From NCBI GenBank assembly GCA_024405585.1, contig JAKSOM010000010.1:1-13836 (forward strand): 13,836 nt of DNA. Reading direction: 5' to 3'. Both the position numbers and the translations under genes were made by a program. Positions 1-13,836 of this stretch are shown here, piece after piece (position 1 is the stretch's first letter; the number at the start of each line of letters is the position of its first letter). Below the pieces are notes generated by a model. That model ran no database searches, had not been told where the DNA came from, and worked only from the letters and a program-made list of their open reading frames with translations. The DNA is from Acidaminococcaceae bacterium (GTDB lineage Bacteria; Bacillota; Negativicutes; Acidaminococcales; Acidaminococcaceae).

Positions 1-362
1 AATCCACAACATCCTTTGCATTATAGCATATTTTGCTATGACTCTATTATACGAGTGGGAGGGGACGGGCCGATATGTGAGCGTGGAGCGGTATAGGGCG
101 TGGCTTAAGGGTTTTGACGGCAGCTGTTATATGTTGTTTTTAATTTGGCATACGATAAGAATTTGCTTGCATTCGGATGGGTTTGGGTGTATAACATAAT
201 ATAATTTATGAAGAGAAGAATTGTAGTCCGGTGCAGGCCGGAGAGAGTTTTTTTGTTGGGGGTTATATTTTCGGGCTTGGGCAGCAGATGTGGTGCGGCA
301 CAGGGTCTGAGGAGCTGATGTATTGTGATACAGGGCACGGAAGTGAATGGATAGGGGTGAGC
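1..362. other. Gene-free upstream region and operon leader
   Basis: No convincing gene is seen here on either strand. An inverted repeat (ATAGCA, five-base loop, TGCTAT) lies at 23-39 and could be an operator or the remains of an upstream element. A promoter is called at 167-195, so the exbB transcript would have a leader of about 160 bases. Within it, 227-242 can form a small hairpin (TCCGG/CCGGA) followed by a T-run at 247-253, and 319-332 can form TGTAT/ATACA. I looked for known riboswitch landmarks and recognised none. Confidence 0.5.
167..195 (+). promoter_or_regulatory. Predicted sigma-A promoter of the exbB operon
   Basis: A -35 element TTGCAT (167-172) and a -10 element TATAAC (190-195) are separated by 17 bases. 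The same TTGCA-type -35 with a 17-base spacer occurs at two other predicted promoters in this window (5517-5545 and 6954-6982), which supports the call. Transcription would start near 202-204. A second TATAAT at 200-205 has no -35 at proper spacing. Confidence 0.55.
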
Positions 363-956
363 ATGATGGAGTTGTGGAATTGGTTTGTTAAGGGTGGATA
401 CGTTATGTATCCGATTTTGTTTTGTTCCGTGGTAGCTTTTGCTATTGCCGCAGACAGATTGCTGGAGTACGGGCGGAGTTCTTCAGGGGAAGTGTTTTTT
501 GTTCGGTTGAGGGAAAGTTTGGCAGCCGGGCGGCAGGATGAGGTTTTGGAGTTGGCGAACGGTGCCTCGGGGGATGCGGCCAAGCTTACGGGAAAATTTT
601 TGCAACACAGGGATTTGTTGTTGTTGGAGAATGATGCAAATCTGGTTTTGGATGGCTATGAAAAGAATTTGGTTTTCTTGGATATGATTGTGACGGTGTC
701 GCCATTGCTGGGTTTGTTGGGGACCATTTTGGGCATGATTAGTTCTTTCAAGATTTTTGATTTGCGTGCCGGCCAGCCCTTTGCCATTACGGGGGGCATT
801 GGCGAAGCGCTTATCGCTACGGCTTTTGGGCTGATTGTGGCAATTGTGGCTTTGGCTTTGCATGGCGTGTTGCGTTACCGGGCGGAAAAGCTGGGTACGG
901 AGATTAAGGAATGTTGCAATATTCTTGAAACGGCCAAGAGGGAGGGAGTCCTATGA
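363..956 (+). CDS. exbB: ExbB/TolQ/MotA-family proton channel subunit
   Basis: This is the inner-membrane stator of the ExbB-ExbD-TonB motor, which converts proton motive force into energy for outer-membrane transport. The protein is 197 residues with helices near 13-30, 107-129 and 147-168. The typical MotA/TolQ/ExbB core is visible in MIVTVSPLLGLLGTILGM (108-125) and the glycine/alanine-rich segment ITGGIGEALIATAFGL (142-157). I chose the ATG at 363 because AGGGGTGA ends two bases before it. A GTG at 231 would add 44 residues that look non-coding. The stop overlaps the exbD start (ATGA). The neighbouring tonB favours ExbB over TolQ or MotA. Confidence 0.9.
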   Translation: MMELWNWFVKGGYVMYPILFCSVVAFAIAADRLLEYGRSSSGEVFFVRLRESLAAGRQDEVLELANGASGDAAKLTGKFLQHRDLLLLENDANLVLDGYEKNLVFLDMIVTVSPLLGLLGTILGMISSFKIFDLRAGQPFAITGGIGEALIATAFGLIVAIVALALHGVLRYRAEKLGTEIKECCNILETAKREGVL

Positions 957-1363
957 AATTCCGGGAGCGAAAAAAAAGTTTGCCGGCGGTGATGGTGATT
1001 CCCATGATCGACATTATGTTTTTCCTCTTGGTCTTTTTTATGCTCAGCACCATGTATATGACTAATTTGAAGACCGTGGCGGTGAAGCTTGGCGATATCC
1101 AGGGTTCGGCCATTTCCCAGCAAAATGTGGCGTTTGCAGTGTCCATTGACCATGACAATAATTATTTTGTTGGGGATGTGAAGGTGGATTTGAATATTTT
1201 ACGCAATTATGCACAGAAGGAAATCCAGCATAACCCCAATGCCTTTGTGGTGGTGAGGACTGATGTCAACAGTTCCTACAGCGCATTCAACGATTTGGTT
1301 GGGGCATTGAAATCTGTGGGGGTGGCCCGTTTCGGTATTGCTGCCGAGTCGATGGACAAATGA
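953..1363 (+). CDS. exbD: ExbD/TolR-family biopolymer transport protein
   Basis: This is the second subunit of the TonB motor. It has 136 residues with a short basic N-terminus, one transmembrane helix (about 14-36) and a periplasmic domain. The helix carries PMIDIMFFLLVFFM, in which Asp20 matches the essential proton-carrying aspartate of ExbD/TolR. The length is normal for ExbD. Its start overlaps the exbB stop by four bases and its own stop overlaps the tonB start by four bases. Such translational coupling is usual for subunits needed in fixed ratio. Confidence 0.9.
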   Translation: MKFRERKKSLPAVMVIPMIDIMFFLLVFFMLSTMYMTNLKTVAVKLGDIQGSAISQQNVAFAVSIDHDNNYFVGDVKVDLNILRNYAQKEIQHNPNAFVVVRTDVNSSYSAFNDLVGALKSVGVARFGIAAESMDK

Positions 1364-1974
1364 ATTGGTACAGACAACGACTGTTAATTTGTTTCATAGG
1401 TTCCTTGGTTGTCCATGTGTTAGTCCTGGGGTGTGCGTGCGTTGTTTTTAATCCGACGATTTTTTCGGAGACATCCGCAGATATTTATGATGCCGGAGAT
1501 TTGAGCGGCACCTATTTGTCGGAGCCGGTTCGGGAAGCTGATGAAAAGGCGGAGCGGGTGGCACGCCGTTATGTAAGCAAAATTGAGTTTGTAATTTTGA
1601 AGCAGGATGTTGCGGATAAATTGTTCGGACGAACGAATATAATAGCCAGGCAGGTGGATGACCAGAGGGCTAAGGATGCCCGTAAGACATTGCCGGTTAT
1701 TAAGAATCCGGCGGTGATGCCTAAATTGGTTAAGCGTACCAAGATTCGTTATCCGGCAGAGGCCGGCGGAGAGACGGGTTCCGTGGTGGTATGTTTGCTG
1801 GTGGGATATAACGGACGTCCGGAGTATGCTTCTACTGCGGAGTCCAGTGGGAACCGTTTTTTGGATGCGGCTGCGTTGGATGGTTGTATTGATTGGAGGT
1901 TTACGCCGGCCAAGGATTCCAAGGGTCGGTTAGTACGTTGTTTGGTGTATATTCCGGTGCTGGTGGAACCTTAG
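1360..1974 (+). CDS. tonB: TonB-family energy transducer
   Basis: TonB links the ExbBD motor to outer-membrane receptors. The protein has 204 residues with one N-terminal helix (about 8-30) containing Ser15-x3-His19, the spacing of the conserved Ser/His pair in TonB signal anchors. A TonB C-terminal domain follows (about 125-203), recognisable from IRYPAEAGGETGSVVV, the SSGNRFLDAAALDG segment and WRFTPAKDSKGR. The spacer (about 31-120) is charged and lacks the long Pro-Glu/Pro-Lys repeats of E. coli TonB, so the reach across the periplasm may be shorter or differently built. No TonB-dependent receptor is present in the window, so the cargo is unknown. Confidence 0.87.
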   Translation: MNWYRQRLLICFIGSLVVHVLVLGCACVVFNPTIFSETSADIYDAGDLSGTYLSEPVREADEKAERVARRYVSKIEFVILKQDVADKLFGRTNIIARQVDDQRAKDARKTLPVIKNPAVMPKLVKRTKIRYPAEAGGETGSVVVCLLVGYNGRPEYASTAESSGNRFLDAAALDGCIDWRFTPAKDSKGRLVRCLVYIPVLVEP

Positions 1975-1985
1975 GGAGTGTGGGG

Positions 1986-2261
1986 ATGATGGACAGACGA
2001 AGTTTTTTTACCAAGGCCTTTCCCGCTTATGCATATCGGGTCGGGGAACTTTTTGCCGATGAGGCGGGTTTGAGTCGGAAGGGAATAGAGAGAAGTTATT
2101 TTGATTCTTTTGAGAGCGCCTACCCCTTTTTGAGCGAGGTGAGTATGGAAATGCTGTACCAGGCGGCGAAGCAGGTGGGGATTAATCCTGAGGGAATGAC
2201 CAAGATTCAGTTGGCAAAGGCGGTGTATGAGAATAGGGGTAAGGTCTATCATGACGGTTGA
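1986..2261 (+). CDS. Small protein with Tat-motif-like start and Rho_N-like C-terminus
   Basis: I do not recognise this 91-residue protein as a named family. The N-terminus MMDRRSFFTKAF resembles the twin-arginine consensus (RRxFxK), but what follows (PAYAYRVGELFADEAG) is not a hydrophobic signal stretch, so export by Tat is doubtful. Residues 55-83 (MLYQAAKQVGINPEGMTKIQ onward) look like a Rho_N/SAP-type helix-turn-helix fold (L..AAK..GI....MTK..L..A). The start at 1986 has AGGGAG at 1973-1978. The gene sits between tonB and a Cys/His-rich protein, upstream of a real Tat substrate. A role as an adaptor, or as a decoy for Tat-signal binding, is speculation. Confidence 0.72.
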   Translation: MMDRRSFFTKAFPAYAYRVGELFADEAGLSRKGIERSYFDSFESAYPFLSEVSMEMLYQAAKQVGINPEGMTKIQLAKAVYENRGKVYHDG

Positions 2262-2943
2262 TGAGGCATTGACCCAGTCCCTGTTGTTGTTTATGCAAAA
2301 GGGGAAGGGCAACGGGTTGGAATATGTGAGCCGCAGCCACACCGCCGGTATGGGGTGGTATTACTGGTTGCATGGTGTTCCCGGTGTTTATGAAATTGAG
2401 CTGAATGAATTGTACAAGGAGGGTAAGGAAGCGAAGTTTTATTTGCGTTATTACCCGGATACGGAAGAGGAAGTTTTGGAGAATTATTCCGTACAGGAGC
2501 AGATTTTGCGGTTTAACGATCAGTTCTTTAATGACAATGCCATCAGGGAGGAAGACCACGAGATTTGTCCCTGTTGTACGGTCCCGGATATGGAACATTT
2601 GCATGGTGATGGGGAGGGTTGTCATCACCATCATCACAAGGCGGAAACCAACAGAAAAGTGGGCATCCCCATTTTGGCAGAGAAGTTTAATATGAATAAG
2701 AAACTTTATACTATTGGGATGTTATGCGTTAATACCGAGGATGAGGCGGTGAAGCTTTATTTGGACACCATGGAGCGTTTGGTGGAAATTTCTGAAAAAG
2801 GAATCAGGTTTACCCTGAACGGCCAAGATGTGGAGTTGGTTCCGCCTGGAGGCATTGATAGGAATGTGCCGGGCATGGAACTGGGAAAAAGATTTGTCAG
2901 TTTCCTGCAGGAAAAACTGATACCGGTTTTGAACGAAATGTAA
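2251..2943 (+). CDS. Cytoplasmic protein with Cys/His metal-binding cluster, unknown family
   Basis: This 230-residue soluble protein has no signal peptide or membrane helix. Its middle (106-129) is dense in metal ligands: CPCC at 106-109, HLH at 116-118, then Cys124 followed by five histidines (125-129). The flanks look like an ordinary folded protein, with a tyrosine-rich N-terminal half and a helical C-terminal half (150-230). I do not recognise the family. I chose the ATG at 2251, which overlaps the previous gene by 11 bases and has TAGGGGTAAGG just upstream. An ATG at 2227 would add eight residues. Two genes downstream lies a predicted metallo-hydrolase exported folded by Tat, so a metal-delivery or maturation role is plausible but unproven. 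Confidence 0.75.
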   Translation: MTVDEALTQSLLLFMQKGKGNGLEYVSRSHTAGMGWYYWLHGVPGVYEIELNELYKEGKEAKFYLRYYPDTEEEVLENYSVQEQILRFNDQFFNDNAIREEDHEICPCCTVPDMEHLHGDGEGCHHHHHKAETNRKVGIPILAEKFNMNKKLYTIGMLCVNTEDEAVKLYLDTMERLVEISEKGIRFTLNGQDVELVPPGGIDRNVPGMELGKRFVSFLQEKLIPVLNEM

Positions 2944-2976
2944 AAAAATATAAATTTTCAGAAAGGAGGAAGGATC

Positions 2977-3105
2977 ATGGAGAACACCGAAGCAAAGGGA
3001 TTTTGCTGGCCAGGGTTTGCCGCCGGATTTGTGGGCGGTGCTATTCTTTTCGTTTTGACAATTTATTTTGTTAAAGCGACAATGTTCTCGTTGACAGCTG
3101 CTTGA
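2977..3105 (+). CDS. Small single-helix membrane peptide (42 aa)
   Basis: A short gene is preceded by a near-perfect ribosome binding site (GAAAGGAGGA, 2961-2970) six bases before the ATG. The 42-residue product has a polar start (MENTEAKGFCWPG), one predicted membrane helix (about 12-34) with small-residue packing motifs (GFAAGFVGGAIL), and a short tail ending SLTAA. It lies 33 bases after the Cys/His protein and 19 bases before the hydrolase, so it is probably co-translated with both. The strong site and helix packing motif suggest a small subunit of a membrane complex, perhaps of the large membrane protein at 4229-5509. No family is recognised. Confidence 0.68.
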   Translation: MENTEAKGFCWPGFAAGFVGGAILFVLTIYFVKATMFSLTAA

Positions 3106-3124
3106 ATTTAGGAGGTGAAGAAAA

Positions 3125-4213
3125 ATGGCTGTAAATCGTAGGGATTTTTTGAAAGGTCTGGCAGTGGGCGGGACCACCGGCTACTTTGCAATGGCCGGTT
3201 TGTCTTCCACAATTTTGAAGGACACGTTTTTGCCCAATGAACCTGTAGGGGATGTTGAAATTGGTGAAGTTAAGAGCATCAAATGCACTGTAGTTTCCGA
3301 GACCAGCTGGTTCAACAACAAGGTGTTGGTGGGTGATATGATGAAGGCCGGCGGCCTGCTGGTTAACCAATACATCATTCCTTGGACCCACAAAGGTGTT
3401 GCAGAAGGTTACAATGGGGATAACTCCGGTGGTTATTGCACATTGATTGATGTGGAATTTTTGGATGGAACCAAAAAGAAAATTTTGTTTGATTGCGGCT
3501 GGAACACGGCTTGGATGGACACTTGCCTGCAACGTGAGGGCGTGGACAAGATGTTGGAGAAGGACCAAATTGATTTGTTCTATATTACCCACGAACATTT
3601 CGACCATTATTGGGGTGTTGAATCCGTGCTGAAGCACTGCAACGATATGCCCATTGCCGTTCCCAAGGGATTTTATCAGGAAGGTTATGATCTGCTTTGC
3701 AACAAAGGGCATTGGGAGGTTCCCGGCGTTAAGAACGACTATCCTGCCAAGGGACAGGTCACTACCCGTGAATCCGGCAAGGTGCACAAGATTTTCCCGG
3801 GCGTAGCTTCCATTACCTTCGATTCTTCCATCATTACCCGTGTCAAGGGTGAGCAGGCCCTGATTTTCAATATCAAGGATAAGGGTTTGGCCATTGTTAC
3901 CGGTTGCTGCCATATGGGCATTATTTCGCTGCTGCAGGAAGTTCGCCATCGTGTAAAAGGCGGCGAAAAGATTTATGCAATCCAGGGCGGGTTACATATC
4001 AGTCCCTTTGAGGATTGGGATCCCCAGTATGATGATTTAATTTTGGCTATTCCCAAGTACGGCATTGAAGTAATGGGTTGCAACCACTGCACCGGTTATT
4101 CGACTGCGGAAAAGATGATTAAAGCCGGCCTCCCTGTAGTTCAAGGTACCGCCCGTTTCAAGAGCAAAAAGAAATTGTACCTCGGTAATGGCGACCAGAT
4201 TGTGTTCGGTTGA
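3125..4213 (+). CDS. Tat-exported metallo-beta-lactamase-fold hydrolase (COG1237-like)
   Basis: The 362-residue protein starts with a clear Tat signal (NRRDFLKGLAVGG, then a hydrophobic stretch and AMA at 22-24 as likely cleavage site). The mature part shows the metallo-beta-lactamase fold: HEHFDH at 156-161, the CCH triplet ending at His263, GGLH ending at His291 and NHCTG at 320-324. The CCH, GGLH and HCTG pattern matches the family related to dihydropterin ribofuranosyl-aminobenzene phosphate synthase (COG1237), which is usually cytoplasmic. Tat export implies the enzyme folds and takes up metal inside the cell. The ribosome binding site is perfect (AGGAGGTGA), and arginine codons are mainly CGT (6 of 8), which suggests high expression. 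The substrate is unknown. Confidence 0.85.
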   Translation: MAVNRRDFLKGLAVGGTTGYFAMAGLSSTILKDTFLPNEPVGDVEIGEVKSIKCTVVSETSWFNNKVLVGDMMKAGGLLVNQYIIPWTHKGVAEGYNGDNSGGYCTLIDVEFLDGTKKKILFDCGWNTAWMDTCLQREGVDKMLEKDQIDLFYITHEHFDHYWGVESVLKHCNDMPIAVPKGFYQEGYDLLCNKGHWEVPGVKNDYPAKGQVTTRESGKVHKIFPGVASITFDSSIITRVKGEQALIFNIKDKGLAIVTGCCHMGIISLLQEVRHRVKGGEKIYAIQGGLHISPFEDWDPQYDDLILAIPKYGIEVMGCNHCTGYSTAEKMIKAGLPVVQGTARFKSKKKLYLGNGDQIVFG

Positions 4214-4228
4214 TAGGAGGGTGTTGTA

Positions 4229-5509
4229 ATGAATACATTAAGGAATCATATGTGGCTTGAAAGCCGTCTCTTTGAGGATAAAATGTCACAACCAGCCCGT
4301 GGTATTTTAGGTGTGTTGGTATCGTTCATTATGTTTTACGTTCTTTGGTGGGTGTTCATGGATGTACGTGGCATTATGAAGTGGTACACTCCCCAATACG
4401 GGTATATGTACATTCGTTGGATTTTGATTGTTGCCATTTGGCAGGCTTATATTTTCAATTTCTGGCCTTTTAGCCTGGAATGGCGCGAAAGCAAGCATCC
4501 GTTGGTAACCGGTGGCACCTTGATTCTGGTGAACTTCGCAGTGGTCGGGATTGTTATTTGGGGCTTCTTCTATAATTTCTTGGGCAAGTTCTCCATTCCG
4601 TACCTGAGCGTTGATCAATTGGAGGGATTGGGCATGACCCGTTTCTATGCCCGTGAGTATTCTTCCTTGGCGATTCTTATGTTTGCTGCCATTGCTTCCT
4701 GGTTGAGTCCGATTGTTCCTGTTTGCTTTGGTAATCATCCTTGGCAAGGCATGAAGCAACCTGCACGTGGCATCACCGTATTTATGGTGACGTTCTTTAT
4801 GTCCGTAATGTTCTTCTTCTGCCTGATGCATCCCCATTACCATGTATTGTTCTGGCCGTTCCAAGAATATGCGGCAGCCTATCCTTGGTGGTATGATTTT
4901 GCTCATACTCTTCACGGCAACTATAATGTCGGTTGGGTAATGTGCGGTACAGTGGCAATTTGGTTGTTGGAGTTAACTTTTGACCGTTATCCATTCCGTC
5001 TGATTCGCAACAAGATTCTTCGCGGGGTTGTTGGTTTCGTGGGCGTTTGGGCATTTGCAATGTTGTTGTTCTATATGTTCAACTTCGTTCAAGATTTGTC
5101 CTGGGGTCCTGCAGTAGACGGGGCAAAACGTATTTATGCTCCCGATTGGCGTTACCTGCATAGCGGTGAATTGGCGATTATGGCTCTGATACCTGCCATG
5201 ATTCTGAACTTCTATTTTGATAATGGTCCTAAAAAATACAGTCCTGCTGTAAATATTGCCATTCGTTTGGCGATTATTGCCGTAGCAACTTGTGTTTTCC
5301 ATTTCTTGTATTACAAATTCAGTCCCGGATTGTTGGGTACTCAGGCAGGTTACAGCCATCCGCAACAATTCCCCATGGCGCCTGGCATTCTTTTCATTTG
5401 CACCATGTTGTTCCATAATTGGTTTATGGATTTTTGGCCCGGCAAGAAACGTACAGGCAATCGTGAGGTTGAATTGGACGAAGAAGGGGAAGAGATTGGA
5501 GTTCAGTGA
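4229..5509 (+). CDS. Aromatic-rich polytopic membrane protein made of repeated hairpins, unknown family
   Basis: This 426-residue integral membrane protein has about ten predicted helices and a charged C-terminal tail. It appears built from repeated two-helix units, each introduced by a loop with aromatic/acidic residues and proline: LFEDKMSQPARG (14-25), FNFWPF (76-81), CFGNHPWQGMKQPARG (166-181), TFDRYPF (250-256), YFDNGPKKY (329-337) and FMDFWPGKK (399-407). QPARGI is exactly repeated at 21-26 and 177-182. About 20 tryptophans and several histidines near membrane boundaries (HPHYH at 201-205) stand out, and could bind a cofactor or aromatic ligand. 14 of 18 arginine codons are CGT. It starts 15 bases after the hydrolase, behind TAGGAGGGTG. 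I do not recognise the family; a transporter or membrane anchor is possible. Confidence 0.82.
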   Translation: MNTLRNHMWLESRLFEDKMSQPARGILGVLVSFIMFYVLWWVFMDVRGIMKWYTPQYGYMYIRWILIVAIWQAYIFNFWPFSLEWRESKHPLVTGGTLILVNFAVVGIVIWGFFYNFLGKFSIPYLSVDQLEGLGMTRFYAREYSSLAILMFAAIASWLSPIVPVCFGNHPWQGMKQPARGITVFMVTFFMSVMFFFCLMHPHYHVLFWPFQEYAAAYPWWYDFAHTLHGNYNVGWVMCGTVAIWLLELTFDRYPFRLIRNKILRGVVGFVGVWAFAMLLFYMFNFVQDLSWGPAVDGAKRIYAPDWRYLHSGELAIMALIPAMILNFYFDNGPKKYSPAVNIAIRLAIIAVATCVFHFLYYKFSPGLLGTQAGYSHPQQFPMAPGILFICTMLFHNWFMDFWPGKKRTGNREVELDEEGEEIGVQ

Positions 5510-5516
5510 CTTTTAT

Positions 5517-5545
5517 TTGCAAAAAGGTTTCTGATAAGTTATAAT
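5517..5545 (+). promoter_or_regulatory. Predicted promoter of the tat operon
   Basis: The -35 element TTGCAA (5517-5522) and -10 element TATAAT (5540-5545) are exactly 17 bases apart, the same arrangement as at the ctsR promoter. Transcription would start near 5552, which places the hairpin at 5555-5583 at the very 5' end of the transcript. Confidence 0.65.
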
Positions 5546-5554
5546 ACATAAGAC

Positions 5555-5590
5555 GGGCTGAACAGGCGGGGCCTGTTCAGCCCTATTTTT
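5555..5590 (+). terminator. Hairpin with T-tract between the hydrolase operon and tat genes
   Basis: A perfect 13-base inverted repeat (GGGCTGAACAGGC at 5555-5567, mirrored at 5571-5583) encloses a three-base loop and is followed by TATTTTTT. This is a good intrinsic terminator for the operon ending at 5509. It also lies downstream of the tat promoter, so it may act as a stabilising 5' hairpin or attenuator for tatBAC. Confidence 0.75.
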
Positions 5591-5601
5591 TGGAGAAGGA
5601 A

Positions 5602-5874
5602 ATGAGTATTGGTTTTGGTGAAATTATCATGATATTGTGTGTGGCCTTTTTTGTGGTTGGCCCCAAGGATATGCCCAAGGTTGCAAGGGCCCTTGCACGG
5701 GGTGTAAAGAAGCTACGCAATATGATGAAAAGCATCACTGAAGAATTTGAAGAAGAAATTGACATTGAGGATACAAGAAAAACTTTGTCCTCCGCCAATG
5801 AGGAATATAAGCGGGTGCAGGAACAGGTTAACAAGCTGAACAACGTGAAAGATGTTGTTGACTTGGTGAAATAG
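5602..5874 (+). CDS. tatB: Twin-arginine translocase subunit TatB-like
   Basis: This is a Tat subunit thought to form the substrate-receptor complex with TatC. The 90-residue protein has a short N-terminal helix (about 4-20) with Glu7 and the hinge VVGPKDMPKVAR. The Gly-Pro hinge followed by an amphipathic helix is typical of TatB. A charged, probably coiled region (about 40-90, with EEFEEEIDIED) follows, longer than in a typical TatA. I chose the ATG at 5602 because GGAGAAGGA (5592-5600) precedes it. A TTG at 5590 would sit in the terminator T-tract. TatA and TatB are hard to separate by sequence alone. Confidence 0.8.
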   Translation: MSIGFGEIIMILCVAFFVVGPKDMPKVARALARGVKKLRNMMKSITEEFEEEIDIEDTRKTLSSANEEYKRVQEQVNKLNNVKDVVDLVK

Positions 5875-5914
5875 GTGCCCCGGCTTATTATGGGATTGTG
5901 TAAAGGAGATTGAA

Positions 5915-6103
5915 ATGAGATTAGGCGCAACAGAACTACTCTTGATTTTGGCCATTGCTTTCCTGGTTTTCGGAGGGTCAAAACTTACCGGCATCGGCAA
6001 GGCGTTGGGGACCAGTATCCGTGAGTTTAAGCAGGAAGTAAAATCCACGGACAAGGAAGAGAAGAAGGAAGAGAACGATGGAGCAGACACCACAGGAAAA
6101 TGA
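5915..6103 (+). CDS. tatA: Twin-arginine translocase subunit TatA
   Basis: TatA is the pore-forming or membrane-weakening subunit that polymerises to pass folded proteins. The 62-residue protein shows the standard layout: membrane helix (about 5-20), FGGSKLTGIGKALG hinge and amphipathic helix, then a charged lysine/glutamate tail. The LVFGGSKLTGIGKALGTSIREF type of hinge is a TatA hallmark. AAGGAGAT lies five bases before the ATG. The 3' end overlaps tatC by 26 bases in another frame, which suggests coupled translation. Confidence 0.9.
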   Translation: MRLGATELLLILAIAFLVFGGSKLTGIGKALGTSIREFKQEVKSTDKEEKKEENDGADTTGK

Positions 6104-6797
6104 GCTGGCTCTCTATGAAAAACCGGTTGGCGAACATCTGCAGGAATTGCGCAAACGGCTCCTGTGGTGTTTAGTTTTTGTACTGGTGGCTTTTTTTGGG
6201 ATTGTCACCAATTGTTCGGAACAGTTGGTGGAGTTAATCAGCTCTCCAGTAAAAGCTCAGGGGATTCATTTTATTTATGTCGGTTTGGCAGAGGCATTAG
6301 TCGCCCAGCTTAAAGTAAGTTTCATTGCTGCTGTTGTTGTGGCAAGCCCTTTTGTCATCTGGCATATCTGGTCTTTCATTAAGCCGGCGTTGTACGACAA
6401 CGAAAAAAAATATGTTTGGTACAATGCATTCGGTTACGGGGTGGTATTCCTGTCGGCAATTACATTTTTTGTCTATGTGGGGCAGGGTATTGCAACACCC
6501 ATGTTGAGCATCAGTGATTATGTCAGTTTTCTTTTTGGTTTTGTCATTCCCTTTGGCTTGGTTTTCGAAATGCCTATCATCTGTTATGTATTGTCCAGAT
6601 TGGGGCTGGTTACCGTCCAAACGATGGTTGCCATGCGTAAATATGTTGTATTGGTGATTTTTGTGGTTGCGGCGTTTTTGACACCGCCGGATGTGTTGAG
6701 CCAGGTATTGATGGCTTTACCCATGTTGGTATTGTATGAAGTCGGTATATTGGTTGTAAAACTGACTGTGAAGAACAAAGAGCAGAATCAAGCTTGA
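6078..6797 (+). CDS. tatC: Twin-arginine translocase receptor subunit TatC
   Basis: TatC is the six-helix membrane protein that binds the twin-arginine signal. The 239-residue sequence contains the N-terminal signal-binding motif HLQELRKRLL (20-29, Glu23 matching E. coli Glu15), FIKPALYDNEKK with Glu109 (matching Glu103), VFEMPII with Glu164 and FLTPPDV with Asp205, so the key residues are intact. Length is normal. It begins inside tatA with a ribosome binding site GGAAGAG. The only evident Tat substrate in the window is the hydrolase at 3125-4213, encoded just upstream. Confidence 0.94.
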   Translation: MEQTPQENELALYEKPVGEHLQELRKRLLWCLVFVLVAFFGIVTNCSEQLVELISSPVKAQGIHFIYVGLAEALVAQLKVSFIAAVVVASPFVIWHIWSFIKPALYDNEKKYVWYNAFGYGVVFLSAITFFVYVGQGIATPMLSISDYVSFLFGFVIPFGLVFEMPIICYVLSRLGLVTVQTMVAMRKYVVLVIFVVAAFLTPPDVLSQVLMALPMLVLYEVGILVVKLTVKNKEQNQA

Positions 6798-6811
6798 AAG
6801 GGTTGGATGGC

Positions 6812-6858
6812 GGGTGACCCACCCCGGCTCTACGAGCCACCCCTCCAAAAGTGAGGGG
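6812..6858. repeat. Compact intergenic repeat with three small hairpins
   Basis: Between tatC and its terminator lie three small inverted repeats in a row: GGGTGACCC (6812-6820), GGCTC-tac-GAGCC (6826-6838) and CCCCTC/GAGGGG (6840-6858). The pattern ACCCC-GGCTC-tac-GAGCC-ACCCCTCC recalls short palindromic intergenic sequences dispersed in some gut bacterial genomes. That comparison is from memory and only one copy is present here. Confidence 0.45.
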
Positions 6859-6872
6859 CAAAAAATAATATT

Positions 6873-6901
6873 ACGCCCTGGCGTTTGCCGGGGCGTTTTT
6901 G
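6873..6901 (+). terminator. Intrinsic terminator after tatC
   Basis: The stem ACGCCCTGGC (6873-6882) pairs with GCCGGGGCGT (6887-6896), with one G-T pair and a four-base loop, and is followed directly by a T-run. It closes the tat operon and insulates it from the ctsR promoter. Confidence 0.82.
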
Positions 6902-6953
6902 TATGTTTTGCTCATGGTTTTGAGAAAATTTTGCGGTTCTTTGAAAATTTGTC

Positions 6954-6982
6954 TTGCAAAAAGTCAAAAAGTCAAATATAAT
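6954..6982 (+). promoter_or_regulatory. Predicted ctsR promoter with overlapping GTCAAA operator
   Basis: The -35 element TTGCAA (6954-6959) and the -10 element TATAAT (6977-6982) have a 17-base spacer. The spacer holds two direct repeats AGTCAAA (6962-6968 and 6970-6976), which match the CtsR half-site (A/G)GTCAAA. The usual CtsR box has three bases between half-sites; here there is one, and TTGCAAA at 6954-6960 continues the same 8-base period. Binding here would block RNA polymerase, as expected for autoregulation. Confidence 0.65.
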
Positions 6983-7014
6983 GGAGCCGTTGTTACGGGA
7001 GATGAGGTGATTTT

Positions 7015-7413
7015 ATGAGGAATATGGCGGATAGCGTAGCGGATAGTATTGAGAATTTTATTTTGGATGAATTGATGAAGCAGGCGGAGGCCATGGTGCA
7101 GAGGAATGAGCTTGCCCAGACCCTGAATTGCGCCCCCAGCCAAATCAGTTATGTGTTGAACACCCGTTTCACTCCGGAGCGGGGGTTTGTGGTGGAGAGC
7201 CGCCGGGGAGCGGGGGGCTTTGTGCGAATTATGAAGCAGGAGTCGGATCCAAATCCCACCAGTTTGGAGTTGTTGAAGCTTTTGCATTTGCGGGGCCGGG
7301 TGAGCGGCAGGGAGGCCCGGCTTTTGGATTATGTGTTGCGGAGTATGGAGGGCAGCGAGGCGGCGAAGCAGAGGTTTTTGGAGAATGCGGTTAAGGCAAT
7401 GGAAGGCCGGTGA
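7015..7413 (+). CDS. ctsR: CtsR-family stress gene repressor
   Basis: CtsR represses clp genes under normal conditions and releases DNA on heat or protein stress. The 132-residue protein has the winged-helix domain with [20 protein letters not shown] (37-56) and the wing [14 protein letters not shown] (59-72), close to the B. subtilis protein. Two differences are visible. The glycine-rich loop that acts as heat sensor in B. subtilis (GGGG) is GAGG here, and the C-terminal dimerisation region is about 20 residues shorter than usual. GAGATGAGG lies upstream of the ATG, and the promoter carries CtsR-like half-sites. The stop overlaps the clpC start (TGATG). Confidence 0.88.
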
Positions 7414-10013
7414 TGAGGATGTTGTGTCAGCAGTGTCATAAGAAGCAGGCCATCATGCATATGGTGATGGTTTCTGCAGGGAAGAAGATAGACAAGTGGT
7501 TGTGCGGCGATTGCGCCAAGGAGTATATGCCTTCGGAGTTGGGGCACGGGATGCCAGTGGATCCCAGGGGGCTGGTGGAGCATTTGGTGCATAAGATTAG
7601 TCAGGAAGTTATGAGCAGCGGTGAGGATTTTGAGACCCCGGCCAAGGGGAATCCCACCATGACCCAGCTCATGGCCCAGATTATGTCCGCCGCCGCAGGC
7701 AAGGCCTGCGATTTGAAGGCGGAGCATATCGGCACGGAGCATTTGCTTTGGGCCATTTTGCAGTGCAAGGATTCCCAGGGTTTCGCCCTTTTGGCGGCCA
7801 TGGGGGTGTTGGACAGGTTGGGCAAGCAGTTGGAGGAGTGGCTCAGCGTTGGTTCTAACGGGAGTGTGGCTCCGGCTTTGAGCGAGCGGGCGGCCAAGGC
7901 CCTGAGCGAGGGCGCCGCCAGCGCCAAGAAGCACGGTTTCAGTTTGATGAATTCCGCCTTTTTGGTGGAGGGCATCCTTTTGGCAGGGGACGGTGCGGCT
8001 TACAGCATTCTGAATAAGTTGGGGATTGAGTATAAGCATGTGCATGAGTATTTGGATATGCTGAGCCGGGTGGAGGCGGAGAAGCGCCGTGAGAATGCCG
8101 ATGAGAAGGGCGGCAAGAAAGGTCTGCACAGTTTCCTTGACGAGTTGATTTTTGCGGACAGCGATGACGACGGCACCAGGATTGAGAATCCGGAGCAGAT
8201 TTTGGCCCAGTATGGCAGGAATCTGAATCAGGCGGTGCAGGAGGGGCAGTCCGACCCGGTGATTGGCAGGGAGAAGGAAGTGGAGCGGCTGATGCAGATC
8301 CTTTGCCGCCGTACCAAGAACAATCCGGTGCTGATCGGCGAGGCGGGGGTTGGCAAGACCGCTGTGGCGGAGGGGCTGGCCCAAAAGATTGTGAAGGGTG
8401 ATGTGCCGGATTTTCTGAAGGACAAGGTGGTTTTCAGTTTGGAGATGGGCATGCTGCTGGCCGGGGCCAAGTACCGGGGCGAGTTTGAGGAGCGGCTGGC
8501 GGAGGTCATCGATGCTTTGGAGAGCAAGGGGAATATCATTCTTTTTATAGACGAGATACATACCATTATCGGTGCGGGGAGCGTGCAGGGCAGTTTGGAT
8601 GCGGCCAATATGCTGAAGCCCGCCCTGGCCCGTGGCAGGATGCAGATTATCGGGGCCACCACCACCAATGAGTACCGCAAGTATTTTGAGCGGGATGCGG
8701 CTTTGGAGCGGAGGTTCCAGCCGGTGCTGGTGGAGGTGCCGGATGTGGCCAAGGCCAAGGATATGTTGCTGGGTTCCCGCAGCCGTTATGAAAAATTCCA
8801 CAATTTGGAGATTACCGCCGAGGCCATCAGGGCGGCGGTGGAGTTGAGCGACAGGTATATTATGGACAGGAATCTGCCGGATAAGGCCATTGATGTCATT
8901 GATGAGGCCTGCGCCCGGGTGCGGATGGGGGGCAGGGCCAGGAAGGTGGAAGGTCAGGATGTGGCTGAGGTGGTTTCCAATTGGACAGGCATTCCTGTGG
9001 GTAAAATCAGCGAGGATGAAACCAAGCGGCTGCTGAAGTTGGAGAGCCGTCTGCACGAGCGGATTATTGGTCAGGACCGGGCGGTGGAAACTTTGGCGAA
9101 GGCCATCCGCCGTAGCCGCAGCGGGCTGAAGGATGCCAAGCGGCCCGTGGGTGCCGTCCTGTTTTTGGGGCCCACCGGGGTGGGCAAGACGGAATTGGCC
9201 AAGACCCTGGCGGAGGAACTTTTCGGCGATGAGAGGGCCATGCTCCGCTTTGATATGAGCGAATATATGGAGAAGCACACCGCTTCCCGTCTGTTGGGGG
9301 CGCCTCCCGGGTATGTGGGTTATGAGGAGGGGGGCCAGCTGACGGAGCAGGTGCGGAAGCATCCCTATTCCGTGGTGCTGTTGGATGAGATTGAAAAGGC
9401 CAGTCCGGACATTTTCAATGTGCTGTTGCAGATTATGGAGGACGGACGGCTGACGGACGGTCAGGGCCGCACTGTGGATTTCCGCAATGTGGTGCTGATT
9501 ATGACTTCCAATGCGGGGGCCCAAAAGTTGATGAACAGCAATCCTTTGGGCTTCACCCCTTCCAAGGAGACGGAGTTGCAGAACAGGAAGGATTTGGTGA
9601 TGGGTGAGGTGCGGCACCTTTTCCGTCCGGAGTTCCTGAACCGTCTGGACGAGATTGTGGTCTTTGACCCCTTGGGCGACAAGGAACTGAAGAAGATTGT
9701 GAAACTGCTTTTGGCGGATTTGAACAGGCGGATGGCGGAGACCGGGTTCAGCGTGGAGTTGAAGCCCAAGGCCCTGGAGAAGGTGCTGGCAGAAGGCCGC
9801 AACGAGAAATACGGCGCCCGCCCCCTGCGTAGGGCTTTGCGTAAACTGATTGAGGATCCCTTGAGCGATTTGATTCTGGCGGGAAAATTCCGCAAGGGGG
9901 ACAGGATTGTGGCCAATGTGAAGAAGGACCAGGTTGTTTTCAGCCGGGTGCCGGTGACGGAAATCAGTATTGAGATGAAGCCGGTGCTGGCCAAGGTGCG
10001 AAGCAAGAGATGA
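7413..10013 (+). CDS. clpC: ClpC-type AAA+ unfoldase with N-terminal McsA/ClpE-type zinc finger and no M-domain
   Basis: This is an ATP-driven unfoldase expected to feed proteins to ClpP. The 866 residues run: zinc finger CxxC-x22-CxxC (Cys5, 8, 31, 34) as in McsA and ClpE; double Clp N-domain (about 83-217); D1 with GEAGVGKT (309-316), pore loop KYRGEFE and ILFIDEIH (376-383); D2 with GPTGVGKT (586-593), GYVGYEEGG and VVLLDEIE (654-661); and NPLGF (710-714), the likely ClpP-binding loop. Between IDEA (496-499) and [10 protein letters not shown] (517-526) only some 17 residues lie where B. subtilis ClpC has an M-domain with UVR motif. No mcsA or mcsB precedes it, so the finger may be an absorbed McsA part. 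I chose ATG 7413 over GTG 7410. Confidence 0.92.
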
Positions 10014-10043
10014 GAAATTTGAGATGAGGAATGTTTTTCTAAA

Positions 10044-11399
10044 GTGAAAGTAAGAACCAAGTTTGTTTGTCAGAATTGCGGGCACGAGGAACCCAAGTGG
10101 TTGGGCAAGTGCCCCGCCTGCGGCAAGTGGGATACCCTGGTGGAGGAGGTTCCGGTGCCGGAAAAATTGCAGGAGACCTATTTGCCGGAGAATGCCAACA
10201 AGGCGGTGCCCAAGCCCTTGAGTACCATTGTGGAGAAGGATACGGAGCGGCTCAGTACGGGCATCCGTGAGTTTGACCGGGTGCTGGGGGGCGGGGTTGT
10301 GCCCGGCTCTTTGATTTTGCTGGGGGGCACCCCCGGCATCGGCAAGAGCACCATCCTTTTGGATGCGGGGATGAAGTTTGCCAACCGGGGCATCACCACC
10401 CTTTATGTGAGCGGTGAGGAGAGCGAGGAGCAGACAGCACTTCGGGCTAAACGGCTGGGCGGCAGGACGGACAAACTTTTGGTGATGACGGCTACGGATT
10501 TGGACGGGATTCTGACCCAGGCAAGCCGGGTGGGACCCAGGGTGCTGGTGATTGATTCCATTCAAACTATGTATAACAGCGAGATTGATTCGGCGGCGGG
10601 CAGTGTGGCCCAGGTGCGGGAGTGTACGGCCAAACTTTTGCAGTTCGCCAAGACCACGGGGATTGCGGTGTTGATTATCGGTCATGTGACCAAGGACGGC
10701 AATATTGCAGGGCCCCGGCTTTTGGAGCATATGGTGGATGTGGTGCTGCAGTTTGAGGGTGACCGTTCCTATTCTTTCAGGATTCTCAGGGCTTTGAAGA
10801 ACCGTTTCGGCACCACCGGTGAAAGCGGTATCTTCAGCATGGAGGCCAACGGCCTGGTGCAGGTGGATAATCCTGCCGGATTGTTTTTGGAGAACCGCAG
10901 TGAGAATGTGTCCGGCAGTGTGATTACTGCCTGTATGGAGGGGAACCGTCCCATTATGGTGGAGGTGCAGGCCCTGGTGGCACGGACGCCTTTTGGCTTG
11001 CCCCGGCGTACTTCCGTGGGTTTTGATTTCAATCGTCTGAATATGCTGGTGGCCATTCTGGAGCGGCGGCTGGGGATGGATTATTCCGCCCTTGACGCCT
11101 ATATTAATGTGGTGGGGGGCATGAAGGTGAACGAGCCGGCGGCGGATTTGGCGGTGGCGGCGGCCCTGGTCAGCGCCCACAAAAATATGTCCGTACCTCG
11201 GGATGTGCTGCTTTTTGGCGAAGTGGGGCTGACCGGCGAAGTCCGCAGGGTGGGAGCCCCGGAGCGGCGGATTGCGGACGGTATCAATCTCGGTTTCAAA
11301 AAATTCATTATTCCCAGGGGCAAACTCACCCAGAAATTCACCGGGGTGGAGATTGTCCAGGTGGGGACTTTGGCGGAGGCCATGCAGCAGGTTTTTTAG
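10044..11399 (+). CDS. radA: DNA repair protein RadA (branch-migration ATPase)
   Basis: RadA is a RecA-related helicase that extends heteroduplex DNA during recombination and repair. The 451-residue protein has the N-terminal zinc finger (Cys9, 12, 23, 26), a Walker A motif GGTPGIGKS (94-102), the RadA-specific KNRFG motif (252-256) and a C-terminal Lon-protease-like domain (about 275-451). The start is GTG: an in-frame stop lies at 10020-10022 and no ATG intervenes. The GATGAGG at about 10024-10030 is somewhat far upstream for a ribosome binding site. Its place after clpC is the same as in many Firmicutes. Confidence 0.95.
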   Translation: MKVRTKFVCQNCGHEEPKWLGKCPACGKWDTLVEEVPVPEKLQETYLPENANKAVPKPLSTIVEKDTERLSTGIREFDRVLGGGVVPGSLILLGGTPGIGKSTILLDAGMKFANRGITTLYVSGEESEEQTALRAKRLGGRTDKLLVMTATDLDGILTQASRVGPRVLVIDSIQTMYNSEIDSAAGSVAQVRECTAKLLQFAKTTGIAVLIIGHVTKDGNIAGPRLLEHMVDVVLQFEGDRSYSFRILRALKNRFGTTGESGIFSMEANGLVQVDNPAGLFLENRSENVSGSVITACMEGNRPIMVEVQALVARTPFGLPRRTSVGFDFNRLNMLVAILERRLGMDYSALDAYINVVGGMKVNEPAADLAVAAALVSAHKNMSVPRDVLLFGEVGLTGEVRRVGAPERRIADGINLGFKKFIIPRGKLTQKFTGVEIVQVGTLAEAMQQVF

Positions 11400-13019
11400 A
11401 TGTATAAATTTCCTTTTCATGTGGTGAAATTAATAAAGGCCTTGGAGAGCCACGATTATGAGGCCTATGTGGTGGGGGGCGCGGTCAGGGACATTCTTTT
11501 GGGCAAAAACCCCCATGATTACGATATTGCCACCAGCGCCACTCCTGAGGATGCCATTGGGGTGGCCAAGGAGATGGGGTGGCAGACCATTGACAAATTG
11601 GGCAAGAATTTCGGCACCATCATTATTGTTGTGAATGGGGTGGGGATGGAGGTCACCACCTTCCGGGGTGAACGCTACGACCGGGACAGCCACCGGCCGG
11701 CGGAGATTTGGAAGGCACGGAATTTGCAGGAGGATTGCAAACGCCGTGACTTCACCATCAATGCCATGGCCATGGATTTGCGGGGGATTCTCTATGATTT
11801 CCACGGCGGCAGGGAGGACCTGAAGAAGGGCATTCTGAGGACGGTGGGGAAGGCCAAGCAGCGTTTTGAAGAGGATGCCTTGAGGATGTTCCGGGCCTGC
11901 CGTTTTGTGGCGGAGTTGGGTTTTGACTATGTGGACGAAAAGGGCAAAACTATTTCCTTTGGTGACCCCAAGAGTGAATATTTTATGCTCAAGTGCCCCG
12001 TGTTCGACACTTCCCGTTGCTCCGGACTTTCCCTGGACAGGGTGAAGGCGGAGGTGGAAAAACTCATCTGCGGCGATTACGCCGGCAAGGGTCTCACCAT
12101 GCTGGTGGGCAGCGGCCTGGCGGATGCCCGGTGTTATATTAAGAAGAACGGTGAAATCAGCGTCATAGACATTTTGCCGGAACTTAGGCGGCTGGTGGGG
12201 CTGAAGCAGAACCCCAAGCATCATTTTTATGATGTGTGGGAGCATACCCTGAGGGCTATGGACAACAGTCCGGAAAAACTGGTGATTCGCTGGGCGCTTC
12301 TGTTGCATGATTTGGGCAAGGGACTTCCCAATGTACGGGACCTGAACAAGGAAGGCCAGCCCAGGGATGCGGGGCATGAAAATGAAAGCGCTCGCATGAC
12401 CGCAGAGATTATCAAAAGGTTCAATTATGCCCCCAAGCTGAACAGATATATCACCTTTTTGGTGGCCCAGCACATGCGGTTTGCCGCTTTTCTCAGGGAT
12501 GACAAAAACGGCATGAAGATAGAACATTCCATGTTGCACTGGCTCAGGGATGTGGTGAGCCAAAACATTTTCCGTCACGAGGAGGATATGGTGGCGGGTT
12601 GCACTGATTTGGTGAAGGTGTACCTGGCGGATATGGGGGCTACCGTGGCGGGCAGAGACCACAGGATTATGGAGGAGGGCCGGGAGATTGGGGCCCATCT
12701 CATCCAACTGGCACGGACGAAAATGCCCATCTCCACCGGAGATTTGAACCTGGCGGAAACGGACTTCAAGAAAATTCCGGAGGGCGTAAATTTGCGTAAC
12801 GCCCTGGCTTATCTGGTCAAGCGGGTGCAGGCGGGGGACCTGGCCAATGAACACCGGGCCCTGATTCAGGCACTGCTGAATAAATATGAAAGGATTCAAA
12901 GGGAGAAAAATGGAGCAAGAAAAGGGAAAACTAATAAAAATAATTCTGCATCTGGTGGTGCTCGTCGTTCTCGTAGGCGGGTTGGCACTGGTGCTGCACC
13001 CGGGCTTGCTGAACCTTGA
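11400..13019 (+). CDS. cca: CCA tRNA nucleotidyltransferase / poly(A) polymerase family with HD domain
   Basis: Members add or repair the CCA end of tRNA, or in some lineages add poly(A). The 539-residue protein shows GGAVRD (26-31), the catalytic DYDIAT (Asp40/Asp42), RRDFTINAMA (115-124), the nucleotide-recognition helix EEDALRMFRACRF (157-169), and an HD phosphohydrolase domain (EHTL at 281-284, LLHDLGKG at 301-308). The start follows the radA stop with no gap. The last 35 or so residues are low-complexity and basic (ARRSRRRVGTG). They are encoded in the 110-base overlap with the next gene and may be a neutral extension after loss of an earlier stop. CCA-adding versus poly(A) function cannot be told from sequence alone. 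Confidence 0.88.
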   Translation: MYKFPFHVVKLIKALESHDYEAYVVGGAVRDILLGKNPHDYDIATSATPEDAIGVAKEMGWQTIDKLGKNFGTIIIVVNGVGMEVTTFRGERYDRDSHRPAEIWKARNLQEDCKRRDFTINAMAMDLRGILYDFHGGREDLKKGILRTVGKAKQRFEEDALRMFRACRFVAELGFDYVDEKGKTISFGDPKSEYFMLKCPVFDTSRCSGLSLDRVKAEVEKLICGDYAGKGLTMLVGSGLADARCYIKKNGEISVIDILPELRRLVGLKQNPKHHFYDVWEHTLRAMDNSPEKLVIRWALLLHDLGKGLPNVRDLNKEGQPRDAGHENESARMTAEIIKRFNYAPKLNRYITFLVAQHMRFAAFLRDDKNGMKIEHSMLHWLRDVVSQNIFRHEEDMVAGCTDLVKVYLADMGATVAGRDHRIMEEGREIGAHLIQLARTKMPISTGDLNLAETDFKKIPEGVNLRNALAYLVKRVQAGDLANEHRALIQALLNKYERIQREKNGARKGKTNKNNSASGGARRSRRRVGTGAAPGLAEP

Positions 13020-13671
13020 AAAGGCGGAGGAAGGTGCTCCCCTGACGGCCCAGCTGCAGGATTTTCCGGATGCCAACGTGCCCAATTCGCCTTATTTTGC
13101 CAAGGTGGATATTTACAATATGACCAGCAAGGGTGACAGATTGGTGCTGCCCTATTTCAAAACCCGTCAGCAAAGGGCATTCTACACCTGCGCCCCGGTG
13201 GCGGCCATGATGGTGGTGGACTATTACTTGGGTGAATGTAAGGAAGATGAGCTGGAAGTGGCCAAAATTATGGGCACCAGCAGCAATGCGGGCACAACTA
13301 TCGGCGGAGTGGTGAAATATTTTGAACACCTGGGCTGGGATGTGGTTTCCAGCGGCAGCAAATCCGCCCCCGGCAGTTATACGGAGTTCATCAAATGGAT
13401 AAAACAGAATCTGCAACGGAAAACCCCGGTGCTAGTGGAAAACGTGGATTGGGGCGGACACTACCGGGTAATCATCGGTTATGACGGCATGGGGACGGAA
13501 ACGGCCAGTGACGATGTGCTGTTCCTGGCGGACCCCTTCGATACATCCGACCATTGGCGGGACGGTTACAATGTGACCAGTGCGGAGCGGTTCTACTATA
13601 TGTGGTTTGACCACAAATTGTTCGGCAAAAACGAACAGGACAGATTATATGTCATCGCCAAACCGAAATAA
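12910..13671 (+). CDS. Membrane-anchored C39-like cysteine peptidase
   Basis: The 253-residue protein has an N-terminal signal anchor (about 9-34) and an extracytoplasmic papain-like domain of the C39 peptidase type. The likely catalytic set is visible: Gln87 or Gln88 before Cys94 in FYTCAPVAAMMVVDYY, His184 in GGHYRVIIGYD and Asp208 in LADPFDT. No ABC transporter or leader-peptide substrate is nearby, so it is probably not a bacteriocin processing enzyme; targets are unknown. I chose ATG 12910 because AGGGAGAA (12898-12905) precedes it. ATG 12886 would add eight residues. It overlaps the CCA-family gene by 110 bases in a different frame. Confidence 0.83.
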   Translation: MEQEKGKLIKIILHLVVLVVLVGGLALVLHPGLLNLEKAEEGAPLTAQLQDFPDANVPNSPYFAKVDIYNMTSKGDRLVLPYFKTRQQRAFYTCAPVAAMMVVDYYLGECKEDELEVAKIMGTSSNAGTTIGGVVKYFEHLGWDVVSSGSKSAPGSYTEFIKWIKQNLQRKTPVLVENVDWGGHYRVIIGYDGMGTETASDDVLFLADPFDTSDHWRDGYNVTSAERFYYMWFDHKLFGKNEQDRLYVIAKPK

Positions 13672-13696
13672 GATTTGGTGTTGGAAAGGGGTTATT

Positions 13697-13836
13697 ATGG
13701 GCAAATTCAAATATATTGAAAGCAAAATAAAAGGGGTATTTGTAATCGAACCCACGGTCTTCGGGGACAAACGGGGTTATTTTATGGAGACCTACAACGA
13801 AGAGGATTTCCGTCAGGCCGGGCTGGACTACCGCTT
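13697..13836 (+). CDS. rfbC: dTDP-4-dehydrorhamnose 3,5-epimerase, 5' part only
   Basis: This enzyme makes dTDP-4-keto-L-rhamnose on the way to dTDP-L-rhamnose for cell-surface polysaccharide. Only about 46 codons are inside the window before it runs off the right edge. The visible part contains GVFVIEPTVFGDKRGYFMET, characteristic of the RmlC/RfbC N-terminus. GGAAAGGGG lies six bases before the ATG. It starts 25 bases after the peptidase gene. Confidence 0.85.
   Translation, partial: MGKFKYIESKIKGVFVIEPTVFGDKRGYFMETYNEEDFRQAGLDYR

Follow-up and report, generated by a model that had tools for sequence, protein, structure and literature searches.

As judged from sequence, the conserved unit in this region is a core of five parts: a predicted ten-helix membrane protein (MP), a Tat-signal metallo-hydrolase (MBL), the protein p230, a one-helix peptide, and the small protein p91. 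Together these look like a real, undescribed cell-envelope machine, with four of the five parts lacking a family name. The core module has no described relative in the searches that we made, and we do not claim that its mechanism is proven. Our preferred reading, to which we give somewhat less than an even chance, is that the core is a conserved inner-membrane enzyme complex in which MBL, already carrying its metal, is exported in folded form and acts on the conserved outer face of MP, with TonB as an optional energizer. If true, this would add an envelope enzyme that has its own metal loader, along with a case of TonB motors repeatedly recruited to one partner.

The eleven-gene locus and its conserved core

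In the window (the whole 13,836-nucleotide stretch that was analyzed), the core sits among eleven genes on the plus strand between positions 363 and 6797, in the order exbB-exbD-tonB-p91-p230-tm42-MBL-MP-tatB-tatA-tatC. All reading frames are open, and intergenic spacing ranges from -26 to 92 bp, including gaps of -4 and -4 for exbB-exbD and exbD-tonB. Because the identical order is found in both other genomes of the window's genus (L024 and L025, the latter with its exbB cut by the contig end), the arrangement is more than chance. An earlier note on this DNA had reported the eleven co-directional genes, as we find them, and knew of no described system with this set; none turned up in our searches, which for the literature covered open-licence papers and returned no description pointing to this module. 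The window had no Rfam match, no tRNA, and no match for plasmid carriage.

Stretches encoding relatives of MP numbered 161 in the genome collection, many in organisms that we take to be anaerobes, including Phascolarctobacterium. We analyzed the best 80 of these 161 as loci, many of them short-flanked, leaving more distant relatives uncounted. Across several phyla, MBL adjoins MP in 79 of the 80, and the remaining locus starts inside MP. The two genes are thus together in all 79 loci that can be judged, in agreement with the earlier proposal that they belong together. In 76 of the best 80, a protein with the p230 domain is encoded no more than 3 kb away. Both counts speak for the enzyme complex. 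In addition, pairwise distances of MP and MBL are correlated (r = 0.93 across 78 loci and 0.82 across 58 clade II loci), which argues for shared inheritance rather than contact. The MP tree held 79 of the 80 loci plus the window, with the cut locus L042 left out.

The neighborhood comparison supports a real module with a conserved core, but not the idea that all eleven genes form one system. Among the best 80 of 161, the MBL-MP pair is usually found apart from exb/tonB (64 loci) and apart from tat (66 loci), the outcome that the earlier note had named as refuting its proposal. Where flanks reach a full 6 kb (45 loci), exbB is missing in 33 and tat in 39.

Motor and Tat genes beside the core

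The motor genes are exbB (363-956; PF01618, 85 bits), exbD (953-1363; PF02472, 76 bits), and tonB (1360-1974; TonB_C PF03544, 38 bits, and also over the cut-off of TIGR01352 at 44 bits). As in an ExbB-ExbD-TonB energizer, all three subunits are present in one operon with Pfam domains over cut-off. The NCBIfam equivalogs for ExbB, TolQ, ExbD, and TolR were all below cut-off on the window proteins, so the names ExbB and ExbD rest on Pfam and the adjoining tonB. This tonB is the lower-scoring copy; a second, higher-scoring one lies on a different contig (G000:C194).

Motor genes recur near the core, which bears out the link between TonB and the hydrolase-membrane protein pair that had been suggested before. 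Specifically, exbB, exbD, and tonB occur on the same strand within 6 kb in 16 of the best 80 loci, compared with about 1.8 expected MotA/ExbB-type matches (density, 92 in 54.5 Mb), a rough comparison in that related loci are not independent. L093, from Shewanella algicola, is one locus of the exb/tonB form. Furthermore, module ExbB proteins fall into two clades, that of the window being modI (SH-aLRT 99). A quick tree of 43 rows rejected the union of the two (AU p = 0.013), and with it a single origin of module ExbB, so the motor was probably joined to the core at least twice. Sampling drew on 92 matches in 16 genomes, 30 of which were fetched as loci; L131 and L141 had no usable match, and L125, L140, and L142 were omitted as copies of module rows.

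The module differs from the classical energizer in that its ExbB proteins form their own clades and that neither the module nor the window showed a gene for an outer-membrane receptor. One receptor match lies elsewhere in the window's genome (G000). In ten clade II genomes with a module exbB, no receptor match was found within about 27 kb on the same contig; contigs were matched by coordinates, some are shorter than 27 kb, the nearest match is in G223, and for G240 the search covered the plug only. Neither G220 nor G222 has a receptor-barrel match. With one plug match in G220, the case for a receptor-free TonB shrank to G222 alone, a metagenome-assembled genome of unknown completeness that carries the module and has zero plug or barrel matches. 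It is quite improbable, in our estimation, that the module ExbB-ExbD-TonB drives the MP-MBL complex or another envelope partner directly, with no classical receptor, though this would make it a novel type of envelope enzyme machine powered by protons.

The scarcity of receptors also weighs on the nutrient-uptake idea of the earlier note, in which TonB would import a compound, periplasmic MBL would trim it, and MP would take up the product. The recurrence and dual recruitment of Exb/TonB fit this idea, as do two gene clusters near the core that would suit an organic ligand, C4 (GntR/FCD, from a single scanned member) and C3 (PAS-like, though under the cut-off in both members scanned), each in 28 of the best 80 loci. 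A weak Ureide_permease match, the best among 20 MP relatives (2 members, E 0.0097), would suit a transporter as well, and to that extent speaks against the enzyme complex. Yet the window MP matched no Pfam or NCBIfam family at E up to 1, transporter families included. Its JGI label, "AAT transporter" (amino acid transporter), which is also attached to a distant sister family, found no support in our family searches. We consider nutrient uptake rather unlikely.

On the other side of the core lie tatB (5602-5874; TIGR01410, 64.8 bits, cut-off 56.5), tatA (5915-6103; TatA_B_E PF02416, 68 bits), and tatC (6078-6797; TIGR00945, 182 bits); the TatA_B_E model matched twice in the window, at 37 and 68 bits. 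By genes, then, the locus holds TatA, TatB, TatC, and a twin-arginine cargo, and the claim of a Tat-signal hydrolase beside Tat genes stands. As in a minimal Tat translocase with linked cargo, the tat genes adjoin a Tat-signal gene, the difference being that the cargo here, MBL, belongs to a conserved membrane module. Tat genes are nearby in 14 of the best 80 loci. The 92-bp gap between MP and tatB contains a TATAAT box followed by a hairpin that resembles a terminator, with a T-run and a 13-bp stem that includes 9 G-C pairs. Box and hairpin together occupy 5517-5583 on the plus strand, and both recur in L024 and L025. On this basis, the eleven genes are probably two transcription units.

That hairpin, along with the many loci that lack Tat and TonB genes, is what one would expect if these genes were accidental neighbors of the core. 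However, among 59 genomes of the bacterial family, 10 bear MP, and tatC adjoins it in all 10; in 9 of them it is the only tatC found, as it is in the window's genome (81% complete). With 16 loci carrying exbB-exbD-tonB against the roughly 1.8 expected (the loci being related), we regard accidental proximity as very unlikely. The mostly sole tatC and the repeated recruitment of ExbB instead speak for the enzyme complex. In the family at large, tat beside some twin-arginine gene is a recurring pattern: of 9 other regions read, 7 have such a gene no more than 3 kb from tatC.

The hydrolase, its putative metal loader, and the membrane protein

MBL (3125-4213) is over the cut-offs of Lactamase_B (PF00753, 32 bits) and the TAT signal model TIGR01409 (20.1 versus 16.7) and below those of the Pfam models TAT_signal (19.1 of 22.7) and Lactamase_B_2 (26.9 of 27). 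It is related in sequence to PDB entries 2p4z, 7dck, and 3h3e, hydrolases of the metallo-beta-lactamase fold that we take to be COG1237-type, from which it differs by its Tat signal, a longer N-terminal part, and MP as its usual neighbor. In an alignment of 26 sequences (window plus 25 of 80 loci), 78 positions are invariant, including the six metal-site residues H156, H158, D160, H161, H263, and H291, so the HxHxDH motif and two further histidines of the metallo-beta-lactamase fold are in place. The first arginine of the twin-arginine motif is invariant and the second is kept in at least 90%. Two genomes of the same class have MBL without the standard MP, which speaks against the enzyme complex. 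G127 has p91-p230-MBL with a Tat signal and only a distant MP relative on a different contig, and in G131 neither a Tat signal nor MP was seen. Matches to defense models were weak (ZorA to ExbB, E 0.005; LmuA and RTasMBL to MBL, 20 and 18 bits); we rejected a defense system, including a Zorya-type motor with ZorA/ZorB and effectors.

Under the enzyme-complex reading, p230 would act in the cytosol, either loading MBL with its metal or checking that metal. The window p230 (2251-2943) has a Cys/His-rich loop (CPCC...HHHHH) and, by eye, no signal peptide. It aligns with the N termini of clade II CobW-GTPase fusions (hhalign 99.4%, E 1.2e-21); all three such proteins scanned join the p230 domain to a GTPase with PF02492, PF07683, and CVCC, shared with CobW-type metallochaperones such as YjiA and ZigA (presumably COG0523). 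Proteins of the p230 type exceed 550 residues in 45 clade II loci. Unlike CobW proteins, the clade II GTPase carries an unnamed N-terminal domain, and the two scanned were under the NCBIfam cut-offs of ZigA, CobW, and PRK11537. Pfam found no GTPase domain in p230 or other module proteins of the window, which counts against the enzyme complex, as do the 64 loci without nearby Exb/TonB. Upstream, p91 (1986-2261) has an RRxFF start, no signal-peptide core by eye, and a 97% match to the clade II p91 profile.

The CVCC-bearing GTPase and Cys/His-rich p230 loops could alternatively point to a module for acquiring or distributing a metal such as zinc, with MBL as one metal-dependent part. In L026, znuA and an ABC-3 permease gene follow the module tonB, and a Fur-family gene is immediately upstream in L037, with the same cluster in L043. 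But, as far as the clustering of neighboring genes shows, Fur is found there in these two loci only, and the two GTPases fell below the named cut-offs. Zinc uptake in particular is weakened by L041, which carries glycogen-type genes (named by eye) where L026 has znu. We judge metal trafficking to be unlikely.

After export by Tat, whose genes adjoin MBL in some lineages, the folded, metallated enzyme would dock on MP, and together they may convert one specific small substrate; where present, ExbB-ExbD-TonB would energize the supply of that substrate, or of metal, through the outer membrane. MP (4229-5509) has ten hydropathy peaks, in line with the roughly ten helices first noted. Like p91, p230, and tm42, it matched no Pfam or NCBIfam family over cut-off, leaving MBL as the only matched core part. 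Of its loop residues, 55 are conserved in 97% or more of 77 rows (window plus 76 of 120 proteins among the matches listed, 385 found), and 43 of these lie in five odd loops. The odd loops are probably periplasmic, since they carry about 0.07 K+R per residue versus 0.17 in the four even loops. Invariant His, Glu, Asp, and Arg crowd these loops, which would form the docking face. The conserved odd loops and MBL metal site, together with fusions of p230 to CobW GTPase and of a tm42-like helix to MP, speak for the enzyme complex. A conserved, probably periplasmic face adjoining a hydrolase would also suit a joint action in which MP and MBL modify a lipid or quinone of the envelope, with TonB as a general helper only. 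Profile searches found neither a known family nor a solved relative of MP, and we hold this alternative to be distinctly unlikely.

The description of MP as a repeat protein needs qualification. Within MP the signal is weak (best hairpin pair, 36%). Between MP and the distant sister family, which also has ten hydropathy peaks, corresponding hairpins agree at 96, 96, and 97% for 2, 3, and 4, whereas 1 and 5 (28 and 1%) fail to match. Comparing hairpins within the sister family gives about 87 to 92% for the pairs 1-2 and 2-3 and no more than 27% for any other pair. A further alignment (A4) combined one locus protein with 33 of 51 listed.

Finally, the one-helix peptide tm42 (2977-3105) has a counterpart in all 19 clade I loci examined. 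In a comparison of an 18-row small-helix profile (near copies L030 and L043 omitted) with 25 MP tails passing a motif and length filter, it matched the extra C-terminal helix of clade II MP (hhalign 94%, score 35.8; controls at most 19.0). The clade II arrangement thus resembles a fusion of the one-helix peptide to MP.

An undescribed core within an eleven-gene locus

Our results confirm that eleven co-directional genes occupy positions 363-6797 of the forward strand, as the earlier note reported. The gene order is exbB-exbD-tonB-p91-p230-tm42-MBL-MP-tatB-tatA-tatC, and domain searches agree in finding ExbB, ExbD, TonB_C, a metallo-beta-lactamase-fold protein with a Tat signal (MBL), TatB, TatA, and TatC. 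For p91, p230, the one-helix peptide tm42, and the 426-residue membrane protein (MP), nothing rose over the cut-off for any Pfam or NCBIfam family. The window is one entire contig of a genome that is 81% complete. The note correctly called the locus unusual. The full eleven-gene set is an assembly specific to the lineage, built around an undescribed core (MP, MBL, p230, the one-helix peptide, and p91).

A genome collection scanned with an MP alignment yielded 161 stretches with a relative, from which the best 80 loci were kept. Going by record titles, they belong to Acidaminococcaceae and other Bacillota, to Desulfovibrionales and further former Deltaproteobacteria, to Alphaproteobacteria, Shewanella, Campylobacterota, and Deferribacteraceae, to a Spirochaetia MAG, and to additional groups; MAGs are numerous among them, and their taxon labels may be wrong. 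The hydrolase and membrane protein were correctly proposed to be a pair: in 79 of these 80 loci, MBL is encoded no more than 400 bp from MP and in the same orientation, and the exception (L042) starts inside MP. A p230-domain protein was found less than 3 kb from MP in 76 of the 80 and in all 57 with full flanks, the four loci without it (L042, L087, L088, and L096) being short-flanked. Searches with tblastn placed p91 in 42 of the 80, a minimum given its short length. Across 78 loci, pairwise distances of MP and MBL were correlated (r = 0.93).

While MBL adjoins MP in every case that can be judged, the converse fails. In the window's class, 14 of 200 genomes encode an MBL of module type (E up to 1e-40) and 11 encode MP (E up to 1e-3). 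One of the three lacking MP, G033, has a locus broken off by a contig end. The other two carry MBL without a standard MP: G127 has p91-p230-MBL and only a distant MP relative on a separate contig, and G131 has an MBL without a Tat signal and no MP that we could see. An MP-less p91-p230-MBL locus in a class genome (L144, 9497-11846) could tell the role of MBL apart from that of MP.

MBL has PDB relatives (2p4z, 7dck, and 3h3e), and 78 positions are invariant in 26 module MBLs, including H156, H158, D160, H161, H263, and H291. By eye, the aligned signals mostly end in an AxA-like motif in clade I of the MP tree and have no such end in clade II. In some clade II loci (L064, 3645-4040; L102, 12632-13009; L068, 12708-13379), the gene after MBL looks like one for a small lipoprotein, with an apparent internal doubling in L068.

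For MP, a search for a PDB relative found none, and the best Pfam match among 20 members was Ureide_permease (2 of 20, E = 0.0097). Homologs number 385, and several among the 120 listed are labelled "AAT family amino acid transporter" by JGI. The hydropathy profile of MP has ten peaks. At a threshold of at least 97% of 77 rows, 43 of the 136 residues in the five odd loops are conserved, against 12 of the 67 in the four even ones. Lysine and arginine are more abundant in the even loops, so the conserved side of MP probably faces the periplasm. A distant 364-residue family, reached via G127, is related to MP over 357 columns (99.0%, E = 2.6e-18) and also has ten hydropathy peaks; three of five hairpins match their MP counterparts well (96-97%), hairpins 1 and 5 do not, and no family name was found for it either. 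This second ten-helix family, represented in G127 by L146 (1099-2193), has WP-type loop motifs, and the same JGI label appears on several members.

Two clades and their fused forms

The MP tree, built by a quick method, contains a 20-row group that includes the window (clade I) and a 60-row group (clade II), with L044 on a long branch at the base of clade II, a placement that carries a warning. The usual clade I order is p91-p230-small helix-MBL-MP, with p91 after MP instead in five loci. In clade II it is p91-MP-MBL-p230, and a p230-type gene comes first in the Rhodospira/Roseospira group.

The p230-type protein exceeds 550 residues in 45 clade II loci, and all three clade II proteins scanned have a CobW GTPase and CobW_C domain C-terminal to the p230 part; the window's p230 has a Cys/His-rich loop instead. 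Short and clade II forms match as profiles (99.4%, E = 1.2e-21). All 19 clade I loci examined have a one-helix peptide between p230 and MBL. Its profile scores higher against the additional helix at the C-terminus of clade II MPs (94%, score 35.8) than against ten MP windows (at most 19.0) or twenty shuffles (12.1 or less). The analysis shows that the parts are linked, fused, and conserved and which families they belong to, and the clade II fusions suggest physical contact between the parts. In a possible mechanism, p230 would load metal into MBL, which would be exported folded and would dock on MP, with TonB supplying energy.

TonB and Tat genes beside the core

In 16 of the 80 loci (6 in clade I, 10 in clade II), MP has exbB, exbD, and tonB all nearby in its own orientation, and exbB is near MP in 12 of 45 loci with full 6-kb flanks. 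The exb/tonB label requires nine changes on the MP tree. In the ExbB tree, seven clade I module ExbBs share one branch (support 99) inside a larger group (support 90) that also contains seven further ExbBs from the family, and ten clade II module ExbBs form a separate branch (support 99). A single clade of all 17 was rejected (AU p = 0.013). The simplest reading is that the motor was recruited at least twice, although this tree of short proteins was made by a quick method and calls for caution. Clade II module TonBs, aligned without that of L090, end in a KYQY-type motif in eight of nine and KYQF in the ninth. Away from this locus, the genome of the window encodes another tonB, which scores better, and a single receptor. 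L031 has two exbB-exbD-tonB sets: one belongs to the module, and the other accompanies a receptor gene upstream of it. G222, a MAG of unknown completeness, has the module motor and no barrel or plug matches.

tatC is near MP in 14 of the 80 loci, 13 in clade I plus L042, which is absent from the tree. The 59 family genomes covered include 10 with MP and 38 with tatC; of the 49 that lack MP, 28 have tatC. tatC adjoins MP in all ten MP-bearing genomes and is the sole tatC found in nine; G102 has a second. We read nine other tatC regions (eight sites in seven MP-less genomes and the second G102 site). Tat genes adjoining cargo are a recurring pattern across the family, since by eye another twin-arginine gene lies less than 3 kb from tatC in seven of the nine (L104, L105, L107, and L109 to L112); L106 is a near miss and none was seen within that distance in L108. 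Named by eye, these twin-arginine genes beside the small Tat sets encode flavodoxin-like or other proteins.

Intergenic gaps in the eleven-gene set are short. The 92-bp MP-tatB interval contains a TATAAT box, then a terminator-like hairpin with a T-run, and both recur in the other two genomes from the genus (box by eye), where the stem shows a single paired change, also read by eye. Because of this recurring hairpin, tatBAC is probably transcribed separately in the genus. Under the same rule, no hairpin was found in five of seven other loci examined, and L028 and L041 had weaker candidates.

Neighboring genes and regulators

Downstream lie ctsR, a Clp ATPase gene, radA (named by eye), and cca. 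In the Clp ATPase (7410-10013), the Clp_N domain is preceded by a CxxC...CxxC stretch, which we take to resemble a fused McsA-type zinc finger. A C39-like peptidase open reading frame (12886-13671) shares 134 bases with the end of cca in a different frame, and its real start may be later.

Regulators near the module, identified partly by eye, are of GntR/FCD, PAS-like, sigma-54, Rrf2, and Fur types and do not agree on a single common signal. Those of PAS/sigma-54 type (by eye; L033, 6262-7551, and relatives) have a cysteine cluster in the PAS part. Chemoreceptor-like genes, also named by eye, lie inside or beside the module in L054 (10058-12109) and L102 (6581-8665).
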